From: Halogranum rubrum
GTDB lineage: Archaea; Halobacteriota; Halobacteria; Halobacteriales; Haloferacaceae
DNA length: 64,000 nt
NCBI RefSeq assembly: GCF_900114455.1
Contig: NZ_FOTC01000007.1
Span: 62,001-126,000, forward strand
Direction of reading: 5' to 3'
The translations under genes were made by a program, and so were the position numbers. Positions within the stretch are counted from its first letter, which is position 1; each line of letters begins with the position of its first letter. The notes under the pieces were generated by a model. That model was given only the letters and a program-made list of their open reading frames with translations. It was not told the DNA's origin and searched no databases. Shown here in pieces: positions 1-64,000 of this stretch.

Positions 1-2
1 TC

Positions 3-1472
3 ACTACACTCACTGCGAGGGCAAACCTCCCCGTCGAGCAACTCATCTCAGTGGCGGTCAACTCTTCGCCTCATCCGCCAGGGTATTTCCTCGCGCTTCA
101 CTACTGGCTCTCGTTCGCCGGGACGACCCCGTTTGCAGCGCGGTTCTTCTCTGTCGTCTGTGGGGTCGGAGCGGTCTTTTTCACCTACAAGATAGGCCGT
201 CGACTGTTCACACCACGGACCGGGTTGGGTGCCGCACTCCTCCTCGCGATATCACCGATGCACATTCAATACTCGCGAGAGGCCCGGATGTACGCACTCT
301 TGTGCTTCTTGACGGTGGTCTCGATGTACTACTTCGTCCGACTACTCGAAGGGGAGAGAACGGTCTCTGTCTTCCTCGGCTACACCATCGGTAGCATCTG
401 TCTGATGTATACGCACATGTTCGCGCTGTTCGTTATCCTCGCCCAGAACAGTTACGTGCTCTTCGTTACCGTCTGGAGCGGGTCGGAGTTGAAGCCTCGT
501 CTGACCGTCTGGGTCGGATTACAGGCACTCCTCGGCGCGGCGTTCGCACCGTGGTTGGTTCTCATCCGCAGTTACCTCCTCGGCGTGCTCGAAGGAGGTG
601 GTGGGTCGCTCATCGGTTGGCTCACCGAACCGACGCTCAAGACGCTGCTTCAGACGCTTCTCTCGTACACTGGTTACGTGAGGAACTACCCGTTTTGGTC
701 CGACCAACTCTACAGCTATCTCATCTCGTTCGTCGTCTTGTTCGTCGCCCTCGCGTCGGTGGGGGTTGCATTCCTCGGCTATCGCTCCGAAACGATGGAC
801 TACTCACTCCGTGCGTATCTCCGACGGTACTGCGTCGTTCTCACGTGGGGCGCCGCTGCGGTCTTGGTTCCCTACGCCTTCTCACTCTTCGTCACACCGA
901 TTTACTACACCCGCTACACGATCGGTGCACTCCCGGCGTTCTATCTTCTTGCAAGCCGCGGAGTCGATACACTTCGTTCGCCGGCTATCCGGAGAACGAT
1001 GGCTACTATTCTCGTCGGTGGGCTGTTGATAACCGCCGGTATCTACCACACCACTCCCTCCAGTGAGCAGTGGAAAAGCGCAGGGGAGTATATCGATTCG
1101 GAGTCCGAACCTGGTGAACTCGTCTTTCTCACACCGTCCTACCTCGACCGCCCAACGACGTACTACCTCAACGGGTCGAACCTCACGTTCGAGACCGTTC
1201 CACCTGCGGCCAGCGGGTTCGACGACGGGCCCGATCCAGAGAGGACGGTGTCCACGCGACGGTTCTGGGTCGTGACTGCGACGACGTACGAGCAATCGAC
1301 TGGGTGGCTCGGTGCGATCAACTCGTCGTACACACTCCGTGAGCATCGCCGGTTCGGAAGTGTACAGGTCTATCTCTACACGACAGAGACGACGGCGTCG
1401 AACTCGACGACGAATCGTGTCACACCCCATCGAGAGCGCGAACAGTTCGCTCAGAAGTTACCGGCGAACTGA
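3..1472 (+). CDS. GT39/ArnT-like membrane glycosyltransferase (5' end outside window)
   Basis: Polytopic membrane protein that probably transfers a sugar from a lipid-phosphate donor on the outer membrane face. The reading frame is open to the left edge, so the GTG at 51 is not a convincing start and the N-terminus is missing. Counted from 51, residues 8-11 (HPPG) and 75-83 (SREARMYAL) match the conserved loop motifs of the GT39/PMT-like superfamily, and about nine hydrophobic segments follow. The acidic residue that normally sits just before the HPP motif is Asn/Ser here. The last 22 bases overlap the convergent glycoside hydrolase gene. The family assignment is firm; substrate and acceptor are unknown, though S-layer or exopolysaccharide glycosylation would suit a haloarchaeon. 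Confidence 0.8.
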   Translation, partial: TTLTARANLPVEQLISVAVNSSPHPPGYFLALHYWLSFAGTTPFAARFFSVVCGVGAVFFTYKIGRRLFTPRTGLGAALLLAISPMHIQYSREARMYALLCFLTVVSMYYFVRLLEGERTVSVFLGYTIGSICLMYTHMFALFVILAQNSYVLFVTVWSGSELKPRLTVWVGLQALLGAAFAPWLVLIRSYLLGVLEGGGGSLIGWLTEPTLKTLLQTLLSYTGYVRNYPFWSDQLYSYLISFVVLFVALASVGVAFLGYRSETMDYSLRAYLRRYCVVLTWGAAAVLVPYAFSLFVTPIYYTRYTIGALPAFYLLASRGVDTLRSPAIRRTMATILVGGLLITAGIYHTTPSSEQWKSAGEYIDSESEPGELVFLTPSYLDRPTTYYLNGSNLTFETVPPAASGFDDGPDPERTVSTRRFWVVTATTYEQSTGWLGAINSSYTLREHRRFGSVQVYLYTTETTASNSTTNRVTPHREREQFAQKLPAN

Positions 1473-2539
1473 TCGTCCGTCAACAGTCGTTCTGGCCGCT
1501 CTCCGTTCGAGAGGACGTCACGTGTCACCGCACGCTTGTACGAGTCGTAGACGTTGTACTGGCGGTCGTCGGTCTCGTAGGTGTCCGTCCCTCGCGTTCC
1601 ATCGAATACGGCCCAGTCGGTCTCTTTGTCGACGTTGAACCAACACGCCATCTTCACGTCTTCGCGTCTCATGAACTCGTAGACGTCGGTAATCCACTGT
1701 GACTTCGCTGCCGGACGTGGAGTCCCCTCTTTGAACGACGTCGACCCGAACTCCGGAAACGCGACTGGCTTCTGTGTCAGCGTACGAACTCTCGACAGCA
1801 TGGGAGCGAACACCTCGTCGGGCGACATCCACTCCGACCAATCCTGCGTGCTCCCAAAGTTGTAGCCGTCGATTCCGACCCAATCGACGAACTCGTCACC
1901 AGGATAGTACTCCTCAGTTGCGACGCCGCCGACTTCTCTGAAGTTGGGGTTCCACATCCACTGAACGTGTGTCGCTGTCAGCCCCGCCTCTCGGAACCGG
2001 TTGTAGAGATACTGCCACGCGGACCGATAGTCGGCCGGCGTCGTCTCTGTTCCGACCGCACTCCACGGCAGCCAGTTTCCGTTCATCTCGGGCAGTGGCC
2101 GAAAGTAGAGTCGTCTGTCTTCACCGTCGCCGTCGAGAACCCACTCCGTCAGTGCAGATATCCATCTGTCGATGATGTCGTCGTACTGGCCGGTGTGGAT
2201 TCGGCGCTCGATATCCGCCGGCGTCTGTTCGGGAGTGCCGAGGTAGGGCAACCACGTAATCACCGGTACGTGTCCCGTCTGCCAGACCGGGGTCAACTGC
2301 GTGTCGAGGTAGTCCCGAATGCTGTCTTCCGAGAGATTGGCGTTCACGTACAGCGTGAGTACAGTCGGAACCCGGCCGAGCCACTTCTCGAACGGTCGAA
2401 AAGTCGCTGGCGACGCCGCTTTCCGACCGGGATAAAACCCGTGAAGGAGAGGAGAACGCGAGCCAGCGGCCTCTAAACAGCCGCTGCTGGCGACGACACA
2501 GCCAGTAGAGAACAGCGTGAGACACTCTCGTCTCTTCAT
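1451..2539 (-). CDS. GH26-like endo-beta-mannanase-type lipoprotein
   Basis: Predicted secreted glycoside hydrolase of family 26. Starting at the ATG at 2539, the protein begins KRRECLTLF and reaches a lipobox (ASSGC, Cys21), as expected for a haloarchaeal Tat-exported lipoprotein; an upstream in-frame ATG at 2578 would place 13 residues before the signal. The acid/base motif PEMNGNW has its Glu at about residue 151 and the nucleophile motif FPEFG its Glu at about 263, both as in GH26. The 362-residue length fits one catalytic domain. It converges on the GT39 gene with a 22-bp overlap. Substrate is inferred only from the family (mannan or related beta-glycan); a role in trimming the cell's own polysaccharide is equally possible. 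Confidence 0.8.
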   Translation of the reverse strand: MKRRECLTLFSTGCVVASSGCLEAAGSRSPLLHGFYPGRKAASPATFRPFEKWLGRVPTVLTLYVNANLSEDSIRDYLDTQLTPVWQTGHVPVITWLPYLGTPEQTPADIERRIHTGQYDDIIDRWISALTEWVLDGDGEDRRLYFRPLPEMNGNWLPWSAVGTETTPADYRSAWQYLYNRFREAGLTATHVQWMWNPNFREVGGVATEEYYPGDEFVDWVGIDGYNFGSTQDWSEWMSPDEVFAPMLSRVRTLTQKPVAFPEFGSTSFKEGTPRPAAKSQWITDVYEFMRREDVKMACWFNVDKETDWAVFDGTRGTDTYETDDRQYNVYDSYKRAVTRDVLSNGERPERLLTDDQFAGNF

Positions 2540-2865
2540 GTCTGGCTCTTCTCGGCGGAATCCGTTATACTCTGTCATACAGTGAACGAATCACACTGCC
2601 AGTGCGAACGAACCGGTAGTGAGTTTCTACGGCTGTCCAGAGAGACTGGGGATAGCGAGAGTGCCAGTGAACACATAATCGAATGGAACTGGAGAGTGCC
2701 TCGGAGTTAGAGCCGAATACGGTCAGCAAAAGTAGAACCAGTCGTGTAGATAGATATCTAAATAAGTATTTAGATGGCAGAGGGATTGTCGAGTACGACG
2801 CCGTTTTCCGTTTCAACTCGGCCTCGCCCCACAGTCACGTGTCTGACTGCTGTTCGGACAGAATA
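2540..2865. other. non-coding, AT-rich upstream region with palindrome
   Basis: No convincing gene. The short open frames here have non-haloarchaeal composition. The main feature is a perfect 9-bp inverted repeat with a 2-bp spacer at 2756-2775 (ATCTAAATA and TATTTAGAT) in a local AT-rich patch, about 215 bp before the GH26 start. It could be an operator or promoter element for that gene. Confidence 0.5.
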
Positions 2866-2930
2866 TGCATGGGACCGGATTTGAACCTCGGTCACTCCGC
2901 GTCGCTCCGTTCCCTGCCCCAAATCCGCTC
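2866..2930 (-). repeat. tRNA 3'-end mimic module after tRNA-Leu
   Basis: Read on the minus strand, this 65-nt module lies downstream of tRNA-Leu. Its last 22 bases (2887 to 2866) equal the last 22 bases of tRNA-Leu (2987 to 2966) with one mismatch, exactly 100 bp apart. Near its start is an arm, CGGATTTG, perfectly complementary to the CAAATCCG of that T-arm copy. A related module lies at 58185-58257 next to the tRNA-Lys attachment site and shares the central CAGGGAACG and GGAGTGACCG blocks. It may be a relic attachment site or a structured pre-tRNA trailer. Confidence 0.7.
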
Positions 2931-2949
2931 GTGAGCATTCACTGCTCAC
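2931..2949 (-). terminator. hairpin between tRNA-Leu and trailer module
   Basis: Perfect 7-bp stem (2931-2937 with 2943-2949) and a 5-nt loop, 17 nt downstream of the tRNA 3' end. There is no long T tract, so it could act as a processing or stabilising element rather than a terminator. The tRNA-Lys locus has an equivalent 8-bp hairpin at 58136-58156. Confidence 0.45.
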
Positions 2950-2965
2950 TTCGTTCGCAGTAGAA

Positions 2966-3049
2966 TGCGTGGGACCGGATTTGAACCGGCGGACTCCTAC
3001 GAGACAGCGTCCTAAGCGCTGCGCCGTTTCCTGGCTTGGCTACCCACGC
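2966..3049 (-). tRNA. tRNA-Leu (anticodon UAG)
   Basis: 84-nt class II tRNA. The 7-bp acceptor stem GCGTGGG/CCCACGC is perfect, with discriminator A at 2966. The anticodon stem CAGCG/CGCTG encloses the loop CTTAGGA, giving UAG. A long variable arm typical of leucine tRNAs is present, and the T-loop is TTCAAAT. CCA is not encoded and no intron is seen. Confidence 0.95.
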
Positions 3050-3138
3050 GCGTTCGTTGCTACAGGAAACGTCAGTAAGAAGGTGTCGTTCGACGTCGTC
3101 GCCGACCGTTTATATCCCGTCGCGCCGAAGGTCGGTCT

Positions 3139-3447
3139 ATGTATCGTGCTCGTGACCACGTCGACAACGAGGAGTGGCTGGCCGCCATCGACCGGGCCGG
3201 AGACAGCCTCGAACTGGGGTCGGAGGCACGCTCGAACGCCACCGATCTCTTCTTGTCACACGTCCCCGACGCCGACCGGTCGAAACCGGCGACTGCCGCC
3301 GCGAGCATCTACGCCGGCGCACTCATCGCTGGCGAAGAACGATCACAGACGGCCGTCGCCGAGTCGATGGGTGTGACGCGACTCAGCGTGCAAAAGCGAT
3401 GGAAGACGATTCTCGAAGATGCGGGGTTTCGACCGCCGAGTTGGTAG
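3139..3447 (+). CDS. mini-TFB: single cyclin-repeat TFIIB-like protein
   Basis: A 102-residue protein resembling the second cyclin repeat of archaeal transcription factor B. The stretch around residues 50-98 (AAASIYAGALIAGEERSQ, then a helix-turn-helix-like AESMGVTRLSVQKRW) matches the TFB C-terminal repeat that contacts the BRE. The N-terminal zinc ribbon, the B-finger and the first cyclin repeat are absent, so it cannot act as a normal TFB. It may bind DNA or TBP as a modulator or competitor. It begins about 90 bp from the tRNA-Leu 5' end on the opposite strand and is monocistronic. The full-length TFB at 32170 offers a direct comparison. Confidence 0.7.
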   Translation: MYRARDHVDNEEWLAAIDRAGDSLELGSEARSNATDLFLSHVPDADRSKPATAAASIYAGALIAGEERSQTAVAESMGVTRLSVQKRWKTILEDAGFRPPSW

Positions 3448-3468
3448 AGCGGTAGTGAACCGAGTGTC

Positions 3469-3963
3469 TCAGTCGAGAGACGTCTTCTCGCGGCCGTCGC
3501 GTTCCGGCGTCAGCTTGCCGTGTTCGTCGATTTCGCCCATGACGATACGCGTCGAGGAGATTCGTTCGCCGTCTTCGGCGGGGACGTGGTCGACGATTTC
3601 GAGACGAAGAGGCGAGAGTTCGTTCTCTGCACGAATCTCGTTGACGTGCTCGCCGCCGTCGACCGTCTCCGGAGAGACGATGAGCACGTCGAACCCCGCT
3701 TCGGTCGCGATGCCGGTCGGTTCGTCGAGACGGCGAATCGTGAACTCCCGGTCGTACTCGTCGGCGAACCGAGTCAGTTCGGCGCGCAGGTCGTGCGCTC
3801 GCTCTTCGTAGGGTCTGACGTACCGGTCGACGTGTCTCGTCGTGGGTGCGAGTTCGTCAGAAGTGAGTCCGACCGTCACGTCGCCGAGTTCGAACGCCCG
3901 GTCGAACAGCGCACGGTGCCCGTCGTGAATCGGGTCGAAAGTCCCGCCGAGCACGACGTCCAT
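3469..3963 (-). CDS. coaD: phosphopantetheine adenylyltransferase (archaeal type)
   Basis: Transfers AMP from ATP to 4'-phosphopantetheine, giving dephospho-CoA, the penultimate step of CoA synthesis. The nucleotidyltransferase signature GGTFDPIHDGH lies at residues 6-16, with the His pair that binds ATP phosphates, and the second motif ISSTRI lies near residue 137. At 164 residues it has the usual length of the archaeal/eukaryotic PPAT family. It converges on the mini-TFB gene and lies 56 bp beyond the start of the HTH regulator at 4020-4559, so it may be its own unit. Confidence 0.93.
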   Translation of the reverse strand: MDVVLGGTFDPIHDGHRALFDRAFELGDVTVGLTSDELAPTTRHVDRYVRPYEERAHDLRAELTRFADEYDREFTIRRLDEPTGIATEAGFDVLIVSPETVDGGEHVNEIRAENELSPLRLEIVDHVPAEDGERISSTRIVMGEIDEHGKLTPERDGREKTSLD

Positions 3964-4019
3964 ATTTCGGCGTAGATGCGGGAGGACTTAAACCGGTCGG
4001 CTGATTGCGGTTCGGTGGG

Positions 4020-4559
4020 TTACTCGTCGTTTCGTGCAACGACAGTCGAGCGGTCGTCACCGTTGACGGTGATAGTGACCGGGCCACTCTCTGCGTCGCG
4101 AGACTCGTCGTCGAGTCGCTGGTCGAGGTTGAACACCGTGTTCAACTGCTGTTGGACCTGTCCGACCGCGCCACGGACGAGTTCGCTCGGGGCAATCGCC
4201 TCGTACTCGTAGGGGTTGTTGCCCGCACCAGCGCTCTCGCGTTTCTTCCGTGAGACGATTTCCTCGCCGTGGAGTTCGGCGAGCGCCTCTCGAACGGTCG
4301 ACGGGTAGAGACCGGTTCCGTCGGCGACTTCCTCGCTCGTGCTCTCGGAGCGTTTTCGGAGATAGACGTAGATACGGGCGCGGGTCTCGGTGTCGAGAAG
4401 CCACGCGAGCAGGTCGATGACGCTCTGGTCGAGTTCCTCGACGGCCCGGTCGGCGCTCTCTTCGATTCGCTCGCGTGCCGTTCGTCCCTCGTCACTCGGC
4501 GTCTCGTCTCCCGAATCGGTCCTCTCTGTGGCTTCGTCAGGAGCATCGTCTGCGGACAT
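4020..4559 (-). CDS. winged-helix transcriptional regulator (TrmB/ArsR-like)
   Basis: A 179-residue cytoplasmic regulator. An acidic, disordered N-terminal 40 residues is followed by a winged helix at about 48-112 (helix ETRARIYVYLRKRS, recognition-helix region TGLYPSTVREALAELHGEEI). The C-terminus is short, with no obvious ligand domain, so a TrmB-like DNA-binding domain is the safest statement. It is transcribed with coaD downstream (56-bp gap) and follows gshA at some distance. No operator can be assigned. Confidence 0.75.
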   Translation of the reverse strand: MSADDAPDEATERTDSGDETPSDEGRTARERIEESADRAVEELDQSVIDLLAWLLDTETRARIYVYLRKRSESTSEEVADGTGLYPSTVREALAELHGEEIVSRKKRESAGAGNNPYEYEAIAPSELVRGAVGQVQQQLNTVFNLDQRLDDESRDAESGPVTITVNGDDRSTVVARNDE

Positions 4560-4643
4560 GTGTTCTGCACCGCAGGTCAGAACTACGCCGGGAAAAACGT
4601 TTGCTTGTCAGAGAGATCAGAGCGATTAGAGCGATTAGAGTAA

Positions 4644-5720
4644 TCAGAGCAGGACAGACGTACAGAGCCCATCGAGTCCTTCTTTCTCGTGGATGCGGCG
4701 CTGTCGCTCGGCCCCACTCTCATGGTCGAACAGTTCGCGTAGTCCGGAGACGCCGAGTCGGTCGCACTCGTCGTCGACGAACGTCGCGAGGTCCACCGTC
4801 TCCTCGCACGAGCGGTCGAGGAAACTCGCCTCGTGGCCGTAGCGCATCGCTCGCCACTTGTTCTCGTCGAGCAGTTCGCGGCGGATGTCTGTTCCCGACT
4901 CGCCGTCGTCGTACCGCTCGGCGAGGTCCATCACGAGCGCGTGGACGTACTCGACGAACGCGAGGACGGCCTCGGGGTCCGACTGCCCGTCCGGCGTCCG
5001 GACTTCGACCGTCCCGTGGCCGGTGTGCGGGCGGACGTCGTACCAGAGTTCGCCTCGGTCGTCGATCGAACCCAGTTCGACCATTCGACGCTCGAACCGC
5101 TGGAACGCCTCGAAGTCCTCGAACGCCGACGGCATCCCGGTGTTCGGGAGTCCCTCGAAAATCTTCGCTCGCGCCGAGTGGAGGCCCGTATCGAAACCGT
5201 TCCAGTACGGCGAGTTCGCCGAGAGGGCGAGAAGCGGCGGGAGGAACCACCGCAGTTCGTTCGCAATCCACGTCGCCTTGTCCGCGTCGTCGACGCCGAC
5301 GTGGACGTGAAGCCCCGCGGTCGTGTTCCGGTGTTGTGGATACTGAATTCGGTCGAGTTGCGCCCGATAGCGCGGCTTCTGTGCGTGGTCGAGTTCGCGC
5401 CACTTCGCGGCCGGGTGGAGACCCGCGCCCGCAATCTGGTAGCCGTGGTTGTCGGCGTGTTCGACGAGTGCGTCTCGAATCGAGCGGACTGCCTCCGGTG
5501 CGTCTTCGGGGTGTTCGATGAGCGGTGTCTGCGTCTCGATGGTGAACTGGAACAGTTCGTGGTCGAGGCGTCCTGCGAGTGGTTCCGGGGGTTCGTCGTC
5601 CCCGTACACCAGGTCGTCGATACCCGAGGTCGGTCGTCCCGCGTCGTCGACAATGTAGAACTCCTCTTCGACTCCGAGCGTTCCGAGTCGCGTGAACGAC
5701 TCCGGCGACCCTAACTCCAT
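4644..5720 (-). CDS. gshA: glutamate--cysteine ligase (GCS2/YbdK family)
   Basis: ATP-dependent ligation of glutamate and cysteine to gamma-glutamylcysteine, the main low-molecular-weight thiol of haloarchaea, which lack glutathione. The N-terminal motif [11 protein letters not shown] (residues 15-25) and the central [10 protein letters not shown] (about 138-147) are the metal/ATP-binding signatures of the GCS2 fold. The C-terminal half contains NKWRAMRYG, also typical. Its 358 residues are near the family norm. It is monocistronic, with a 100-bp gap before the divergently placed TenA pair's end. Only the assignment to the glutathione-type thiol pathway is inferred from the group. Confidence 0.9.
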
Positions 5721-5824
5721 TGCCCGCCCCTTCGAGTCGGTCCATTAAATAGGTCTTGGCATTGGCAGAGTAGACGAACACGCCCGACAGCGTTCAGCAC
5801 GGCCGAATCCGTGTTCGAAGGCTG

Positions 5825-6514
5825 TCACTCGGGGCGATACGCGGCGTCGAAGAACGCGACTTCGAGGTGGACCGCTCGGACGAACAGCGAGGCGACGCGT
5901 CGCTGTCGACGCGGTGAGAGCGTCGGACCCAGCGTGTCCATCTCGTCACGAAGCCACGAGACGAACGACGCGAACCCGGGGTTGTCGTGGAGCGTCACCC
6001 ACTCTCGGTAGGAGAACGGGTCGTCCGGCGTGTCGACCGATTCGGCCCACGTCAGATACACCCACTCGACGGGGAGCAACACGGCCAACGTCTCGGCGTA
6101 GCCACCGGTCGTCGCCGCTCTCCCGACCACGTCGCATAGCGCCGCCGTCGGTTCGGTGAGCGGCGGGTTCTCGTAGGCCGTTGGCGCGACACCGAGTGCC
6201 TCGAAGGACCGCTCGAAGTAGTCGTCCTCGTCGTCGGTGACCGTGTTAAGGAACTCGACGAGTCGGCGCTTCTGTGCCATCGTCGGCGCTTGGCCGGCGC
6301 CGTAGCCAACGAGACTGACGAGCGACTCGACGAACGCATAATCCTGCACGAGATAGTCGGCGTAACACTCCGAGTCGAGCGAGCCGTCGCCGAGTTCGTG
6401 GGTGAACGCGTGCGTCGTCGCGTCGGTCCACGCCGGTTCCGACTGTGCACGAAGCCACTCGGAGAACCCAGTTTCGTCGCTCTCGGCGAACGAGGGGAGG
6501 CGTGACTCGCTCAT
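5825..6514 (-). CDS. TenA-family protein lacking the catalytic cysteine
   Basis: Second of two tandem TenA/HemO-fold proteins (229 residues). The start at 6514 overlaps the stop of the upstream tenA gene by 4 bp (ATGA), which decides against the longer frame. The Asp that holds the pyrimidine (LVQDYAF) and the C-terminal Glu region (HLEVAFFDAAY) are conserved. The catalytic Cys of classical thiaminase II (motif LLPC) is missing: the segment reads LLPVEW. The protein therefore resembles the TenA_E branch, whose members hydrolyse other amino-pyrimidine products or remain uncharacterised. It probably forms a salvage pair, or a hetero-oligomer, with the neighbour. Confidence 0.85.
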   Translation of the reverse strand: MSESRLPSFAESDETGFSEWLRAQSEPAWTDATTHAFTHELGDGSLDSECYADYLVQDYAFVESLVSLVGYGAGQAPTMAQKRRLVEFLNTVTDDEDDYFERSFEALGVAPTAYENPPLTEPTAALCDVVGRAATTGGYAETLAVLLPVEWVYLTWAESVDTPDDPFSYREWVTLHDNPGFASFVSWLRDEMDTLGPTLSPRRQRRVASLFVRAVHLEVAFFDAAYRPE

Positions 6515-7176
6515 ACAGACCACTCCTCTCGTCGCCACGCGGCGTCCCAGAAGGCGTACTCGTACCGGGCCGAGGTGAGAAACAGTTCTCTGTATCGCTT
6601 GCGCTCGCTCTCCGTCGCCGACGCCGCGACGTCGTCCACGAGGGATTTGCACCACTCGGTGAGTTCGGTGAACTCGTCGCTACTGTACGTTCGAATCCAC
6701 TCGGTGTACCGTTCCTCGTCCGGTAAGCCGTCTTCGCGCAGTCGGAGTCCAGTGTCGTTGAACCCCCACATACAAGGGAGCAGCACGACGACGAGTTCGC
6801 CGAAGGTCCCCATCGAAGCGATGCGGACGAGGAAGTCGGTGTACGCCTGCGTCGTCGGCGACGCCGTCGTCGCCTCCAACTCGGCCGCAGAGATGCCGAA
6901 GTCGGCGGCGTACTCGCGGTGGAGGTCCATCTCGGTGTGGAGCGTCTCCGAGAGGAGCGTCGCGAACGTCCCCATCCGCTCCAGCGTAGGTGCTTGCGCC
7001 GCCCCGAGCGCAAACAGACGACAGTAGTCGACGAGATAGACGTAGTCCTGTCGCAGCCAGTAGCGAAAGTTCTCTTCGTCGAGCGTCCCGTCGCCGATAC
7101 CAGCGACCATCGGATGGTCGTAGATGGCCGACCAGACCTCGTCGGCGTCGTCACGGAGTTCGTCGGTGAACGACAT
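6511..7176 (-). CDS. tenA: aminopyrimidine aminohydrolase TenA (thiaminase II type)
   Basis: Salvages thiamine breakdown products by hydrolysing aminomethyl-aminopyrimidine to the hydroxymethyl form. All three expected catalytic positions are visible: Asp in WLRQDYVYL (about residue 44), the nucleophilic Cys in LLPCMWG (about 133) and Glu in SARYEYAFWDAAW (about 205). Length 221 residues, normal for the family. It is the first gene of a two-gene operon with the Cys-less paralogue, joined by a 4-bp overlap. No thiamine-pyrophosphate riboswitch was recognised upstream. Confidence 0.92.
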   Translation of the reverse strand: MSFTDELRDDADEVWSAIYDHPMVAGIGDGTLDEENFRYWLRQDYVYLVDYCRLFALGAAQAPTLERMGTFATLLSETLHTEMDLHREYAADFGISAAELEATTASPTTQAYTDFLVRIASMGTFGELVVVLLPCMWGFNDTGLRLREDGLPDEERYTEWIRTYSSDEFTELTEWCKSLVDDVAASATESERKRYRELFLTSARYEYAFWDAAWRREEWSV

Positions 7177-7258
7177 AGTGGACCGTTCTCGTCCAAGAAC
7201 AAAATACCACTAGATGATACAACCACAGAATACAGCGACTGAGGAAGCCAACAGAGGC

Positions 7259-7903
7259 TTACTTCGGTCGAGCGACCACACCGAGATGGTCGTCGTGGAA
7301 CCGGTCGAGTCGAGTCGTCTCCAGAATCTCGAACGCCTCCGCGAGTTCGTCGACGACGTCGTCGAACACGTCGCTCGGGTCGGCGGTTACGTCCTCGCTG
7401 CGGGCCTTGATGGCCGCGAGCAGTCGGCCGTCGTCCCGGAGGAACTGTGCGTTGCGAGCGGCGACGCGGGCCTGCCCGCGGGTGGCGACGTCTTGGACGA
7501 GAACGTCGACGTCGGCTTCGACGACGTGGGCGTACGTCTCGGGTTTCCGTGCGTCCTTCAGCAGCGGAAAGAGGTTGTCTCGGTCCTCGGCGACGCCGAC
7601 GAGGTCACGGACGGGTCGAGGCGCAAACTCGACGGCGTAGGTCGGTCCGGCGAAGTCGGCGACGTGCGAGACGGTGGTTCCGCTCGCGGCGCCGAGATAG
7701 AGTACCGTCTCGTCGCCGACGAGACCAGTGTCCATCCCGAGTTCGAGCATCGCGCCGAGCTTCGACCGCCCTGCGTCCCAGACACGCCAGTCGCCGTCAG
7801 TCGGTTCGCCGTAGACCGGTAGTCCCTGCGTGGCGAGACGTTCGCGCTCGTCGAAGGTTCGGCGTTCGACACCCGACGGAAGCGATTGGTCGCGGTCGCT
7901 CAC
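7259..7903 (-). CDS. flpA: fibrillarin-like rRNA/tRNA 2'-O-methyltransferase
   Basis: SAM-dependent methyltransferase of the archaeal box C/D sRNP, guided by sRNAs to 2'-O-methylate rRNA and tRNA. The SAM-binding loop VLYLGAASGTTVSHVAD lies at about 67-83, followed by YAVEFAPRPVRDL and the DVLVQDVA strand. At 214 residues it is slightly shorter than the usual 220-230. Its start overlaps the NOP5 stop by 4 bp (7900-7903), so the two partners of the complex are translationally coupled. Confidence 0.95.
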   Translation of the reverse strand: MSDRDQSLPSGVERRTFDERERLATQGLPVYGEPTDGDWRVWDAGRSKLGAMLELGMDTGLVGDETVLYLGAASGTTVSHVADFAGPTYAVEFAPRPVRDLVGVAEDRDNLFPLLKDARKPETYAHVVEADVDVLVQDVATRGQARVAARNAQFLRDDGRLLAAIKARSEDVTADPSDVFDDVVDELAEAFEILETTRLDRFHDDHLGVVARPK

Positions 7904-8778
7904 TCGTCGTCACCTCCGTCTTCGTCGCCCTCGTCGGCGCGTGCACGAATCGTCTCGATGCGCTCGCGCAAGTCGTCGTGGAGTTCCTGCTTGAACTCGT
8001 CGCCGTAGTGGTCGACTCGGGCGGCGAGCGTCAGTTTCCCGGCGAAGGCGCGAGCGGCGGAGCCACGGTCCTCGGAGCGAGTGCCGCGGACGTACTCGTG
8101 GGTGAAGATGACGCCGTGTTTCGGCGACGTCGCTCGACCGGCGAGGTGAGCGAACAGGGCGTCTTCGGCACCGAGAACTTGGACGGTGCCGCTCGGTTTC
8201 TTCGCCAGCGCGTCGAGACCACCCGCCAGCGACATGAGGCGGGCGGCGAGCACCGGCCCGGCCATCTCCGCGAGGTTCGGCGCGACGTCGGGGGCGCGTC
8301 GTTCGATGAACTCCCGGAGGTCGTCGGCCTCGTCTGCGAGGTCGGCGACGCGCCCGGCGAAGGAGACGACGGGCTGTTCTGCTGGTGTCTCCGCCTCTCT
8401 TCCGGCCAACTCGCGGGCGTAGCCCACGCCGGACCCGGCGTCGTCGAACAGCGTCCCGGCCCACTCGGCGAGTCGCTCGGCGAGTTCGTTGGCGGTGCGT
8501 TCGGCGTCGTCCATCGCTCTCACGGCGTGGACGAGTTGTTTGTCGTCGGCGCGTTCGCGCTCGGCGGCGGCCGTGCGAGCGGCGGCGAGCGTCGCGGCGC
8601 GGAGTTTCTGATAGTACTCCTCTTCGGTGGCGGCGAACCCGCTCTCGACGGCCTGCGCTGGCCAGTCGGCCGGAGCGTCGGCGCGCCCCTCGCGGATGTG
8701 CGCCACCGCCTCGTCCGTGTCGTCGGGCCCGTCGGATTCGTCGGAGGTGACCCCGGCGAACCACGCGTCGGTTGTCAT
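7900..8778 (-). CDS. NOP5/NOP56-58 family box C/D sRNP scaffold
   Basis: Core scaffold that bridges fibrillarin and L7Ae on box C/D guide RNAs. The Nop domain is clear from LGAEDALFAHL and PKHGVIFTHEYVRG (about residues 200-232), and the coiled-coil segment rich in Ala, Glu and Arg precedes it. The protein is 292 residues, shorter than in methanogens because the N-terminal fibrillarin-binding domain is reduced, as is common in haloarchaea, and its C-terminus is acidic. It is the first gene of the NOP5-flpA operon. Confidence 0.93.
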   Translation of the reverse strand: MTTDAWFAGVTSDESDGPDDTDEAVAHIREGRADAPADWPAQAVESGFAATEEEYYQKLRAATLAAARTAAAERERADDKQLVHAVRAMDDAERTANELAERLAEWAGTLFDDAGSGVGYARELAGREAETPAEQPVVSFAGRVADLADEADDLREFIERRAPDVAPNLAEMAGPVLAARLMSLAGGLDALAKKPSGTVQVLGAEDALFAHLAGRATSPKHGVIFTHEYVRGTRSEDRGSAARAFAGKLTLAARVDHYGDEFKQELHDDLRERIETIRARADEGDEDGGDDE

Positions 8779-8969
8779 GCGTAGGGCTTTCCCGCCCCCC
8801 GGATTAAACGTGCCTCGTTCGACTCCTCACGGGTACGGCATATCCGGTAACCGAAGCGACAGGTGCGCCGGCGCGAACCGCAAGGACATGCGGGGCGTTC
8901 ACAAGGGTATTAATTCCGTTGAACTCACTAAGGAGGAGGCTTATCCCGCCCGAGACCGGACGACGAGTG

Positions 8970-9296
8970 ATGACTCACTATGGGTCACAGTCCCCGCAGA
9001 CGACCCTCGCCCCAGACCGGAAAGGGGTCTTGTTCTGTCCGTCGTGTGAACACACCAGCCCGTTCGACGGCGATTGGCGGGTTCGCGAGACGTGCGGTGG
9101 ACTCACCTACCGTTGTCCTGTCTGCCACGAACTGGTTCAGCGGCGGCCCGTGTTCGACTCGACGCCGAGACCCACACCTGCGACGGCACAGGCGACACCG
9201 TTCGGCCCGTCGCCGAAGGCCGTCCAGAACTGGGCACGCGTCTGGTCCTCGTGGACGACGGCGTGGGTCCAGTTCGTCAGACAGAGCCAGCGCTGA
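8970..9296 (+). CDS. small zinc-ribbon protein, function unknown
   Basis: A 108-residue haloarchaeal protein. The pair CPSC and CPVC (about residues 24-27 and 49-52) forms a treble-clef or ribbon-type zinc site. The rest is low-complexity Pro/Thr linker followed by a Trp-rich tail (QNWARVWSSWTTAWVQF) that may be amphipathic. ATG 8970 was chosen over the in-frame ATG at 8919: a TATA-like GGCTTATCC lies about 29 nt upstream, which predicts a leaderless transcript starting here. It sits between NOP5 (divergent) and trpB. Confidence 0.65.
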   Translation: MTHYGSQSPQTTLAPDRKGVLFCPSCEHTSPFDGDWRVRETCGGLTYRCPVCHELVQRRPVFDSTPRPTPATAQATPFGPSPKAVQNWARVWSSWTTAWVQFVRQSQR

Positions 9297-9378
9297 GAAC
9301 AGGCCACGACACCACGAGAGTGGAGCGAACGCTGTCACCACCGCAACACATTTGTGAGCGAACGAAAGCAGTTGTGCT

Positions 9379-10605
9379 ATGAGTGACCACGAACCAAGCG
9401 ACCGTTCCGGTAATGCAGTCGAGTCCAGCAAGTCCGACGAATCCGACGATTCCGGCGACTTCGGCGGCTTCGGCGGCCGATACGTTCCCGAGGTGATGGA
9501 AGAACCGCTCGACCAGTTGACCGAGGCGTTCGAGACAATCGTCCAGACGCCGGAGTTCCACGCCGAGTTCCGCGAGATTCTCGAACAGTACGCCGGACGG
9601 CCGACACCGCTCTACTACGCCGCGAACCTCTCGGAAGAGTACGGCGCGGACATCTTTCTCAAGCGCGAGGACCTGTTGCACGGCGGCGCACACAAGATGA
9701 ACAACGCCGTCGGGCAAGCCCTGCTGGCGAAGAAAGCCGGGAAAGAGCGCCTCATCGCCGAAACTGGCGCGGGCCAACACGGGACGGCGACGGCGATGGT
9801 CGGCGCGCTGTTCGACCTCGACACCGAGATTTACATGGGGAAGAAAGATGCGAACCGCCAGCGGATGAACGTCTTTCGGATGCGGCTGATGGGCGCGGAG
9901 GTCAACGAGGTCACCCGCGGTGGGAAGGGCCTCGCGGACGCCGTCGACGCCGCCCTCGAAGACTTCGCCCACAACGTCGAAGACACCCACTACCTCGTCG
10001 GGTCCGCCGTCGGCCCGGACCCGTTCCCGTGGATGGTCCGAGAGTTCCAATCCGTCATCGGCGAGGAAGCCAGAAAGCAGATTCGAGAGCAGACTGGCTC
10101 GCTCCCGGACGCCGCCGTCGCCTGCGTCGGCGGCGGGTCGAACGCCATCGGCCTCTTCCACGCCTTCCGCGACGACGATGTCGCCTTCTACGGCGGCGAA
10201 GGTGGCGGCGAGGGCGCAGACTCCAAGCGCCACGCCGCTCCCCTCACCAAAGGACGAGACGACGTCATCCACGGGATGCGTACGAGGGTCATCGACGACG
10301 ACGTAGAGGTCCACTCCGTCTCCGCCGGACTCGACTACCCCGGCGTCGGCCCGGAGCACGCGATGTTTCGCGCTATCGGCCGGTGTGAGTACCGCGGCAT
10401 CACCGACGACGAGGCGCTGGAAGCGTTCCGGACGCTCAGCGAGACAGAGGGCATCATCCCCGCCCTGGAGTCGAGCCACGGGCTCGCGCTGGCGAAGCAG
10501 TTGGCCGAAGAGGGCGAACACGAGACTATCGTGGTGAACCTCTCCGGTCGTGGCGACAAAGACATGGAGCAGGCCGCAGAGCTGTTTTTCCTCCAGTCGG
10601 AGTGA
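9379..10605 (+). CDS. trpB: tryptophan synthase beta chain
   Basis: PLP enzyme that joins indole and serine to tryptophan. The PLP-lysine motif GGAHKMNNAVGQALLAKK lies near residues 109-126, the Glu motif ETGAGQHG at 137-144, the phosphate-binding GGGSN near 251 and the C-terminal GRGDKD near 391. This is the TrpB1 type, close to the bacterial enzyme, with a 35-residue acidic N-terminal extension. Unusually, no trpA or trpC is adjacent in this window, so it stands alone. It is followed by a remarkable hairpin array (10641-10790). Confidence 0.95.
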   Translation: MSDHEPSDRSGNAVESSKSDESDDSGDFGGFGGRYVPEVMEEPLDQLTEAFETIVQTPEFHAEFREILEQYAGRPTPLYYAANLSEEYGADIFLKREDLLHGGAHKMNNAVGQALLAKKAGKERLIAETGAGQHGTATAMVGALFDLDTEIYMGKKDANRQRMNVFRMRLMGAEVNEVTRGGKGLADAVDAALEDFAHNVEDTHYLVGSAVGPDPFPWMVREFQSVIGEEARKQIREQTGSLPDAAVACVGGGSNAIGLFHAFRDDDVAFYGGEGGGEGADSKRHAAPLTKGRDDVIHGMRTRVIDDDVEVHSVSAGLDYPGVGPEHAMFRAIGRCEYRGITDDEALEAFRTLSETEGIIPALESSHGLALAKQLAEEGEHETIVVNLSGRGDKDMEQAAELFFLQSE

Positions 10606-10640
10606 GAAGACGAAACGGCGCGCGGCTTTCCAGCCTACGT

Positions 10641-10790
10641 GTCTCCGCGAGGGAATCGAGCGGAGACCAGCAAGAGCCTCTGGCTCTTGCGTCGCCGGAA
10701 GCCGCCTGTGCGAGGGAGGTGCTGGCTCTCGTGCCAGCACCGAGAGTCCCGCGAGCACCGCGAACGGGACGACGGAAGACGAACTCTTCC
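10641..10790. other. array of five consecutive perfect hairpins
   Basis: Five perfect inverted repeats follow one another after trpB: 10641-10648/10660-10667 (8 bp), 10670-10678/10682-10690 (9 bp, 3-nt loop), 10718-10726/10733-10741 (9 bp, 6-nt loop), 10746-10751/10765-10770 (6 bp) and 10774-10779/10785-10790 (6 bp, 5-nt loop). No gene with credible composition is present in 10606-10904. It could be a structured 3'UTR, an independent RNA or a miniature mobile element. Confidence 0.6.
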
Positions 10791-10904
10791 GGAATGGGGG
10801 AGGACTGAGGCTGTCGCGGGCGGGGCTTTCGAAGTGCTCTCAGTTCTATCTCTTCTCGAAACCCAGACGAGCATTATTGCGTTTTCACCACGAACAGTCA
10901 ACTG

Positions 10905-11399
10905 ATGAACAGAGCCGACAACGAAGCGTCGCTCCTCTTCGAAGGCCCCGACAGGAAGTGGGGGGTTGCCAGATTCTACAAAGATGCCACCTCCGAGACG
11001 AGGGTCGGAATCGACGAACTCGGCTGGAACGACGGATTCTGGCAGTTCCCGTCTCGGGCACTCTCGCAGGGGGACCGTATGGTAGCATCGGAGGCAGAGA
11101 CAGTCACTGTGCCAGACCACCGAGTCTACCACGCCTCCTCTACCCGGACAGCACCCGAGTTCACCGTTCCCGAAGAGCAACCGCTCGACATCAGCATCAC
11201 CTACGAACGGTTCGAAGGAGAGACAACCCTCAGTAACGACGAACTGTGGCTCGTAGAACCGCTGGAATACGACTCAGAGCGAGATTACTGGACGGTGGTT
11301 GCGGTCTACGCACTCCATCGTGACGACGGGGACCCGCTCGTATCGACGATTCAAATCCCCAACCACCGCGTCTACCACGTCGACGGTCACGAGTTCTGA
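10905..11399 (+). CDS. hypothetical protein with internal repeat
   Basis: A 164-residue soluble protein of unknown family. It has no signal peptide, membrane segment or metal motif. It carries a duplicated feature: VPDHRVYHASS near residue 69 and IPNHRVYHVDGHEF at the C-terminus, which suggests two related beta-rich halves. The start ATG 10905 is preceded by GCATTATTGCG, a plausible TATA region about 30 nt upstream. It is the last plus-strand gene before the convergent paa operon. No function is proposed. Confidence 0.6.
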   Translation: MNRADNEASLLFEGPDRKWGVARFYKDATSETRVGIDELGWNDGFWQFPSRALSQGDRMVASEAETVTVPDHRVYHASSTRTAPEFTVPEEQPLDISITYERFEGETTLSNDELWLVEPLEYDSERDYWTVVAVYALHRDDGDPLVSTIQIPNHRVYHVDGHEF

Positions 11400-11420
11400 C
11401 GGTTCTCGGCCGACGACGAC

Positions 11421-11591
11421 CTACCCAAACTTCTCGAACGGCTGTTCACAGCCGTTACAGTAGTGCATCGACCGGCAGAGACCCGGTCCTTTCGGGTGTT
11501 CCCGCACCGTCTCCGTCGAGCCACAGTAGGGACACTCCGCACCCTCCGTCTCGCCGCTGGTCGAAATCGACGGGTCGAACGAGCGTCTCAT
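11421..11591 (-). CDS. 56-aa zinc-ribbon microprotein of the phenylacetyl-CoA epoxidase operon
   Basis: Small protein with two CxxC-like pairs, CPYCGS at residues 20-25 and CNGC at 45-48, ending EQPFEKFG. It matches the C-terminal zinc-ribbon half of bacterial PaaD (pattern CPxCGS... YCxxCxxPFxxF). Bacterial PaaD is one protein of about 165 residues with an MIP18/DUF59 domain followed by this ribbon. Here the ribbon is a separate gene that starts 2 nt after the stop of the DUF59 gene and ends the paa operon. It probably helps assemble or insert iron into the PaaAC di-iron oxygenase. Confidence 0.85.
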   Translation of the reverse strand: MRRSFDPSISTSGETEGAECPYCGSTETVREHPKGPGLCRSMHYCNGCEQPFEKFG

Positions 11592-11593
11592 AG

Positions 11594-12010
11594 TTACACA
11601 CTCAGGCCGAACTCACGCAAATGTTCTTTGCCCTGTTCAGTGACCATGTTGACGTTCCACGGCGGGTTGTAGCGGAGGTTCACCTCGGCGTCGTCGATAC
11701 CCGAGGCGGTCATCGCCGCACACCGGACGTCGTTGAGAATCATGTCCCGCGCGGGGCACCCGGTGTAGGTCAGCGTCATCTCGACGATAGCCTTCGACCC
11801 GTCCACCTCGACGTTGTAGATGAGCCCCAAGTCGACGACGCTGACGGGCATCTCCGGGTCCTGTACCTCGTACAGCGCCTCCCAAATCTCGGCTTCGACG
11901 CCCGTCGCGCCCTCGCCGGTCTTCGGGAACTCCTCAGGAGCCTCACCCGGCGTGTAATCGGTGTAGGCGCAGGCGTCGGAACCGAGCGGCGCACCGGAGT
12001 CCATGCTCAT
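11594..12010 (-). CDS. paaD: PaaD-like DUF59/MIP18 assembly protein
   Basis: A 138-residue MIP18-family protein (VQDPEMPVSVVDLGLIYNV at about 49-67, with the conserved Cys in YTGCPARD near 83). In bacteria PaaD is needed for activity of the ring-1,2-phenylacetyl-CoA epoxidase, probably through metal-cluster assembly. The C-terminal zinc ribbon of bacterial PaaD is not part of this protein but encoded by the next gene. It overlaps the paaC stop by 4 bp. An alternative start is the ATG two codons downstream. Confidence 0.92.
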   Translation of the reverse strand: MSMDSGAPLGSDACAYTDYTPGEAPEEFPKTGEGATGVEAEIWEALYEVQDPEMPVSVVDLGLIYNVEVDGSKAIVEMTLTYTGCPARDMILNDVRCAAMTASGIDDAEVNLRYNPPWNVNMVTEQGKEHLREFGLSV

Positions 12011-12819
12011 CCCTCACCCCGGAGCCGAATCGGCTCTTCGAGTTCGAGTTCGTTGTAGGTGTGCGTGAAGTCCTCGTAGAGGTCGAACCACGCGTCGGTG
12101 TGGCTGGCGTCGCGGCCGGTCTCCTCGGGTAACGCCACCTCGTCCGGTTCGGGCACCGTCAGGTCGAGCGATTCGAGGAACGGCACGACGATTTCGAGCC
12201 ACTCCTCGCGAAGGTCGTCGAGGTTCTCGGTTCGCAGACCGAGTTCGACGATGGCGTCCTCGTTCGGCCCGGCGGCGAACAGCGTCAGCGCGTACGGGAA
12301 CAAGCGGTCGACGGCGGCCTGGACCTTCTCGTGGTGTTCACCACCCGTGAGCCGTTCGAGCCAACTCTGGGCGTGCTCGCGGTGGTAGCGCTCTTCGGCG
12401 AGCACCTTCGCAACGCGGTCGGCGATAGGTGGGTACGACGAGTCGACGAGCGCCTCCATCCGGAGATTCTCGGCGGTGTCGTAGAGGTAGCTCCGGAGGA
12501 TGGCGTCCGCCCAATCGCCCTCCTCGAAGGGCTGTTCGACGAGCGTCGAGTGCGTCCACGTCGCCGGGTCGCGCTCCCAGATACACTCCTGCTCGCTGTA
12601 ACCCATGTCCTGCAACAGGTCGTACCAGAGGCGTGCATGGCCGAACTCGTCCTGTGCGATGTTCGAGAGTGCGAGGTCGGATTCGAGCGTCGGCGCGAAT
12701 ATCTGCCACTCGATGTAGCGCTCGGCGGCGACGTACTCGTCGTCGGCCATCCGAAAGAGCAGTTCCTCGACTGCGTCCCGTTCGTCGGGGGTCAGGGAGT
12801 GGGGGCCGTCGAGGCTCAC
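12007..12819 (-). CDS. paaC: 1,2-phenylacetyl-CoA epoxidase subunit C
   Basis: Structural, ferritin-fold subunit that pairs with PaaA in the multicomponent oxygenase converting phenylacetyl-CoA to the ring 1,2-epoxide. The long helices carry ALSNIAQDEFGHARLWYDLL (about 51-70) and EERYHREHAQSWLERL (about 141-156), the degenerate di-iron helices of PaaC. Length is 270 residues (E. coli PaaC about 248). It overlaps paaB and paaD by 4 bp each, so translation is coupled through the operon. Confidence 0.93.
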   Translation of the reverse strand: MSLDGPHSLTPDERDAVEELLFRMADDEYVAAERYIEWQIFAPTLESDLALSNIAQDEFGHARLWYDLLQDMGYSEQECIWERDPATWTHSTLVEQPFEEGDWADAILRSYLYDTAENLRMEALVDSSYPPIADRVAKVLAEERYHREHAQSWLERLTGGEHHEKVQAAVDRLFPYALTLFAAGPNEDAIVELGLRTENLDDLREEWLEIVVPFLESLDLTVPEPDEVALPEETGRDASHTDAWFDLYEDFTHTYNELELEEPIRLRGEG

Positions 12820-13157
12820 GAGTCAGCCTCCTCTTTCTTGGCCGCTTCGCGTTTCTTCGCGGCGGCGCGCTGTTCGGCTTCGGACTCGACGACTTCCTGG
12901 ATGCCGCTGGCGTCGACGCGGTTGTACGTCATCGCCCAGCGGTACGCTTTGTCGGTCGTGCCGCCGAACGAGGTGTCTTCGTCGTCGACTTCGGAAATCT
13001 CGTCCTGCGGAGCGACCCAGATACTGTGCGTCTGCATCCGCCGACCGTGTTGAATCTGCGCGAACAGTTTGGCCATCTCGCGGTCCGGTGCGTGGACGTT
13101 CCCCACGTGTCGGTGGTAGCCGCCCGGTTTCTCTTGTCTGAAGACTTCCCAAATCAT
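12816..13157 (-). CDS. paaB: 1,2-phenylacetyl-CoA epoxidase subunit B
   Basis: Small subunit that links PaaAC heterodimers in the epoxidase. The opening IWEVFRQEKPGGYHRHVGNVHA and the central QSIWV-like QTHSIWVAP are characteristic of PaaB. The 113-residue length includes a haloarchaeal Lys/Glu/Ala-rich tail. It lies 9 bp after paaA and overlaps paaC by 4 bp. Confidence 0.93.
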   Translation of the reverse strand: MIWEVFRQEKPGGYHRHVGNVHAPDREMAKLFAQIQHGRRMQTHSIWVAPQDEISEVDDEDTSFGGTTDKAYRWAMTYNRVDASGIQEVVESEAEQRAAAKKREAAKKEEADS

Positions 13158-13166
13158 GGTTCTAAG

Positions 13167-14111
13167 TTAGTCGGCCGCCTGTGGGGCGGTTCCCGAGTGT
13201 GCGGTCTCGTAGCTGTCCATCTGTTCGCGGACCCACTCGACCGCCTCCTGGCGGTCGGCGCGGGAACCAATCTGCTCGTAGCTGCCGTCGTAGTCGTTCT
13301 TCGCGATGGTCCAGAACTGGTCCCAGTCGAGGTCCTCCTCGACGACTTCGTAGCGGCCCTCGTCCTCGTGATAGATAATCTCCGGCGTGTCCGGAATCTC
13401 CAGGCCGTAGCGTTCGGCCTTCGGGATGTACGTGTTGAGGAACGCCTGTCGGAGTTCGTCGTTGCTCTTGGTCTTGAGGCCGACTTCGGCCGCGAACCCG
13501 TGGTGGGTACTCTGGGAGTTGACGGGGCCGAAGAACTGGATGACGCGGGGCCACCACTCTTCGAACGCTTCCTGCGTGCGCTCTTGGTTGGCCTTCGAGG
13601 ACGTCATCAGTTCGCGGAGCATGTCCTCGCCGTGTTTGACGTGGAACCCCTCCTCGAAACAGACCTTGTCCATCGCGTGCGCGTAGGGTTCCCACGACGT
13701 GCTCTTCAGCGTCGCCTGCCGCCGCATGGCCGCGCCGTCGACGAAGAAACCGATCATCGGCACTTCGTACCACGTCTTCATTGGGTAGTGGAAGCAGTTG
13801 AGGAACTTCCCCTTCCCCTCGGCCAACTCGTCGAGCATCTCGTCGCGGGTCTTCACGCCCAGCGATTCGGCGGCGCGGTAGAGCAACTGCGCGTGGCCGA
13901 TTTCGTCCTGCACCTTCGCGGAGAACGCGAGCTTTCGGTCCAAACTCGGCGCTTGCCGAATGAACGGCTTTTCGAGGTAGCCACCCATCACCTCGGAGTT
14001 CGCGTGGAACTGGATCATCCGCGTCGCCGCCTCGCGGTACTCCTGTGGCATGTCGTCTTTGGGGCTGAACTGGCGCGGGCCAGCACGCTCCTTGACGGTG
14101 TCGAGGTCCAT
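13167..14111 (-). CDS. paaA: 1,2-phenylacetyl-CoA epoxidase catalytic subunit A
   Basis: Di-iron catalytic subunit. The iron-ligand helices are visible: Glu in NSEVMGGYLEKPF (about 40), the EIGHAQ motif (about 70), and EEGFHVKHGEDML (about 152-164) with its Glu and His. Length is 314 residues, close to bacterial PaaA. It is the first gene of paaA-paaB-paaC-paaD-zinc ribbon on the minus strand. No PaaE reductase is in the cluster, so electrons must come from another ferredoxin or flavoprotein. A Bat-type regulator is divergent with a 94-bp shared promoter region. Confidence 0.95.
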   Translation of the reverse strand: MDLDTVKERAGPRQFSPKDDMPQEYREAATRMIQFHANSEVMGGYLEKPFIRQAPSLDRKLAFSAKVQDEIGHAQLLYRAAESLGVKTRDEMLDELAEGKGKFLNCFHYPMKTWYEVPMIGFFVDGAAMRRQATLKSTSWEPYAHAMDKVCFEEGFHVKHGEDMLRELMTSSKANQERTQEAFEEWWPRVIQFFGPVNSQSTHHGFAAEVGLKTKSNDELRQAFLNTYIPKAERYGLEIPDTPEIIYHEDEGRYEVVEEDLDWDQFWTIAKNDYDGSYEQIGSRADRQEAVEWVREQMDSYETAHSGTAPQAAD

Positions 14112-14205
14112 GTACGATAATTATAAATCCGACCACATACGAATTGGCCCGTCTATAGACTGGATTTATATATTCTGACAGCCTCCAGACGCTCGTGAGT
14201 GACCG
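14112..14205. promoter_or_regulatory. divergent paaA / Bat regulator promoter region
   Basis: AT-rich 94-bp spacer. On the minus strand TTTATAATTA lies close before the paaA ATG and a second box ATATATAAATC lies further out. On the plus strand TTTATATA (about 14165-14172) lies 34 nt before the regulator ATG. The two sets of boxes share the GGATTTATA sequence in opposite orientation, so one bound protein could affect both genes. Confidence 0.6.
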
Positions 14206-14853
14206 ATGATAGACGAGTGTCTCGTCGTGGAGTTCCGCGTCACCGGCGACGACTGCCCGCTCGCGGAGGCGTCGGCGGCGGCCGGGTTGACCATCGAGTG
14301 CCAACCACCACAACTTCGTGACGACGGGAACGCGCTCCTGCGGTTCGGTGCGCCCGCGAGCGACGAACTCGCGTCGGTGCTCGATTCGGATAATCGGATT
14401 CGCTACCTCCATCGCTCATCCGGGAGCGAGCGAACCGCCCGCGACGAGTATCGATGTCTCTCGAAACAGCCCTGTGTCGTCCACGAGTTGACCGACGCCG
14501 GGTTCATGGCCGAGTCGCTCACGTACCGCAACGGCGAGGAGCGATACACCGGTGCCGTCGTCGGCAACGACGTCCTCCGCGGCGTCCTCGAAGCCGCAGG
14601 TGCGACAGTCGGCGTCACCCTCGAACGGGTCTACCCACTGGGTCCAGAGGGAGAGACGTCGACGACGGGTCGGTGGGACGTCACACCGGCGCAGGAAGAC
14701 GCGATTCGGACGGCGCTCTCGATGGGCTACTTCTCGGTGCCGCGAGAGGCGACGGCGAGCGAGGTTGCCAGCGAGTTAGGAATCAGCAAGTCGGCGTTTC
14801 TGGAACGGTTGCGACGCGGACAGTCGGGTCTCATGACGCAAGTGTTCGGCTAA
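14206..14853 (+). CDS. Bat-type HTH_10 transcriptional regulator
   Basis: A 215-residue haloarchaeal regulator. The C-terminal HTH_10 domain (about 160-212) begins WDVTPAQEDAIRTALSMGYF and carries the recognition helix ASELGISKSAFLERLRR, the usual Bat/DmsR signature. The N-terminal sensor-like region (1-150) is a beta-rich domain without PAS or GAF hallmarks. Being divergent from paaA with a 94-bp gap, it is the best candidate for controlling the phenylacetate operon. Whether it activates or represses is unknown. Confidence 0.88.
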   Translation: MIDECLVVEFRVTGDDCPLAEASAAAGLTIECQPPQLRDDGNALLRFGAPASDELASVLDSDNRIRYLHRSSGSERTARDEYRCLSKQPCVVHELTDAGFMAESLTYRNGEERYTGAVVGNDVLRGVLEAAGATVGVTLERVYPLGPEGETSTTGRWDVTPAQEDAIRTALSMGYFSVPREATASEVASELGISKSAFLERLRRGQSGLMTQVFG

Positions 14854-14902
14854 CGACGAGTGTGAGTTTACAACAGAAGTGTCGCTTCGGCGGTAAGTGG
14901 TC

Positions 14903-14937
14903 CGCTGACGCGTGGCGGCGCGTCAGCGTTCGCCACG
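14903..14937. other. two mutually exclusive hairpins after the Bat regulator
   Basis: A perfect 10-bp stem (14903-14912 with 14919-14928, 6-nt loop) overlaps a second perfect 7-bp stem (14911-14917 with 14931-14937), so only one can form. It lies 50 bp after the regulator stop and about 180 bp before the PaaG-like gene. It may be a 3' end or stability structure; a switch is possible but not supported further. Confidence 0.5.
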
Positions 14938-15115
14938 AAACCACACGGGTCACGTCTTGCCTGAGACGGAACTCGCCGCTTCGTCCGGCGAACTGGATGT
15001 CGACGAGCAACTCAGTTGAGACCCGGGTGAAAGAAAACGGTTTCCTTTCTCTAGATTTCGTCTGACATCTGACCGACAGGGGCGACTTTACAACCACCCC
15101 CGACGATGCCCTTGC

Positions 15116-15877
15116 ATGCGCATCTCTGACGAGGACGGCGTTCGACAGGTGACGTTCGACCGACCGGAAGCGATGAACGCGATGACGACGGACATCGCCG
15201 CGGACCTCGCCGACGCCTTCGAATCGCTCGACGCCGACGAACACGACGCCTGTATCGTCACGGGAGAGGGGAAAGCGTTCTCCGCCGGCGGCGACATCCA
15301 GATGATGGCTGACCGCGACTGGAACGCCCAAGAGTCCTACGAGGTGATGACGACGACGTTCGGCCGCGTCGCCGAGGCAGCCATCGAGTCACCGGTACCC
15401 ATCGTCGCGAAGGTCAACGGCGACGCCGTCGGCGCCGGGATGGCCGTCGTGCTCGTCTCGGACTTCGCCATCACCGTCGACTCCGCGCGCTTCGGCGCGG
15501 GGTTCGTCAAAGTCGGCCTCGTGCCCGACACCGGGGGTACGTTCCTCATGCCGCAACTCTTGGGTCTCCGGACGGCGAAAGACCTCGCCATCACGGGGCG
15601 TCTTGTCGACGCCGCGGAGGCGGCCGAGATGGGAATCGTGAACCGAACGGTGAGCGCCGAAGAACTCGACGGCGCCGTCGCCGAACTCGTCGAGACGCTG
15701 AAGAAGCGACCGACTCAGACCATCGGTCTCATCAAAGAGGGCATCCACGGCAACGCCGGACGCGGGTGGGAAGACGCCCTCGACCGCGAAGCGATGCTGC
15801 AGGCGCGTGCCTACGACACACCCGAACACGAGGAGGGCGTGAGCGCCTTCTTGGAGAAACGTGAGCCGGAGTTCTGA
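15116..15877 (+). CDS. PaaG-like enoyl-CoA hydratase/isomerase
   Basis: Crotonase-fold enzyme of 253 residues. The oxyanion-hole segments are AFSAGGDI (about 54-61) and VNGDAVGAGM (about 101-110). The catalytic residue position reads GLVPDTGGTF (about 136-145), an Asp where typical hydratases have a neutral residue. This Asp is the catalytic acid of PaaG, which isomerises the phenylacetyl-CoA epoxide to the oxepin. With the paa operon next door, PaaG is the likely role. A TATA-like CTTTACAAC about 27 nt before the ATG points to a leaderless mRNA. Confidence 0.85.
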   Translation: MRISDEDGVRQVTFDRPEAMNAMTTDIAADLADAFESLDADEHDACIVTGEGKAFSAGGDIQMMADRDWNAQESYEVMTTTFGRVAEAAIESPVPIVAKVNGDAVGAGMAVVLVSDFAITVDSARFGAGFVKVGLVPDTGGTFLMPQLLGLRTAKDLAITGRLVDAAEAAEMGIVNRTVSAEELDGAVAELVETLKKRPTQTIGLIKEGIHGNAGRGWEDALDREAMLQARAYDTPEHEEGVSAFLEKREPEF

Positions 15878-15880
15878 GAG

Positions 15881-16771
15881 CTAGAGTAGGTGGCCTTCGA
15901 AGACGGGGACGACGCGCCCGCCGACGCGGACGTCGACGTCGCCGTTTTCCTTCGTCGCTCGCAGGTGAAGCCGCGACGGTCGGCCCATCTCGTAGCCCTG
16001 TTCGACCTGTACGTCGATGTCGCGTGAGCCGAAGTACTCGTGTTCGACGAGGTACGCGGCGAGACAACCGTTCGACGACCCTGTTGCCGGGTCTTCGGGC
16101 ACGCCTGCGGAGTCGGAGAACACGCGGACGTGCAGGTCGGTATCGTCGACCGCCTCGGTCGTGAATACGAGGATGTTTACGTTGCCGTAGGGGTCGACGA
16201 TGTCTCTCTCGTACGGGCCGTGATTCGTCGACGCGCGTTCGGCGGCGTCGAGCGAGTCGAGTGGAACGACGAGCGTCGGCAGACCGGTCGAGACGAACTG
16301 GATGGGGAAATCTTCGTCGACGTCTCTCGCGTCGAGTCCGAGCACGCGAGCGGCGGTTTCGTGGTCGAGTTCGTCTTCGAACGTCGGCGGAATCTGACGC
16401 ATCCAGTACTGTTCGTCGACTGCGTCCTCCTCGACCCACACCGGAATCTGCCCGACGCCGAGGTTGAGCGTCAGTTCGTCCGGTCGGTCCTCACAGACGA
16501 ACTCTCGAATCACGGCCGCCGTACCGAGCGTCGGGTGACCCGCGAACGGAATCTCCTCGGCGGGGTCGAAGATCCGAACGTCGTAGCCGCCGTCACGTGG
16601 CTCTACTGACTCGATGAACGTCGCCTCCGAGAAGTTGGTCTCGCGGATAATCGCTTGCATCTCCTCGGTCGAGAGGTCGGCGGCGTCGTGGACGACGGCG
16701 AGTTGGTTACCCGCGTACTTCTCCTCGGCGAACACGTCGACGACGTGCATTCGGTTTCGGTGACTACTCAT
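15881..16771 (-). CDS. PhzF-family isomerase/epimerase-like protein
   Basis: A 296-residue protein of the PhzF fold (diaminopimelate epimerase-like), which catalyses proton shifts in phenazine synthesis and, in relatives, isomerisations of small acids. HVVDVFAEEKYAGNQLAVV at the N-terminus, the catalytic-Glu motif ETNFSEATF near residue 45, FAGHPTLGTA and DPATGSSNGCLAAYLVE are all conserved. The ATG at 16771 is preferred to a GTG at 16777. It is 6 bp from the amidohydrolase upstream, so both are probably one unit. Its substrate may lie in aromatic catabolism, but this is only context. Confidence 0.85.
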   Translation of the reverse strand: MSSHRNRMHVVDVFAEEKYAGNQLAVVHDAADLSTEEMQAIIRETNFSEATFIESVEPRDGGYDVRIFDPAEEIPFAGHPTLGTAAVIREFVCEDRPDELTLNLGVGQIPVWVEEDAVDEQYWMRQIPPTFEDELDHETAARVLGLDARDVDEDFPIQFVSTGLPTLVVPLDSLDAAERASTNHGPYERDIVDPYGNVNILVFTTEAVDDTDLHVRVFSDSAGVPEDPATGSSNGCLAAYLVEHEYFGSRDIDVQVEQGYEMGRPSRLHLRATKENGDVDVRVGGRVVPVFEGHLL

Positions 16772-16777
16772 CGTCAC

Positions 16778-17659
16778 TCACAACCCGAAGAACGTCTCCG
16801 CGTTCTCCCAGAGAATCTTTCGCTCGACCTCGTCGGAGAAGTCGGTGTACTCCTCGAACTGGTCGAGCCACTTCTCGGGGCGAATCATCGGGTAGTCCGT
16901 CCCGAACATCACCTTGTCCTTCAAGACCGTTCCGGCGTAGTGGAGCACTTGCTCGTCGATATATTTGGGAAGCCACCCCGAGAGGTCCATGTAGACGTTC
17001 CCTTTCTGCTGGCAGATGGCGAGTTGCTGTTTCTCCCACGGGAAGGCGGGATGGGCGATGAGTATCTGGAGGTCCGGATGCTCGGCGGCGACGTCGTCGA
17101 TGAGCATCGGATTTCCGTACTTGATCTTCAATCCCCGGCCGCCCGGACTGCCCGCGCCGAGCGTCGAGTTGCCGCCGTGGAAGACGACGGGGACGCCGAG
17201 GTCCTCGATAGTGCTCCAGAGTTCGTCGTGTTCGGGAGCACTTGGGTCGAACCCTTGGGCAATCTGTTGGAACTTGAACCCCGAGAGGTCGAGGTCCTCG
17301 ACGCAGCGTTGGGCCTCCTCGATACAGTCGTCTTTCAGCGGGTCGATGCCTCCGAACCCGATGAGGAAATCCGAGTAGTCGTCGCGGACTTCGGCGACGT
17401 AGTCGTTCGGAACCGGTGGGTTACCAGTGTTGGTCTCGGCGTCCCACCCGAGCATGACCGCACGCCCGATACCGGCGTCGTGGTACTCTTCGAGCATCGC
17501 GTCGTAGTCCCACGTGTAGATGTCGGTGCCGAACTTCTTCGCGGCGTCTTGCATCATCTCACCGCCCGCGTCCCTCAGGAACTCCGCGGTCGGTTGATGG
17601 GCGTGAGTGTCGATGGCGCGAGGTTCGTCCTCGGCTTCGAGGATGGGTATTCGTGGCAT
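16778..17659 (-). CDS. amidohydrolase-2 family TIM-barrel hydrolase
   Basis: Metal-dependent hydrolase or decarboxylase of the ACMSD-like family, 293 residues. Metal ligands are suggested by DTHAHQPT (residues 17-24), VVFHGGN (about 160), LIAHPAFPWE (about 200) and FGTDYPM (about 253). Related enzymes include 4-hydroxyphenyl-beta-ketoacyl-CoA hydrolase and decarboxylases of aromatic acids, so a step in aromatic or side-chain degradation next to the paa genes is plausible. The exact reaction cannot be read from the sequence. Confidence 0.82.
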   Translation of the reverse strand: MPRIPILEAEDEPRAIDTHAHQPTAEFLRDAGGEMMQDAAKKFGTDIYTWDYDAMLEEYHDAGIGRAVMLGWDAETNTGNPPVPNDYVAEVRDDYSDFLIGFGGIDPLKDDCIEEAQRCVEDLDLSGFKFQQIAQGFDPSAPEHDELWSTIEDLGVPVVFHGGNSTLGAGSPGGRGLKIKYGNPMLIDDVAAEHPDLQILIAHPAFPWEKQQLAICQQKGNVYMDLSGWLPKYIDEQVLHYAGTVLKDKVMFGTDYPMIRPEKWLDQFEEYTDFSDEVERKILWENAETFFGL

Positions 17660-17729
17660 ACGACCGGAAAGGGTTGGTGACGAGAAAAACGTATGCAGCG
17701 GCTTCGAGTACAGTGCTCGCGGGTGAGTT

Positions 17730-18329
17730 CTACAGGTCTGAGAGGCCGGCGGCGACGGCGTCGATCAGCAGGTTGCGCGTGTCGGGATAGAGGTCCTCGC
17801 CGATGTCGTCCTGATGCAGTGTGATGAACACCGCCGCGCGGATGACGCTCGCGACGACTGTCGGGTCCGTGTCGCCGATTTTTCCCTGCTCCTGCCAGCG
17901 TTCGACGTACGGGAGAATCTGTGCCAGTTCGTCCTCTCGCTCCGCTCGCTTCTCGGCTTCGGTACCGCGGGCGACGTACTCGTGTGCCGTCCCGTCGACG
18001 AGCACGTGTCGCAACAGCGGATTCGACTCGATTTCGTCGAGGAGGAGTCGCAAGAACTGACGAATCGCCTCCTCGGGGTCGTCCGTCGACTCGAAGGAGT
18101 TCGCCATGATGGGGCCGACTATCTCCTCGCTCTCGCGCTCTAGAATCTCCGCGTACAACTCCTCCTTGGAGTCGAAGAACTGGTAGAACGTGCTCGGCGC
18201 GATACCGACTGGCTCGGTGAGTTCGGCGATAGTCGTCTTCTTCAAGCCGTACTGGGTGAACAGCTCCTGACCCGTCTCTACCAAGCCATCTCGAATCCGG
18301 TCGCGTTCGTCGTCGGTGAACCCTCTCAC
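17730..18329 (-). CDS. TetR/AcrR-family transcriptional repressor
   Basis: A 199-residue regulator with the TetR HTH at residues 10-56 (QELFTQYGLKKTTIAELTEP, then GIAPSTFYQFFDSKEELYAEI). The ligand-binding C-terminal region is alpha-helical, with no recognisable ligand motif. It is divergent from an ABC exporter at 18460, which makes it the probable repressor of that transporter and of itself. Three ATTCAT/ATGAAT hexamers in the shared promoter region could be its sites. Confidence 0.9.
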   Translation of the reverse strand: MRGFTDDERDRIRDGLVETGQELFTQYGLKKTTIAELTEPVGIAPSTFYQFFDSKEELYAEILERESEEIVGPIMANSFESTDDPEEAIRQFLRLLLDEIESNPLLRHVLVDGTAHEYVARGTEAEKRAEREDELAQILPYVERWQEQGKIGDTDPTVVASVIRAAVFITLHQDDIGEDLYPDTRNLLIDAVAAGLSDL

Positions 18330-18459
18330 ACACCACTCATGAATCGGTGAACGCTTAATTTTTCGCTATTCATTCGCCGTGTTCGGTCGCCACAGACGCT
18401 CTACCAACCGAAAATGAAAATACGATATATTCATAGGTTCGCACACCGAGAGAGAACGT
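18330..18459. promoter_or_regulatory. divergent TetR/ABC promoter with ATTCAT sites
   Basis: The 130-bp spacer carries ATGAAT at 18339-18344, ATTCAT at 18368-18373 (inverted relative to the first) and ATTCAT at 18429-18434, the last inside the likely ABC TATA region GATATATTCAT about 30 nt before the ATG. Sites that overlap a TATA box fit repression. The assignment to the TetR protein is inference. Confidence 0.5.
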
Positions 18460-19389
18460 ATGAGTCAGACGGACCACGTCGACACGTCCCCCGTCGACGC
18501 TGACACCGAGGCGAGAACGTCCCACGCCGACCCAGCGATTCGCGTCGACGGGTTGACCTACACGTATCCCGGTAGCGACGAACCCGCGGTGCGAGACATC
18601 AGCTTCGACGTCGCGGAGGGCGAGATATTCGGCTTCCTCGGGCCGAGTGGTGCCGGAAAGAGTACGACACAGAAGATTCTCGTCGGCCTCCTCGACGGGT
18701 ACGAAGGGTCTGTGACAGTGTTTGGAACCGAAGTCGCCGACCACGGCGGCGACTACTACGAGCGCATCGGCATCTCGGCGGAGGCACCGAACCACTACCT
18801 CAAACTGACGGGACACGAGAACCTCGCGCTCTTCGCCTCGCTCTACGGTGGCGAGACTCGTGACCCGAAGGAACTGCTCGCGCTCGTCGGCCTCTCGGAC
18901 GCCGCCGACCAACCGGTAAGAGCGTACTCGAAAGGGATGCGGATGCGACTGAACCTCGCGCGGTCGCTCCTGAACGACCCCGACCTACTGTTTCTCGACG
19001 AACCGACGAACGGGTTGGACCCGGGGAACGCCCGGAACGTGAAGGACATCGTCCGCGAGTTGCGCGACGCGGGGACGACGGTGTTCGTCACCACCCACGA
19101 CATGAGCGTCGCCGACCAACTCTGTGACCGCGTGGCGTTCATGATAGACGGCGAGTTGCCCGTCGTCGACACGCCGAAGGCGTTGAAAGTGCGCCACGGA
19201 CGCCGACGGGTTCGTGTCGAAGTTCGCCGAAACGGAGCGGTCGAGACGGCAGAGTTCGCGTTAGACGGTCTCGCAGACGACGCCGCGTTCGACGACCTGC
19301 TGGCCTCCGGAACCGTCGAGACGATTCACACCGAGGAGGCGACGCTGGAAGACGTCTTCTTGCGTGTCACCGGCGAGGAACTACGATGA
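18460..19389 (+). CDS. ABC transporter ATP-binding protein
   Basis: A 309-residue nucleotide-binding subunit of a DrrA/CcmA-type exporter. Walker A GPSGAGKST is at 61-69, the signature YSKGMRMRLNLARSLL near 155 and Walker B LLFLDEPTNGLD near 177; the switch His is in VTTHDMS. The C-terminal 80 residues form the usual small beta domain. The stop overlaps the permease start by 4 bp. Drug, lipid or antibiotic export is inferred from the type and from the divergent TetR gene. Confidence 0.93.
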   Translation: MSQTDHVDTSPVDADTEARTSHADPAIRVDGLTYTYPGSDEPAVRDISFDVAEGEIFGFLGPSGAGKSTTQKILVGLLDGYEGSVTVFGTEVADHGGDYYERIGISAEAPNHYLKLTGHENLALFASLYGGETRDPKELLALVGLSDAADQPVRAYSKGMRMRLNLARSLLNDPDLLFLDEPTNGLDPGNARNVKDIVRELRDAGTTVFVTTHDMSVADQLCDRVAFMIDGELPVVDTPKALKVRHGRRRVRVEVRRNGAVETAEFALDGLADDAAFDDLLASGTVETIHTEEATLEDVFLRVTGEELR

Positions 19390-20867
19390 CGGCGACGAGT
19401 CGTCTCTCGTCAATGCTCCGCTGGGACGTCCAGTTGCAGATACGGTACGGCTTCTACGCGGTCTACGCCGTCCTCGTCGCTATCTACGTTCTCGGTCTGT
19501 GGCAACTCAGCCCCGAACTCACGCCGACGGCGCTGACGCTCGTCGTCTTCGGCGACCCGGCGTTCCTCGGGTTCTACTTCATCGCCGCCCTCGTCCTCTT
19601 CGAGAAGCGCGAGGGCGTCCTCGAAGCGTTCACAACCTCGCCGCTCCGCGGCGACGAGTATCTGCTCTCGAAAGCACTCTCACTCACGTTCTTGGCCGTC
19701 GTCGCCAGTCTGGCCATCGTCCTCCTCACCGTTGGCATCGAGTTCGCACTCGCACCGTTCCTCGCGGGTGTCGTGCTCACCTCGTTGCTCTTCGTCTTCG
19801 TCGGCTTCGTCGCCGTCGCTCGCTTCGACACGCTCAACGCCTACTTCATGACGTCGCTCGTCTACCTGTTCCCCACGGGACTGCCGTTTCTGGACTACTT
19901 CGGACTGGTCGAGAGTCCGCTGTTCTACCTGATTCCGACACAGGCCTCGCTCGTTCTCATCGGTGCGGCGTTCGAGCCAGTACCGACGTGGCAACTGGCG
20001 TACGGTGTCGGCTACCTCAGTGTCACGACTGTCGTCGCCGCCGCGTTCGCCCGACGAGCGTTCCAGCGTCACATCGTCCGTGGGCAGTCCAGTGCTACGT
20101 CGCGGACGGCCGTCCCGCGCAGTTCGACGGTGGGCGCTGGCCGAGAGTTCGGCCCCGTCGCGACGCTCGCACTCGCAGACCTGAAAAACTGGTTCCGCGA
20201 CCCGCTTCTGGCGTTCATCGCCACCGTTCCGCTGCTCTACGCCGTCGTCGGACGCTTCCTCACGCCGTCTCTGGCGACGCTCCTCGGACCCACGTTCGAC
20301 ATCGTCCCCTACTACCCGCTCGTCGTCGCGATGTTTCTGTTCATCTCGCCGGTGGTTCTCGGCTTCGTCACCGGGTTCTTGATGCTCGAAGAGCGCGAGC
20401 AGAACGTCTTTGCGGCCCTCTGGACGACGCCGCTGTCCGGACGTGGCTACCTCCTCTATCGCGGCATCTCGGTGACGGCCGTCTCGTTCCTCCTGATGCT
20501 CGTCGTCGCCCCGCTCGTCGGCCTCGTGTCTGTTCCGCTCACGCTTCTCGTCTCCGTCTCGCTCGTCGGGTCGCTGTGGGCGTTCGGGTCGGCGCTCCTG
20601 CTCGCGACGTTCGCCAGTAACTCGGTCGAAGGCATCGCGGTGAGCAAGTTCATGGGAGTGACGGTGATGGTGCCGCTCGTCGCCATCGCCGTCGTCTCGA
20701 CGCCGTGGGTCTATCTCGCGGGCGTTCTCCCACCGTTCTGGCCGCTCCGAGCGTTCGTTCTCGGTCTCGGTGGCGCATCGGCGACGACAGTCGCGCTCCA
20801 CCTCGTGGTAGGAGTCGTGGCTCACGCCGTCGTCGTCGGTGCGTTCGTGCGAAAGATTCGGCCGTAG
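19386..20867 (+). CDS. ABC transporter permease (fused two-copy type)
   Basis: A 493-residue membrane protein with about twelve hydrophobic segments in two blocks (about 20-235 and 280-490), joined by a soluble linker carrying an arginine-rich stretch and ADLKNWFRDPLLAF. Each block resembles one ABC-2 type permease, so the gene looks like an internal duplication that supplies both halves of the channel. It is coupled to the ATPase gene by a 4-bp overlap. Its composition is similar to haloarchaeal fluoroquinolone-export-type permeases, but the substrate is not known. Confidence 0.85.
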   Translation: MTATSRLSSMLRWDVQLQIRYGFYAVYAVLVAIYVLGLWQLSPELTPTALTLVVFGDPAFLGFYFIAALVLFEKREGVLEAFTTSPLRGDEYLLSKALSLTFLAVVASLAIVLLTVGIEFALAPFLAGVVLTSLLFVFVGFVAVARFDTLNAYFMTSLVYLFPTGLPFLDYFGLVESPLFYLIPTQASLVLIGAAFEPVPTWQLAYGVGYLSVTTVVAAAFARRAFQRHIVRGQSSATSRTAVPRSSTVGAGREFGPVATLALADLKNWFRDPLLAFIATVPLLYAVVGRFLTPSLATLLGPTFDIVPYYPLVVAMFLFISPVVLGFVTGFLMLEEREQNVFAALWTTPLSGRGYLLYRGISVTAVSFLLMLVVAPLVGLVSVPLTLLVSVSLVGSLWAFGSALLLATFASNSVEGIAVSKFMGVTVMVPLVAIAVVSTPWVYLAGVLPPFWPLRAFVLGLGGASATTVALHLVVGVVAHAVVVGAFVRKIRP

Positions 20868-20877
20868 CGAGAGTAGA

Positions 20878-21348
20878 CTATTCGTCGGCCGCGCGGGTCT
20901 TGACGAGGAACTTCATGTCGCCTTCGAGGACGACAGTCCCGTCTTGTTTCGTCGTCGTGCAGTCGATGACGACGAGTCCGGCGTCGTCACGGCTACTCAA
21001 CTCTTTCTGCTCGGTGACGACCATCTCCTGTGTGATGGTGTCGCCGACGAAGACGGGGGCCGGGAGGTCCATGTAGTTCATCCCGAGGAAGGCGATGGCC
21101 GTGCGCTCGACGATGCCAGAGCGGTAGACGAACCCCGTCGCCTGCACGAACGTCATCGGGCCGTGGGCGATGCGCTGGCCGAACTGCGTGTCCTCGGCGT
21201 ACTCCTTGTTCGTGTGGAGTTCGGTCCAGTCACCCGAGAGCGCAGAGTGCATGACGAAATCCGCTTCGGTGACGGTCCGACCGACGCTCTCGAACTCCGT
21301 CCCGACGGTGAAATCTTCGAAGTAGTGTGGCTCGTAACTGTAGGCCAT
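20878..21348 (-). CDS. MaoC-like dehydratase
   Basis: A 156-residue hot-dog-fold protein. The hydratase-2 motif ALSGDWTELHTNKEYA (about 35-50) holds the catalytic Asp and His, and the conserved GQRIAHGPMT follows. Members hydrate enoyl-CoA to (R)-3-hydroxyacyl-CoA or dehydrate mesaconyl-type CoA esters. It is monocistronic and converges on the ABC permease gene. A role in beta-oxidation or polyhydroxyalkanoate precursor supply is plausible. Confidence 0.88.
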   Translation of the reverse strand: MAYSYEPHYFEDFTVGTEFESVGRTVTEADFVMHSALSGDWTELHTNKEYAEDTQFGQRIAHGPMTFVQATGFVYRSGIVERTAIAFLGMNYMDLPAPVFVGDTITQEMVVTEQKELSSRDDAGLVVIDCTTTKQDGTVVLEGDMKFLVKTRAADE

Positions 21349-21446
21349 GTCCTCCCTTCCCGTAACGATGGTAAAAAATTATGTCCTTTGTAGAGGTCAC
21401 ACAGTGGCGGTAACATTTAACACACGTCGTGCCAAACACCGGCACG

Positions 21447-21566
21447 ATGTTAGAACGGCGCCCGTTCATGTGTCAAGAGTGTAACACCCGCGTGAGCTCG
21501 ATGGCCTATCGGTCGTGTTGCCCCGACTGCGGTGGGGGACTCAAACCGACGCGGGCGAACGGCTGA
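21447..21566 (+). CDS. 39-aa zinc-ribbon microprotein (rubrerythrin-like domain type)
   Basis: Short gene with ATG at 21447 and TGA at 21564. The protein has two CxxC pairs, CQEC at residues 9-12 and CPDC at 25-28, like the many small haloarchaeal zinc-finger proteins (the family sometimes named rubrerythrin-like domain). It stands alone between the divergent MaoC gene and the next hypothetical gene. It could be a nucleic-acid-binding regulator, as small zinc-finger proteins of this type often are. The reading frame is supported by the two complete metal-binding pairs and little else. Confidence 0.65.
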   Translation: MLERRPFMCQECNTRVSSMAYRSCCPDCGGGLKPTRANG

Positions 21567-21753
21567 ACGAATCTCCGACGCCTCGGCAGTCTCTCCAGAG
21601 CGTAGCGTGTTCGAGTCTTCCGAGTCGTGAGAGGCGCCTGAGAGCTTCGAGAGCGTCCAGAGAGTGCGAGAAGTCGACGGGTTCGAGAAGGTAGGCGAGG
21701 TAGGCGAGTCCGGAGTGGTCTTATCGACGTGGTTCCTACGGCGAGACAGAGCG

Positions 21754-22218
21754 ATGAGTGACGAACGAGGAGACGACGTCGGCGGTCCAGACCCGAGCGT
21801 GATTCGGTCGGTCGCCGTGACGGTCGACGACGTGGTGGCGGCCGTCGAGGCGGCCGAACGGGGACGGCCTCGACTCGTCCTCCGTATCACCCCGCCGTTC
21901 TACGGCCGGATGCGTGCCCGAATCCACCGCGAGGGTGGCGAGGGCGACTACGGTGACTACGAGGGAAACGTCGACGCCGACCCGATTCACCTCGCACCCG
22001 AGCGGTTTCTCGCTGCCGACGCTCCACCCTATCCCGACGTCGACGAGGTCGAAGACCGACTCCGCGAACGCGGCGAGTACGACGTCGAGACGCACCGGTC
22101 AGCGTACACGGAGGCCGTCGAATCGTGGCGAACTGCCGTCCGCGATGCGTTCGTCGACAGCGTCACTGTCGACACGGAGGCAGGGCCACACGAGATACTG
22201 GTGAAGCGACTCGGGTAG
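21754..22218 (+). CDS. conserved haloarchaeal protein of unknown function
   Basis: A 154-residue acidic protein. The start at 21754 (MSDERGDD) was preferred to the longer frame from 21664, because the extension has no haloarchaeal character. The core has PRLVLRITPPFYGRMRARIH (about 44-63) and a second conserved stretch IHLAPERFLAAD (about 80-91), then an acidic helical region and a final beta strand EILVKRLG. No catalytic motif was recognised. It is monocistronic. Confidence 0.6.
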   Translation: MSDERGDDVGGPDPSVIRSVAVTVDDVVAAVEAAERGRPRLVLRITPPFYGRMRARIHREGGEGDYGDYEGNVDADPIHLAPERFLAADAPPYPDVDEVEDRLRERGEYDVETHRSAYTEAVESWRTAVRDAFVDSVTVDTEAGPHEILVKRLG

Positions 22219-22296
22219 ATGGAGAGCGATAGCGACTGCTCGTCGGGGTGAAAAACGTGAAAAGTCCGTCTAGTGCCGATGCTACAGGGTCCGGCC

Positions 22297-22491
22297 TTAC
22301 AGCCGCTGAAGGTTCGTTGCGCGCGGGCCCTTGTCGGCCTGCTCGATATCGAACTCGACTTCCTGCCCTTCTTCGAGGTCTGGGCCGCCGACGTCTTCCA
22401 TGTGGAAGAACACGTCCTCGTCTGCGTCCTCAGTCTCGATGAATCCGTATCCGCCTGTGTCGTTGAAGAAAGCGACAGTACCTTTTGCCAT
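22297..22491 (-). CDS. cspA: cold shock domain protein
   Basis: A 64-residue single cold-shock domain that binds single-stranded RNA or DNA and acts as an RNA chaperone. RNP-1-like GTVAFFNDTGGYGFI (residues 4-18) and RNP-2-like DVFFHMEDV (about 27-35) are intact. ATG 22491 was chosen over a start two codons upstream because the family begins MAKGTV. A TATA box near 22528-22537 precedes it on the minus strand. The rhomboid gene is divergent. Confidence 0.95.
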   Translation of the reverse strand: MAKGTVAFFNDTGGYGFIETEDADEDVFFHMEDVGGPDLEEGQEVEFDIEQADKGPRATNLQRL

Positions 22492-22602
22492 TCGCAATTA
22501 CTCCACCACCTACTCTATCAGAAGAACCTATATACCTGTGGGTTCGGTTCGAAACACCAGAACGACCCGGAACGTTATACATCGGGGGTCGTACTCACCG
22601 CT

Positions 22603-23436
22603 ATGACGTCGTGGAGAGGAGGCGGAAAGCGAGCCAGCGCCGGTGTCGGTATCGGCGTGTTACTCGGTGTCGCCGCCCTCCTCGTCGGTATCCACGCGTT
22701 TCTCCCCGCATCGCTACAGACTCGACTCGCGTTCGACCACGACGGACCGACGTTGCTCTCGCTTCTCACGGCCGCCTACGTTCACGTCGACGACGCCCAC
22801 CTCTTCGGGAACCTCGTCGGCTACGTCGTCGTCGCGTCGGTCACCTACCTCCTCTGCCGCCAACTCGACCGCGAACGGTGGTTCTGGCTGACGACGGCAC
22901 TCCTCCTCGTCGCGCTGCCGGTGCTCGTGAACCTCGCGAACTACCTCGCACTGGCGACGTGGTTCCCGTGGATGGAGCCAGTCAACCGAGGGTTCTCGGG
23001 GGTCGTCGCCGGCTTCGGCGGCTTTCTGCTCGTCACCGTCGTCGTCCTCGTCGCAGACGACTACGGACGCCCCGTCGCGGTGTACGTCACCGAAGCGACG
23101 CTCCTCTTCTTGCTCGCGGAGGTGACGCTCATCTACACGGGGACGCTCTCGCTGCTCGCTGCTGGTGTCGCCGTACTCGGCCTCACGACGGCGGTGATGG
23201 GCATCCGTCTCGAACGACGTCGCGGAACCGTGCCGACAGAGCGCTCGCGGCGGCAGGTGACCGTCGACGCGTTGTTCGTCGCCTCGCTCGTCGCACTCGT
23301 CGCCGTGCTCGTCTACGGGTTGTTCCCGACGACGCTCGTCGTCGACGGGCGCTTGACGAACGTGTTCGCCCACGGCGTCGGCTTCCTGTTCGGGGCGGCG
23401 CTCGCGACGGGGACTGCACTCCTCGAACGCGTGTGA
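22603..23436 (+). CDS. rhomboid-family intramembrane serine protease
   Basis: A 277-residue integral membrane protein with about seven hydrophobic segments. Rhomboid hallmarks are HVDDAHLFGNLVGY (helix 2, about 62-75), the catalytic Ser in RGFSGVVAGFGG (about 131-142) and a final His in TNVFAHGVGFLFGAAL (about 253-268). Both members of the Ser-His dyad are therefore present. The start ATG at 22603 lies in the long frame that extends through cspA on the other strand. Substrates are unknown; haloarchaeal rhomboids have been linked to S-layer protein glycosylation. Confidence 0.85.
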   Translation: MTSWRGGGKRASAGVGIGVLLGVAALLVGIHAFLPASLQTRLAFDHDGPTLLSLLTAAYVHVDDAHLFGNLVGYVVVASVTYLLCRQLDRERWFWLTTALLLVALPVLVNLANYLALATWFPWMEPVNRGFSGVVAGFGGFLLVTVVVLVADDYGRPVAVYVTEATLLFLLAEVTLIYTGTLSLLAAGVAVLGLTTAVMGIRLERRRGTVPTERSRRQVTVDALFVASLVALVAVLVYGLFPTTLVVDGRLTNVFAHGVGFLFGAALATGTALLERV

Positions 23437-23517
23437 GTCGGCGTCGGGTCTCTCACGAGTCTCTCCTGGCAGGCGAGCGTCGAACGGCTTTTGAGGAGAC
23501 GACTGTTGGTGTCGTAT

Positions 23518-23958
23518 ATGGACAGTTACCGACGTGGGAAACAGGTCGAGCGAAACCGAACCCGGCCACGGGTCCGGTCGCTGTACCGGAACATCCTTCC
23601 CGTCATCTGGGTTATCGGGGCCGTCCTCGCCTTCCTCGTCCTCCCGTTCGGGTGGGACGCCACGTTCGCCGTCGTACTCGTCATGCACATCTTCTTCGCT
23701 GGCCTCGTCTACGCCGACATCAAGGGCCTCCGCCGGCAGGGACTCGACTGGGGGTTCACCCGTCACCTCTGGTTCGCTGCGGCGTTCACACTCCCTTTCG
23801 TCGCCCTGGCGTACTACCTCTACAGTGGACGGCGCATCGAGCGCGAGAACGAGCGTCGGAACCTGCGTGAGAAGCCGTCGGAGTCGGCCGAGTCACCCGA
23901 GTCGACCGACCCGAGTGATTCGGGCGAGACCACGGGGACCACCGAGTCGGCCGACTGA
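23518..23958 (+). CDS. small integral membrane protein, unknown function
   Basis: A 146-residue protein with a basic N-terminal 25 residues, three hydrophobic segments (about 29-44, 48-67 and 83-103) and a low-complexity Glu/Ser/Thr/Asp tail typical of haloarchaeal cytosolic tails. No catalytic motif is visible. The frame is well supported by this pattern, and the ATG 23518 follows a TGTCGTAT spacer. It lies 38 bp before the thiolase gene and could be co-transcribed. Confidence 0.6.
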   Translation: MDSYRRGKQVERNRTRPRVRSLYRNILPVIWVIGAVLAFLVLPFGWDATFAVVLVMHIFFAGLVYADIKGLRRQGLDWGFTRHLWFAAAFTLPFVALAYYLYSGRRIERENERRNLREKPSESAESPESTDPSDSGETTGTTESAD

Positions 23959-23996
23959 CCACGAGATATATCACGAACGACCCGGAACGTCCGAAC

Positions 23997-25229
23997 ATGT
24001 CTCTTTCGACCGGCGGTGGTGACACCGCCTCGGACGTCTATCTCGTCGGTGCAGGGCAGTCTCCCTACGGTGCCTTCCCCGACGAGAGCTATCGGTCCCT
24101 CTTCCGAACTGCCTACGAATCCGCCGAGCAGAGCGCCGGCGGTGTCGACCCCGGCGACGTCGACGAGGCGTTCGTCGGTACCCTCGGCGTCGGCGGGCGG
24201 CAACTGGGTCTCGCTGGCCCGGCAGTCACCGAACACGTCGGCCTCCACGGCGTCCCCTGTACCCGTGTCGAGAACGCCTGTGCGGCCTCCGGGTACGCCC
24301 TCCGACAGGCCGTGATGGCCGTCAAGAGCGGGATGGCTGACCTCGTTCTCGCGGGGGGCGTCGAAGTGATGACCGACATGTCCACCGAGGCGACGAAGTA
24401 CTGGCTCGGCGTCAGCGGCGAGACGGAGTGGGAGCGGATGGCCGGGACGACTTTTTCGGGAGTGTACGCCCAGATGGCCGATTCCTACCTCCGCGAGCAC
24501 GACGTCTCCCGCGAGGCGCTCTCGCACGTCGCGGTCAAGAACCACGCGAACGGCGCGAAGAACCCGGATGCACACCTCCGGTTCACCTGCACCGTCGAAG
24601 ACGCCGAGTCCGGCCCCGTCGTCGCCGACCCGCTCACACTGTATCACTGCTGTCCGACCTCCGACGGCGCGGCGGCGGTGTTCGTCGCCAGCGAAGCGGT
24701 GGCCCAATCGTTCGACGAGAAGGTCAAAATATCGGGTGTCGGTGCCGCGAGCGACCGTGTTGGCCTCTTTCAGCGCGACTCCTACACGTCGGTTCCGGCG
24801 TCGAAGCAGGCGGGCGAGGCGGCGTACGAGATGGCCGGAATCGGTCCAGCGAATCTCGACTTCGCAGAGGTCCACGACTGTTTCGCCATCGCCGAACTGC
24901 TCGCCTACGAGGACCTCGGCTTCTGTGAACGCGGTGAAGCGGGTGCCCTCGCGACGTCCGGTGCGACAGCCATCGACGGCGAGATGCCGGTGAACACGTC
25001 CGGCGGCCTCAAATCGAAGGGCCACCCGATCGGCGCGACCGGTGCTGGCCAAGCCGTCGAGGCGTTCAAGCAGTTGACGGGGAAGGCGGGAGCGCGCCAA
25101 CTCGACGACCCACAGCGCGGTCTGACGCACAACGTCGGCGGCAGCGGCGGCGCGGCCGTCGTCCACGTCTTCGAGCGCGAGGACGCCGACCCAGTGGCAG
25201 ACGACGAGAACACGGAGGTGGTGAGATGA
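23997..25229 (+). CDS. thiolase-family protein (archaeal acetyl-CoA acetyltransferase)
   Basis: A 410-residue thiolase of the SCP-X/archaeal type. The nucleophilic Cys is in VENACAASG (about residue 100), HDCFAIAE near 288 replaces the usual NEAFA loop, and HPIGATG near 343 carries the catalytic His. The last loop, NVGGSGGA, lacks the second Cys of biosynthetic thiolases, as in archaeal relatives. In archaea this protein forms a channel with HMG-CoA synthase and a DUF35 protein; here the next gene is a fusion of exactly those two folds with a 4-bp overlap. Confidence 0.9.
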   Translation: MSLSTGGGDTASDVYLVGAGQSPYGAFPDESYRSLFRTAYESAEQSAGGVDPGDVDEAFVGTLGVGGRQLGLAGPAVTEHVGLHGVPCTRVENACAASGYALRQAVMAVKSGMADLVLAGGVEVMTDMSTEATKYWLGVSGETEWERMAGTTFSGVYAQMADSYLREHDVSREALSHVAVKNHANGAKNPDAHLRFTCTVEDAESGPVVADPLTLYHCCPTSDGAAAVFVASEAVAQSFDEKVKISGVGAASDRVGLFQRDSYTSVPASKQAGEAAYEMAGIGPANLDFAEVHDCFAIAELLAYEDLGFCERGEAGALATSGATAIDGEMPVNTSGGLKSKGHPIGATGAGQAVEAFKQLTGKAGARQLDDPQRGLTHNVGGSGGAAVVHVFEREDADPVADDENTEVVR

Positions 25230-26659
25230 GCGGCGAGAGCCAGTCTGTCGGCGTCGGTATCGTAGGTGCAGGTATCTACCTCCCGCGGTACCGCATCGAC
25301 GCCGACGAGATTCGCGAAGCGTGGGGGCGGTTTCGGGCTTCAGGTGTTCGGTCGAAGGCCGTCGCCGCCGCCGACGAGGACAGTCTGACGATGGCCGCCG
25401 ACGCGGCGACCCGAGCACTCAACGCCACTGAGGTCGAAGCGAGAGAGATTCGCTGTCTCGCGTTCGGGACGACGACGCCGCCGCTGGCCGAGGAGGACCC
25501 GACGCCGCGACTCGGCGAGTTCCTCGGCGTTCCGGCCGACGCGACGCGACGATTCCTGACGGGGAGCACACGCGCGGGGACGCAGGCACTGCTCACCGCT
25601 GTCGGGACGGGCGCACTCCCGGCGCTCGTCGTCGCCGCGGACTGCCCGCGCGGCGAACCAGACAGTCCAGAGGGACACGCCGCTGGTGCGGGTGCGGCGG
25701 CGTTCGTGCTGACGGAAGGTGGTGCAACGAGACTCGCCGAGCACGCAGAGTACGCCGTCGACTACCCGGGCACACGCTTCCGCGAAGTCGGGAGCGACCG
25801 AGTCGAAGGCCTCGGCGTGAGCGCCTACGACCGGCAGGCGTTCGTCGAGTGCGTCGGCGGGGCCGTCGGGGAACTCGGCGAAGACGCCGACCCGGACACC
25901 GTCGCGTTGCACGCACCGGACGGAAAGTTACCGTATCGAGCGACGAAGGTGCTCGGCGTCGACACCGACGCCATTGCTTCAGTTACGCCGGTCCACGAGT
26001 TCGGTGACCTCGGCGCGGCGAGTCCGCTCGTCGCACTGGCGACGGCCCTCGAAACTGGTCACGAGCGAATCCTGACCGTCGGCTACGGGAGCGGTTCCGG
26101 GGCGGACGCGCTGTTGTTCGACGGCGATTCGGCGGCAGTCGAGCGCTCCGAGGCGGAGAGCGAGCAAGTGACCTACGCCGAGTATCTGCGACTCCGGGGT
26201 GAACTCACAGGTGACCCACCCGCCGGTGGCGGCGCAGCCGTCTCGGTGCCGTCGTGGCGACGAACCCGTGAGGCTCGGTACCGACTCGTCGCCGGGCAGT
26301 GTCCCGAGTGTGACGCACTGACGTATCCACCAGAAGGTGCCTGTCGAGCGTGCCACACGCTCGGCGAATTCGAGCGTGTGGCGTTGCCACGGCGGGGGGA
26401 AGTAGAGACGGTGACGACCACCTCGCCGGGCGGCGCGCCGCCGGAGTTCGCACAGTTCGGTGCGCAGGGTGGCGACTTCGCGGTGGCAATCGTCGCTTTC
26501 GAGCGTGACGGCCAGCGAGTGAGTATGCCCGTCCAAGTCGTCGACACCGCCCCCGAGGCAGTCGCCGCGGGCGACACCGTCGAGGCGACGATTCGACGCA
26601 TCTACACGCAGGAGGGTGTGACGCGGTACGGGACGAAGGTCCGGCTAGTAGGCGAGTAA
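25226..26659 (+). CDS. HMG-CoA-synthase-like protein fused to DUF35 (zinc ribbon + OB fold)
   Basis: A 477-residue fusion. Residues 8-320 have the HMG-CoA synthase fold (VGIVGAGIYLPRYRI at the N-terminus; HAPDGKLPYRATKVLG keeps the His motif). The catalytic Cys region, normally EFACKAGT, reads TGSTRAGT, and the Glu region has also changed, so it is probably not an active synthase. Residues 345-477 are DUF35: zinc ribbon CPECDAL...CRAC near 354-371, then an OB fold. With the thiolase it likely forms a CoA-ester-binding complex in acyl-CoA metabolism. True mevalonate HMG-CoA synthase must lie elsewhere. Confidence 0.85.
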   Translation: MSGESQSVGVGIVGAGIYLPRYRIDADEIREAWGRFRASGVRSKAVAAADEDSLTMAADAATRALNATEVEAREIRCLAFGTTTPPLAEEDPTPRLGEFLGVPADATRRFLTGSTRAGTQALLTAVGTGALPALVVAADCPRGEPDSPEGHAAGAGAAAFVLTEGGATRLAEHAEYAVDYPGTRFREVGSDRVEGLGVSAYDRQAFVECVGGAVGELGEDADPDTVALHAPDGKLPYRATKVLGVDTDAIASVTPVHEFGDLGAASPLVALATALETGHERILTVGYGSGSGADALLFDGDSAAVERSEAESEQVTYAEYLRLRGELTGDPPAGGGAAVSVPSWRRTREARYRLVAGQCPECDALTYPPEGACRACHTLGEFERVALPRRGEVETVTTTSPGGAPPEFAQFGAQGGDFAVAIVAFERDGQRVSMPVQVVDTAPEAVAAGDTVEATIRRIYTQEGVTRYGTKVRLVGE

Positions 26660-26664
26660 CTAAA

Positions 26665-27069
26665 CTAGACGAACCGCGCGAGCGACTCGCCGCTCTCCAG
26701 TGCGAGTAGCCGACGCTTGAGGTCGGTGCCGCCTTCCGCGGAGAAGCCGCCGAGTCCGTCGGCGGCGACGACGCGATGGCAGGGGACGACGATGGGCACG
26801 GGGTTGGCTCCGCAGGCCTGTCCGACCGCCTGTGCGGAGGAGTCCAGTTCGGCAGCGAGGTCACCGTAGGTTCGCGTCTGGCCGTAGGGGATGGCAGCCA
26901 TGAGTCGCATCACGTCGCCGACGAGTCCCTCTGGGTAGGAGACGGGGACGTCGAACTCGCGTCGCTCGCCGCGGCCGTAGGCGGCGAGTTGTGCTCGGAG
27001 CGTGTCCTCGTCGATATCGAGGTGCGACTCGTCGAGGCTCATCTCCGAGTCCAGTAGTTCGAAGCGCAT
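26665..27069 (-). CDS. ogt: methylated-DNA--protein-cysteine S-methyltransferase
   Basis: A 134-residue suicide protein that removes O6-alkyl groups from guanine. The acceptor motif IVVPCHRVV (Cys near 98) and the preceding helix-turn-helix region PYGQTRTYGDLAAELDS are intact. There is no N-terminal Ada domain. It converges on the HMGCS-like gene with only 5 bp between the stops. No regulator is adjacent. Confidence 0.93.
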   Translation of the reverse strand: MRFELLDSEMSLDESHLDIDEDTLRAQLAAYGRGERREFDVPVSYPEGLVGDVMRLMAAIPYGQTRTYGDLAAELDSSAQAVGQACGANPVPIVVPCHRVVAADGLGGFSAEGGTDLKRRLLALESGESLARFV

Positions 27070-27228
27070 GGAAGTGGCTACGAGACGAGCGGATATGTAA
27101 CCATCCGCTTCGTCTACGTTCGCCGACGACTCGCAGGTTATCAGTCACCCGGTCAGTCGGTGGTCACAATGTGGCATCGGGCCGCGAGCGACCGACGTGG
27201 CAGAAGAAATGAGACGGGAAGTGGAGTC

Positions 27229-27597
27229 CTACGACTCTCGCTCAGGGAGCGGTTCGATACGGAACACGTAGTCGTCGTAGGCGGCTTCCAGCCGTGTCGG
27301 TCCTTCCTCTTCGGTGTGTTCGGCACAGAGGAGTGCGACGGCCTCGACGGGACTCTGGGTGGTCTCTTCGATGTACCGTTCGAGGACCGAAAACGCCGCA
27401 GACTCCTCACAGCCGCGACGGTGGCACTCGCGAGGCGCATCCGACTCGTCGTAGTCGAGATCGACGTCCTCCGCGGTGTCGAGGTCGGCCGGTTCGCCTT
27501 CGTCACCTCGGCTAACGGCTTCCTCCATGTCGCGGCGGTACTGACGGCGGACTTCGTTTCGTGCCTGTTCGACGCGCCCTCGCTTCGTGTCACCCAT
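27229..27597 (-). CDS. small haloarchaeal Cys/His protein, unknown function
   Basis: A 122-residue acidic protein. The C-terminal half has CHRRGC (about 58-63), then ALLCAEH (about 88-94); together these Cys and His residues could bind zinc. The N-terminal 30 residues are a charged helix. The frame has normal haloarchaeal composition and is clearly coding, but no known fold was recognised. It is divergent from the 3-hydroxyacyl-CoA dehydrogenase gene. Confidence 0.6.
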   Translation of the reverse strand: MGDTKRGRVEQARNEVRRQYRRDMEEAVSRGDEGEPADLDTAEDVDLDYDESDAPRECHRRGCEESAAFSVLERYIEETTQSPVEAVALLCAEHTEEEGPTRLEAAYDDYVFRIEPLPERES

Positions 27598-27689
27598 GGA
27601 GTGAGGAAAGAGCGAGAAGGGGATAACACTGTGGCCCGCGGCGTCGACCGAAGAGAATGATTTAATCGGGCGGAGAGTGGCGATTCCTC

Positions 27690-28574
27690 ATGAACGTCTG
27701 TGTACTTGGTGCGGGGACGATGGGCCACGGCATCGCACAGGTCAGCGCGATGGGCGGCCACGACGTCGTGCTCCGCGACATCGACGAGGACATCGTCGAA
27801 CGGGGTCTCGACCACGTACGAGAGAACCTCCAGGGCGGCGTCGACCGAGGGAAAGTAACCGAGGCTGAGCGCGACGCCACGCTCGAGCGTCTCAGCGGGA
27901 CGACCGACCTCGAAACCGCCGTCGCCGACGCTGACCTCGTGGTAGAGGCGGTGCCGGAGAACGAGGAGTTGAAACGGGACGTGCTCTCGGAGGCCGAAGA
28001 GTACGTCTCCGCGGACTGCGTCGTCGCCAGCAACACCTCCTCTATCTCGGTGACGGGCATCGCGAGCGCACTCGACGACCCCACGCGAGCAATCGGTCTC
28101 CACTTCTTCAACCCGGTTCACATCATGGGGCTCGTCGAAGTCGTCGTCGCCGAACAGACGAGCGAGTCGACCCGGAAGTTCGCCGAGGAGTTCGTCGAAG
28201 GAGTCGGGAAGACGGCCGTCGTCGTCGAGGACTCGCCCGGATTCGCGAGTTCGCGACTCGGCGTCGCACTCGGCGTCGAAGCGATGCGGATGGTCCAAGA
28301 GGGCGTCGCCAGCGCCCGCGACATCGACGCGTCGATGGAACTCGGCTACAACCACCCGATGGGTCCCATCGAACTCGGTGACGTCGTCGGCCTCGACGTC
28401 CGACTGGGTATCCTCGAACATCTCCGAGAGGAACTGGGCGAGCGGTTCCGCCCGCCGACGATTCTGCGGAAGAAGGTCCGGGCAGGCAAACTGGGTAAGA
28501 AGTCGGGCGAGGGGTTCTACGTGTGGGAAGACGGCGAGATAGTCGGCGTCTCTGGAGAGGGTGACGACGAATGA
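27690..28574 (+). CDS. hbd: 3-hydroxyacyl-CoA dehydrogenase
   Basis: NAD-dependent oxidation of (S)-3-hydroxyacyl-CoA. The Rossmann loop GAGTMGHGIAQ (residues 7-17), catalytic His in GLHFFNPVHIMGLVEVV (about 137-153) and the C-terminal FYVW end are canonical. Length 294 residues is the single-domain Hbd/PaaH type. The stop overlaps the following enoyl-CoA hydratase start by 4 bp, so both are one beta-oxidation unit. It could serve fatty-acid or phenylacetate oxidation. Confidence 0.93.
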   Translation: MNVCVLGAGTMGHGIAQVSAMGGHDVVLRDIDEDIVERGLDHVRENLQGGVDRGKVTEAERDATLERLSGTTDLETAVADADLVVEAVPENEELKRDVLSEAEEYVSADCVVASNTSSISVTGIASALDDPTRAIGLHFFNPVHIMGLVEVVVAEQTSESTRKFAEEFVEGVGKTAVVVEDSPGFASSRLGVALGVEAMRMVQEGVASARDIDASMELGYNHPMGPIELGDVVGLDVRLGILEHLREELGERFRPPTILRKKVRAGKLGKKSGEGFYVWEDGEIVGVSGEGDDE

Positions 28575-29398
28575 CCGACGACACGACGGGCGTCCTCAAC
28601 GTCGCCGCCGACTGTGGTCTCGTCCGCGCCGAGGTGGGTGAGCGCGCCGAATACGTCGCCACCGTCACCATCGACCGGCCGGACGCGCGAAACGCGCTGA
28701 ACGGCCAGATTCGCGAGGAACTGAAGGCAATCTTCGACGCCGTCGCCGACGACGACGCGGTTCGAGTGGTCGTCCTCACCGGGGCCGACGAGGCGAAGGC
28801 GTTCGTCGCCGGGGCCGACGTGAGAGAACTCCGCGAACGCGGCGTCGTCGAACAGCGCGAGGCCAGCGAGCGCCCGCGAGTGTACGAGGCCGTCGCCGAC
28901 TGTCCGAAACCGGTTATCGCACGGGTGAACGGTCACGCCCTCGGCGGTGGCTGTGAACTCGCACAGGCCTGCGACGTACGCATCGCTCGCGAGGACGCCA
29001 AACTCGGGCAACCCGAGATAAACCTCGGCATCATCCCCGGGGGCGGCGGCACCCAGCGGTTGACCAGACTCGTCGGCCCGGGGCAGGCGATGCGCCTCGT
29101 GCTCTCGGGCGAGTTAATCGACGCGACGGAGGCGGCCGACATCGGCCTGGTCGAAGAGGCCGTGTCGCCGGGAGAACTGGACGAGCGAGTGGACGAACTG
29201 GCCGGGAAAATGGCCTCGAAGAGCCCGCTCGCACTGCAGCGCGCGAAGGAGGCCGTGAAGGCGGCGTCACGGCTGGACCTCGACGCCGGACTCGACTACG
29301 AGAAGGAACTGTTCGTCGGTCTCTTCGCGACCGAGGACAAAGACGAGGGCATCGACGCGTTCTTCGAGGACCGCGACCCCGAGTGGCGCGGGCGATAG
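28571..29398 (+). CDS. enoyl-CoA hydratase
   Basis: A 275-residue crotonase. Both catalytic glutamates are present: GGGCELAQACD (about 115-125) and LGQPEINLGIIPGGGG (about 136-151). A short N-terminal extension precedes the fold. It hydrates trans-2-enoyl-CoA to (S)-3-hydroxyacyl-CoA and is coupled by a 4-bp overlap to the dehydrogenase before it. Compare the paa-linked crotonase at 15116, whose second acid position differs. Confidence 0.93.
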   Translation: MTDDTTGVLNVAADCGLVRAEVGERAEYVATVTIDRPDARNALNGQIREELKAIFDAVADDDAVRVVVLTGADEAKAFVAGADVRELRERGVVEQREASERPRVYEAVADCPKPVIARVNGHALGGGCELAQACDVRIAREDAKLGQPEINLGIIPGGGGTQRLTRLVGPGQAMRLVLSGELIDATEAADIGLVEEAVSPGELDERVDELAGKMASKSPLALQRAKEAVKAASRLDLDAGLDYEKELFVGLFATEDKDEGIDAFFEDRDPEWRGR

Positions 29399-29443
29399 CG
29401 TAGAGCGCGTAGGTTTTTCAGATGGGGCGGTGGAGCGAGAGAT

Positions 29444-30049
29444 ATGGGCGCAGGTGACGACGACGAACGAGTCGGGAACAGCGAGACGAGGGGTGGAGAG
29501 CGTCCGACACGCCCGAAAGTCGACGACTTACTGGACGAGTTGGAGGTGCTAGAGGCGAAAGTTCACGCACCAGAGGCCAAAGAGCAGTTAGCCGAGACGA
29601 TTCGGCTGGCGCGACGACTCGATACACGTGGCCCGTTCGGTAACGTCGTCACCAGCTTCGACCGGACCGACGCCGCAGAGGCACTCGTCGGCAGCGTCGT
29701 CTTCGGGATTCCGATGCTCGTCGAAAGCGGGACCCTGGAAGTCGGGACGTTCGTCGCGAGCCACGTCGGCTATCTCCTCGGGACGCTCGCGTTCACCGTC
29801 GCACTCGTCTACGGGTTGCTCTACGTCGCCGACTTTCAGGAGGTCAAAATCGTCGACCCCGTCTTCGGACTGGTTCCCCGACGGATGGTCGGCGTGCTCA
29901 CCATCTCTGTGGTGACGGCGACGATGCTGATGACCGCCTGGGGACGCGTCGACTGGTCGACACCGTGGTTGGCCGCCTGTCAGGTGAGCGTCTGCTTCGT
30001 GGCGATGGCAATCGGCGCAGCACTGGGTGACATCCTCCCCGGGACCTAA
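29444..30049 (+). CDS. DUF2391-like integral membrane protein
   Basis: A 201-residue protein with a charged, coiled-coil-like N-terminus (about 20-55, DDLLDELEVLEAKVHAPEAK) and five or six hydrophobic segments from about residue 75 to 197. It fits the haloarchaeal DUF2391 (TIGR02587-like) membrane family. No transport signature or ligand residues are visible. It stands alone, 45 bp after the enoyl-CoA hydratase. Function unknown. Confidence 0.7.
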   Translation: MGAGDDDERVGNSETRGGERPTRPKVDDLLDELEVLEAKVHAPEAKEQLAETIRLARRLDTRGPFGNVVTSFDRTDAAEALVGSVVFGIPMLVESGTLEVGTFVASHVGYLLGTLAFTVALVYGLLYVADFQEVKIVDPVFGLVPRRMVGVLTISVVTATMLMTAWGRVDWSTPWLAACQVSVCFVAMAIGAALGDILPGT

Positions 30050-30114
30050 CCGGGGGTCGTGTTCGACACACGCACCCGGACGGTTTATCAGGAAGACAGA
30101 ACGTACGGGCACGT

Positions 30115-30732
30115 ATGACCACACGCAGACGTCTTCTCGTGGGGCTTCCAGGCCTCCTGGCGCTCGGGAGTGGCTGTACCGGGATACTCGACGACGCGAA
30201 GTCGTGGGAGGCGAAACCGGCGAAGACGGACGCCGCATCGAGCGCCGGGTACCAGTTGGAGGGTGTCGAAGACCTGACCGTCGAACGCGAGTTCGCCGGA
30301 CAGACGGTCACAGTCGTCAACAAGGTGGCGACGTACGAGAAGGCACTGTCGATTCCACTCCTCGGCGAGGCGAGACTCGGCGTCTTCGCGACCATCTCGA
30401 CGCCCGCAATCGAGATTGCGAATCAGACGTTCAACCCGGTCGGGGACTACGACAACGACCGACTCGTCGGGATGCTCCAGAGCAACTACGAGGGAATCAG
30501 CGACGTTCGAGAAGTTTCCTCGCAGACCGTCACAGTCCTCGGAAGCGACACGGAAGTGACTAAGTACGCTGGAAAGGCGGCGTTCTCCGGGCAGCAACTC
30601 GACGTGAACATCCACGTCGGGAAAGTGCGCCACGAAGCCGATTTCGTCGTCTGCTTCGGCGTCTATCCGACGCAGTTGAACGAGGAGAACAACGTGTTGT
30701 CGATGATGGCGGCGGCGGTCCACCCGGCCTGA
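30115..30732 (+). CDS. Tat-type lipoprotein of the DUF6517-like family
   Basis: A 205-residue exported protein. The signal has TTRRRLLVGLPGLLALG and a lipobox GSGC with Cys near 21, the usual haloarchaeal Tat lipoprotein arrangement. The mature domain is beta-rich, containing YEKALSIPLLGEARLGVFATIST and a final hydrophobic segment. Composition and layout match small DUF6517 lipoproteins of haloarchaea. Function unknown. It lies 65 bp after the DUF2391 gene. Confidence 0.75.
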   Translation: MTTRRRLLVGLPGLLALGSGCTGILDDAKSWEAKPAKTDAASSAGYQLEGVEDLTVEREFAGQTVTVVNKVATYEKALSIPLLGEARLGVFATISTPAIEIANQTFNPVGDYDNDRLVGMLQSNYEGISDVREVSSQTVTVLGSDTEVTKYAGKAAFSGQQLDVNIHVGKVRHEADFVVCFGVYPTQLNEENNVLSMMAAAVHPA

Positions 30733-30781
30733 AGAGGCAAGCCCAACAACGCTTTTCACCCCGGGCCGCAAGCGCGGGGGT

Positions 30782-30943
30782 ATGAACGCCGAACGCGTCG
30801 CTGGCGTCGTCCTCACCGTCCTCGGAGTCGTCGGCTACGTCGTCGGCGTCGCCGCTCCGTATCCCGGTCGAGCCTTCTCACTGACCGGCGTGATGGTCGG
30901 ACTCACGCTCCTCGCAATCGGGTCCGGGGAGGAAGACCAGTGA
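30782..30943 (+). CDS. 53-aa two-helix membrane microprotein
   Basis: ATG at 30782 to TGA at 30941. The protein is two hydrophobic segments, residues 5-25 and 34-47, followed by an acidic GEEDQ tail. Its stop overlaps a GTG start codon of the corA gene (GTGA at 30940-30943), which supports coupled translation and therefore a real gene. It could be a small subunit or regulator of the CorA channel, but this is inferred from position alone. Confidence 0.65.
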   Translation: MNAERVAGVVLTVLGVVGYVVGVAAPYPGRAFSLTGVMVGLTLLAIGSGEEDQ

Positions 30944-31917
30944 TAGAAGCGATGGTGTACACCGCAGAGAGCGTCGACCGCTACACCGACCTGGACCGAG
31001 CGAAACGTGCAGACGGGACGACGTGGGTGCGGGCAGAGTCGACCGATACAGAGGAACTCCAACGCGTCGCGGACGTGTTCGGCATCCACCCACTCTCGGT
31101 CGAAGACATCTACCGCGACATTCGGCCGAAGACCGAGCAGTTCCCCAACCACACGTTCGTGCTCGTCAAGACCGCCACACTGCGGCGAGGTGAGACGACG
31201 TTCGACGAGGAGATTCACACGCGACAGGTCGGTCTCTTTCTCGGTCCAGATTGGCTCGTGACGCTCGCCGTCGACGACGTCGAGGCCGTCCGGTCGGTCT
31301 GGAACAACATCGAAGACGGCGAGTCGCGGGCGCGTCGCTTCGGACCCGATTTCACAGCCTACCGTGTCGTCGACCGCATCGTCGACGGCTACTTCCTCCT
31401 CTTGGACGACGTCGAGACGACCATCGAAGCTATCGAAGACGGCATCCTCGGTGGTCCGGACCCGGACGTATTGGAAGCACTGAACGCCGTCCGACGAGAT
31501 CTGCTCTCGTTTCGGAAGGTCGTGTGGCCGACGCGAGAGGCGGTGAACGTGCTCGCTCGTGGCGACCCGGACGAGGTTCGAGATACGACGGAGAAGTACT
31601 ACCGCGACGTGTACGACCACCTCGTCCAGTTGGCAGATTTGACCGAGACGTACCGTGACCTCGCCAGAGGCGCTCGTGACATCTACCAGAACGCCGTCGC
31701 GCAGTCGACCAACGAGGTGATGAAGCGCCTGACCGTCGTCGCGACCATCATCCTCCCGCTGACGCTCGTCGTCGGTATCTTCGGGATGAACTTCTCGGGT
31801 GGTGCGTTCAACATGCCCGAACTCACGTGGGCGTACGGCTATCCGGCGGTGATGCTTGGGATGGCCGCCGTCTCGTTCGTTCTCCTCGCCTACTTCCGAC
31901 GAGAGGGGTGGCTCTGA
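30940..31917 (+). CDS. corA: CorA-family magnesium/cobalt transporter
   Basis: A 325-residue divalent-cation channel. The GMN selectivity motif is in VVGIFGMNFSGGAF (about 276-289), just after the first of two C-terminal membrane helices, and the preceding long helix runs ALNAVRRDLLSFRKVVWPTRE. The start could be GTG 30940, coupled to the microprotein stop, or ATG 30952. Length is in the usual 300-330 range. A Mg2+-responsive leader was not seen. Confidence 0.9.
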   Translation: MIEAMVYTAESVDRYTDLDRAKRADGTTWVRAESTDTEELQRVADVFGIHPLSVEDIYRDIRPKTEQFPNHTFVLVKTATLRRGETTFDEEIHTRQVGLFLGPDWLVTLAVDDVEAVRSVWNNIEDGESRARRFGPDFTAYRVVDRIVDGYFLLLDDVETTIEAIEDGILGGPDPDVLEALNAVRRDLLSFRKVVWPTREAVNVLARGDPDEVRDTTEKYYRDVYDHLVQLADLTETYRDLARGARDIYQNAVAQSTNEVMKRLTVVATIILPLTLVVGIFGMNFSGGAFNMPELTWAYGYPAVMLGMAAVSFVLLAYFRREGWL

Positions 31918-32072
31918 GGAATTCTAAAGAAAGGCTTATATTCTTAAAACACAGCCGAACGGCGGAACAGTTAATACCGTACCCCACAGCCAAAGTAGAG
32001 TCAGATTTGGGAGTAAATTGGGCCAGAATGGGCGCTATCGCTTGGTTTCGAGATATGCACAGCACCGATAAC

Positions 32073-32080
32073 TTTATATA
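32073..32080 (+). promoter_or_regulatory. TATA box of the tfb gene
   Basis: TTTATATA in an AT-rich patch of the 252-bp spacer before tfb. Transcription would start near 32103, leaving a 5' leader of about 65 nt, longer than usual for haloarchaea. A second TATA-like CTTATATTC lies at about 31936. Confidence 0.6.
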
Positions 32081-32169
32081 GTTTTCGTGCTTACTATGTG
32101 TAAGGACGCTACCCCCGGAAGTTCTCTCTTCTTTCCCTTCCTCGAGAGGTCGCCGTCCGCCCACCCATC

Positions 32170-33144
32170 ATGAGCGAAACGAACATCAGACGACACAAGA
32201 CCCGCACCAGCACCTCCGAAACGGAGCGAACGCAGACAGAGTCGGTACGAACCTGTCCCGAGTGTGACGGCCGTCTCCTCACCGACGAAGAGCACGGAGA
32301 ACTGGTCTGCGGTGACTGCGGTCTCGTCGTCGAAGAGGCCAACGTCGACCGCGGTCCGGAGTGGCGCGCATTCGATAGCGCCGAACGTGACTCGAAGTCC
32401 CGCGTCGGTGCGCCGACGACGAAGATGATGCACGACAAGGGGCTATCGACCAACATCGGCTGGCAGGACAAAGACGCCTACGGCAAGACGCTGTCGTCGC
32501 GACAGCGCCAGCAGATGCAGCGCCTCCGCACCTGGAACGAGCGGTTCCGCACCCGCGACTCCAAAGAGCGCAACCTGAAGCAGGCGCTCGGCGAAATCGA
32601 CCGCATGGCGAGCGCACTGGGCCTCCCACAGGCCGTCCGTGAGACGGCGTCGGTCATCTACCGCCGCGCACTGGCCGAAGACCTCCTCCCCGGCCGCTCC
32701 ATCGAAGGTGTCGCGACCGCCGCTCTCTACGCGTCGGCTCGACAGGCCGGCACGCCGCGGAGCCTCGACGAGATTGCGAGCGTCTCTCGCGTCGACAAGA
32801 TGGAACTGACTCGGACGTACCGCTACGTCGTCCGCGAACTCAAACTGGAGATTCAGCCCGCTGACCCGGAACAGTACGTTCCGCGGTTCGCCAGTGACCT
32901 CGGTCTCTCTGACGAGGCCGAACGTCGAGCACGCGAACTGCTCCGCACGGCCAAAGAAGCCGGCATCCACAGCGGAAAGTCGCCGGTCGGCCTCGCGGCC
33001 GCCGCCGTCTACGCCGCTGCACTGTTGACCAACGAGAAGGTCACGCAGAGTCAGGTGTCGAGCGTCGCCAACATCAGCGAAGTCACCATCCGCAACCGAT
33101 ACAAAGAGCTTCTCGAAGCCGCAAACATCGGTCTGTTCGCCTGA
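32170..33144 (+). CDS. tfb: transcription initiation factor TFB
   Basis: Archaeal TFIIB homologue (324 residues) that recruits RNA polymerase to TBP-bound promoters and reads the BRE. The zinc ribbon has Cys29, Cys32, Cys47 and Cys50. The B-finger/reader region follows (EWRAFDSAERDSKSRVG). The two cyclin repeats span about 118-215 and 216-315, each with the SIEGVATAALY or SPVGLAAAAVY core. Haloarchaea usually carry several TFB paralogues, so the symbol is not numbered. It is monocistronic with a long leader. Confidence 0.96.
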   Translation: MSETNIRRHKTRTSTSETERTQTESVRTCPECDGRLLTDEEHGELVCGDCGLVVEEANVDRGPEWRAFDSAERDSKSRVGAPTTKMMHDKGLSTNIGWQDKDAYGKTLSSRQRQQMQRLRTWNERFRTRDSKERNLKQALGEIDRMASALGLPQAVRETASVIYRRALAEDLLPGRSIEGVATAALYASARQAGTPRSLDEIASVSRVDKMELTRTYRYVVRELKLEIQPADPEQYVPRFASDLGLSDEAERRARELLRTAKEAGIHSGKSPVGLAAAAVYAAALLTNEKVTQSQVSSVANISEVTIRNRYKELLEAANIGLFA

Positions 33145-33273
33145 TTGGGTGACGCGGACGGCAGTCCGTCCAACGTTTTTCCGGTATTTCGCCGAGTAGA
33201 GCGCCAGCGGTACGCCCGTATAACAGTCTGTTGGCGCGCAAACGTTTATTGAGTCGGCAGACGCACTGTGTGT

Positions 33274-33453
33274 ATGGTCGAAGCGTTTGTCCGTCTTCTG
33301 TGCCCGGAGTGTACGAAGGAGTGGGAGTCGACTCCCACCAACCTGCCAGAGACCCGTCAGAACTTCAGCTGTCCGAACTGTCACGCGACACGTCGGCTGA
33401 CGGAGTTCATGCGGACAGAACGCGACCTCGAAATCGTGCGTCAGTTCGAGTGA
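33274..33453 (+). CDS. 59-aa zinc-ribbon protein, conserved in haloarchaea
   Basis: Small protein with CPEC (residues 10-13) and CPNC (about 33-36), forming one zinc ribbon followed by a helical tail. A GTG two codons upstream (33268) is an alternative start. A TATA-like CGTTTATTG lies about 25-30 nt before the start, so the mRNA is probably leaderless. Such small ribbon proteins often act as RNA-polymerase or ribosome partners, but no partner is identified. It converges on the aIF2-beta gene. Confidence 0.7.
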   Translation: MVEAFVRLLCPECTKEWESTPTNLPETRQNFSCPNCHATRRLTEFMRTERDLEIVRQFE

Positions 33454-33476
33454 CGAACTGAAGGCGTCGCCGTCGC

Positions 33477-33884
33477 TTACGAGTCGGGAACCGACGACAG
33501 CGCACCACAGGCGTCGCACTTCAGGACGGTCGCTCCCTGTTCGTCGACGAGTCTCGTATCCGGGAGTCCACACTCCGAACAGCGGACGAACTTCGCGACG
33601 TAGCTTTCGAGTGCGTCGGCGACGCGTCGCTGTTTGAACTCACCAGTGAATCGTGCGCGCCCTCTGTCGTCGAGGTGCGCGCTCGTCCCGAGTTCCGACT
33701 GGAGAAACCGGAGGAGATGACTGTCGTCGCGGCCGAGTCGGTCGGTCGTCGACTGGAAGTTCTCGTAGATGGTGGCGTTCCCTTCCGAGCGAACCTCCGG
33801 GTCGGGGACCTCGAAGCGACTTCCAGTGTCCTGGACGTCTGGTGTCTCTTCCAGGGCGCGGTCGAGATGGTCTTCGTAGCCCAT
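33477..33884 (-). CDS. translation initiation factor 2 subunit beta
   Basis: Archaeal aIF2-beta (135 residues), part of the complex that carries initiator Met-tRNA to the small ribosomal subunit. The central domain has FLQSELGTSAHLDDRGRARFTGEFK and the C-terminal zinc ribbon CSECGLPDTRL...CDACGALS. The N-terminal helix that contacts aIF2-gamma is present. A normal archaeal length. It is transcribed toward the 59-aa ribbon gene with a 23-bp gap. Confidence 0.94.
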   Translation of the reverse strand: MGYEDHLDRALEETPDVQDTGSRFEVPDPEVRSEGNATIYENFQSTTDRLGRDDSHLLRFLQSELGTSAHLDDRGRARFTGEFKQRRVADALESYVAKFVRCSECGLPDTRLVDEQGATVLKCDACGALSSVPDS

Positions 33885-34035
33885 ACAGTCAGTACCGACT
33901 TCGGAGCCAAAAAACGTTCAGAACCATTGAAGTCTCAGCGGCGATATCTGCCGTTTTTCAGGGTTCTGACGGGGTCGTGTGCTAACGAGGCTCAAGATAA
34001 TAATATAACCCTCCAGCGGTAACTTCGCGTTGCTC

Positions 34036-34272
34036 ATGAAGAAGCAGGAGCTCATCCACCTTCACGGCCTGCTTGCAGAGGTACAGAACCAGTGCGAAAA
34101 ATGGGAGGGGAACGAATTCCCAATGACCCAGTATGAAGAACTCGGCGTGCGACCAACATCAATACACAAATCAAAGACGGACCACAAAGCCGCTGTTTTT
34201 AAACTCGCCAAAGGAATCACGAAGTCGGTAGACGAACCCGAAGTCGAACCACTGGCACCCAAAGCCGACTAA
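34036..34272 (+). CDS. UPF0058 family protein
   Basis: A 78-residue archaeal protein that begins MKKQELIHLHGLLAEV, the UPF0058 hallmark, followed by RPTSIHKSKTDHKAAVFKLA. The function is not known; a DNA- or RNA-binding helical protein would fit. ATG 34036 was chosen over TTG 34030. TAATATAAC lies about 30 nt upstream, so the transcript is leaderless or nearly so. Confidence 0.9.
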   Translation: MKKQELIHLHGLLAEVQNQCEKWEGNEFPMTQYEELGVRPTSIHKSKTDHKAAVFKLAKGITKSVDEPEVEPLAPKAD

Positions 34273-34319
34273 TTCGACATCTGTCCCCGCTACGTCTCAC
34301 ACCACTGAGCGGTTGCGCT

Positions 34320-34721
34320 CTACTTTGCTCCGCCGTCGCCCTCTTCACCACTGCCGTCGGCCTCGACGCCCGTTTCGGTCTCTTCGCCCGGAAGAACTTC
34401 GACGGAGAGGACTTTCAGCGGAATGTGTTCGAGCCGTTTTCCGATCTCCTTGCGAGCGATACGTCTCGCGTGTTCCTCACGTTCGACGTTGAACACAGTC
34501 ATCTCTAGTTCGAGTGCGACGAGCGCTTCGTCTGCTGCGATGAACGCCGGAGAGAGTTCCTCGCCCGACGGTGACTCGCGGTGGCCCATGCTGATTTCGA
34601 CGTAGTTGAGGTCAGGGTTCAACATCTCACCTGTCTTCGAGATAGCGATTCGGACCGCTTCGTCGGTGGTTTCGACGTCGTAGACGGGTACTGCTGCTTC
34701 GACGACGACACAACAATCCAT
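34320..34721 (-). CDS. UPF0212 (DUF555) family protein
   Basis: A 133-residue archaeal protein. The N-terminus reads DCCVVVEAAVPVYDVETTDE and continues with AISKTGEMLNPDLNYVEI, both diagnostic of DUF555. The C-terminus has a low-complexity acidic tail specific to haloarchaea. The function is unknown. It converges on UPF0058 with a 47-bp gap and diverges from the GIY-YIG nuclease gene. Confidence 0.9.
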   Translation of the reverse strand: MDCCVVVEAAVPVYDVETTDEAVRIAISKTGEMLNPDLNYVEISMGHRESPSGEELSPAFIAADEALVALELEMTVFNVEREEHARRIARKEIGKRLEHIPLKVLSVEVLPGEETETGVEADGSGEEGDGGAK

Positions 34722-34824
34722 GTATAATGTTTGTTCATCATCGTCTAAGAAGCTTCGGCCGGAGTGAGAAGGGTGGTCGAACCGGTCACTAACGATTTCC
34801 GACGAGAGCGTGTGGTTCCGCTAC

Positions 34825-35250
34825 ATGAGTGAATACGGTTCGGAACCGGGGACGTACACGCTCGTCGCCGAACTACCGGAGACGACGAGACTCGACGTAG
34901 GGGCACTCGGCCGCGTCGAGTTGCCTGCTGGTGGGTACGCCTACACTGGGAGTGCGTTCGGTCCGGGTGGACTGTCACGCGTCGAGAGACATCGCCGCGT
35001 CGCCGCGGGCGAACACGACGTTCGCCACTGGCACATCGACTCGCTACTCGGCCACCCTTCGGTTTCGATAACCAGTGTCGTCGTGACGCGAGAGACCGAT
35101 ATCGAGTGTGTCGTCGCGTCGGCACTCGAGAGCGGTCCCGTCGACGGCTTCGGGTCGTCAGACTGCACGTGTCTCTCCCACCTCTCGTTCCGCCCGTCGG
35201 TCGAAGAACTCGAAGCGGACGTACGGGACGCTCACAGGCGAAATCGATGA
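34825..35250 (+). CDS. DUF123/GIY-YIG nuclease-like protein
   Basis: A 141-residue protein of the DUF123 family, a GIY-YIG-like fold often fused or linked to endonuclease III in archaea. GTYTLVAEL near residue 7, GGYAYTGSAFGPGGLSRVERH (about 38-58, the YIG-like motif) and WHIDSLLGH (about 72-80) are conserved. A role in DNA repair is suggested by the fold and its known associations. ATG 34825 was preferred to a start five codons earlier. A GAGGGG/CCCCTC hairpin at 35266-35280 follows the stop. Confidence 0.88.
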   Translation: MSEYGSEPGTYTLVAELPETTRLDVGALGRVELPAGGYAYTGSAFGPGGLSRVERHRRVAAGEHDVRHWHIDSLLGHPSVSITSVVVTRETDIECVVASALESGPVDGFGSSDCTCLSHLSFRPSVEELEADVRDAHRRNR

Positions 35251-35442
35251 GTCGATGAGAGAGATGAGGGGAAACCCCTCGCGGCGGACCAGTCCGGGCA
35301 AGACCAGTCCACCGATGAAGATAGCGAAGGGAAGCGTTCTTCCCACGACGGTCCCGTCGATCCGGGCAGAAACGACAGGACCGTGTTCGCTGCCGGTGTT
35401 TGTCAGAGGCACCCCGGCGTCTCTGTCTACAGAGTGTTCCAT
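35158..35442 (-). CDS. possible small membrane protein, doubtful
   Basis: A 94-residue open frame with a hydrophobic middle (about 35-50, LPFAIFIGGLVLPGLV) and otherwise plausible but not strongly acidic composition. Its last 93 bases overlap the convergent GIY-YIG gene. The stretch 35251-35564 has no other gene. The frame might be real, the broken end of a longer gene, or chance. On the minus strand AATATAAATG at about 35505 could be a TATA box. Confidence 0.25.
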   Translation of the reverse strand: MEHSVDRDAGVPLTNTGSEHGPVVSARIDGTVVGRTLPFAIFIGGLVLPGLVRREGFPLISLIDSSISPVSVPYVRFEFFDRRAEREVGETRAV

Positions 35443-35564
35443 CTTTACTTCACGGCTCGGCGAGATTCGTCATCGGATGAATCCTATTATTAAAACGCTG
35501 TGGTCATTTATATTGTATACGCGCATCCGAACCCTTATAGTCGCAGTGCCGACTAAATTAGCCG

Positions 35565-36347
35565 ATGGCACGACCGGACCCCACTGAGGTGATGGCTGTC
35601 GTCGCACGCCGGGGAACGGTGCTGCGGGCAGTCGACACGGAGGGGGTCCCGAAACGTGATCTCGTCGAGGCGTTGTCCGTCTCACGGTCGACGATTGACC
35701 GAGCGGTTCGCGAACTGGAGGCAATCGGCTTCATCGAACGACAAGACGACGGGAGGTACTGTCGGACTCTTCCGGGCGAACTCGCACTTTCCGAATACGA
35801 CCAGTTCGCGAGTCGAATGGACGGACTCGTCACGGGCGTCGACATCGTCTCGTTACTACCAGCAGATACTCCGTTCGATACGTGCGTCCTCGAAGACGCG
35901 ACCATCGTCGCCGCCGAGCGACACTCACCGCTCGTCCCGGTCGAGTCGCTGAGTGATTTGGTGAACCGAGCCAACGAGGTGGACGCAATCGCTCCGGCAG
36001 TACTTCCACAACAGGTCGAGGTCTACCACGCGAAACTCGTCGAGGGAACACTCGATGCACGACTCGTCGTCACCGACGTCGTCGTCGAACGGTTGGTGAG
36101 CGCCTACGGGGTAGAGCTCAGAGAGTCACTCGCCACCGGCCGGTTGTCAGTTCGCCAGACCGGTAGGTCGATACCGTACAGCCTCGTCGTCGCAGAGACA
36201 GACGAAGGTACGGAGATGGGACTGTTGATATACGCCGACAGCGGCGTTCAAGGATTCATCGGGAACGATACACCCGGTGCGGTCGAGTGGGCGCGAGGCG
36301 TCTTCGACAAGTACTGGAACGCTTCGACGCCCCTCCCTGAGGCGTAG
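35565..36347 (+). CDS. haloarchaeal HTH transcriptional regulator with effector domain
   Basis: A 260-residue regulator. A MarR/IclR-like winged helix at about 5-65 (GVPKRDLVEALSVSRSTIDRAVREL) precedes a domain of about 190 residues, probably the DUF1724-like methanogen-regulator effector domain. No signal peptide or membrane segment. TATA-like CCTTATAG lies about 30 nt before the ATG. It precedes the aminotransferase gene by 44 bp on the same strand, so it may control it. Confidence 0.8.
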   Translation: MARPDPTEVMAVVARRGTVLRAVDTEGVPKRDLVEALSVSRSTIDRAVRELEAIGFIERQDDGRYCRTLPGELALSEYDQFASRMDGLVTGVDIVSLLPADTPFDTCVLEDATIVAAERHSPLVPVESLSDLVNRANEVDAIAPAVLPQQVEVYHAKLVEGTLDARLVVTDVVVERLVSAYGVELRESLATGRLSVRQTGRSIPYSLVVAETDEGTEMGLLIYADSGVQGFIGNDTPGAVEWARGVFDKYWNASTPLPEA

Positions 36348-36391
36348 GAGACAACAGATAGCTATTCACACCCGCAGTGACACGAGCTACT

Positions 36392-37504
36392 ATGTTCTCC
36401 CCGATGCCGTATCTGGAGTGGATCGAGGGACGACCCGAGGAGGCGAGCTACGACCTCGGGTCGAGCGATCTCCGTCGAAGAACTCCGACAGACGACGTCG
36501 TCCCCGAGCAACTCGTCGACCTTCCGAATCCGACCGACGGGACGACGCTCCGAGCACAGATCGCTGCGACGTACGGGGTCGAAGAAACGGAAGTTCTCGT
36601 CACCGCCGGTGCGACACACGCGAACTTTCTCACGGCGGCGACGGTGCTCGGCCTCGGCGAGACAGACGAAGGCGAAGGCGAAGAACCACCCGAACAGCAG
36701 ATACTCGTGGAGAAGCCGGGATACCAACCGCTCGTAGCGACACCCGAAGCAGTCGGTGCCCGTGTCGACCGATTCCTTCGCCTCGCCGAAGACGACTACG
36801 CACTCGACCCGTCACGCGTCGCTAACGCCGCGAGTGACAACCTATCGCTCGTGACGGTGACGAACCGGCACAACCCGACCGGTCGGTTGACCGACCGCAA
36901 GTCGCTTGCCGCCGTCGCACGGGCCGCTGCAGATGCCGGTGGGTATCTCCTCGTCGACGAAGTCTACGCACCGTACGTCGAGACGGCGACGAACGGCCAG
37001 GCGTTCGGTGGTGTGACGGCCGCAGGGCTACCGAACACGATAGTCACCGGGTCGCTCACGAAGTTCCACGGACTCGGCGGACTTCGCATCGGTTGGCTCA
37101 TTGGCCCCGAGTCGTTCGTTCGACGTGCGAAGGCGACGACGATGCACGTCCCGGCCGTCGCCCAACCGAGTCGAGCCCTCGCTCGACGGGCGCTGCACAA
37201 CGACGAGACGCTCGTCGCGGACTCACGGTCGCTCCTCCGAGAGAATCACGAGCGGTTGACGACGTTCGTCGAGGAACGGACAGATCTCTCGGGAGCCGTT
37301 TACGAAGGAAGCAGTTTCGCACTCTTGTCTCACGACACTGCCGACGGCGACACCGTCGCCGAGAGAGCCTGGGAAGAGGGAGTGTTGGTCGTTCCAGGAC
37401 GCTTCTTCGACCAAGGAGAGTCGTTCCGTCTCTCACTCGGTCGGTCACCGGAGGAGATAGACGAGGGGCTGTCGGTGCTCGGTGACGTGTTAGCGTCGCT
37501 GTAG
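36392..37504 (+). CDS. class I/II PLP-dependent aminotransferase
   Basis: Fold-type I aminotransferase (370 residues from ATG 36392; an in-frame GTG at 36377 is also possible). The PLP lysine is in TGSLTKFHGLGGLRIGW, near residue 220, with the usual RHNPTGRLT loop (about 158-166), AspLeu in LVDEVYAPY (about 188-196) and the C-terminal Arg region. Aspartate/aromatic or alanine-type substrates are possible; the family alone does not decide. Confidence 0.85.
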   Translation: MFSPMPYLEWIEGRPEEASYDLGSSDLRRRTPTDDVVPEQLVDLPNPTDGTTLRAQIAATYGVEETEVLVTAGATHANFLTAATVLGLGETDEGEGEEPPEQQILVEKPGYQPLVATPEAVGARVDRFLRLAEDDYALDPSRVANAASDNLSLVTVTNRHNPTGRLTDRKSLAAVARAAADAGGYLLVDEVYAPYVETATNGQAFGGVTAAGLPNTIVTGSLTKFHGLGGLRIGWLIGPESFVRRAKATTMHVPAVAQPSRALARRALHNDETLVADSRSLLRENHERLTTFVEERTDLSGAVYEGSSFALLSHDTADGDTVAERAWEEGVLVVPGRFFDQGESFRLSLGRSPEEIDEGLSVLGDVLASL

Positions 37505-37683
37505 CGGCGGCATCGCTCCTTGGACGCTGAAACAGTGTGCAGACAGACGACGCACGATGTTACGGCAGTAGTCACGAAGTAGTGCGCCGTACTCCCGCAG
37601 ACCACTCCGTGCCGATGGTCAGGTCACAGCGAGAGTGGCCGCGTAATGGGTAGTAAACCCTCGGCGCGCCGGCGGTGACTGGG

Positions 37684-40600
37684 CTATCGAATCGCGGCTT
37701 CGAACCGCTCGATGGGGTGCGGCGGGTCGCTCGTCTGTCCCGTCTTCTCAGCCAGTTGTGACCGACAGGACGCGCCGGGGGCGACGACTTCGTCGCCGTC
37801 GCTGGCGTCGACTTGGTCGTAGAGCAGTCGACCGATAGCTTTGCTCATCGAGAGATGTTCGGCCTCGTAGCCGAACGACCCGGCCATCCCGCAACACGTC
37901 GAATCGAGCGGGGTGACGTCGTAGCCAGCACGGCGGAGGGCACCGACCGCGTGGTGGTCTTTCCGCGTCGACTTCTGGTGACAGTGACCGTGATAGATGA
38001 GCGACTCGTCGGTGTCGCGGAACGTCAGTTCTTCGTCGAGTCGGAACGTGTCGATGTACTCCATGACGCCGTAGCTGTTGGCGGCGACTTCGGCCACGTT
38101 CGCCCCCGAGAGTAGGTCGAGGTAGTCGAGTTGGAACATCACCGCGTCGGAGGGTTCGACGACGACGACGTCCCAGTCTTCGCGAATCTGCGGGGCGAGG
38201 ACCTCGACGTTCTGTTTCGCCTCCTCGCGAGCCTTGTCGAGCATCCCCTTCGAGTGCGCCGGACGGCCGCTGCTGGCGACGCCGTCGGGGATACGGATGT
38301 GGGCGCCTGCGGCTTCCAGCGCTCTGACGGCGGCCTTGCCCGCCTCGGGGTGGTTGTAGTTGGTGTAGGTGTCGGGGAAGAGGAGGACAAAACGTGTCGC
38401 CTCCGACCTACTCACCTTCGCCCCGCCGCGGTCGTCGAACCAGTCTTCCAGCGTCTCACGGTGGAACGTCGGTAGTTCTCGGTCCTTGGCGATACCGAGC
38501 GTCGACTCCATCAGTGAGCGGACGCCGGGAACTTTCGTCGCCCAGTTCGACACCGGCGCGAACGCAGAGCCGAGTTTGGAGAAGGTGTCGATGTTGGCGA
38601 AGACGTAGTCGCGGAGACTGGTGCCGTTGCGCTGGTGGTAGGCGTGCGTCACCTCGGCTTTCATCTTCGCCATGTCGACCTCGCTGGGACAGTCCATCGT
38701 ACAGCCTTTACAGCCGACACAGAGGTCCAGTACCTCGTGGACGAACTCGTCCGTGAACTGCTCGCCCTCCGAGAGGTCACCACTCATCGCCTGCCGGAGC
38801 ATGTTGGCTCGTCCCCGGGTCGCCTGAATCTCCTCTTCGGCGGCGCGGAAGGTCGGACACATCACACCGCCAGTCGTCTCCTGCGGACCGCGACAGCCCG
38901 CACAGCCGTGACAGAGTTCGACCATCCCCTGAAAGCCGTTCTCGTTCTCCCAGTTGAGCGTCGGTTCGAACCCGGCATCGAACTCGTACTCCGGGGAGAA
39001 CCGGAGGTGTTCGGTCATGTCGTGTGCGGGTTTCGCGTTGCCGTCGCCCGCGTCGAGTTCGTCGTCGCTCAGCCCGCAGATGTTCCCCGGGTTCAGTAAC
39101 CAGTCGGGGTCGAACGCGGTCTTCAGGTCGCGAAACGCCCACCAGAGGTCGTCGCCGTACAGCTTTCGGTTCCACTGGGTTCGGGCGCGGCCGTCGCCGT
39201 GCTCGCCGGACACCGACCCGCCGTACTCTACGACGAGGTCCGTCGCCGCGTCGGCGATGGCCTCGAACGTCTCCAGTCCGTCGACCGTCTTCGTGTTGAC
39301 CAGCGGACGGATGTGGAGTACACCCGGACCGGCGTGGGCGTAGTACGAGGCGAACGTGTCGTGTTCGTCGAGGATAGCCTGGAAGTCGGCGACGTACGCC
39401 GGGAGGTTCTCCGCCGGGATGGCCGTGTCCTCGATGTAGGCGATGTGTTTGTCGTCCGTCGTCCGGGAGAGCAAGATTGGCAGCCCCGACTTCCGCATCT
39501 TCCAGAACTTCGCGCGGGTGTCGGCGTCGTGCGCTTCCATCGCCTTGACCGCGTACTGGTCTTTCTCCGTCCTGACGCGGGTCTCGCTCGGGTCGACTTC
39601 GGTTATCTCGCCCGGCACTCGGTCCGCGACGAGGTCTGCGACCTGCTGACGCCCGTGGTCGTCGTCCTCGGCGTAGAACTCGACGAGCAGTACGGAGTCT
39701 GTCCCCTCCGGTAACATCCCGACGACGTCGCTGAACTCCGAGGTCTGTCGAGCGAGGTCCAAGAGAACGTCGTCCATCACCTCGACTGCCGCGGGGTCGT
39801 GTTCGAGGATGGGTTCGACGTCCTCCATCGCGTCGAGGACGTCGTCGTAGGTGAGTAGCGCGACGGAAGCCGTGTTCGGAATCGGTTCGAGCGACACCGT
39901 CGCCTCGGTGACGATACCGAGCGTCCCTTCGCTCCCGGCGAGCAGACGCGCGAGGTTGACGGTTCCCGGTTCGTTGTCGGGGTCGAGACCCTTGTCGTCC
40001 GGCGTCCGTCGCTCACCGCGGTACTCGTCGAGGAGCATGTCGAGGTTGTAGCCCGAGACGTTCCGCTTCAGGTCGGGGTAACGGGCGTCTATCTCGTCGG
40101 CCTCTTCGTCCAGGATGCGGACGACTTCGGCGTAGATTCGTGGGAGCAAGTCGTCAGAATCGGCGTCGGCGTCTTCGCGCAACTCGTCGACCGAAATCTC
40201 GCCGAGACGAGTGACCGTTCCATCGGCGAGGACGACTTCGGCCGATTCGAGGTAGTAGTCGGTCTTGCCGTACTTCAGCGAGTGTGACCCGGTGGAGTTG
40301 TTGCCAATCGCTCCGCCGAGTGCGGACTTGTCGCCCCACGCCGGGTCGGGGGCAAACTTCAAGCCGTGCGGTTCCAGCGTCGCGTTGAGGTCACCGAGTC
40401 GGATACCGGCCTGTGCGCGGGCCGTCTCCGACCCCACGTCGACGTCGACGACGTCGCTCATCTCGGGCATGAAGTCGAGGACGACTGCCTTGTTGACCGT
40501 CTGTCCGGCGAGACTCGTGCCGCCGCCTCGCGGGAGCACCGGAATCTCGCGTCGAGCGCAGTACTGCATCACGGCGGCGACGTCCGCCGTCGATTCCGGC

Positions 40601-40806
40601 ATGACGACGCCGATGGGCGTCTGCTCGTAGGCGCTCGCGTCCGTGGCATAGAGTTCTCGCGAGTACGAGTCGAACCGGACCTCGCCGTCGACGAGCGATT
40701 CGAGGTCGTCGACGAGGCCCGGTCGAGCGACGTCGCCGCTCGTGTAGTCGTAGTTCCCCTCTGTAGCGGGGTCTCCGTGAGTGTGTTCTGAAGGGTGAGA
40801 TGCCAT
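37684..40806 (-). CDS. FAD/Fe-S/CCG-domain hydroxyacid dehydrogenase (D-lactate or glycolate type)
   Basis: A 1040-residue three-part enzyme. The FAD-binding domain has PVLPRGGGTSLAGQ at about 89-102, and the FAD-oxidase C domain spans about 290-600. Two 4Fe-4S motifs, CHGCAGC (about 632) and CVGCKGC (about 696), are followed by two cysteine-rich CCG domains ending CCGMAGSFGYEAEH (about 971). It probably oxidises D-lactate or a related 2-hydroxyacid and passes electrons to the quinone pool. The lactate permease gene lies directly upstream on the same strand. It has its own TATA box, so it may be transcribed independently. Confidence 0.88.
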   Translation of the reverse strand: MASHPSEHTHGDPATEGNYDYTSGDVARPGLVDDLESLVDGEVRFDSYSRELYATDASAYEQTPIGVVMPESTADVAAVMQYCARREIPVLPRGGGTSLAGQTVNKAVVLDFMPEMSDVVDVDVGSETARAQAGIRLGDLNATLEPHGLKFAPDPAWGDKSALGGAIGNNSTGSHSLKYGKTDYYLESAEVVLADGTVTRLGEISVDELREDADADSDDLLPRIYAEVVRILDEEADEIDARYPDLKRNVSGYNLDMLLDEYRGERRTPDDKGLDPDNEPGTVNLARLLAGSEGTLGIVTEATVSLEPIPNTASVALLTYDDVLDAMEDVEPILEHDPAAVEVMDDVLLDLARQTSEFSDVVGMLPEGTDSVLLVEFYAEDDDHGRQQVADLVADRVPGEITEVDPSETRVRTEKDQYAVKAMEAHDADTRAKFWKMRKSGLPILLSRTTDDKHIAYIEDTAIPAENLPAYVADFQAILDEHDTFASYYAHAGPGVLHIRPLVNTKTVDGLETFEAIADAATDLVVEYGGSVSGEHGDGRARTQWNRKLYGDDLWWAFRDLKTAFDPDWLLNPGNICGLSDDELDAGDGNAKPAHDMTEHLRFSPEYEFDAGFEPTLNWENENGFQGMVELCHGCAGCRGPQETTGGVMCPTFRAAEEEIQATRGRANMLRQAMSGDLSEGEQFTDEFVHEVLDLCVGCKGCTMDCPSEVDMAKMKAEVTHAYHQRNGTSLRDYVFANIDTFSKLGSAFAPVSNWATKVPGVRSLMESTLGIAKDRELPTFHRETLEDWFDDRGGAKVSRSEATRFVLLFPDTYTNYNHPEAGKAAVRALEAAGAHIRIPDGVASSGRPAHSKGMLDKAREEAKQNVEVLAPQIREDWDVVVVEPSDAVMFQLDYLDLLSGANVAEVAANSYGVMEYIDTFRLDEELTFRDTDESLIYHGHCHQKSTRKDHHAVGALRRAGYDVTPLDSTCCGMAGSFGYEAEHLSMSKAIGRLLYDQVDASDGDEVVAPGASCRSQLAEKTGQTSDPPHPIERFEAAIR

Positions 40807-40831
40807 TTTGTGAGTCCTTGGTGTGTCTGTG

Positions 40832-40841
40832 TATAAAAACC
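40832..40841 (-). promoter_or_regulatory. TATA box before the hydroxyacid dehydrogenase
   Basis: TTTTTATACA on the minus strand, centred about 30 nt before the ATG at 40806. The spacing predicts a leaderless mRNA starting at or near the start codon. Confidence 0.6.
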
Positions 40842-40914
40842 GGGTACTACTGCAACCCGTGCGGGTGTTCGGCGGACGATTCGGATAGCCGTCGGCGACG
40901 TGCAGCCAGCAGTA

Positions 40915-42681
40915 TCAGAACGTCCCCGGGAAGAGGACGTAACTGAACAGCAGCGTCAGGATGCCCGTCGCCGTCGCGTAGTAGACGAGTGGGATGAGTT
41001 CCAGTCGGATGACGCGGCCTTCCTCGCCGACGAGACCGACGACGGCGAGGGCGGCGACGACGTTGTGAACGGCGATGAGATTCCCGATAGCTCCGCCGAC
41101 CGCCTGCGCGCCGAGCATGATGGTCTTCGACGTGCCAATCTGCTCTGCGACGCCGTACTGGAACGTGCCGAACAGGATGTCCGACACCGTGTTCGACCCA
41201 GCGAGGAACGCGCCGAACGCGCCCACGTAGGCCGCGAAGAACGGGTAGATGCCGCCCGCGATATCTGCCATCCCCTCCGAGAGGACGATGAGCATACTGT
41301 CCGTATTGGTCGCCGCACCCGACTGGAGCATGATTTGCACCGTCGCGACCGCGAACAGTAGGGCGACGACGGCCGGAGCGACTTTCTCGATGGTCTCGGC
41401 CCACGACGCTTTGATCTCCGCACCGCTCATTCCGTGGAGCGGAATCGTCATCAGGTGGACGGCGACGAACACCGCACCGGGGAGGTAGAGCAGTGCGAAG
41501 TCGTTGGTGAGGCCCGTGCCGAGGATGCTCTCACCGGCGAACGGCAGTTCGCTCCACGTGATAGTGAAGAACTCTGCGGTGACGAACGCGTTCACCGGGT
41601 CGACGACGCGGGTGACGACGAGCAGCAGCGCGACGAGCGCGTACGGCATCCACGCCTTCCAGAGCGGCATCGTGTTCAGGGAGGACGGCATACCGGACTG
41701 GACGGAACCACCGTCGGCGGCGACGGCGACGTCGTCGCTCGTAGACTCGCCCGGTTCGATGTCACCCACCCAGTGGTCGGGCCACGTCGACTCCGGCGCG
41801 AAGTCCCACTCCTCGTCGGGGTGGAAGAACCCGGCCTTCAGCGCACCGACCGTCGCGGCCAGTCCGATCATCGACCCGAGCAGGCCCGGGAACTCCGGCC
41901 CGAGGAAGTAGGCGGTGAGGAAGTACGGTATCGAGAACGACGCCCACGCAAACAGCGTGAGCGGCAGCACTTCGAGCGCCGGTTTGATAGAGCGCTCCTC
42001 ACCGAAGAAACGCGTCATCATGGCGACGCCGATGAACGGCAGGGCGACGCCGACGATGACGTGGAAACTCGCCGCGAAGACGGCGATTTCGGTCACCCAC
42101 GCGGCGATGGAGGCGAATGGGCCGTTGGCGACGACGTCGGTGGTGATGGACTCGACGCTCTCGAAGATGTCTATCATCCCGATGATGAGCGGTGTGCCGA
42201 CTGCGCCGAACGTGATGGCCATCAGGTTGCCCGTGAGTGCGACGACGACGGCCGCCATCGGCGGGAAGCCGAGACCGACGAGCAGCGGACCGACGATGGC
42301 CGCGGGCGTCCCGAATCCGGCGGCGGACTCGATGAACGACCCCATGAGGAACACGAGCAGGACGACCTGCACGCGACGGTCCTCACTGATGGAGGCGAAC
42401 CCGGCGTTGATAGCGTCGAACGCGCCGGTTTGTTTGAGCGTGTAGAGGAGCAGTATCGCCCCGAAGACGATGTACAGAATGTTCGCGGCGGTGATGAACC
42501 CGTTTATCGTCGAAGCGACGATCCATTGGGCGTTCATTCCCCACCCGACGACGCCTGCGACGATTGCGACCAGCCACGCTACCGGCATCGCTCGCGTGGC
42601 GGGCCAGTAGAGACCGACCATCAGGACGGCGATGGTGGCGAGTGGGAGCAACGCGATAGTCGCGTCGACGAGACTAACCAT
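40915..42681 (-). CDS. lctP: L-lactate permease
   Basis: A 588-residue LctP-family transporter with about thirteen hydrophobic segments. The diagnostic [23 protein letters not shown] lies near residues 115-137, and [23 protein letters not shown] near 490-512. It imports lactate, probably with protons, or glycolate. It faces the HTH regulator at 43115, with a 433-bp spacer carrying repeated GTGTG/CACAC palindromes. The hydroxyacid dehydrogenase gene follows 108 bp downstream. Confidence 0.93.
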
Positions 42682-43114
42682 CGGTCACCTCCGTGGTTCC
42701 AGTGGTCTTCCTGTCTCGCTGCCCGTCTATGTGTGAGCGCCGACTCCCGCGTGCTGTGTGCGTCGCGGGCGACGGTACCGTGCCAGCTTCATGCCTGATT
42801 CGGTGTGGCATGAGCGCAACTCTACAAAGGCGATGATAAATAAGCATCGTTCGTTTCAGTTCGTGATAGATTTCGAAGACGGGTACACTCGTGTGTAGCA
42901 CTCCAGTAAACACGTGTGCATCGGTTACATCGCCGTTTCAGACTACGATGTGGCGTCTTTCGATTTCGGCTGTTCGACGGTGACACGGACCGCGCCGCGC
43001 CACGTAATACGAGTGTAGAGGAGTTAGCGAGCGACGAACGGGAAGTCCACACGAATGAACAGGGAATGTACTCGTGTGCATAGGCTTATCACGGCTCAGA
43101 CGGTGACTTATCGC
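42682..43114. promoter_or_regulatory. lctP/regulator divergent region with four related operator-like sites
   Basis: No gene. Four related sequences occur: TACACTCGTGTGTAG at 42884-42898 (with ACACTCGTGT an inverted repeat), TAAACACGTGTGCAT at 42907-42921 (palindrome ACACGTGT), TACGAGTGTA at 43008-43017 (inverted copy) and GTACTCGTGTGCATAG at 43068-43083. The last abuts the regulator's TATA-like GGCTTATC, 28 nt before its ATG. A lctP TATA box TTATTTATC lies near 42836-42844 on the minus strand. Confidence 0.6.
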
Positions 43115-43684
43115 ATGGACGAGACGGCGCGCGACCGGACGCGAGACGAACACGGGCAGTACGCCGACCGGATTCCGCCCGAGTCAGTCGTCGACGTGTT
43201 CGAGGCACGTGAGGACCGCGCGCGCCCGCTCACCGCGAGCGACGTGATGGACGCTCTCGACTGCTCGCGACGGACCGCGCACAACAAACTCAACGCGCTG
43301 GTCGAGCGGGGGACACTCGACACTCGAAAGGTCGGCGCGCGCAGTCGCGTCTGGTGGGTTCCCATCGAACGCCCGGCGGGCGTCGGCGACGAGTCGAATC
43401 GGTCCGACGCCGTCTCCACCGCGATCCGAACGGCCACGTTACCTGGAAGCGGGCCGACACTCGAAGCCCGTCGAGAAGCGCTCTCGGCAGCCTACGACTA
43501 TCTCACCGAACACCCCGAGGCGACGAAGGCGGACTTCCTTCGCGACGTTTACCATGACCACACCGCCGGCTACGAGTCTGCCGAAGGTTGGTGGAACGCG
43601 ATTCAACCCGCACTCAAAGGACTCCCCGGTGTCGACCCGCCGGAGGAACGCGGTCACCTCTGGCACTTCCTCGGTGGCGACTGA
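43115..43684 (+). CDS. HTH transcriptional regulator next to lactate genes
   Basis: A 189-residue protein. A winged helix lies at about 35-85 (SDVMDALDCSRRTAHNKLNALVERGTLDTRKVG), with ARSRVWW as its beta wing. The C-terminal part is a small helical domain of unknown role. The start at 43115 was chosen over the longer frame because the extension reads through the operator region. It is divergent from lctP and has a candidate operator overlapping its own promoter, so autoregulation and control of lactate uptake are likely. Confidence 0.8.
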   Translation: MDETARDRTRDEHGQYADRIPPESVVDVFEAREDRARPLTASDVMDALDCSRRTAHNKLNALVERGTLDTRKVGARSRVWWVPIERPAGVGDESNRSDAVSTAIRTATLPGSGPTLEARREALSAAYDYLTEHPEATKADFLRDVYHDHTAGYESAEGWWNAIQPALKGLPGVDPPEERGHLWHFLGGD

Positions 43685-43796
43685 CAGCTAATCACGGGGG
43701 TTTATCATGCGATAGCACCCCGCGTCAACTAGTGGCAACGAGGAGACAGCGACGGCCAGGCGATGGCCTCGGAGGACACACGGAGAGTGGGAAGCG

Positions 43797-45602
43797 ATGA
43801 CACTCGATGACTCCGACGCGCCGACGGTGGAGGACGGAGCGGCCGACGCTGGTGAGGCGGATGCGGAGAGCGAAGCGAACAGAGACAGCGAGAAACGAGT
43901 GTACGCCTCGGAGGCAGAGGCGCGCCAGTACCGCGGGACGTGGTATCTCCCGCTCCCGTACGACCAGTTGAAAGAAGCCCCCGAGTCCGACGACTACCCG
44001 GAACGCGGTGACGGCGGTGCGTTCCGTCTCACCGACCTGCCGCGCGTCCCGCGCGTGCGGCACATTCTCGGACCGAGCGCCATCATGCTCGGCGCATCGT
44101 TGGGCAGCGGCGAGACGCTCTTCTGGCCCGTCCTCGTCGCCCAACACGGCTGGGCCGTCTACTGGGCGTTCGTCGTCGGCGTGTTCACACAGTTCTTCAT
44201 CAACACCGAACTTCAACGGTGGACCGTCGCCACCGGCGAGAGTATCTTCCGGTCGATGGCTCGCATCCACCGCGGGTGGCCGACGCTGTTTCTCCTCTTC
44301 GGGTTCGCCAGCCTCGGGTGGCCGGGGTGGGCTGCCGGGGCGGCGCAAGTGGCGACGACGGCACTCGGACTCGACGGCGTGAGCGTCGGTGCGTTCGGTC
44401 TCACGCTACCGAGTTGGAAGCTCCTCGCTATCGGACTGATGCTTCTCATCTGGCTCTCGTATCAGATTTCGTCAGTCATGTACAACGCCGTCGAGGCGTT
44501 TCAGGTCGGGTTGCTGTTCATCGCCACCGGGACAGCAGTCGTGTTGGTGCTCTACGCTGGCTCTCTCGGCGAGTTGACGAACCTCTCTGCGGCGGTTGTC
44601 AACGTCGGCCGACTTCCCGAAGGAATGGACATCGCCGTCTTCCTCGGCGGGTTAGCGTTCGCCGGGGCCGGTGGCTACCTCAACCTCTCACAGAGTCTGT
44701 GGGTCCGCGAGAAGGGATACGGGATGGGAAACTACCAGGGCCGAGTGAAGAACCCGCTCATCGGTGACGACCCGGAGCCTATCGAGCGGGACGGGTTCAC
44801 CTTCCGACCGACGGAGTTGAACGTCCGTCGCTGGCGTGGCTGGTGGCGCGCCGTCCAGTTGGAGCACTTCTTCACGTTCGTCGTCGGCCTCCTGTTCGTC
44901 GCGACGATTCTCATGAGCGTGTCGAGCAAGTACGCACCCGGGACGACGACGGACGCCATCGGGATGTGGCTCACCGAGATTGCGCCCGCCCTCGGCGGCG
45001 TCGGCGCGTTGTTGGTCTTCGTCGTCCTCTTCGTCGCCCTGTTCACGACGGAGTACGCCATCGTCGAGTCGTTCGTGCGCAACAGCGCCGACGCGATGTA
45101 CGAGGTGTTCGGTCGCGACGCCGGGTGGGACCTCTCACAGATATTCTGGCGACTCCTGACCGTCTTCACGGCGTGGGGCGTGCTCATCATCCTGCTCTTT
45201 ACGACACCGTTCGAGGGCCAAGAGCCGTTCTTCTTCCTCGTCGTCGGCGCGGCGCTGTCGGGCGTGATGATGTGGCCCTACACGGCGTTGACGCTCGTTA
45301 TCAACACGACGCGTCTGCCCGAACACCTCCAACCGGGGTGGCTCCGCGTCGTCGCCATGTGGTGGGCCTCGGGCTTCTACGGCTACTTCAGCGTCCTCCT
45401 CGTCGGACAGACCTTGGCGACGTGGACGGGCGAGACGTTCCGCACCACCGCAGGCGTCGTCGGGAGTGGACCAGGCGGGTACGTCCTCTGGACCATCTTC
45501 TTCCTCGTGCAGACGTACGCCGTCGTCCGGTCGATACAGGGGAAGCGACGGGCCGCCGGAACGGTCGACGCGGCCGACGGCCGTGACCGACTGTTCTCCT
45601 GA
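43797..45602 (+). CDS. Nramp-fold transporter lacking the metal-binding motif
   Basis: A 601-residue protein. An acidic N-terminal 80 residues precede about twelve hydrophobic segments. The region LGPSAIMLGASLGSGETLFW (about 92-111) aligns with the Nramp helix 1 where metal transporters carry DPGN; here that motif is replaced, so classical Mn/Fe transport is doubtful. The LutC and LutBA genes follow, so it may carry a carboxylic acid such as lactate. It differs from LctP and would be a second uptake route. Confidence 0.75.
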   Translation: MTLDDSDAPTVEDGAADAGEADAESEANRDSEKRVYASEAEARQYRGTWYLPLPYDQLKEAPESDDYPERGDGGAFRLTDLPRVPRVRHILGPSAIMLGASLGSGETLFWPVLVAQHGWAVYWAFVVGVFTQFFINTELQRWTVATGESIFRSMARIHRGWPTLFLLFGFASLGWPGWAAGAAQVATTALGLDGVSVGAFGLTLPSWKLLAIGLMLLIWLSYQISSVMYNAVEAFQVGLLFIATGTAVVLVLYAGSLGELTNLSAAVVNVGRLPEGMDIAVFLGGLAFAGAGGYLNLSQSLWVREKGYGMGNYQGRVKNPLIGDDPEPIERDGFTFRPTELNVRRWRGWWRAVQLEHFFTFVVGLLFVATILMSVSSKYAPGTTTDAIGMWLTEIAPALGGVGALLVFVVLFVALFTTEYAIVESFVRNSADAMYEVFGRDAGWDLSQIFWRLLTVFTAWGVLIILLFTTPFEGQEPFFFLVVGAALSGVMMWPYTALTLVINTTRLPEHLQPGWLRVVAMWWASGFYGYFSVLLVGQTLATWTGETFRTTAGVVGSGPGGYVLWTIFFLVQTYAVVRSIQGKRRAAGTVDAADGRDRLFS

Positions 45603-45670
45603 GTTCTTGAGGAGGCGGCCAACATCGGGCGAAGGCAAAGACCAATACCTCGGTTGCGACAAGGTGACAT

Positions 45671-46216
45671 ATGGCAACTGGTACGGTGTCAACCTTCGAG
45701 GACTCCCTCGAACGACTGGATGTGGGGTGGACACGGACGTCGCCCGAAGCAGTCGAATCGACGCTCGCAGAGTTGATACGTGGACCGGCAGTCGGCGTCG
45801 CACTCGCCGAGTCGCTGTCGCTCCCCGAATCGGTTCGACGCGACCCGACGCCCGCGGACCTCCGTGAGGCGAAGACGGGAGTCACGATGGCGAGTCTCGC
45901 CATCGCCGACTACGGGAGTCTCGTCCTCGAATCGACGCCGGAGGGCGCAGAGCAGGTGAGTCTCTTTCCGGACCTGCACGTCGCCGTCCTCTACGAGTCG
46001 GACATCGTCGACGGCATGGAAGAGGCGTTCTCGTGGCTCGGACCGCGTCTCCGTGAGGGCGGCACAGACGGGAAGAGCGCGATTCTGGCGACGGGACCGA
46101 GCGCGACGGCCGACATGGGGTCGCTCGTCCGTGGCGCCCACGGGCCGAAGGCGGTCCACGTAGTCATCGTCGCGGACGACGAAGACGAAAACGAAGCGGA
46201 GAGAGTCGATGAGTAA
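45671..46216 (+). CDS. lutC: LUD-domain lactate utilization protein C
   Basis: A 181-residue LUD (DUF162) protein. The conserved ASLAIADYGSLVLES (about 75-89) and ILATGPSATADM (about 138-149) are typical of LutC. In Bacillus, LutABC oxidises L-lactate with LutC as an accessory subunit. It overlaps the next gene by 8 bp, so the two are translated together. A cytoplasmic complex at the membrane face is expected. Confidence 0.88.
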   Translation: MATGTVSTFEDSLERLDVGWTRTSPEAVESTLAELIRGPAVGVALAESLSLPESVRRDPTPADLREAKTGVTMASLAIADYGSLVLESTPEGAEQVSLFPDLHVAVLYESDIVDGMEEAFSWLGPRLREGGTDGKSAILATGPSATADMGSLVRGAHGPKAVHVVIVADDEDENEAERVDE

Positions 46217-48446
46217 GTCTACGTCCCGTAACGAGAAAGCCGAGAAGATTCGCCGACTGATGGTGACGGAGGGCGACGCCGTCGCCACGAACACCCGCGG
46301 ATTCAACACCGGACGCTACGAGTCCGTCGCGAACCTCGACGACTACGAGGAACTCAAACAGGAGGCGCGAGCCATCAAGGAGGACGCCATCGAGCGACTT
46401 CCAGAGCTGTTAGAACAGGTCCGCGAGACCGTCGAGGCCAACGGTGGTACGGTCTATCTCGCCAACGACGCGGCCGACGCGAACCGCTACATCCGCGAGG
46501 TCTGCGAGGACGAGGCGGCAGAACGCGTCGTCAAGAGCAAGTCGATGACCTCCGAGGAGATAGAGGTCAACGAAGACCTCGAATCGGCGGGGATAGACGT
46601 CGTGGAGACGGACCTCGGCGAGTGGGTGTTGCAAGTCGCCGACGAAGCTCCCTCTCACATCGTCGCCCCGGCCATCCACAAATCCCGACAGGGAATCGCC
46701 GACCTGTTCAACGAGGTGTTCGCCGACGAACTCGACGACCCGTTGGAGACGGCAGAGGAACTCACCATGTTCGCTCGCGAGCAACTCGGTGAGAAAATCG
46801 AGGGTGCGGACGTGGGGATGACGGGCGCGAACTTCATCACCGCCGACACGGGGACGCTCGCACTCGTCACCAGCGAGGGGAACGCCCGGAAGTCCGCCGT
46901 CGTCCCCGACACGCACGTCGCTGTGGCAGGTGTGGAGAAAATCGTGCCTTCGGTCGAAGACCTCCAACCGTTCGTCGAACTCATCGGTCGGTCCGGGACG
47001 GGACAGGACATCACCTCCTACATCTCGCTTCTGACGCCGCCGGTCGAGTCGCCGCCGGTCGACTTCGCGGACGACGAGACGCCGATAGCCGAAGGCAGTA
47101 AGTCCGACCGAGCGTTCCACCTCGTGCTCATCGACAACGGTCGGTTGGCGATGCGCGAAGACGAACAGTTGAAAGAGACGCTCTACTGCATCCGGTGTTC
47201 GGCGTGTTCGAACGTCTGTGCGAACTTCCAGAGCGTCGGCGGGCACGCCTTCGGCGGGGAGACGTACTCGGGCGGTATCGCGACGGGGTGGGAGGCCGGT
47301 ATCGAGGGACTCGACACTGCCGCCGAGTTCAACGACCTCTGTACCGGGTGTAGTCGCTGTGTCGAGGCCTGTCCGGTCGGAATCGACATCCCGTGGATAA
47401 ACACGGTCGTCCGCGACCGAATCAACCGCGGCGAGAGTAGCGAGTTCGACTGGTTGGTCGACGGACTGACGCCCGACGAAGAGTCGGGAGGGATGGACCT
47501 CGGAAAGCGGTTCTTCGGGAACTTCTCGACTGTCGCGAAGGTAGGAAGCGCGACGGCACCGCTGTCGAACTGGGTGGCGCAGACGAGTGTCGCGCGTACC
47601 GCGATGGAGCGCGTACTCGGTATCGACCGTCGCCGCGAGTTACCCGCCTTCCAGCGCCAGACGCTGGTGAAGTGGTTCGACACACGTGGTGGGTCACGAG
47701 TGGACGCCGCCGACGCGACGAGAGAGGCCGTCCTCTACCCCGACCTCTACACGAACCACGTGCAGGTCGAGCGTGGACAGGCGGCCGTCCGCGCGTTGGA
47801 AGCACTCGACGTTCACGTTCGGATTCCCGATATCTCGTCCAGTGGCCGCGCGCCGCTCTCGCAGGGGATGATTGCCACCGCCGAACAGCACGCCCACGAG
47901 GTGTACGGCGCACTCGCCGAACACGTCGACGCCGAGCGAGACATCGTCGTCGTCGAACCCTCGGACTTGGCGATGTTCGACCGCGAGTACGAGAAGTTCC
48001 TGCCCGCGAAGTCACACGAACGGTTGAGTGAACACAGCTACGAGGTGATGGAGTATCTCTACGGACTGCTCCACAACGGCGGCGACGCGTCGGTGCTACG
48101 GAACGCGGGCGACCGTTCCGCGGAAACCGACGCTGTCGCGTACCACAGTCACTGCCAGCAGCGGACGCTCGGACTCGAAGGCCACACTGTCGCGGTGTTG
48201 GAGAACCTCGGCTACGACGTGCTCACCTCGGAGACGGAGTGTTGCGGGATGGCCGGGTCGTTCGGCTACAAGAGCGAGTACTACGAACTGAGCATGGACG
48301 TCGGAAGTCGACTCCAAGACCAGTTCACGGCCCCCGAGGGGCAGGGGCGAACCGTCGTCGCCAGCGGAACGTCGTGTCTGGAACAACTGGACGCGTTGCT
48401 CTCGCGACCGACGCAGCATCCGGTCGAACTGGTCGCACCGAAATAG
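46209..48446 (+). CDS. fused LutB-LutA Fe-S/CCG lactate oxidation protein
   Basis: A 745-residue fusion. The N-terminal LUD domain (about 60-310) is followed by two 4Fe-4S clusters, CIRCSACSNVC at about 327-337 and CTGCSRCVEACP at about 378-389, and then two CCG cysteine-rich domains ending ECCGMAGSFG near 677-686. In Bacillus the LutB and LutA functions are two proteins; here they are one chain. With LutC it makes the whole Lut complex. The N-terminal LUD in LutB has a role distinct from that of LutC. Confidence 0.9.
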   Translation: MSKSTSRNEKAEKIRRLMVTEGDAVATNTRGFNTGRYESVANLDDYEELKQEARAIKEDAIERLPELLEQVRETVEANGGTVYLANDAADANRYIREVCEDEAAERVVKSKSMTSEEIEVNEDLESAGIDVVETDLGEWVLQVADEAPSHIVAPAIHKSRQGIADLFNEVFADELDDPLETAEELTMFAREQLGEKIEGADVGMTGANFITADTGTLALVTSEGNARKSAVVPDTHVAVAGVEKIVPSVEDLQPFVELIGRSGTGQDITSYISLLTPPVESPPVDFADDETPIAEGSKSDRAFHLVLIDNGRLAMREDEQLKETLYCIRCSACSNVCANFQSVGGHAFGGETYSGGIATGWEAGIEGLDTAAEFNDLCTGCSRCVEACPVGIDIPWINTVVRDRINRGESSEFDWLVDGLTPDEESGGMDLGKRFFGNFSTVAKVGSATAPLSNWVAQTSVARTAMERVLGIDRRRELPAFQRQTLVKWFDTRGGSRVDAADATREAVLYPDLYTNHVQVERGQAAVRALEALDVHVRIPDISSSGRAPLSQGMIATAEQHAHEVYGALAEHVDAERDIVVVEPSDLAMFDREYEKFLPAKSHERLSEHSYEVMEYLYGLLHNGGDASVLRNAGDRSAETDAVAYHSHCQQRTLGLEGHTVAVLENLGYDVLTSETECCGMAGSFGYKSEYYELSMDVGSRLQDQFTAPEGQGRTVVASGTSCLEQLDALLSRPTQHPVELVAPK

Positions 48447-48688
48447 TTGGTCGAGGACTACGAACCGCCCCGTCGACGCTGTCGGGCACGTGTCGGACAG
48501 TGGAGAGTGCTGTCAGACGATGGGCATCGAAGGGGACAGACAGACAGTCTATTTTCACGGATTGTCTGACGTAATCCGTCGGTTCGTCTGACGGTCGTCT
48601 GCTGTCTGTACGCCGCGAATTCGTTGCTTTTGGCCCTCTGAACGACCTTCTACGAACAATTAAGGCCCGGGACTTCAACAGAAGTCGT

Positions 48689-48979
48689 ATGGACGAGACA
48701 CCACAGGAGATTACCACGCTCGTCGGGCGAGAGGTCTACTCGAACAACGGCGTGTTCGTCGGCGAGGTCGAAGACGTTCGTCTCGATCTCGACCAGGAGG
48801 TCGTCACCGGCCTCGCACTCGGTGCGCTGAACGACGAGTTGTTCGGGGGACGAATCGAACGCGGCATGGGTGTCCTACTGCCGTATCGCTGGGTCCGTGC
48901 CGTCGGTGACATCATCCTCGTCAACGACGTCATCGAGCGACTCGAGAAGCCCGAAGAAGACAACGAAGTCGTCGCCTAG
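48689..48979 (+). CDS. PRC-barrel domain protein
   Basis: A 96-residue single PRC-barrel (EITTLVGREVYSNNGVFVGEVEDVRLD at about 7-33). In archaea, such domains occur in RNA metabolism and in CdvA and SepF-linked cell-division networks. No other domain is present. It is preceded by a 242-bp spacer containing several GTCTGAC/GTCAGAC copies. The frame and start ATG at 48689 are sound. Confidence 0.85.
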   Translation: MDETPQEITTLVGREVYSNNGVFVGEVEDVRLDLDQEVVTGLALGALNDELFGGRIERGMGVLLPYRWVRAVGDIILVNDVIERLEKPEEDNEVVA

Positions 48980-49107
48980 ACGACTGACGTAGCGACAAAG
49001 AGTCTCTCACTTCTACCGACGTCGACCCAGCGAAGAGCGGCGCGACGGTGGTGTGTCGAACTTTCGACTTCGAGTAGTCGGACCTGACCGAGCGGTCCCG
49101 GTTCCGT

Positions 49108-50580
49108 TCAGTTACCGTTCGCGCTCTCACCCGTGGTCGTACTACTCGCACCCTCGACACCCATCGCCTGGAAGAGTTTTCGACGGACGGCTTCCTCGGT
49201 CAGCGAGAGCAGCGTGTCACGGTTGTTCTCGCTGGTCTCGATACCGGTGAAGATGCCGAGCGGAATCTCGACGCTCCCCTGTGTGGAGTGGCCGCCGGCC
49301 TCGCCGATGCCTTGGAAGGCGTCTTGGAGGACCTTCCCGATGTTCATGCGGATGTCCTTCGAGCGAGCGGCGAGGTAGATTTTGTCGTCGGCGATGCCGA
49401 AGACGGCCGTCGTCGTGATTCCCTCCAAGTTCAAGAGGTGGGACGCGGCCTGCGTCAACGCGTCGCGGTCACGGATGAATCCGGCGTTCGAGACGAGGTG
49501 GCTGCCCTGTACCTCGCGGTTCTGGATGGCCTCGGCGAGCACGTCGAGTGTCTCGGGAGACATCGACGGCGACTCGACCTGTTCGAGGGTGTCGTGGTTC
49601 GCGAAGGGGTAGAGGTACGCCGCGGCGGTGAGGTCCGCCGGCGTCGTGTCACGTTTGAAGTCGAGCGTCTCGGCGCGGATACCGTAGAGCAGCGCGGTAG
49701 CGACCGCTTGGGACGGACTGAGGTCGAACTCCTGGATGTACTTCGTGAGAATCGTCGAAGTAGAGGAGACGTTGGGGCGGACGTCCATGAACGCGGCGTC
49801 GATGCCCTCGTCGGGTTCGAAGTGGTCGATGAAGATGTCGACGTCGACGTTGCCTTCGAAGTCGCCGGACTTCATGTGGTCGACGAGGGCGACGGCGCCG
49901 TACTCCGAGAGTGGGGGCGACTCCTCACGCGAAGTGAGTTCGATACCGAGGAGGTTGACGAACGCGCGGTTCTCCTGGTGACCGATGTCGCCGCGATAGA
50001 GGATGTCCGCTTCGAGGTCGTACTCGCGGGCGATCATCTGGAGCGCGACGGCGGAGGCGATAGAGTCGGGGTCGGGGTTGTCGTGGGTGAGGATGGCCAG
50101 CGTCTCGTCGGTCTCGGTGAGGATGTCGGCGAGTTGCCGGGCTTTGTACTCCAGTTCGCCCGATTCGAGCGTCCGGAGTGCAGAGTCGGCGATTACCGTC
50201 GAAGGGTTGATGACGATGTCGGCGCCGAGGTCCTTCAGTTCGTCTTCGGAGACGGGGTCCGAGGCGCGGACGACGATGAACTGGTCGCCGCCGTGGTCAC
50301 GGATGGCCGAGACGGCGGCTTTGTTCGCGTCGACGTCGGAAGCGAGGATGAGAATCACGTCGCGGTCGGAGACGGCGTCGGCGACTTCACCCTCGCTGAT
50401 GTCCTGCTGTTGGGCGTTCAGGTCCTGGTCACGGAGCGCCTCGACCCGGCTGTCGTCCTTGTCGAGGATGAGGACGTCTTTCCCGTCGTCGACTAGTTCC
50501 TCGGCGACGATGTGGCCGACGCTACCGCAGCCAAGAATCGCGTACGTCGACATCGAGGAGATGCTGACCCCAGTGCTCAT
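49108..50580 (-). CDS. RCK-N/DHH/DHHA1 phosphoesterase
   Basis: A 490-residue protein. A Rossmann TrkA-N (RCK-N) domain comes first (YAILGCGSVGHIVAEEL; an alternative start at 50553 fits this best), then a DHH phosphoesterase core with LTHDNPDPDSIASAVAL and ALVDHMKSG (about 165-240), and the DHHA1 domain GGHSTQGS (about 438-445). It may hydrolyse cyclic dinucleotides or nanoRNA under control of NAD or a nucleotide. The domain combination is known in haloarchaea and some other prokaryotes. Confidence 0.88.
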   Translation of the reverse strand: MSTGVSISSMSTYAILGCGSVGHIVAEELVDDGKDVLILDKDDSRVEALRDQDLNAQQQDISEGEVADAVSDRDVILILASDVDANKAAVSAIRDHGGDQFIVVRASDPVSEDELKDLGADIVINPSTVIADSALRTLESGELEYKARQLADILTETDETLAILTHDNPDPDSIASAVALQMIAREYDLEADILYRGDIGHQENRAFVNLLGIELTSREESPPLSEYGAVALVDHMKSGDFEGNVDVDIFIDHFEPDEGIDAAFMDVRPNVSSTSTILTKYIQEFDLSPSQAVATALLYGIRAETLDFKRDTTPADLTAAAYLYPFANHDTLEQVESPSMSPETLDVLAEAIQNREVQGSHLVSNAGFIRDRDALTQAASHLLNLEGITTTAVFGIADDKIYLAARSKDIRMNIGKVLQDAFQGIGEAGGHSTQGSVEIPLGIFTGIETSENNRDTLLSLTEEAVRRKLFQAMGVEGASSTTTGESANGN

Positions 50581-50714
50581 CAGTAGGGTCAGCTATCCAC
50601 GGACGACACTTAACACCCACCGTTTGCCGCCATCACGGGTGTGAGAGCCACTGCCGACGCTGCCGAAAAGGGAAACGCCTTTTAACGTACCACCGAAACG
50701 GGTGAATGCACACA

Positions 50715-50788
50715 GGGCCGGTAGCTCAGTTAGGCAGAGCGTCTGACTCTTAATCAGACGGTCGCGTGTTCAAATCGCGCCCGGCCCG
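50715..50788 (+). tRNA. tRNA-Lys (anticodon CUU), integration target
   Basis: 74-nt tRNA. The acceptor stem GGGCCGG/CCGGCCC is perfect with discriminator G at 50788. The anticodon stem TCTGA/TCAGA encloses CTCTTAA, giving CUU. The T-loop is TTCAAAT. Its 3' half provides the left attachment site of the integrated element and remains intact. No intron. Confidence 0.95.
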
Positions 50789-50791
50789 CTT
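50773..50791 (+). repeat. attL, 19-bp direct repeat in tRNA-Lys 3' end
   Basis: AATCGCGCCCGGCCCGCTT, identical to 58097-58115. It spans the T-arm/acceptor 3' strand and three bases past the tRNA. Looser similarity continues outward (TCGGAAC at about 50796 and 58119). This is the usual footprint of a tyrosine recombinase acting at a tRNA 3' end. Confidence 0.92.
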
Positions 50792-51415
50792 CCTTTCGGA
50801 ACACTTTGCATTGACGAGACAGCTCTGTGTCTCGTATATACTCGTCGTCAACACCGCGAGCGATTCTGTTTTGTAGCGAAACGCGAGTCACCGCTATCGT
50901 GCCTTTGCGTATGATTTAATGCGCCGTGCTAGCATAGGCTTTGCCCACATCTACAACGCAAACAAGTTCCCGAGATATATCGAAAGCTAGCCACATACGA
51001 GAAAACAGTGTGCTGGTAGAACTTTATCCACCGAATATTAGAGTAGGAATACCAGGAAGCGTCTATCTCGAGACTTTGCTATTCAATCCGTTAATTATCT
51101 CTATCCAACATTTATAGCCCGGTTTGGAGATAATCGACAGACAGCGTCGCCTCGCCGTACCGTTTATCATATTAGCACCACACGTTACTCGTATGTGACT
51201 GATAATCGAGAAATCGGCGTGTGGTCGTCTTCTCTGGACAAGGAACGACCACGCGACGATTTTTCACTTTAACCTAAATTGGTCGCAAAGCACTTCGACC
51301 AACACAGAGCGCAGAAACGCCCTGCGGGTGAACGTTCAATCGCCGAGTCATTGAATGTTCGCCTGTATGCGTTCACCTCCTCTGTGTCCCTAGCGATAGT
51401 CCAAACTCTAGATAA
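50792..51415. other. AT-rich non-coding left end of the element
   Basis: No gene. A perfect 8-bp hairpin lies at 50814-50821/50828-50835 soon after the tRNA. An 11-bp inverted repeat with one mismatch (GAACGTTCAAT at 51330-51340 and ATTGAATGTTC at 51350-51360) lies within outer arms GGTGAACG (51328-51335) and CGTTCACC (about 51370-51377), just before the first gene. It could be an operator or a replication-protein site. Confidence 0.55.
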
Positions 51416-51721
51416 ATGAACACAAACGCAAACAAGAACGTCGAACAGTTCGATGGACGTGACCTCCTCGCAACGTGGGAGGTCATCCCCCTGAAGCAAC
51501 GCGTAAAGCAAACGACTGGCGCGAGACAAGACACGCACGGGTTAATCTACGAGGCGGATATCGAAGCGGTCGCATCAACCATCGCACGCGAGGACGGGTG
51601 TACGAAGGATGAGGCGTATCACGCTCTCCGAGAGTTCGGATACGCGTTCGCCCTACGACCGTGCGATGATGGACATCTGCGTATCGAGGGCAAGGAGGTT
51701 ATTCTTCATGTCCTCCGATGA
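51416..51721 (+). CDS. element-encoded hypothetical protein
   Basis: A 101-residue protein of unknown family. It is soluble, with no Cys-based metal site, and contains a predicted helix-rich core (DIEAVASTIAREDGCTKDEAYHALREFGYAF). Its last 14 bases overlap the ATPase gene, so the two form one operon. The inverted repeat upstream at 51328-51378 sits close to its start, consistent with an autoregulated promoter. A small DNA-binding or partner protein for the ATPase is only a guess. Confidence 0.6.
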   Translation: MNTNANKNVEQFDGRDLLATWEVIPLKQRVKQTTGARQDTHGLIYEADIEAVASTIAREDGCTKDEAYHALREFGYAFALRPCDDGHLRIEGKEVILHVLR

Positions 51722-52979
51722 CGGCTCAAGTGGGAACTGGCTCGACCAAATAGAACCCGCAGGCACATCGTCGAACTCGAACGGCGATGAGAATAGCATT
51801 GATGAGAGCGCGCCAACCTCGGTTGAAGACGTAGAGGAGCGAGTCATTGAGCACTTTGACGCCCAAGCATGGAACGTCATCGAGGTTATCCTCTCGGCTC
51901 ACGCGACTCACCTCATCAAGGGGACGAGCAGTTGCTTCGGTCTCGTCGTCGAAGGACCGTCAGGAGCAGGGAAAACAACGTGTCTGAGGCCGTTCATTGG
52001 GCTCGACAGTCAGTTTTACCGTAGTGACGATTTTACCCCTGCCTCACTCGTAAGTCAGGATTCGTCGCGCACCGACGAAGAGCTCGAAGAACAGGACCTC
52101 CTCCCACGTATTCGCTACAAGACCGTGCTGAACCCGGACATGGCCAACTGGTTCGCCGGTGACTGGGCCGAGCGCAGTAAGAAGATGCAGGTCCTCGTCC
52201 GCGTCATGGACGGTGAGGGCTACGTCCGTGATGCTGGAACACATGGACGTCGCGGTTACGAGGGCGACTACCCGTTCAATTTCATCGGTGCGACAACGCC
52301 TCTTGACCGACAGGCGTGGAAACTGATGGGACACACGGGTAACCGATTCCTGTTCCACGAGATGACCTCGACTGATGACGAAGAAGCAGATATCGAGGCA
52401 GTCTTCGGTGCGCACGAATACGAACAGAAAGTACAGGAGGTCCGTGAGGTCGTCCATGCATTGCTCAAAGAGCTATGGGAGACATACGGTGGAGTCAATA
52501 GTGCCGATTGCTCTAACCAACCGACGCGAATCCTGCAGGAGCATATCGGCTACTTGGCCAACCTCATTCGCCATGCTCGTGCGCCGATTCATGACGATGG
52601 AACGGCGGGGTTTGAGGACCGGAAACGAGTGATGGGGTTGCTCCACAACTTGGCGCGTGGTCACGCGCTCATCAATGGTCGACAGGTTCTCCAAAAGAAC
52701 GACCTGCAGGTCTGTGCTCGTGTCGCGCTGAGTACGATGCCACGAGAACGACGCCCGCTTGTTCGAGCACTCTTACGCTCGAACGGGTCGCTGCGAACGC
52801 GGGACGTAGAGACCCTCCTGAACATCAGCAAGCCAACAGCAGTGAAGCGGATAGAACTCATGAACACGCTTCAAATCGGCAACTGCTCTGAGGATACTGT
52901 GAAAGGAGGGAAATCGAAGCGGATTACACGGAACCCAGATCTCGACTGGCCATCGGACATCTCCATGCCCGACTTCTAA
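51708..52979 (+). CDS. element-encoded P-loop ATPase with C-terminal winged helix
   Basis: A 423-residue protein. Walker A EGPSGAGKTT is at residues 82-91. FIGATTPL near 190 resembles a sensor-1 strand, and GNRFLFHEM follows with a candidate arginine finger. A winged helix closes the protein (LRTRDVETLLNISKPTAVKRIEL, about 365-387). The start at 51708 is supported by GGAGG about 14 nt upstream. This layout of ATPase plus wHTH is found in replication-initiator or partition proteins; similarity to Orc1/Cdc6 is not close enough to name it. Confidence 0.7.
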   Translation: MSSDDGSSGNWLDQIEPAGTSSNSNGDENSIDESAPTSVEDVEERVIEHFDAQAWNVIEVILSAHATHLIKGTSSCFGLVVEGPSGAGKTTCLRPFIGLDSQFYRSDDFTPASLVSQDSSRTDEELEEQDLLPRIRYKTVLNPDMANWFAGDWAERSKKMQVLVRVMDGEGYVRDAGTHGRRGYEGDYPFNFIGATTPLDRQAWKLMGHTGNRFLFHEMTSTDDEEADIEAVFGAHEYEQKVQEVREVVHALLKELWETYGGVNSADCSNQPTRILQEHIGYLANLIRHARAPIHDDGTAGFEDRKRVMGLLHNLARGHALINGRQVLQKNDLQVCARVALSTMPRERRPLVRALLRSNGSLRTRDVETLLNISKPTAVKRIELMNTLQIGNCSEDTVKGGKSKRITRNPDLDWPSDISMPDF

Positions 52980-53485
52980 CCGCACACCTTCATTTCAATT
53001 TTTCAAAGTGTAAAGCCGGAACAGGTGGGCGTGTACGAGTATCGAACAAAATCATTGGTGTGTGATAGAGTCCTGTTGATAGCTACAGTACTGACGTAGA
53101 TGCACGCCTACCCGTTCCCCTTTTACACTTTTACTTTCTGATACGAATTAGACAGTAGATGTCTACAGTTGTAGTGAGACAGTCAATGACGAAGAGTGTT
53201 CGATGGGTATGTGAGGATACAGAGAGCAGTTCTCCTCGTTCGTTGCACTTGTCCGGTTGGTCCGTCCGTCCCAATTGTCACTCGTTATTCCTCTATCTCG
53301 AATTTGGCAGGGGATGGATTCAGCACGCTTCTGACAGCGTTCGGTGAGGTTTCTGTGGGCGTGCTGAATAGAGCGCGCGAATCGGTCACGAGACATGCGT
53401 CATCTCGAAGCCCAATCATGAGAAAATAACTAATAGTGTGATTGACGGGTGGTGCGGAAACGCAGCACCGATTGCATTGGGCCAC
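52980..53485. other. non-coding segment with inverted GTGTAAA repeats
   Basis: No credible gene; the open frames on both strands are short and not haloarchaeal in composition. AAAGTGTAAAG near 53005 and its inverse CTTTTACACTTT near 53125 form an inverted pair about 120 bp apart. The segment separates the ATPase gene from the convergent membrane-protein gene. An origin-like role for the element is possible. Confidence 0.4.
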
Positions 53486-53896
53486 TCAGTATTCAGACCC
53501 CGACTTACTAGTCTGGCTGGTTAGTATCCGGACGAGTAGTTCGAGGATGAACACCGAGACCGCGTAGATGCCAACGATCGCGAATCCGTTGTTTAGAAGG
53601 ACGCGATCGATGTTGGTCGACGGAACTACCGCCCAGCGGGCAACGAGCAAGCCAAGATACAGAACTAGACCGACCAGAATGGCCACAGGAACTCTGAACA
53701 TGGATGAGTAGTTTCGTACGAGTTCAGTTGCGACTGTGAATGCGAGACCGACACTGAAGCCTAGCCCGATGACCTGACCTATGATGTAGTAGGTGTTGAG
53801 CCCACCACCGCCTTTTGTTGAGTAGATGAACCCAAGTGAAAATAGATAGCATACGAGAAGTAGGACAGCTAGAATCCGTGTTCGACTCCAGTTCAT
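53486..53896 (-). CDS. element-encoded four-helix membrane protein
   Basis: A 136-residue protein with four hydrophobic segments (about 8-24, 35-58, 68-86 and 105-126). ATG 53896 is preferred to an upstream frame because the first helix then begins directly after a short basic NWSRTR stretch. Its last residues are TSQTSKSGSEY. It has no recognised family. It could be an effector, immunity or anchoring protein in the element; function unknown. Confidence 0.6.
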   Translation of the reverse strand: MNWSRTRILAVLLLVCYLFSLGFIYSTKGGGGLNTYYIIGQVIGLGFSVGLAFTVATELVRNYSSMFRVPVAILVGLVLYLGLLVARWAVVPSTNIDRVLLNNGFAIVGIYAVSVFILELLVRILTSQTSKSGSEY

Positions 53897-54164
53897 GATA
53901 GATACGAGGTAATATTCGGGACAGTGTAAGTAGTTTATGTGGACATGTTCTTGAGACACTGCGAGATACACTCTCTATATTCAGCACGCGACTTCTGACA
54001 GCACTTGGGTAGGTCAACAAGTCCGGTGATTTTCTCATGCACATCTCGAAGAGACCGACGTGGAGACTCGTTTTGTTGTTTGCCGGGATGCGAACGTCGA
54101 TTGATAACGTGAATTTGTTTCTCGCGTATATCTCCGCGTTTGCTCGCGTTGTGATTCACGTTCG

Positions 54165-54956
54165 TCAACCCTGGTACGGGGTCTGTCGGGTTTCGCAGTT
54201 GGACACTTGACATCGAGAACAATTCGGAGCTTTCGCACAAACAGGAGCAAGCCCGATTTCATCAAGTCCAGCACCATGAAGCCAAATCACGCGGTCGATG
54301 AGACTGAGCGATTCGCCCGTCACGTCCGACATCTCCTCTAGCACTTTGTCGATACCCTTGATGTCTTCTTCATTCTCAATGAGACCGATTCGGTGCACAA
54401 TGCGCTTCACGTGGACGTCACGCTTGATGACGGAGGCATAACCGATTTCCTTGAGAAACTCACGGGTCGTTTCGGGGCCGAGGAATTTGAACTTGGACTT
54501 CACATCGGTTATCGCGGGAGCCGGTTCGTCGAAGGTGTCTAGGTACGACGCGAATGACCCGTAGTCATCAACAACTGCGCTGAACGTCGCGGCGTTCGCG
54601 GACATCCCTCGTATTTTCCCCTCGTGCCTAATGAGCGAGGAATCGTCGAGGAAGCGTTGAATGTCGTCTTCGCTGTAATGAGCGGCGTGTTCGTAGTCGC
54701 CAAATACTTCGCGTAGTCGTGGCGCAAAGGCGAGGTACTTTGACCAACTGAATCCCGAGGAGAACACACTCGCAATCATGTGTTCGAAGATCTGCTCGTC
54801 GGTAAGGTCGTGATAGTCCTGATTGCGCAGGGCATCGAGGTGGTCGTGCAACCCGTCTGTGTTGTCGGCTTCTGTTTCGAGTGTCCCCACGAGGTCTGTG
54901 TATAGCTCTCGGAGTTTGTCGCCATTTGTGCCGTCGTGAATGTTATTCCATCCCAT
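54165..54956 (-). CDS. HhH-GPD DNA glycosylase with C-terminal Fe-S loop
   Basis: A 263-residue protein. The early part resembles 3-methyladenine DNA glycosylase (FSWSKYLAFAPRLREVF at about 69-85, SSLIRHEGKIRG at about 106-117). The helix-hairpin-helix lies at about 157-171 (FKFLGPETTREFLKEIG), and the catalytic Asp is Asp180 in KRDVHVKRIVHRIG. Cys240, Cys246, Cys249 and Cys254 form a compact loop like the Fe-S cluster of endonuclease III/MutY. It likely removes a damaged or modified base. On a mobile element it may target modified foreign DNA or protect the element. Confidence 0.8.
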   Translation of the reverse strand: MGWNNIHDGTNGDKLRELYTDLVGTLETEADNTDGLHDHLDALRNQDYHDLTDEQIFEHMIASVFSSGFSWSKYLAFAPRLREVFGDYEHAAHYSEDDIQRFLDDSSLIRHEGKIRGMSANAATFSAVVDDYGSFASYLDTFDEPAPAITDVKSKFKFLGPETTREFLKEIGYASVIKRDVHVKRIVHRIGLIENEEDIKGIDKVLEEMSDVTGESLSLIDRVIWLHGAGLDEIGLAPVCAKAPNCSRCQVSNCETRQTPYQG

Positions 54957-55169
54957 ATTCGAATGCGAGAGGCTACGGTATTATGTCTATCCCCGAACAC
55001 TACGTGGAGAGCAATCAACGCCTGAAAGCTTGAATTAGAGGACAGTCACAACGTTTAGTTACGAGCAACGAAGGGGATGCAATAGTTCTACAGGATACTT
55101 GGTGTTAGGACAACGGCAGTTCTGGCATCACCGTTTGGAGAACTTGTGTAGAATGTGGAATTCGACTGC

Positions 55170-55949
55170 TCAGTCTTCTTGTTCGTCGCTTAGCAATATA
55201 TCCCAGTTCTGGTCCACGTCAACCATCCATCGAAACGCGTTCAATGCGGCTTCACCATCTCGAGAGATACTGATAACCTTGTTTCGACCTTGTTTCGTTA
55301 CATCCACCCATCCTCTCTCCATTAATGGTTCAAGAATATCGGTGTCCAATAGACGGTATTTCCCTTTTCCAGCAACGTTTCGACGAATGTAGGGAAGACC
55401 AGCGCGCTCACTGAAATGAATGATGTCACCCTTTGTTGGAGGTTCCTCAACGGTTTCTTGATTTAGATACCGATGTATGTACTCCATGACAGTGACTTGC
55501 TCTGATGCTGGTGCATCAATCGGATAACTCGGGAGCTCAGCGACCTCTCCAATGCCCGATGGTCGTTCTTTGTATGTTTCCGCTTTACCGTAGTAGGCTG
55601 TTGAGCCCATTACCATCGACGCAATCATACCAGCGATGGCGGTTACTTTGCTCCCGGCTGAAACATTCACGTAGACATCATCGTCTTCGTGCTCAAATAT
55701 CAATTCTGCAATCTTCCCGAGTGATTCATACAGGTTGAAAATGTCGCATCGATGGATCTCATAGTCTATGTTTCGTTGTGAGAGACCTTCTTCAACTAGT
55801 TCTAAACACTCGTCTGCTTCAGGGTCGTTTTCGGTATGTGTGACGACCTCAACTTTGTCTGCTCGAAAATTCTCTGCTGGAAGGACAATACGCTCTACCT
55901 CATATCCCATCGGCATGATGTGAATCCGTTCACGAACACTCAATCCCAT
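55170..55949 (-). CDS. CARF-like sensor with wHTH (HFX_2341/DUF6293-type regulator)
   Basis: A 259-residue protein. The N-terminal Rossmann-like domain (about 5-125) has VYVNVSAGSKVTAIAGMIAS at about 92-111, the CARF-type phosphate-binding loop seen in Csa3-like and DUF6293 regulators. A winged helix fills about 165-250. CARF domains bind cyclic nucleotides in CRISPR signalling, but no CRISPR array, cas gene or nucleotide cyclase lies in this window. Its promoter overlaps a GTACTA array that could be its operator. It may sense a nucleotide and regulate the element. Confidence 0.8.
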   Translation of the reverse strand: MGLSVRERIHIMPMGYEVERIVLPAENFRADKVEVVTHTENDPEADECLELVEEGLSQRNIDYEIHRCDIFNLYESLGKIAELIFEHEDDDVYVNVSAGSKVTAIAGMIASMVMGSTAYYGKAETYKERPSGIGEVAELPSYPIDAPASEQVTVMEYIHRYLNQETVEEPPTKGDIIHFSERAGLPYIRRNVAGKGKYRLLDTDILEPLMERGWVDVTKQGRNKVISISRDGEAALNAFRWMVDVDQNWDILLSDEQED

Positions 55950-55965
55950 ACGTTGGGACTCATTC

Positions 55966-56021
55966 CCATAGTACTAAAGTTCTGTGACTATCGTACTAGT
56001 TCGGCTTTGACCGTACTATGG
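55966..56021. promoter_or_regulatory. GTACTA operator-like array upstream of the CARF-like gene
   Basis: GTACTA occurs at 55971-55976, 55993-55998 and 56013-56018, spaced 22 and 20 bp apart, about two helical turns. The outer copies form an inverted repeat, CCATAGTAC (55966-55974) with GTACTATGG (56013-56021). The first overlaps the likely minus-strand TATA region, fitting autoregulation. Confidence 0.6.
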
Positions 56022-56091
56022 AACTATAGATAGTATGGTGGTTGGGGAAAACCCTTAAGTGAGAAGGTGCGTTATTGTCAGTTAGATATAC

Positions 56092-56268
56092 GTCGGACTT
56101 CCCGACCTAATCGATGGTAAACACGTAGGAAAACTCGACCCGCGCACTCCTGGCAGGGAAACTCGCGGGTCGATGGGATAGCCACATTGATACCCGGCAC
56201 AGTTGCCGAGGGATTCAGGCCCCTCGTTGGGTAGGTATCAAGGGCTTAGCCGAACGTTTGGTGGCCCT
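56092..56268 (+). ncRNA. candidate structured RNA in the element
   Basis: Dense perfect stems in a gene-free region. P0: 56092-56096/56102-56106. P1: 9 bp, 56136-56144/56164-56172. P2: 8 bp, 56187-56194/56234-56241, enclosing P2a 56195-56199/56204-56208 and P2b 56209-56212/56221-56224, a three-way-junction shape. P3: 56242-56245/56264-56267 with an inner CCGAAC/GTTTGG pairing (one G-U). TATA-like TTAGATATAC at about 56083 would start transcription near 56110. Orientation is inferred from this box; no known RNA family was recognised. Confidence 0.55.
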
Positions 56269-56300
56269 AGTAATATACATTACCCTTCTTTCAAGGTGAC

Positions 56301-56906
56301 GTGTCACTGAGACATTTGAGCTCCACATCAAACTCATCTAACCCCGGCAACGGGATGACGAACTGGGAGGACCTCTCCCGCTCGCGCAAGCGAGTTGCAA
56401 AGACTATCAGCCACGTTCACGGCCCATCGACGTTTGAACGCCCCGAACTCCGCAAGGACGTGAAGGCGTCAACGACGGTAGAGGATTCTATCGACGACAA
56501 ATATAGCGTCCTTACTTCGTTGAAGTACACAACTCTCCTGAACGGACTCGTCGAAGACGGGTATCTCGTCAAGGAGTATCAGGGCGGTAAGAACCCTATC
56601 ATCCTCGACCTCGAGTATGATAAGGACCGTGACAACACGAACGCGGCCCCGTACGGCAATGCAAGCAAACTTCACTCGGTCGTAGACCAAGTTCTGGACC
56701 GAGAAGGCATGGGCCGAGGTGCTCTCGGCAATGTCAACTCGAATGACTTCAACGGCGTTCGGGACGCGGTGAACCGTACGCTAGGCCGAACGGTTCTCGT
56801 TACTGTCTCAGAAGCGAGTGAATACCGCTTCACACCGAGCGGATACAGTCTCGCAGACGAAATGGCGAGAGACTTCGAGCCGGAAGAAGACGAAGACGCT
56901 TCGTAG
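56301..56906 (+). CDS. element-encoded HTH-like protein
   Basis: A 201-residue protein, or 183 residues from ATG 56355. GTG 56301 is preferred because TAATATAC lies about 25 nt upstream (56271-56278), predicting a leaderless transcript. A probable winged helix spans about 65-100 (SVLTSLKYTTLLNGLVEDGYLVKEY), and a second helical domain follows (about 120-170). The C-terminus is acidic. A role as element regulator or excision-control protein is possible. Codon use is less GC-rich than the flanks. Confidence 0.65.
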   Translation: MSLRHLSSTSNSSNPGNGMTNWEDLSRSRKRVAKTISHVHGPSTFERPELRKDVKASTTVEDSIDDKYSVLTSLKYTTLLNGLVEDGYLVKEYQGGKNPIILDLEYDKDRDNTNAAPYGNASKLHSVVDQVLDREGMGRGALGNVNSNDFNGVRDAVNRTLGRTVLVTVSEASEYRFTPSGYSLADEMARDFEPEEDEDAS

Positions 56907-56952
56907 CCTCACTTCTGCGACACGGCTGCGAGGCTACACAAGGTTTTCTTTT

Positions 56953-57966
56953 TTAGATGTTTCCGAGATAGCCACGTCGTTGCTCTAGCTTCTGTTCCTC
57001 GCTACGCCGGTCGTAGTGTGCATCAAGCACTTTCTGCCCGACGTTCATGCGGTCGCTAACGACTTTCTCAGGCACGTCACTCGAAAGATGATGCGTGATA
57101 CTCCCACGCCGAATCGCGTGTGGGCTGATACTCGATGGACATCCATGTGCCTGTCCGTAACTCGTTGCCTCACAGTCGTCGATTGAACGCCCGTGCGGGC
57201 ATTCTCCGGTATAGTAGCAAGGTGAAGTGACGTGGTAGACGTACGCTCTCATCGTGTTCTTATGCAATCGTCCTCGCTTGCTCGCAAACAATGGGTTTCG
57301 GTCATAGTCATCGGTCACGTTTGGACGGATGGTATCGAGCCAGTCATCTACGACACGACAGACACGTTCGTTGAGTGCGACGAATCGTTCGCCTTGCTTG
57401 CCGTTCTTCAGCCGTGTCTCGGTCTCTGGCCGATGTCTGAGTTTGAGACAAGCTTTGCGTGGGTAGTAGTCGTCAACGTCGAGACTGTGTGCGCTCCCTG
57501 TTCGTATGCCTGTGTGCCAGAGGATCTCCAGAAGGGTGTGACGACAGGAGGCGTATTCGAATTTGTGGAGATATTCGAGTACGTCTTCGGCTGTGTCGGC
57601 TTCGAGCATCACGTCACGCTGGTTTTCGCCGTGTTTCAGAGTGGGCGAGATAACCTTGTCATGCAGGTTGTCTTCGACAGCGTTGATGCCCTCGCAGAAT
57701 CGTATGAACACGCGGAGCGTGTCGAGCTGCGTTTTCAACGTGACGTTGTTCAGGTCGCCGTCGTCACGCCGCCATAGTCGGTAACGATGCACCGAACGCC
57801 CGTTGATGTCGTTGAGGTTGTCGATGTCGTACTCGTTGCACCAGCGTATGAAGTGGTTGAGTCGGTAGTTGTGCGCTTTGTACGTTGCTTCTGTGACCTC
57901 GTCTTGTCGTGAGGCGAGGTACATTTCTTTCGCGTCGGCAGGTGTTATTGGTTCGAGTTCGCTCAT
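56953..57966 (-). CDS. tyrosine recombinase/integrase
   Basis: Integrase of 337 residues; the start at 57966 (MSELEP) was chosen because the upstream frame has no haloarchaeal features. Catalytic residues are Arg155 (HTGIRTG), His283 and Arg286 (SPHAIRRG) and Tyr318 (DAHYDRR). A SAM-like N-terminal core-binding domain covers about 8-100. Four cysteines (250, 256, 265, 276) form a probable zinc site before the HxxR box, a hallmark of haloarchaeal integrases. It lies next to attR and almost certainly catalysed the tRNA-Lys integration. Confidence 0.92.
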   Translation of the reverse strand: MSELEPITPADAKEMYLASRQDEVTEATYKAHNYRLNHFIRWCNEYDIDNLNDINGRSVHRYRLWRRDDGDLNNVTLKTQLDTLRVFIRFCEGINAVEDNLHDKVISPTLKHGENQRDVMLEADTAEDVLEYLHKFEYASCRHTLLEILWHTGIRTGSAHSLDVDDYYPRKACLKLRHRPETETRLKNGKQGERFVALNERVCRVVDDWLDTIRPNVTDDYDRNPLFASKRGRLHKNTMRAYVYHVTSPCYYTGECPHGRSIDDCEATSYGQAHGCPSSISPHAIRRGSITHHLSSDVPEKVVSDRMNVGQKVLDAHYDRRSEEQKLEQRRGYLGNI

Positions 57967-58043
57967 GCGTTCACCTGCAAAGGACTCGTGTGCGTTGTGT
58001 CGCGTTTGAGGTTCGCGTCTGACTCGTAATCGACGGTCGTGTT

Positions 58044-58087
58044 CCCCGCGAACTGTGTGAGCGGGGGCTAGTCGGGCTACGCCCGAC
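58044..58087. other. two adjacent hairpins beside attR
   Basis: Perfect stems 58044-58049/58061-58066 (6 bp) and 58071-58077/58081-58087 (7 bp, 3-nt loop), between the integrase start and attR. They may form part of the recombination site, a regulatory leader of the integrase, or a terminator. The region 57967-58268 has no gene. Confidence 0.5.
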
Positions 58088-58096
58088 GTTGGTGAG

Positions 58097-58115
58097 AATC
58101 GCGCCCGGCCCGCTT
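58097..58115 (+). repeat. attR, 19-bp direct repeat
   Basis: Exact copy of 50773-50791. Chromosomal sequence that originally followed tRNA-Lys continues from 58116, including a hairpin and a tRNA 3'-end mimic module. Confidence 0.92.
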
Positions 58116-58135
58116 CTCTCGGAACTACCTCGACA

Positions 58136-58156
58136 GCGAGCGCCTCGTGCGCTCGC
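58136..58156 (+). terminator. hairpin in the displaced tRNA-Lys downstream region
   Basis: Perfect 8-bp stem, 58136-58143 with 58149-58156, and a 5-nt loop. Before integration it would have stood about 23 nt past the tRNA-Lys 3' end, just as the 7-bp hairpin does after tRNA-Leu. It may be a terminator or processing element. Confidence 0.45.
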
Positions 58157-58184
58157 AACTCGCAGTTTCGCGGGTGCGGGTGTC

Positions 58185-58257
58185 GAAGCGATTTGAATCA
58201 GGGAACGAAACGAGCGTCAGCGAGTGGAGTGACCGTGGTTCAAATCGTGCCCTGCTC
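58185..58257 (+). repeat. tRNA 3'-end mimic module displaced from tRNA-Lys
   Basis: Module related to the one beside tRNA-Leu. Shared blocks are CAGGGAACG and GGAGTGACCG. TTCAAATCG with 10 further bases at 58239-58257 matches the T-arm/acceptor end of tRNA-Lys at 16 of 19 positions. The opening arm CGATTTGAA (58189-58197) is perfectly complementary to TTCAAATCG (58239-58247). In the tRNA-Leu copy both arms changed together, keeping the pairing. Confidence 0.7.
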
Positions 58258-58268
58258 TCACGTATCTC

Positions 58269-58424
58269 TCACCGACTCCTCGGCGGCTCGTAGTCGTCAG
58301 AGAGGAAGATACTGTCCTGTTTAGGGTCGAAGTATACTTCGAGCGCACGCAACGTTCCGGCGTACGCTGCGCCCATGACGAACACGAAACCGGCGACGAG
58401 AGGGAAGACGAGTTCGGCGACCAT
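58269..58424 (-). CDS. 51-aa single-helix membrane microprotein
   Basis: ATG at 58424, stop at 58269. The protein has one hydrophobic segment (about 1-26, ELVFPLVAGFVFVMGAAYAG) and a polar tail with SDDYEPPRSR. It lies 3 bp after the stop of the next membrane-protein gene, so the two probably form an operon. The pattern and spacing support a real gene. Function unknown; a small partner of the neighbour is likely. Confidence 0.65.
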   Translation of the reverse strand: MVAELVFPLVAGFVFVMGAAYAGTLRALEVYFDPKQDSIFLSDDYEPPRSR

Positions 58425-58427
58425 TTG

Positions 58428-58718
58428 TTATCGGCCCTCATTCAGCAGTAATAAATCGGTTTCGAAAAAGCGACTCAGTCCCCGCCACCGCCACCACACC
58501 AGATACAGCAACAGCACGCCGTCGACGACGAGAAACAGGCCGAATCCGTATCCGAGTAGATTCGGCGAGGCGTGTGGCGACAGCACCATCGCCGCACCGA
58601 CCCACATCGCGACGACGGCGACGATGGTCCAGAAGAGGTCTCCCACCGCACCGACGATACCGTCCCGAACTGCCCGCGCAGTAACCTGTCGATGCTCGAC
58701 TCCTGTGTCGCCGCTCAT
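58428..58718 (-). CDS. small two- to three-helix membrane protein
   Basis: A 96-residue protein from ATG 58718. Segments at about 29-46 (LFWTIVAVVAMWVGAAMV) and 54-75 (LLGYGFGLFLVVDGVLLLYL) are membrane helices, with a basic region following. It precedes the 51-aa protein by 3 bp. No family or function recognised. A start three codons upstream (58727) is less likely. Confidence 0.65.
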   Translation of the reverse strand: MSGDTGVEHRQVTARAVRDGIVGAVGDLFWTIVAVVAMWVGAAMVLSPHASPNLLGYGFGLFLVVDGVLLLYLVWWRWRGLSRFFETDLLLLNEGR

Positions 58719-58839
58719 GTCCACCATCTAATCAGTCGGTGAGTATATTTCTGTGGGTTTGTGCGTGCATAGAGGTGGGCCGCCGACACCAGTCGCTATC
58801 GACTTTGCGTCGAAGAGAAAGTGAGGGTCGTCTCGGGAG

Positions 58840-59196
58840 TTAGTCTTCGGTCTCTTCGTCGAAGTCGACGTCGACGCTCGGGTCGTCGTCGGACGAACCG
58901 AACGGGCCGACGCCCTTCGACTGTGCGAGGACGGCGAAGACGATGACGAGAAGCAGCAGCACGACGGTGCCTAGTCCGGGACCGGAGCTACTGTCGTCGT
59001 CGACGTCTTCCTCTTCGGTGTCGTCGACGAACTGGAGCGTCGACTCCGCGAGCACTTCGCGGACGGCCTCTTTGATGGTCTCTTTGTCGACGCCCTGCTC
59101 TGCGTCGGTGAGTTCTTTGATCTGCTCGGCGTCGATGCTGATCTCTTCTGGAGTCGTCTCTGTAACGTCGTCGGCGGACTCGTTGCTGTCGCTCAT
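58840..59196 (-). CDS. acidic single-helix membrane protein, unknown function
   Basis: A 118-residue protein. An acidic N-terminal part with a coiled-coil-like stretch (IDAEQIKELTDAEQGVDKETIKEAV, cut here after about residue 46) precedes one hydrophobic helix (GLGTVVLLLLVIVFAVLA, about 75-92) and an acidic tail. A membrane-anchored adaptor is suggested by this layout. It lies 51 bp past the start codon side of the aminotransferase gene, on the same strand. Confidence 0.6.
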   Translation of the reverse strand: MSDSNESADDVTETTPEEISIDAEQIKELTDAEQGVDKETIKEAVREVLAESTLQFVDDTEEEDVDDDSSSGPGLGTVVLLLLVIVFAVLAQSKGVGPFGSSDDDPSVDVDFDEETED

Positions 59197-59247
59197 GACA
59201 CCTGTCTCAACGGACGGGGAATATGTATGGTTGGCGGCCCCGGACGC

Positions 59248-60435
59248 TCAGTCCGACAGTTGGTCGGCCATCGCGTCCATCCCGGCGTCGGGGGTCACGT
59301 CCGCGCCGTTGGCGTCGAGCGCCTCGCCGAGCGCCGAGAGCAGGTAGGTGACGTTCTTCGGGCGTGCCGAGTAGCCCATACAGCCGATACGGAAGATGTC
59401 GCCCGCGAGGTCACCCAGACCGCCGGCGATTTCGAGGTCGTAGTTCTCCAGCAGGTAGGAGATGACCTCGCCGTCGTCTGCGCCGTCGGGGACGCGCACG
59501 GCGTTGAGACTCGGTAGCCAGTACTCGTCGGGGGCGTTCATCTCCATGCCCATCCCTTCGAGACCCGCTTTGAGCGCACCTGCGACGTGGAGGTGGCGGT
59601 CCCAGCGCTCTTCGATGCCTTCCTCGGCGACGAGTCGGAGTGCCTCGCGGAGCGCGTAGACGTTCGTGATGGGTGCGGTGTGGTGGTACGCCCGTTCCTC
59701 GCCCCAGTAGCCTTCGAGCAGCGAGAGGTCGAGGTACCACGAACGGCACTCGGTCTCTCGACCGAGCACCTTGTCCATCGCGCGGTCGTTGAGCGTCAGC
59801 GGCGACGCGCCCGGCGGACAGGAGAGACACTTCTGTGGGCCGGAGTAGGCGACGTCGATGTCCCAGTCGTCGACGCGGAGTTCCACGCCACCGAGCGAGG
59901 TGACCGAGTCGGCGACGACGTAGGCGTCGTGGTCGTGGGCGATGTCGGTGAGTTCCGGTACGTCCGGTTGTTTCACACCGGTACTCGTCTCGGCGTGGAC
60001 GAACCCGAAGATGTCTGGCTGGTGTTCGTCGAACGCGTCGGCGACGTCGGTGGAGTCCAGCGGTTCGCCCCACGGCGCGTCGACGTGGACGACGTCGCCG
60101 CCGGCGCGCTCGGCCATGCTCTGCATCCGCCCGCCGAAGTAGCCGTTCGTCGGGACGAGCACGGTGTCACCCGGTTCGACGAGGTTGGCGATGGCCGCCT
60201 CCATCGACGCCGACCCGGTGCCGGAGACCGGAATCGTCCACTGGTTGTCCGTCCGGAACGTGTAGCGCAGGAGCTCCTGCACCTCGTTCATAATCTCGAT
60301 GAACGAGGGGTCGAGGTGGCCGACGAGCGGCGTACTCATCGCCTTGAGCACGCGCGGGTGAACGTCGCTCGGGCCGGGACCCATCAGCGTTCGTTCCGGT
60401 GGTGTGAGTTCGTCGACATCGGGTGTGGGTGGCAT
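59248..60435 (-). CDS. class V aminotransferase (alanine-glyoxylate/serine-pyruvate type)
   Basis: A 395-residue PLP enzyme. The start at 60435 was chosen over GTG 60441. LMGPGPSDVHPRVLKAM (about 17-33), the SGTGSASME loop (about 71-79) and the PLP-lysine motif YSGPQKCLSCPPG (about 192-204) are diagnostic of the AGT/SPT family. It transfers the amino group from alanine or serine to glyoxylate or pyruvate, detoxifying glyoxylate. The neighbouring FAD/Fe-S oxidase could generate glyoxylate from glycolate, a link to test. Confidence 0.9.
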   Translation of the reverse strand: MPPTPDVDELTPPERTLMGPGPSDVHPRVLKAMSTPLVGHLDPSFIEIMNEVQELLRYTFRTDNQWTIPVSGTGSASMEAAIANLVEPGDTVLVPTNGYFGGRMQSMAERAGGDVVHVDAPWGEPLDSTDVADAFDEHQPDIFGFVHAETSTGVKQPDVPELTDIAHDHDAYVVADSVTSLGGVELRVDDWDIDVAYSGPQKCLSCPPGASPLTLNDRAMDKVLGRETECRSWYLDLSLLEGYWGEERAYHHTAPITNVYALREALRLVAEEGIEERWDRHLHVAGALKAGLEGMGMEMNAPDEYWLPSLNAVRVPDGADDGEVISYLLENYDLEIAGGLGDLAGDIFRIGCMGYSARPKNVTYLLSALGEALDANGADVTPDAGMDAMADQLSD

Positions 60436-60573
60436 ACTCACTGGTCGTTCGTGAGGAATTAAAAAGCCATGGGAGTGGCCGGTCGTTGCCCCATTCGACG
60501 CGCGTGAAAAGGGTTAGTGTATCGACAGACGGCGATAACGGTTAACTTGTTGTTCGAAAAATCGGGCAACGTC

Positions 60574-62130
60574 ATGCCTGCAGAGACGTACGGACTGGTG
60601 AGCCTGCTTCCGGCGTTCCTCGCAATCGTCCTGACGTTGGCGACGCGACAAGTGCTCATGTCGCTGTTCGCCGGCATCTGGATCGGGTCGACCATCCTCG
60701 TGGGATGGAACCCGATTGCCGGGGCCGCACGCTCGCTCCAGTTCGTCATCGCCAACGTGACCGACTCGTTCAACAGTACCATACTGCTCTTTACCTTCCT
60801 CATCGGCGCGATGCTGGGGATGGTGTTCCTCTCCGGCGGGATGAGTGCACTCGCGAACCGCATCGCGAGTCGTATCAAGACCCGCCGGCAGGCAGAGATC
60901 GGAACGTCGCTTCTCGGGATGCTCATCTTCGTCGACTCCTACGCGAGTACGATGATTACGGGGTCGGTGATGCGTCCCATCACGGACAAGTTCGACATCA
61001 GCCGCGAGAAACTCGCGTACCTGCTCGACTCGACGACGGCCCCGACAGCCAGTATCGCCGTCGTCTCGACGTGGCTCGGCTTCGAAGTCGGCCTCATCAA
61101 ACAGCAGTTCGACGCCGTCGGCGTGCAGGCGGACCCGTTCGTGGTGTTCCTCCAGAGCATCCCGTTCCGGTTCTACAGCCTGCTCGCACTCGCACTCGTC
61201 TTCGTCGTCGTCCTCGCGGGATGGGACTTCGGACCCATGCAACGGGCCGAGCGCCGCGCCCGCGACGAGGGAAAACTCGTCGGCGACGACTCGACGCCGC
61301 TCATCGAGACACAGGAAGACGACATCGAGACGCCCGACCACGTCGACCCGCGCTGGTGGTACTTCGCCGCGCCCATCGTCGCACTCGTCGCCGTGACGGC
61401 GTTCGGCCTGTTCTACAGCGGTGGCATCCTCGAAGGCCGCTCAGTCGTCGACTCGCTCAGTAACGCGGCCACCGGCAAGGCCATCCTCTGGGGGGCGTTC
61501 GCCGGTTGTGCGACAATCCTCGCCATCCTCGCCGGCCACGCTCGAATCGACCTCGACGACGTCGACGACTCCATCTTCGAGGGGTTCAAGATGGTGATGT
61601 TCCCCATCGCCATCCTCTCGCTCGCGTGGAGTATCGGTGCGGTCAGTCAGGCACTCGGCGTCGGCGCGTACGTGTCGGGCGTCGCCGAGGGCATCATCAC
61701 GCCCACCATCCTCCCGATGATCATCTTCCTCTCGGCGATGATCATCAGCTTCTCCATCGGGACGTCGTGGGGAACGATGAGTATCCTGTTCCCCGTCGCG
61801 GTGCCGCTCGCAGCGTCGTTGAGCGCACCGTTCGACATCACCATCGCCGCCATCCTCACCGGGTCGCTGTTCGGTGACCACTGTTCGCCCATCAGCGACA
61901 CGACGGTGCTGTCGAGCATGTTCGCCGCCAGCGACCACGTCGACCACGTCAACACGCAGATTCCCTACGCGCTGCTCGCCGGGTCTATCGCGACGGTGCT
62001 GTTCCTCGCGGCGGGGATGGGGATGAACGTCTGGGCGGTGCTCGTGGGGGGAGTCATCGTGCTGGTTCTCGGCGCGTACGTGCTCTCGGAGCATCTGACC
62101 GTGCCGAAGGTGGCGTTCTTCGACTCCTAA
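60574..62130 (+). CDS. nhaC: NhaC-family Na+/H+ antiporter
   Basis: A 518-residue transporter with about eleven membrane helices. The conserved loops IFVDSYASTMITGSVMRPI (about 123-141) and TGSLFGDHCSPISDTTVLSS (about 429-448) are typical of NhaC. It exchanges Na+ for H+ and helps maintain the ion gradients of a halophile. The start at 60574 was preferred to a frame from 60517. It is divergent from the aminotransferase gene and converges on the FAD/Fe-S gene. A malate/lactate-type antiporter is an alternative. Confidence 0.88.
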   Translation: MPAETYGLVSLLPAFLAIVLTLATRQVLMSLFAGIWIGSTILVGWNPIAGAARSLQFVIANVTDSFNSTILLFTFLIGAMLGMVFLSGGMSALANRIASRIKTRRQAEIGTSLLGMLIFVDSYASTMITGSVMRPITDKFDISREKLAYLLDSTTAPTASIAVVSTWLGFEVGLIKQQFDAVGVQADPFVVFLQSIPFRFYSLLALALVFVVVLAGWDFGPMQRAERRARDEGKLVGDDSTPLIETQEDDIETPDHVDPRWWYFAAPIVALVAVTAFGLFYSGGILEGRSVVDSLSNAATGKAILWGAFAGCATILAILAGHARIDLDDVDDSIFEGFKMVMFPIAILSLAWSIGAVSQALGVGAYVSGVAEGIITPTILPMIIFLSAMIISFSIGTSWGTMSILFPVAVPLAASLSAPFDITIAAILTGSLFGDHCSPISDTTVLSSMFAASDHVDHVNTQIPYALLAGSIATVLFLAAGMGMNVWAVLVGGVIVLVLGAYVLSEHLTVPKVAFFDS

Positions 62131-62135
62131 CCCGT

Positions 62136-64000
62136 TCAGCGCAGCGCTTTTTCGACTAACTCGACCGGATGCGGTGGCCGCCTCGCGCCCGCTCTGTCGC
62201 CGAGTTGCGTCCGACACGACGCACCCGATGCGGCGACGACGTCGCCGCCGCTCTCGTCGACCTGTTCGAACAGAATCGACCCAATCGCTTGCGACAGGTC
62301 GTAGTGTTCGGCTTCGTAGCCGAACGACCCGGCCATCCCACAGCATCCCGAGTCGAGGGCGTCCACCTCGTAGCCGACGGCCGCGAGGACGGCCGCCGCG
62401 TGGTGGTCTTTGTTGAGCGCCTTCTGGTTACAGTGGCCGTGATACGTGACTCGCTGTGTCACCTCTCGAACCGGTAGCGACGTGGCGAGTCGGTAGGTGT
62501 CGAGGAACTCCAACACGCCGTAACTCGACGCGCCGACGCGCGCTACCGCATCCCCTGCGAGCAAGTCCGCGTACTCGTCTTGGAACATCACCACGTCCGA
62601 GGGTTCGACGAAGACGACGGACCACCCCTCGTCGACGAGCGGCGTGAGCAGGTCGACGTTGTGCTCGGCCCGCTTCTGCGCTAAATCGAGAAAGCCGCCG
62701 GAGTACGCCGCCCGACCGCTCGGTGCGGCGTCGAACGGGACGGCGACGTGGACACCCGCGGCTTCGAGCACGCGCACGGCGGCTTTCCCCGCCTCGGGGT
62801 AGACGTAGTTGGTGTAGGTGTCGGGAAAGAGCAGGACGCGATGCTCGGCAGTCTCGGGTGCGACGCGACTCCCACGGCGACTGAACCACGTCTCGAAGGA
62901 CTCCGAGGCGAACGTCGGCGGGTCTCGGTCGGCGGCGATGCCGCCGACTCGTTCGAGCAGTCTCCCCGAACCCGGAATTCTCGACGCGGCGTTGGCGACG
63001 GGGGCGAGTGCGCTCCCGACCGAGGCGACTCGGTCGATGTTCGCGAACAGACGGTCCCGGACCGTCGCGCTCCCTTGCTCGTGTGACTGGTGTTTCACCT
63101 CGGCTTTCAGTTTCGCGAGGTCGACCCCCGTTGGACAGTCGTTCTGACAGCCTTTACAGCCGATACAGAGGTCTAACACCTCCGTCTGGAACCGCTCGGA
63201 GGTGAGTTCCTCTTGCGGGAGGTCACCGCTGATAGCCGCTCGAAGGAGGTTCGCCCGACCACGGGTCGTCTCCGCCTCGTCCTTCGACGCGCGATACGTC
63301 GGGCACATCGTGTCGCTCCCTGTCTGTCGACAGGTTCCACAGCCGTTACAGAGTTCGACGAGGTGGGCGAACCCGCCGTCGCCGTCGAAGTCGAGCGTCG
63401 TCTGCGGTTCGACCGACTGGTAGGCCGGACCGTACCGGAGATGCTCGCGCATGTCCGTCGGGTCGTCGTCCTGAAAGACGACTTTGCCGGGGTTCAACCG
63501 CCAGTCGGGGTCGAACGTCGACTTCACCTCTTTGAACGCCGCCCAGAGAGTGGGACCGTACATCTTCGGGTTGAACTGCGTCCGCGCGAGGCCGTCGCCG
63601 TGTTCACCCGAGAAGGAGCCGTGGTGTTCCAACACGAGGTCGGTAATCGCCTCCGAGATGCTCCGCATCGTCTGAATCTCTTCGTCGCGCTTGAGGTTCA
63701 GGATGGGCCGGATGTGGAGCGTCCCCGACCCGGCGTGTGCGAAGTAGGCGGCAGAGGTGCCGTGGTCGGCCAACACCGCCTCGAACTTCCGAACGTACTC
63801 GGCGAGTTCTTCGGGTGGAACGGTCGCGTCCTCGATGAACGGGTACGGTTTCGGGTCGCCCTCCATCGACATGAGGAGCGGAATCGCCGCCTTCCGAAGC
63901 TTCCAGAGGTCGGCTTGTTCCTCGTCGGTGTACGCGTGAACCGAGTGGAACGCGTTACCCTCACTGACGAAGTGTGCGTCTGTCGCCGTGACCGCGTCTC
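62136..64000 (-). CDS. FAD/Fe-S/CCG-domain hydroxyacid oxidase (N-terminus outside window)
   Basis: The frame stays open to position 64000, so the FAD-binding N-terminal part is missing. The visible 620 residues comprise the C-terminal half of the FAD-oxidase domain (HAGSGTLHIRPIL; GSFSGEHGDGLARTQFNPKMYG), two 4Fe-4S motifs (CNGCGTC and CIGCKGCQNDC) and the CCG domains ending CCGMAGSFGYEAEH. It is a paralogue of the gene at 37684 and may act on glycolate or D-lactate. Its stop lies 5 bp from that of nhaC. Confidence 0.85.
   Translation of the reverse strand, partial: DAVTATDAHFVSEGNAFHSVHAYTDEEQADLWKLRKAAIPLLMSMEGDPKPYPFIEDATVPPEELAEYVRKFEAVLADHGTSAAYFAHAGSGTLHIRPILNLKRDEEIQTMRSISEAITDLVLEHHGSFSGEHGDGLARTQFNPKMYGPTLWAAFKEVKSTFDPDWRLNPGKVVFQDDDPTDMREHLRYGPAYQSVEPQTTLDFDGDGGFAHLVELCNGCGTCRQTGSDTMCPTYRASKDEAETTRGRANLLRAAISGDLPQEELTSERFQTEVLDLCIGCKGCQNDCPTGVDLAKLKAEVKHQSHEQGSATVRDRLFANIDRVASVGSALAPVANAASRIPGSGRLLERVGGIAADRDPPTFASESFETWFSRRGSRVAPETAEHRVLLFPDTYTNYVYPEAGKAAVRVLEAAGVHVAVPFDAAPSGRAAYSGGFLDLAQKRAEHNVDLLTPLVDEGWSVVFVEPSDVVMFQDEYADLLAGDAVARVGASSYGVLEFLDTYRLATSLPVREVTQRVTYHGHCNQKALNKDHHAAAVLAAVGYEVDALDSGCCGMAGSFGYEAEHYDLSQAIGSILFEQVDESGGDVVAASGASCRTQLGDRAGARRPPHPVELVEKALR

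Follow-up and report, generated by a model that had tools for sequence, protein, structure and literature searches.

To our knowledge, very few natural structured cis-regulatory RNAs have been established in archaea, and no RNA component of prokaryotic multiubiquitin operons is known to us. According to a description from 2021, the fluoride switch was at that time the only experimentally determined natural archaeal riboswitch (PMC8241225). Since 72% of the protein-coding transcripts of Haloferax volcanii are leaderless (PMC4983044), a leader of the size discussed here would be unusual. Regarding CARF regulators, HFX_2341 (crr) represses transcription and has an effect on cas genes as well, and it is a chromosomal gene whose inheritance is mainly vertical (PMC11434293).

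We analyzed a stretch of 64,000 nucleotides from Halogranum rubrum (the window), in which the original prediction had placed an unrecognised, highly structured RNA at 56092–56268. A conserved structured RNA was indeed found, but that interval was too short, as it omits the 3′ strand of the closing helix: the RNA reaches ~56303, and the conserved region of ~225 nt extends from ~56087 to the downstream start codon (TTG, 56316). The features of the locus are as follows.

50773–50792, + strand: attL, AATCGCGCCCGGCCCGCTTC, with its start inside the 3′ end of tRNA-Lys (50715–50789)
55170–55949, − strand: divergent CARF-wHTH regulator gene of the HFX_2341/DUF6293 type (PADLOC CARF3)
55968–56037, strand not assigned: operator-like repeats CGTACTAT/ATAGTACG (copies at 55968, 55992, 56012 and 56030), in the region separating the CARF gene from the TATA box
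56054–56060, + strand: TATA box CTTAAGT, ~27–30 nt upstream of the point at which the conserved RNA begins
56087–56315, + strand: structured RNA, putative leader
56316–56906, + strand: downstream gene for a predicted winged-helix protein of 196 aa, TTG start set by homologue alignment
56953–57966, − strand: tyrosine integrase gene (PF00589, PF02899)
58097–58116, + strand: attR, second copy of the 20-bp direct repeat

The 20-bp repeat at tRNA-Lys, the integrase and the GC content, which is 46–56% across most of this region and ~63% outside, indicate that the RNA lies within an integrated element of ~7.3 kb, as had been proposed. None of the six element genes was TnpB or IscB in Pfam and NCBIfam scans, and no cas effector was found among the scanned neighbours. 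The element gene at 51609–52979 is AAA-type ATPase-like without a Pfam match, and its product resembles by eye that of a gene encoding 407 aa in L089, a related element (GPSGAGK...SQFYRSD). A gene for a helix-hairpin-helix DNA glycosylase (Adenine_glyco/OGG-like, 54165–54956) adjoins the CARF gene.

The predicted fold of 56092–56268 was −71.3 kcal/mol for the + strand and −65.5 kcal/mol for the − strand (z = −2.5 and −1.7 versus shuffles, respectively). Four 8-mer Watson-Crick stem matches occurred within its 177 nt, a number reached by 1 of 1000 shuffles (shuffled mean 0.19). Because stem richness and fold stability alone are suggestive only, homologues were required. No match to the window interval was found in Rfam 15 up to E = 5 (RNase P, SRP, tmRNA, OMEGA/HEARO, group I/II introns, ribozymes and riboswitches included), and ARAGORN detected no tRNA in 56092–56268, in agreement with the earlier statement that the interval bears no marks of RNase P, SRP RNA or a tRNA. 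The same Rfam search on six homologous loci returned tRNAs only, up to E = 2.

By protein search, 12 close homologues of the downstream protein were obtained among 394 Halobacteria genomes, and family searches added two more. RNA relatives lie upstream of the homologous genes in 14 further haloarchaeal genomes, giving 15 close loci including the window; the carriers include Haloferax gibbonsii, Natrialba aegyptia, Halonotius aquaticus and Halorubrum sp., and further copies are on plasmids of Halobaculum and Natrarchaeobaculum. A DNA-level search of 171 genomes of the host family detected no other copy, and no relative of the downstream gene was found in viral contigs and phage records. In the upstream DNA of the homologues, ~225 nt could be aligned, preceded by a TATA-like box, and little aligned further 5′. 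The TATA-like box of the original prediction thus holds, a similar one standing before the RNA at the 13 loci inspected.

A covariance model built from five relatives with the window left out (R1) recovered the window RNA at 56087–56309 with 82.2 bits (E = 3.9e-19), and relatives that had been held out scored 159 bits (L071) and 27 bits (L069). Across the 394 Halobacteria genomes, R1 matches were confined to those carrying the downstream gene, with additional weak minus-strand matches produced by the palindrome of the long stem H2. The fold shared by the relatives consists of a hairpin (H1), a long stem (H2) and a three-way junction, in which a long-range helix (H3) encloses a hairpin (H4) and a helix (H5) capped by a terminal hairpin (H6), together with a probable pseudoknot. 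In the window, these elements are all on the + strand.

56092–56106, + strand: H1, hairpin GTCGG/CCGAC, covarying, 95–100% of cells paired
56135–56173, + strand: H2, long stem TCGACCCGCG/CGCGGGTCGA, both sides changed in 10 of 10 pairs on A11
56198–56303, + strand: H3, long-range closing helix (56198–56207 with 56295–56303), both sides changed in 10 of 10 pairs, ending 12 nt before TTG
56208–56225, + strand: H4, hairpin GAGGG/CCCTC; in relatives, its loop is paired with the stretch corresponding to 56192–56196 (probable pseudoknot)
56226–56292, + strand: H5, helix (56229–56238 with 56275–56285) bearing the conserved motif TA--TT-CC
56241–56268, + strand: H6, terminal hairpin AGGGC/GCCCT, 79% of cells paired

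In an alignment of 12 sequences, 87.0% of cells were paired, compared to 72.2% in shuffled and 35–48% in slid controls, and both sides had changed in 35 of 51 pairs. For 14 more diverse sequences (mean pairwise identity 49%), the values were 87.1%, 65.8% and 37–45%, respectively, with both-side changes in 45 of 51 pairs; as the sequences had been aligned by fitting to the model, these absolute percentages lean towards structure, while both controls are exceeded by a very wide margin. The shape of the RNA is kept in relatives more than its sequence, and conservation within the junction sequence is moderate, below that of most riboswitch aptamers. The + strand is favoured since G-U cells exceeded A-C cells (55 versus 27). 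The check by homologues and covariation that had been suggested therefore strongly supports an unrecognised, highly structured RNA.

Not all details of the predicted fold survived this comparison. Of the stems seen in the window, those at 56092–56106, 56135–56173, 56208–56225 and 56241–56268 were kept, whereas the 8-bp stem of 56187–56194 with 56234–56241, which the window copy is able to form as an alternative, was paired in 54% of cells in relatives and was rejected as a conserved part. Likewise, the imperfect direct repeat of 10 nt (GGAAAACTCG at 56128 and GGGAAACTCG at 56156) is present in the window but was not observed in the aligned relatives. Regarding the pseudoknot, a CCCC segment 5′ of H3 is able to pair with the GGGG loop of H4. 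No covariation beyond shuffles was detected for this pairing in the 12 close sequences; when distant members were added, one pair shifted from C-G to U-A and G-C, and 4 of 500 shuffles matched the covariation score. Because this support appears only once distant members join, we regard the pseudoknot as probably real in the family and weak in the window copy. We also observed that the inner part of H2 (20–26 nt) in L007 and L008 is the exact reverse complement of that in the otherwise similar L004, L009 and L071, which looks like an inversion of the hairpin tip, for which template switching may be responsible.

The downstream protein, which we predict to be a winged-helix protein, had no match in Pfam, NCBIfam, PHROG, PADLOC or PDB, its AlphaFold model was of low confidence (pLDDT 54), and searching for similar folds with this model was uninformative. 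Homologues share a common start context (ATGAGY.../TTGAGY...), so the probable start of the window gene is the TTG at 56316. With this start, the distance from the end of H3 to the start codon was 4–12 nt at all 14 aligned loci, which comprise three unrelated types of downstream gene (one of them, at L084, tentative). For loci sharing the downstream gene, the start codon falls within the modelled region, so an independent test of the spacing comes only from the unrelated genes. The constant spacing, maintained also at these, is the main argument for reading the RNA as a cis-acting leader. The RNA shares with riboswitches a conserved aptamer-like fold in a putative 5′ leader, the leader position here being suggested by the TATA box and the start codon.

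The unrelated genes were found with a second covariance model (12 sequences), which matched relatives of the RNA before them. L081 (G377:C5:14343-14568; 42 bits, E = 7e-10) lies directly 5′ of a ubiquitin-like operon, and L082 (G318:C22:13153-13386; 26.5 bits) has the same gene order. By Pfam this operon encodes Multi_ubiq and Prok-E2_E, and the sequence beyond resembles a JAB-E1 fusion. At L084 (23.9 bits), the RNA candidate precedes a gene for a 120-aa predicted winged-helix protein. Matches of this model to L083, L091 and L094 (14–26 bits) overlap coding DNA and were rejected as false; these overlaps aside, each RNA that was found is followed by a start codon. Since false matches reach these scores, L084 is tentative and rests on context, and L082 rests on synteny with L081.

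In both L081 and L082, the operon is divergent from a winged-helix gene and a gene for a ~467-aa protein for which Pfam gave no convincing match. A transglycosylase-like identity considered for the 400–470-aa proteins near some relatives found no support and was rejected.

A distant group of four (L066, L067, L076 and L077) has downstream proteins of ~30% identity, and a long stem together with a closing helix is again present 5′ of the start codon. The covariance model does not match these four, so that kinship of their RNA is not claimed. Their four genomes share a cassette (L035–L038) consisting of a Panacea protein, proteins of ~137 and ~430 aa, a divergently encoded protein of ~221 aa, the putative structured leader, a winged-helix-like gene and a cysteine-rich, zinc-ribbon-like protein. 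No known defence match was obtained among the scanned cassette members, and the ~221-aa and Panacea proteins recur beside L084.

The divergent neighbour of the RNA in the window is a CARF-like gene as described in the original prediction, with the domains HFX_2341_N at 122 bits (curated cut-off 30) and DUF6293_C at 84.9 bits (curated cut-off 27). On the other hand, the suggested co-occurrence with the RNA did not hold, since a CARF gene lies divergently beside the RNA at 4 of the 15 close loci (the window, L024, L029 and L088), while a ~215-aa protein takes its position at eight (L022, L023, L025–L028, L031 and L089) and other genes at three. CARF was therefore rejected as an obligate partner; what stays constant beside the RNA is the gene that directly follows it. 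The CGTACTAT/ATAGTACG repeats occurred 4, 2, 3 and 1 times at the four CARF-type loci with at most one mismatch (the single copy at L069); at the 11 other loci, nine had none and a near-identical pair had one each. The CARF protein may thus bind these sites. At several of the ~215-aa-protein loci, the intergenic region contains sequences resembling TCTCGGAG, a candidate operator for that protein.

From the conservation, the fold, the preference for the + strand, the position of the promoter and the constant spacing to the start codon, we consider it on balance probable that this is a new family of structured RNAs of ~225 nt that acts in cis as the 5′ leader of the following gene, possibly as a riboswitch, and that is transcribed from the TATA promoter on the + strand. 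Transcription from this promoter would make the RNA the 5′ leader of the gene for the predicted winged-helix regulator. When H3 is formed, the sequence directly 5′ of the start codon would be held in a three-way junction stabilised by the pseudoknot, which would hinder translation initiation, until the fold changes in response to a ligand, a protein or a signal related to infection. The position of the closing helix, right beside the start codon, makes control at translation initiation the most likely mode. The divergent regulator, CARF in this case, probably controls the same promoter through the CGTACTAT sites, so that the downstream gene would be under two layers of control. That the leader is a riboswitch-like haloarchaeal sensor of an infection or stress signal, which switches on mobile-element regulators and, in relatives, a ubiquitin-like operon in parallel with CARF control, is a speculative extension that we consider rather unlikely. 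The idea that the RNA belongs to an undescribed regulatory or defence system stands in part: the RNA reads like a leader and a tie to CARF is limited to 4 of 15 loci, but the relatives before a ubiquitin-like operon keep a link to defence open.

The main rival is a trans-acting non-coding RNA, such as a regulatory or defence RNA, that would work as a ribonucleoprotein together with the winged-helix protein encoded downstream or with other proteins of the element. It owes this rank to an AT-rich segment ~40 nt 5′ of the start codon, in the 3′ part of the RNA, which may be a second promoter and would then allow the RNA to be a separate transcript. The large and stable fold, the invariable co-travel of RNA and downstream gene in the close group, and the proximity of relatives to the ubiquitin-like operon and to CARF regulators are also compatible with a free RNA. 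However, a constant 4–12 nt to the start codon, even at unrelated genes, would be unexpected for such an RNA, and every copy other than the coding-DNA overlaps judged false precedes a start codon. We therefore regard trans action as rather unlikely.

Two further possibilities are less probable still. As ribosomal proteins do, the downstream protein might bind its own leader, and a predicted winged-helix protein accompanies the RNA at 15 loci; yet the family also precedes the multiubiquitin gene (L081 and L082) and possibly that of the 120-aa protein at L084, which are unrelated to the downstream protein, making autoregulation improbable. Alternatively, the element might act as DNA, in the form of a cruciform or a replication or recombination site, with an incidental RNA fold. 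The opposite orientations of the inner part of H2 among close relatives, unpredicted if only RNA mattered, would suit this idea, but the excess of G-U over A-C cells by two to one, helices nested over 100 nt that covary with G-U intermediates, and a TATA box and start codon at constant flanking distances make it very improbable.

If the cis-acting leader is confirmed, tRNA-integrated elements, plasmids and a ubiquitin-like operon would have in common a strongly covarying leader family of ~225 nt that constitutes a new RNA class, and control at the RNA level would be linked to CARF regulators and candidate defence genes. This is directly testable, as some cultured species carry relatives (Haloferax gibbonsii ATCC 33959, Natrialba aegyptia and Halobaculum magnesiiphilum).

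Compared with type III toxin-antitoxin systems (ToxIN-like), in which a structured RNA likewise lies directly 5′ of a protein gene on mobile DNA, the present RNA is one non-repetitive fold without tandem repeats, apart from the 10-nt imperfect repeat in the window copy, and the downstream predicted winged-helix protein matches no toxin family, with no ToxN/CptN endoribonuclease detected by Pfam, NCBIfam or PADLOC. The divergent neighbour in the window is a member of the family of HFX_2341 (crr) and Csa3-like CARF regulators, but the RNA is no part of that family, in view of the few loci with a CARF neighbour. Relatives of the RNA lie directly before multiubiquitin operons (Multi_ubiq, Prok-E2_E and JAB-E1), whereas the window element carries no such genes. 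The resemblance to translational riboswitches and structured 5′ leaders, such as the fluoride riboswitch of Thermococcus kodakarensis, lies in a junction fold with a probable pseudoknot between promoter and start codon and in a last helix beside the initiation site. In contrast to these, the present RNA has no Rfam match, was seen here only in haloarchaea, largely in mobile elements and plasmids, and precedes regulator and ubiquitin-like genes instead of metabolic or transport genes.
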